From positions 1 to 5,346 of the forward strand of contig JAIDTS010000142.1 in the NCBI GenBank assembly GCA_029060585.1: DNA of 5,346 bases, written 5' to 3'. Positions 1-5,346 of the stretch are shown piece by piece. The first letter of the stretch is position 1, and every line of letters begins with the position of its first letter. The stretch comes from Muribaculaceae bacterium. GTDB lineage: Bacteria > Bacteroidota > Bacteroidia > Bacteroidales > Muribaculaceae. The notes under the pieces are model-generated. The model was not told the DNA's origin and made no database searches. It saw only the letters and a program-made list of their open reading frames with translations. A program made the translations under genes and the position numbers.

Positions 1-2
1 GC

Positions 3-257
3 CAGACATTCGCTTCGCGCGGCGGAGCCGATCTCATCGGCCACAACATAATGGACTATCACAATGAGCGTTCCCGAGGCATCATACAGCGTCTCTTGAC
101 GGAAGGAGGCTCCAACGCCTACACCATCTCCAAGGAAGGGAAACGAAAGATGATCTACCAGACATGTTGGCATAAGACCGACGGCTCCCTCGGCGGCCTT
201 GTGGAGCTCTCTATGGTCATCCCCGAAGAAATGCCCCACTACATCAGAAAGCCCTGA
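3..257 (+). CDS. PAS-domain protein, C-terminal part (5' end outside window)
   Basis: The frame is open from the window edge to TGA at 255-257 and gives 84 residues; the true start lies upstream. The sequence has the look of the second half of a PAS sensor fold: a DLIGHNIMDYHN segment (the turn and helix after the ligand pocket), then strands around NAYTISKEGKRKMIYQT, a GGLVELSMVIPEE strand, and the tail MPHYIRKP. From memory, small stand-alone PAS proteins of Bacteroidales end in nearly this way, which would put about 60 N-terminal residues outside the window. Such proteins may sense a small ligand or cofactor, but no output domain is visible here and the ligand is unknown. The internal ATG at 51 falls inside the fold and is unlikely to be the real start. 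Nothing downstream on this strand is obviously co-transcribed, since 85 nt separate it from the rhuM-family gene. Confidence 0.75.
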   Translation, partial: QTFASRGGADLIGHNIMDYHNERSRGIIQRLLTEGGSNAYTISKEGKRKMIYQTCWHKTDGSLGGLVELSMVIPEEMPHYIRKP

Positions 258-285
258 ATAGGAATGCATAATTTTTAGTAACACA

Positions 286-300
286 GCATGCTCCGCATGC
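286..300. repeat. Short perfect hairpin GCATGC-TCC-GCATGC
   Basis: Two GCATGC copies flank a 3-nt loop in the gap between the PAS gene and the rhuM-family gene. There is no T tract on either side, so it is not a classical intrinsic terminator. It could be an RNA hairpin at the end of the PAS transcript, an operator-like palindrome, or chance. A degenerate -7-like box (TAATTTTT) lies at 269-276 without a clear -33 element, so I do not call a promoter for rhuM. Confidence 0.3.
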
Positions 301-342
301 GTCCACGCGCGTAGATAACACTACATATTTTCACAATTAATT

Positions 343-1347
343 ATGGAGGAAACCAACGAGATAATCATATATCAGGGCGAGGATGGCCAGACACACATTG
401 ATGTCAAGTTCACAGATAAGACGGTTTGGCTTTCACAGCAGCAGCTTTGTGATTTATATCAAACCAGTAAAGCGAATGTTAGTGAGCACATTAAGCATAT
501 ATTCGAGGATGGAGAACTTGAAGAGGATGCAGTTGTTCGGAAATTCCGAACAACTGCAAAAGATGGTAAATCCTATAATGTAACTTTCTATAACCTCGAT
601 ATGATAATATCATTGGGTTATAGAATCCGATCGAAGATTGCGACTCATTTCCGCCGCTGGGCCACCGAACGCCTGACGGAATACATCATCAAAGGCTTTA
701 CTATGGATGATGAGCGGCTTAAGGGCAATGGCGGAGGTGCTTACTGGCGTGAACTTCTCGACAGAATACGTGATATCCGTTCCTCTGAAAAGGTCATGTA
801 TCGTCAGGTATTAGACCTTTATTCTACCGCTGTCGACTATGACCCTCGTTCCGAAACATCCATCAAATTCTTCAAGATTGTGCAGAATAAGCTTCATTTT
901 GCAGCTCATGGTCATACTGCTGCAGAAGTGATCTATGAGCGTGCAGACGGGGATGCCACACTTATGGGTCTGACTTCATTCAAGGGAGATCATCCTACAT
1001 TGAGTGATGCCCGGATAGCAAAGAACTATCTTAGCGAAGATGAACTTAAGATTCTCAACAACCTTGTTTCCGGTTACTTTGACTTTGCAGAGATCCAGGC
1101 AATGCGTCGTCTCCCAATGTATATGAGCGACTATGTCCAGCAACTCGACAACATACTTTCATCTACAGGCCAGGCTTTGCTTAATGGCTCGGGATCGGTA
1201 AGCCATCAGAAAGCAATGGAAAAAGCGGAAGAGGAATATCGCAAATTCCAGGTTCGGGAACTCTCTCCCGTAGAGCGAGCCTATCTCGACACAATCAAGT
1301 CTCTAAACGCAAAGGCTAAAAACAAAGGAAAATTTGCAAACTCTTAA
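343..1347 (+). CDS. RhuM-family protein (virulence RhuM family, function unknown)
   Basis: This 334-residue protein is close to the full length I expect for the RhuM family, named after a gene on Salmonella pathogenicity island 3. Residues 28-59 (VWLSQQQLCDLYQTS followed by a helix ending in EDGEL) look like a winged helix-turn-helix DNA-binding unit. Residues 83-97 hold the family's YNLDMIISLGYRIRS signature, followed by HFRRWAT at 102-108. Residues 185-200 contain HFAAHGHTAAEVIYER, a conserved block, and MGLTSFKGDHP follows; the C-terminal third is helical and charged. A nuclease or transferase active site is not recognisable. The molecular role of RhuM proteins is not established to my knowledge; they turn up in mobile or accessory regions. 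Start at ATG 343 follows an AT-rich leader with no Shine-Dalgarno, usual for this phylum. It is followed 14 nt later by the UPF0158-like gene, so the two are probably one transcript. A broken copy of its 5' end lies at 4125. Confidence 0.88.
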   Translation: MEETNEIIIYQGEDGQTHIDVKFTDKTVWLSQQQLCDLYQTSKANVSEHIKHIFEDGELEEDAVVRKFRTTAKDGKSYNVTFYNLDMIISLGYRIRSKIATHFRRWATERLTEYIIKGFTMDDERLKGNGGGAYWRELLDRIRDIRSSEKVMYRQVLDLYSTAVDYDPRSETSIKFFKIVQNKLHFAAHGHTAAEVIYERADGDATLMGLTSFKGDHPTLSDARIAKNYLSEDELKILNNLVSGYFDFAEIQAMRRLPMYMSDYVQQLDNILSSTGQALLNGSGSVSHQKAMEKAEEEYRKFQVRELSPVERAYLDTIKSLNAKAKNKGKFANS

Positions 1348-1361
1348 TATACGGAGACAAT

Positions 1362-1838
1362 ATGGATAAAGCAAACGATCTCGATGAGTTTGTTCAGAAG
1401 TTGGCTGAATCACTCAGTATGGGTCAAACTGTCCGGTATGGTATAGATAGTCTTACCTATGGAGAAGTACATCAGATGCAAATGTATGAATACTGGGAAT
1501 ATGTAGAGATGGAGAATCTGCCTGATAATCTTGATGATGAACTTAAAGACTGGGAGATTGAGGAGGTGAAATATATAAGGGAGGTCTTGGATTTGCCTGA
1601 TGAAATTGATCCTCCGAGAACTTGGTTGCAATTGGAATGGATGGCGGATTTCGCCAACGAGCATTCATTGGGCGGTCGCTTTATCCGAGATGTTCAGAGG
1701 GCATTGGATTGCCGGCATCCATTCGGAGCATTCAAAGATGTCATGTACGACTATGACCTCCTCGACAAATGGTATAGTTACCGCGATGATTGCTACAATG
1801 CCTACGTCCGCCACGAATTAGGCCTCAGTAGAAGATGA
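1362..1838 (+). CDS. Small acidic protein with UPF0158-like C-terminal half
   Basis: This is a 158-residue soluble acidic protein without signal peptide or membrane segment. Residues 81-98 (EIDPPRTWLQLEWMADFA) and 105-143 (GRFIRDVQRALDC, then HPFGAFKDVMYDYDLLDKWY) match the pattern I associate with UPF0158 proteins: a D/EPP-containing strand, a paired helix, then a GAFRRFKD-type segment followed by L-x-x-W-Y. Residues 1-60 do not match that family in any way I can see, so this may be a divergent or lineage-specific version. UPF0158 has no known biochemical function. A GGAG at 1353-1356 sits 5 nt before the ATG, a fairly good ribosome binding site for this phylum, and supports the start. It lies 14 nt after the RhuM-family gene and ends at a terminator hairpin, making it the last gene of that unit. 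A joint role with RhuM is inference from position only. Confidence 0.72.
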   Translation: MDKANDLDEFVQKLAESLSMGQTVRYGIDSLTYGEVHQMQMYEYWEYVEMENLPDNLDDELKDWEIEEVKYIREVLDLPDEIDPPRTWLQLEWMADFANEHSLGGRFIRDVQRALDCRHPFGAFKDVMYDYDLLDKWYSYRDDCYNAYVRHELGLSRR

Positions 1839-1864
1839 ATACTTTAGGATTATGGACAATTAGT

Positions 1865-1910
1865 ACAAAATAAAGGAGACGATCAATACATCGCCTCCTT
1901 TGTATTTTGT
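1865..1910. terminator. Bidirectional intrinsic terminator between convergent units
   Basis: The arms at 1865-1883 and 1890-1910 pair as acaaaat..aaaggag.cgat with atcg.ctccttt..attttgt, with one mismatch and a 2-nt bulge, around a 6-nt loop. The stem is GC-rich near the loop and A/T-rich outside, so both strands give a hairpin ending in a U-rich run. It lies 27 nt after the stop of the UPF0158-like gene and 16 nt after the stop of the opposite-strand exported protein, so it can end both convergent transcripts. Confidence 0.85.
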
Positions 1911-1925
1911 AATAATCTCAACTGA

Positions 1926-2582
1926 CTATCTTTGAGTGAAAGTCACATCGTCTACGACAAGTGTTTGTTTACCGATGGTATAGAAACCAATGCCAGTGAA
2001 GTCAAGTGGCATATAGCGAACTTTAAGAATCTCCATGTCATTGACGAAGAATTGAAGCACTCCATTGTCACTGATTAGTTTCCAGACCTGATCCTGCTTG
2101 CCCTTTTCTGCCTTTCCCCATTTGATGTCTTGTGTGATGCTTCCCACGCAGCGATTGTCAACAAAACGAAGGAAGGTTACAGCTTCTTTATTGAACACGA
2201 AGGCATAGTAGTTACCGAAATCGCGATAGTTGAAGATCATGCCGGCTTGACGTTCAAGATCAAGATTATCCATTTTTACGTTGGCGATAATCTCGAAAGG
2301 CTTTTTCACATCGAGAGGAGCGTAACAGTGTGTTTCAAACGCAGTATTCTCGCTTCCCTTCGCAAAGCCATTTAGGTTTGCGGCGAGACGACTGAACTTA
2401 GAATCACCTTTCGATTTAATGGTCATTACACCTTTGTCGATGATAGCTGTGCCAGAGTTACTTTCCCCGGCACTCTCGGTCCATCCGAGTGAATTTGCGT
2501 CGAATGATTCGACAAAACTTTGTGCATTAGCAGCCAATCCAAGGGCTCCTATTACGCACAATGAAAGAAATGTTCTTTTCAT
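1926..2582 (-). CDS. Exported protein with jelly-roll (concanavalin A-like/LamG-like) fold
   Basis: The 218-residue product begins with a clear Sec signal peptide: KR, a hydrophobic stretch to residue 18, then ANA before Q21, a standard signal peptidase I site. The mature part reads as one beta-sandwich domain: SFVESFDANSLGWTES at the start, then alternating strands such as FEIIANVKMDNL, AGMIFNYRDFGNYYAFVF and VLQFFVNDMEILKV, ending in LVVDDVTFTQR. This strand order and the FDANSLGW-type opening are typical of concanavalin A-like lectin/glucanase or DUF1080-like domains, which bind or cut glycans. No catalytic residues can be assigned, so a binding role is as likely. It is the last gene of the three-gene minus-strand operon, 20 nt after the PEGA-like protein, and ends before the shared terminator. 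The start ATG is supported by the signal peptide beginning right at it. It is probably periplasmic or surface-located. Confidence 0.7.
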   Translation of the reverse strand: MKRTFLSLCVIGALGLAANAQSFVESFDANSLGWTESAGESNSGTAIIDKGVMTIKSKGDSKFSRLAANLNGFAKGSENTAFETHCYAPLDVKKPFEIIANVKMDNLDLERQAGMIFNYRDFGNYYAFVFNKEAVTFLRFVDNRCVGSITQDIKWGKAEKGKQDQVWKLISDNGVLQFFVNDMEILKVRYMPLDFTGIGFYTIGKQTLVVDDVTFTQR

Positions 2583-2602
2583 CTTGGTTAATATTATGGT
2601 TA

Positions 2603-3310
2603 TTAAATGCTACTTGCTTTTCCGATTCTGGTTTGTAGTTCCTCTACCATGGGTTCCAGTTCTTTAGGTAGACGATCAACCTCATCAAATTCACCATGTC
2701 TGGCCTGCATCGCTCCTGCAACTTCCGATGATATCTTAATTTGGAAGGCTACCCGCTCAGGGGTAGTGACGTCACGGACCGTAACGCGATTACGGAGTTG
2801 CTTTTCAGACATATTGAAGGATTTATATTTCCATGGAGTTTGAAGATACCCACCATGGAAATCGGTAGTCTCTATCTCAGGAAAATAATTCAGAAGTATT
2901 TGGTGTAGAAGTTTCCATGCAGCTTCGCTATTCACATTCCCGTCACTATCTTTAGAATAATACTTAGGATCCAAAGTAATAGTCATATACTTATTTACAA
3001 GGCCAGAAGCTGCCGATCCACGATAGAATCCATCTTGCATCAGGTTGAATGAAAGAGAATTTCGTTCATCTCCACCATAGAATTTAGAGTTAGCGGTGGT
3101 GTACTCGTCACATTCCACTCTGATGATAGCTACTTGATTCTTTTTCGGTGGACGCGAGAATTCTCCGTATCCATAGCCAATAAGGTTATTATCAACATAA
3201 ATAGCTGCTTCTTTGGGTTGAACAGTGATTTTGATTACTTTGGCCTTCTTTTCTGCAGATGCTGAGATACCACAGATTAAAGCCATCAATAAAAAAAGAT
3301 ATTTCTTCAT
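2603..3310 (-). CDS. Exported PEGA-like protein of unknown function
   Basis: This 235-residue protein has a Sec signal peptide at residues 1-19 (KK, then YLFLLMALICGIS, cleavage after ASA). Residues about 24-60 (VIKITVQPKEAAIYVDNNLI, then GYGYGEF) look like a PEGA domain: a strand, a P-x-x-A-x-I-Y-V-D core and a turn. The rest has no family I recognise. It includes a strand MTITLDPKYY, a helix around EAAWKLLHQILLNYFPEIE, and a charged helical C-terminus. PEGA domains are small extracytoplasmic beta folds often tied to envelope proteins; their ligands are mostly unknown. It is the middle gene of the operon, 9 nt after the small lipoprotein, which also has a PEGA-like core, and 20 nt before the jelly-roll protein. 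The two PEGA-like proteins side by side suggest duplication or partners in one envelope structure, which is inference. Confidence 0.68.
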   Translation of the reverse strand: MKKYLFLLMALICGISASAEKKAKVIKITVQPKEAAIYVDNNLIGYGYGEFSRPPKKNQVAIIRVECDEYTTANSKFYGGDERNSLSFNLMQDGFYRGSAASGLVNKYMTITLDPKYYSKDSDGNVNSEAAWKLLHQILLNYFPEIETTDFHGGYLQTPWKYKSFNMSEKQLRNRVTVRDVTTPERVAFQIKISSEVAGAMQARHGEFDEVDRLPKELEPMVEELQTRIGKASSI

Positions 3311-3319
3311 GATGGTATA

Positions 3320-3661
3320 TTAATATGGTTTATTTGAATATTTGTAATTTTTGGGGATTTGAAGTTCTATGAGGTTCCCCTTTCTGGACCTTACGTTAAT
3401 TCTACGTTGATAAACCTCAATGCCATTTTCTCTGCATGAGACCTCTATATATTCTCGTCCTTTTGGCACGGTATAGTAAACGAGATCTCTCCCAAGATAC
3501 TCATCATCCACATAAATCTCAACCTGTCGTTCTTGGCATGTGAGCACTATAGTTTTAACAGAAGAACAAGACACGGTAGCTATTGAACATGAGATATATA
3601 CAGAACATGCTCCTAAAAGAATTAAAAGTTGTCGAAACGATTTAAAGTGGAAATACTTCAC
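3320..3661 (-). CDS. Small probable lipoprotein with PEGA-like domain
   Basis: The 113-residue product starts with a basic segment (MKYFHFKSFRQ), then a hydrophobic stretch with three cysteines at 19, 25 and 32. LGAC at 16-19 is the best lipobox, while C25 or C32 would give a longer signal, so lipidation is likely but the exact cysteine is not fixed. The mature domain (residues about 36-105) has QVEIYVDDEYLGRD, then YYTVPKGREYIEVSC, the PEGA pattern of strand, V-D-x-x-x-x-G and P-x-G. The start is GTG. An in-frame TGA lies one codon earlier (3665-3667), so translation cannot begin further up in this frame. An ATG one base out of frame lies 4 nt before (see findings). No -7 box is visible in the 48 nt between it and the upstream RNA terminator, so transcription may depend on read-through or on a promoter I cannot see. 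It is the first gene of the three-gene operon. Confidence 0.65.
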   Translation of the reverse strand: MKYFHFKSFRQLLILLGACSVYISCSIATVSCSSVKTIVLTCQERQVEIYVDDEYLGRDLVYYTVPKGREYIEVSCRENGIEVYQRRINVRSRKGNLIELQIPKNYKYSNKPY

Positions 3662-3708
3662 TTTTCATATTTGTTTTGCCACCGCTTCTCCTTAATGGCT
3701 GTAAAAAC

Positions 3709-3805
3709 AAAAAAGCGTGAGAGCCATACTGTTGCTCGTTCCGCTTGTAGAGGCCTTCGCATTGCCCATCGTAGTAGAACGAGCAAACTTGCAGAAGCCT
3801 CACGC
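3709..3805 (-). terminator. Terminator hairpin with U tract ending the candidate RNA
   Basis: On the minus strand GCGTGAG pairs with CTCACGC (3799-3805 with 3715-3721) and an inner stem pairs 3777-3788 with 3731-3741 (GTTTGCTCGTTC type against GAACGAGCAAC, one bulge). The minus-strand RNA then continues into six U, one G and five U (3714 down to 3703). A long stem followed directly by a U run is the form of an intrinsic terminator. The 35-nt loop is unusually large, so the hairpin is probably also part of the RNA fold. It ends 48 nt before the GTG of the lipoprotein gene on the same strand. Confidence 0.65.
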
Positions 3806-4024
3806 GGAATATGTGTACGTAATGCGTCAATAGCACTCGCTCACGCGCTTACTAATAACGGAATATACACATCCACAAGGCATCTACTGTTTGCTTCATT
3901 CTTGACTACGATTGAAAGTTGCGAAGTTTCTACAAGCCAAGAAAGAGCGTCGAGTAAACGCTTTCCAATATGTCTGCAGCCCCGCCCGCATTGCCCTTGA
4001 CCGGGCTTCCGCTTTGCGGTCTGC
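3709..4024 (-). ncRNA. Candidate structured non-coding RNA, about 315 nt, family unknown
   Basis: The stretch holds no convincing protein gene but is packed with inverted repeats. Reading the minus strand from the promoter: CCGC-3 nt-GCGG (4009-4019), GCCCG with CGGGC (3984-4006), GAAAGCG with a bulged partner (3941-3965), a 7-bp stem 3811-3817/3866-3872 enclosing a second stem 3819-3826/3846-3852, and a long 3' hairpin 3715-3805. A 9-bp perfect match links 3929-3937 with 3743-3751, which lies in the loop of the 3' hairpin, so a pseudoknot is possible. CGCATTGCCC also occurs twice (3758-3767 and 3987-3996). Strand is decided by the -7 box at 4030-4037 and by the U tract after the last hairpin. 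The ends are estimates. I checked by eye for RNase P RNA (no GAGGAAAGTCC block), tmRNA (no tag reading frame) and SRP RNA (no GGAAGGA-type tetraloop domain) and found none; 6S RNA is not excluded. I have an unverified impression that short spurious translations of such a region recur in Bacteroidales genomes. Confidence 0.55.
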
Positions 4025-4029
4025 AATCG

Positions 4030-4061
4030 CAAAATTAATAATAGTTTTTGAATCTGACAAC
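4030..4061 (-). promoter_or_regulatory. Bacteroidetes-type promoter for the candidate RNA
   Basis: On the minus strand TAATTTTG (4037 to 4030) matches the Bacteroidetes -7 consensus TAnnTTTG in full. A GTTG (4061 to 4058), three of four bases of the TTTG -33 element, lies exactly 20 nt upstream, the usual spacing. Transcription would start about 5 to 8 nt below 4030, shortly before the first hairpin of the RNA. Confidence 0.6.
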
Positions 4062-4113
4062 AATAACACCCCGATTTTTCAAAAAATAATGGATAAATCT
4101 AGAAATTAATGAG

Positions 4114-4121
4114 TAAATTTG
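4114..4121 (+). promoter_or_regulatory. -7 box TAAATTTG, divergent from the RNA promoter
   Basis: TAAATTTG matches TAnnTTTG in full, on the plus strand, but no TTTG is present 19 to 21 nt upstream, so the -33 half is weak or missing. A start near 4126-4129 would fall on or just after the ATG of the rhuM remnant (4125) and would give the pseudouridine synthase gene a leader of about 140 nt. It was probably the promoter of the lost rhuM copy and may now serve the downstream gene. Confidence 0.45.
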
Positions 4122-4124
4122 CAT

Positions 4125-4271
4125 ATGGAAAAGAATGAAACCAACAAGATATTCATATATCAGGAAGAGGATGAGCTCATTAAAGTTTTTTCTGCGAACT
4201 TTCCATGTCTCCCTCTATCGGTCCGCGAGCGCAGCATGAGATCATTACAATATAAAATGCATCAACAATGA
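4125..4271 (+). pseudogene. Broken 5' end of a second RhuM-family gene
   Basis: The frame gives 48 codons beginning MEKNETNKIFIYQEEDE. The first part is plainly related to the intact RhuM start: ETNKIFIYQEED against ETNEIIIYQGED, 9 of 12 residues. In DNA, 4137-4173 matches 349-385 at 33 of 37 bases. After the shared GAGGATG the similarity stops at once, and the remaining codons up to TGA 4269-4271 resemble nothing in RhuM; the helix-turn-helix and all later motifs are missing. The sharp break points to a deletion that joined the gene start to unrelated sequence, rather than slow decay. The differences from the intact copy (including an extra 6 nt after the ATG) show it came from a diverged relative, not from a recent duplicate. 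Its TGA overlaps the ATG of the next gene in ATGA (4268-4271). It might still be translated as a short leader peptide, but there is no direct sign of that. Confidence 0.7.
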
Positions 4272-5346
4272 ACAATCCTTTCGATTATACGCCTGATGCC
4301 GATTGTGAGGAGGCTTTCCGGGAGCTGGCGCTCAGGATCGAGGCCTTGAAGAAGAGCGATCGTCCTGAGGATATCAGCCTATGCCGTGAACTTAAGGCAG
4401 GGAAGATGCTTGGCGTACTCATTGCGGAGGATGCCGAAGGTATACGTCACACTCTCTATGCCTTTTCCGGACAGCTTGGCGACATCGGTTTTCATCATCC
4501 CGGATTTGTGGGCCCAGTGTTCGACTATCTCCAGCCCTACGGCCATTTCAAGACAAAGGAAGCCGACGTATCCCGTCAGAACGTAGAGATATCCAGATTC
4601 GAAAAGGGACCTCTGTCAGATATAAGAAGGGAATACGAAAACGCGAAAAAAAGACTCGATGCTGAGGTATCGGAGTTTAAGGAAAGATGCCGCCTGTCAA
4701 AAATAAAACGGCAGCTTAAAAGAGCCGAGGGAAACATCAACGATGAGGAGCTCGCCGCTATGATTCGACAGAGCCAGTTTGAGAAAGCGGAGCTTCATCG
4801 CCTCAAGAAGAGGATGGTATCTGAACTCGAGCCCTACGAGACTAAACTAAAAGAAGCACAGTCTCAACTTGAGGATATGAAGGTAAAGCGCCGCACGGAC
4901 TCCGAAGCGTTGCAGAAATGGCTATTCGATAGTTTCCGTGTGCTCAATGCGCGAGGTGAAAGCAAAAGTCTAAGCGAGATTTTTGCAGTGACTCCGTTGA
5001 GGATACCCCCTTCCGGCGCAGGCGAATGCTGCGCTCCAAAACTTCTGCAGACTGCATATCTGAATGGTTGGCATCCGGTGTCAATCGCTGAATATTGGTA
5101 TGGAAAGCCCAAAGGAGGGGAAGTTCGCATCCATGGCATGCACTATCCCGCTTGCCGAGGCAAGTGTCTTCCCGTACTCACATGGATGCTTCAGGGACTC
5201 GAAATAGAGCCTCCTCTCGACAGTGAGTTACAATCCATAGCACATCCGGAACCACAAATCATCTTCGAAAACCGATGGTTCTGCATAGTCGACAAACCAT
5301 CCGGTATGCTCTCCGTGCCGGGTAAGGGATCGGCAGTTTCCGTACA
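4268..5346 (+). CDS. RluA-family RNA pseudouridine synthase with long N-terminal extension (3' end outside window)
   Basis: The frame is open from ATG 4268 to the window edge (359 whole codons). An in-frame TAA at 4253-4255 and no other ATG after it fix this start. Residues 1-110 form an N-terminal domain with AFSGQLG (65-71) and PVFDYLQP (83-90). Residues about 115-215 are a charged, probably coiled-coil helix region. Residues 250-261 carry GAGECCAPKLLQ and 293-300 YPACRGKC, four cysteines that could bind metal. From about 332 the RluA catalytic domain begins (IIFENRWFCIVDKPSGMLSVPGKG; IVDKPSG at 340-346). The R-L-D motif with the catalytic Asp lies beyond the window, so activity cannot be judged. 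RluA enzymes convert uridine to pseudouridine in rRNA or tRNA; the target is unknown. Bacteroidetes members of about 550 residues with this arrangement are familiar to me, so the extension is not a recent fusion. The start overlaps the rhuM remnant stop by ATGA, and no Shine-Dalgarno is seen. Confidence 0.85.
   Translation, partial: MNNPFDYTPDADCEEAFRELALRIEALKKSDRPEDISLCRELKAGKMLGVLIAEDAEGIRHTLYAFSGQLGDIGFHHPGFVGPVFDYLQPYGHFKTKEADVSRQNVEISRFEKGPLSDIRREYENAKKRLDAEVSEFKERCRLSKIKRQLKRAEGNINDEELAAMIRQSQFEKAELHRLKKRMVSELEPYETKLKEAQSQLEDMKVKRRTDSEALQKWLFDSFRVLNARGESKSLSEIFAVTPLRIPPSGAGECCAPKLLQTAYLNGWHPVSIAEYWYGKPKGGEVRIHGMHYPACRGKCLPVLTWMLQGLEIEPPLDSELQSIAHPEPQIIFENRWFCIVDKPSGMLSVPGKGSAVSV

Follow-up and report, generated by a model that had tools for sequence, protein, structure and literature searches.

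A structured RNA of about 330 nucleotides ahead of diverse genes in Bacteroidales: a candidate leader switch

The RNA locus

The window, by which we mean the whole stretch of 5,346 nucleotides analysed here, carries on its minus strand a structured RNA of about 330 nt, running from approximately position 4030 to 3703, and three genes downstream of it on the same strand. The features and, for those of the RNA itself, the evidence from which they were delineated are as follows:

4030..4060, minus: promoter, with TTG at 4060-4058, a 20-nt spacer and the TAnnTTTG box TAATTTTG at 4037-4030
3982..4023, minus: 5' module, a hairpin near the transcript start whose size varies among copies (alignments and copy listings)
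3946..3962, minus: P1 hairpin, AGCGU-UUACUCG-ACGCU (read from alignments)
3899..3943, minus: HP2, comprising strands a (3943-3936), b (3936-3930), the c hairpin (3930-3914), d (3913-3906) and e (3906-3899) (cis/trans pairing test and pair counts)
3879..3895, minus: strand A, the predicted antiterminator 5' strand, which pairs with B (cis/trans test; rod helices 4 and 5 of alignment A6)
3807..3878, minus: apical region of the rod, its outer part paired and its tip variable (alignment A6 and fold)
3777..3806, minus: strand B, partner of A in the rod or of C in the terminator (pairing tests and covariation)
3744..3774, minus: strands d' (3774-3768), c' (GGGCAAUGCGAAGG, 3767-3754) and b' (3750-3744) (cis/trans pairing test)
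3715..3742, minus: strand C, the predicted terminator 3' arm, whose GGCUCUC part also matches the D loop (B:C covariation and C:D test)
3703..3714, minus: U-run UUUUUUGUUUUU of the intrinsic-terminator-like end (sequence)
3678..3700, minus: D hairpin, a small stem with a purine-rich loop, AAGGAGAAGC (3693-3684), complementary to C (fold)
3320..3661, minus: first downstream gene, 113 aa, with a GTG start and an N-terminus that is signal-like by eye
2603..3310, minus: second downstream gene, 235 aa, its N-terminus likewise signal-like by eye
1926..2582, minus: third downstream gene, 218 aa

Within HP2, strand a pairs with e, while b, c and d pair with b', c' and d' in the rod. The minus strand of this region folds at -141.9 kcal/mol (z -8.4), with 0 of 100 shuffles being equally stable, and the fold of the plus strand is less remarkable (z -4.6). 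An earlier note on this DNA had proposed a promoter and a terminator for a stand-alone RNA, and both elements were found where it had placed them. A -33-like TTG lies 20 nt 5' of TAATTTTG, and of 140 copies of the RNA, 114 have a TAnnTTTG box within the 160 nt 5' of the core, as against 219 of 2800 shuffles (7.8%) and 5 of 135 segments taken about 370 nt further 5'. At the other end, a GCGUGAG/CUCACGC stem is followed by UUUUUUGUUUUU at 3714-3703 on the minus strand. In one listing of 28 copies, 26 have a U-rich tract after the stem and the other two run into an inserted element; in a second listing, all 28 have the tract. The conserved unit extends beyond 3703 to a second hairpin at 3700-3678, the D hairpin, which stands directly ahead of the start of the next gene and whose match with C is interrupted in the window copy. 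We also noted that, between 3703 and 3660, the U-rich tract of the window can pair with AAAACAAA just ahead of the start codon, thereby lengthening the D hairpin.

The region showed no sign of encoding a protein, in agreement with the earlier note. Across the 86 copies compared, substitutions are only mildly uneven over the three frame positions (1585/1918/1941), and 870 of 1062 indels have lengths not divisible by three, frame statistics that are those of non-coding sequence. A Pfam scan of the five short frames in the RNA region returned no match, and a short protein on either strand was rejected on the strength of the frame-breaking indels and this result. The covarying helices of the terminator contain 105 G-U cells as against a single A-C cell; because G-U cells so far outnumber A-C cells, it is the minus-strand RNA that is the constrained molecule. 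This strand bias, along with the weaker fold of the plus strand, led us to reject a DNA palindrome without RNA function. The strand preference also speaks against a MITE, for which a palindrome without such preference, together with target duplications, would be expected. Taken together, the fold z-score, promoter, terminator-like end and covariation (see below) confirm a real structured RNA on the minus strand.

This RNA does not belong to any family against which it was compared. A search of the window with Rfam 15 gave four matches up to an E-value of 10; these all fell short of the threshold and lay outside the RNA. In seven further loci with copies only two tRNAs located elsewhere passed the threshold; a tRNA/tmRNA search of the window found none. 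Rfam 15 covers RNase P, tmRNA and SRP RNA, so that the absence of their hallmarks reported in the earlier note holds, and known Rfam RNAs, tRNA and tmRNA were rejected as identities. No description of the family was found in the openly accessible journal articles covered, including portions of PMC11697453, PMC2864571, PMC7366714 and PMC8040213.

Two alternative folds and their comparative support

The earlier note had counted at least five stems. The stems are there, but they are not separate: they make up one rod of about 250 nt and an alternative terminator fold that shares strands with the rod. To compare the two we used A6, an unfitted MAFFT alignment of 30 of 31 listed copies (L084 was left out). 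On A6 the rod (b:b', c:c', d:d' and A:B) has 34 pairs, with 97.5% of cells paired and changes on both sides in 20 of the 34. Its double-changed cells number 200, where shuffles gave 59.4 on average and slid controls 15-24, and its covariation score of 0.538 falls to 0.098 or less when slid. The alternative fold (a:e and B:C) is 97.9% paired on the same alignment, with only 3 of 25 pairs doubly changed; in a:e and in the outer B:C helix, all changes are one-sided. For the B:C helices, an unfitted alignment of 26 copies gave 97.8% of cells paired and 5 of 18 pairs doubly changed (slid, 33-54% paired), and 79 copies aligned to the model gave 99.0% and 14 of 18 (slid, 37-51%), the latter alignment being fitted to the model and hence leaning towards the terminator structure. 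Within strand B, column 213 covaries both with A (column 74) and with C (column 262), while column 212 covaries with A and more weakly, mostly through one-sided changes, with C. Such sharing of columns 212 and 213 of B by A and C is the pattern that a switch requires.

An alignment-free view was obtained from a cis/trans test, in which pairing within copies was set against pairing between copies over 5000 permutations, using 55 copies dereplicated from 74 of the 75 with at least 200 nt upstream. The strand pairs a:e, b:b', c:c', d:d', A:B and both parts of B:C pair better within copies, with 0 of 5000 permutations matching each of them. The signals included those of b:b' (z -25.8), d:d' (z -24.3), c:c' (z -11.0) and A:B (z -10.3; cis -18.4 vs trans -15.5 kcal/mol); the permutation statistics ignore the relatedness of the copies. 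Seven of eight controls were null, the eighth, e:b', giving a weak signal (z -2.6). RNAalifold, applied to 28 copies aligned by MAFFT, retrieved the rod only in part. These comparisons, all at the level of sequence, support two mutually exclusive predicted folds, the rod and the terminator, both of them conserved, with the covariation of the terminator being the weaker. The covariation check suggested in the earlier note thus came out in favour of the structure, with double changes in aligned homologues backing the rod more than the terminator. A kissing complex of two closed hairpins, joining b, c and d with b', c' and d', was set aside as topologically hard, and the folds were treated as alternatives. 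Folding energy favours the rod in 54 of the 55 copies, by a mean of 12.3 kcal/mol; termination would therefore have to be kinetic.

Relatives and downstream genes

We gathered 52 loci from MAG contigs through a neighbouring pseudouridine-synthase-like gene, of which 17 are labelled Muribaculaceae and the rest Porphyromonadaceae, Bacteroides sp., Bacteroidales, Barnesiella or simply bacterium. A DNA search found matches to the RNA in all 14 of the genomes examined among these, dispersed and numbering 4 to 12 in each, some of them partial. Two covariance models, R1 for the terminator domain and the wider R2 built from 79 sequences, were used for broader searches. Matches were detected in 58 of 61 genomes in the genus of G001 (the genome of locus L052; up to 16 copies), 136 of 149 in its family, which contains the closest relatives (1-16 copies per positive genome), 17 of 18 in the family of G120 (1-19 copies) and 26 of 78 in that of G170; these three are presumably different families of the order. 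Wider samples gave 35 of 295 genomes order-wide and 8 of 395 class-wide. Since strict filters were used everywhere other than in the family of G120, these counts are lower bounds, and negatives in the searches over 40 genomes are weak because of these filters and the 10-67 candidates scored in each. The RNA was also found in one unannotated record of a phage collection, while a search of a plasmid collection gave no match. At one locus (L191:1415-1500 and 1813-1896) two matches to the RNA model share one direction and are separated by about 400 nt, in a manner resembling tandem leaders; the second of them is weak (33 bits).

The copies show a consistent relationship to the gene that follows. 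Among 139 copies with at least 300 nt downstream, which were not dereplicated by similarity, an ATG frame of at least 50 aa starts 15-110 nt past the terminator in 113, with 92 of these frames starting at 40-79 nt. The corresponding figures are 1197 of 4200 random positions (28.5%) and 35 of 132 divergent upstream sites. The remaining 26 of 139 lie outside this strict range, including the window copy with its GTG start; for 5 of the 26, even when every usual start codon is allowed, no 50-aa frame begins in the following 260 nt. Furthermore, strand C and the D loop are matched locus by locus, as in GAAUCCC/GGGAUUC (L001), GAAUUCC/GGAAUUC (L125) and CAGUUC/GAACUG (L190). For this C:D test 139 of 143 copies were used, again not dereplicated by similarity, after dropping three without a recognised U-run pattern and one with too little downstream sequence. 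The pairing energy was -9.37 kcal/mol in cis, -6.99 in trans and -5.56 when shuffled (z -13.7), with at least 6 bp formed in 117 of 139 copies; a cruder cis/trans test on 55 copies gave z -3.7. The position of the gene and the locus-specific C:D match therefore indicate a cis-acting leader. The stand-alone status envisaged earlier is not supported and probably does not apply: most copies lie at a regular spacing ahead of a gene in the same orientation, and the terminator 3' arm is complementary, in a locus-specific manner, to the loop immediately 5' of that gene's start codon.

The association extends to whole operons. At an unrelated locus (L136), an RNA copy is likewise followed by the same three-gene order as in the window, and in 17 of the 30 homologues of the second gene that were fetched, from 36 matches, the RNA is upstream and co-oriented. 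Close homologues, those sharing 74% identity or more, account for 11 of these (out of 14), and the more divergent ones for 6 (out of 16); of the three exceptions in the former group, one is at a contig edge, one has a weak match only and one has none. The link between the RNA and this operon thus persists in different genomes and at different loci.

In their predicted functions the downstream genes are diverse. A Pfam scan covered 58 of 68 downstream proteins; the other ten were passed over because they nearly duplicated another protein or, in the case of L058, because the reading frame was doubtful. Of the 40 families matched, 25 were listed; these include BspA-type leucine-rich repeats in 9 of the 58 proteins, BACON in 2 and a secretion-system C-terminal tail in 2, with single matches to an outer-membrane barrel, PEGA, LytTR, PAPS reductase and an SNF2-related domain. 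By a rough heuristic, signal-like N-termini occur in 51 of 110 downstream frames as against 66 of 241 control frames. Two copies in one 6.5-Mb genome precede ECF sigma factors, and on a contig from a viral collection the RNA lies ahead of the BREX-type genes BrxP and BrxC. BrxP-like PAPS-reductase genes were seen after the RNA at L212, by domain scan, and at L217 and L001, judged from their like N-terminal sequences. At L211 (648-5358) an RNA copy is followed by an EF-Tu-like GTPase, an unassigned 334-aa protein and a 648-aa protein; the last, without a Pfam match, reads like a relative of Hsp70, and the operon, an unfamiliar one, is perhaps defence-related. A purely anti-phage role was rejected, as each of the 25 listed of 38 defence models matched only 1 of the 58 proteins; BREX (BrxP, BrxC) and helicase matches are nonetheless present downstream. 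Such a mixture of surface or secreted proteins, ECF sigma factors and BREX-type defence genes suggests no ligand.

A candidate cis-acting switch and competing explanations

In transcription attenuators and transcriptional riboswitches, the 5' leader can form either an antiterminator or an intrinsic terminator, each excluding the other. The RNA described here resembles them in several respects: B is shared between the rod, with A, and the terminator, with C; the RNA lies between a promoter and a same-strand coding sequence (the box in 114 of 140 copies, the frame in 113 of 139); a predicted intrinsic terminator, recognised as a covarying GC stem and U-run, precedes the gene; and the conserved candidate antiterminator would exclude that terminator, whose covariation on A6 is the weaker. 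It differs from them in its size of about 330 nt, in having one fold ahead of functionally mixed genes and many copies per genome, in the locus-matched hairpin D after the terminator, and in lacking an Rfam match. We consider it probable that the RNA is a portable, cis-acting leader switch, that is, a transcription attenuator, perhaps with a translational step. Transcription would begin at the conserved promoter. If B pairs with C during synthesis, an intrinsic terminator would form, with HP2 (a:e) folded upstream, and a transcript of about 330 nt would be released. If instead B pairs with A, and b, c and d with b', c' and d', the long rod would remove the terminator and allow read-through into the gene. 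In the read-through transcript the freed C may pair with the D loop just 5' of the start codon, providing a possible second, translational step. D cannot join the decision on termination because it is transcribed after the U-run, and the part given to it in the read-through transcript is a guess.

Comparison of the copies shows the rod, the B:C helices and, more weakly, a:e, as well as the promoter box, the locus-by-locus pairing of C with D and the placement ahead of a gene; from these we infer that the U-run acts as a terminator, that the RNA switches between the two folds, which of them is the on state and that D has a role. Counting against a leader switch are the downstream genes without a single common function, which is unusual for a metabolite switch, a terminator-state covariation far below that of the rod on A6, the greater stability of the rod in 54 of 55 copies, the 26 of 139 copies that miss the ATG range and, in the window copy, the GTG start and the interrupted C:D match.

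A competing explanation is a multicopy trans-acting sRNA, an independently terminated molecule of about 330 nt that would refold to the rod and target other RNAs or proteins, its neighbours being incidental. Such an RNA would have its own promoter and terminator-like end, and its lower-energy and better-covarying state would be the rod, as is the case here. Stable long rods with internal loops are also seen in 6S RNA, which the present RNA resembles in this respect; to our knowledge 6S RNA is not a multicopy leader with a switching terminator, and the RNA studied here has no Rfam match. Multicopy sRNA families are known in the group: the portions of PMC11697453 consulted describe the FopS/GibS sRNAs of Bacteroides as a multicopy family with a canonical promoter and an intrinsic terminator, FopS being about 65-70 nt with a single-stranded 5' seed and one terminator hairpin. 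As far as that account goes, the likeness lies in a multicopy non-coding family of the same order with a promoter and terminator, and the difference in the length of about 330 nt, the folding from near the 5' end and the tie to the next gene. For a trans-acting molecule neither the short distance and shared orientation to a gene in 113 of 139 copies nor the locus-specific C:D complementarity is expected, and we regard this explanation as rather unlikely. Bacteroidales-1 and other Bacteroidetes motifs were reported from comparative genomics by Weinberg 2010 (PMC2864571, in the parts covered); they come from the same bacterial group, and those with Rfam models, when searched against the window and the seven further loci, did not match the RNA.

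The earlier note had also raised membership in a mobile element. The RNA is indeed multicopy, modular and present in viral contigs, which keeps such an origin a live rival without establishing it. Here the promoter, RNA and D hairpin would be a portable genetic module shuffled by recombination or transposition, primarily a mobile element that brings a promoter to accessory genes. In line with this, positive genomes carry 1-16 copies in one family and 1-19 in another, and R2 matches 5 of the 12 viral contigs holding one core motif. On one contig near-identical copies stand ahead of different genes (L133, 95% over 531 nt, and L134). The window and L052 have the RNA in common at the same locus, with their homology ending at 3704, within the U-run, and different genes beyond; moreover, in orthologous operons the RNAs fall into different c types, and their D hairpins likewise differ in type. 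It follows from the last two observations that RNA and gene recombine as modules. Homologous recombination between copies would suffice for this exchange, however; no transposase family is among the 25 of 40 listed Pfam families of the 58 downstream proteins, and the pronounced covariation and G-U bias of the RNA require it to be under selection. We therefore deem a primarily mobile element unlikely. A ribozyme or processed RNA, self-cleaving or cut, with the C:D pairing marking a site of mRNA processing, would fit the size and complexity of the RNA and the way in which C:D pairing spans the U-run, but is very improbable, as no Rfam family matches, catalytic ones included, and there is no positive evidence for it.

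Returning to the leader switch, its breadth admits a more tentative reading, namely that the RNA could represent a new class of large RNA switch and a common control module in gut Bacteroidales, in which a fold of about 330 nt before surface, ECF sigma and phage-defence genes senses one general signal, couples termination to start-codon pairing and sets an accessory regulon of up to 16-19 units per genome. If this is true, most sampled members of an abundant gut family would control part of their surface, sigma-factor and defence genes via one RNA module that is absent from Rfam 15, and a leader common to genes of mixed function would identify a regulon invisible to gene annotation. The fold predicts exact, compensatable mutations; switching is therefore directly testable in cultured strains.

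Two further observations concern rearrangement around the RNA. In one genome, G006, the same sequence follows two RNA copies on different contigs (L058, and about 100 nt of it at L074), having broken in at the terminator; at L058 (400-1458) the inserted sequence encodes an IS110-family transposase on the opposite strand. The repetition of the insertion at one place suggests an IS110 element that targets the terminator of the RNA. In the window, a short frame at 4119-4271, 5' of the pseudouridine-synthase-like gene, resembles the start of a full RhuM-family gene at 343-1347, and as RhuM fragments have recombined here in related loci, the place looks like a hotspot of rearrangement.
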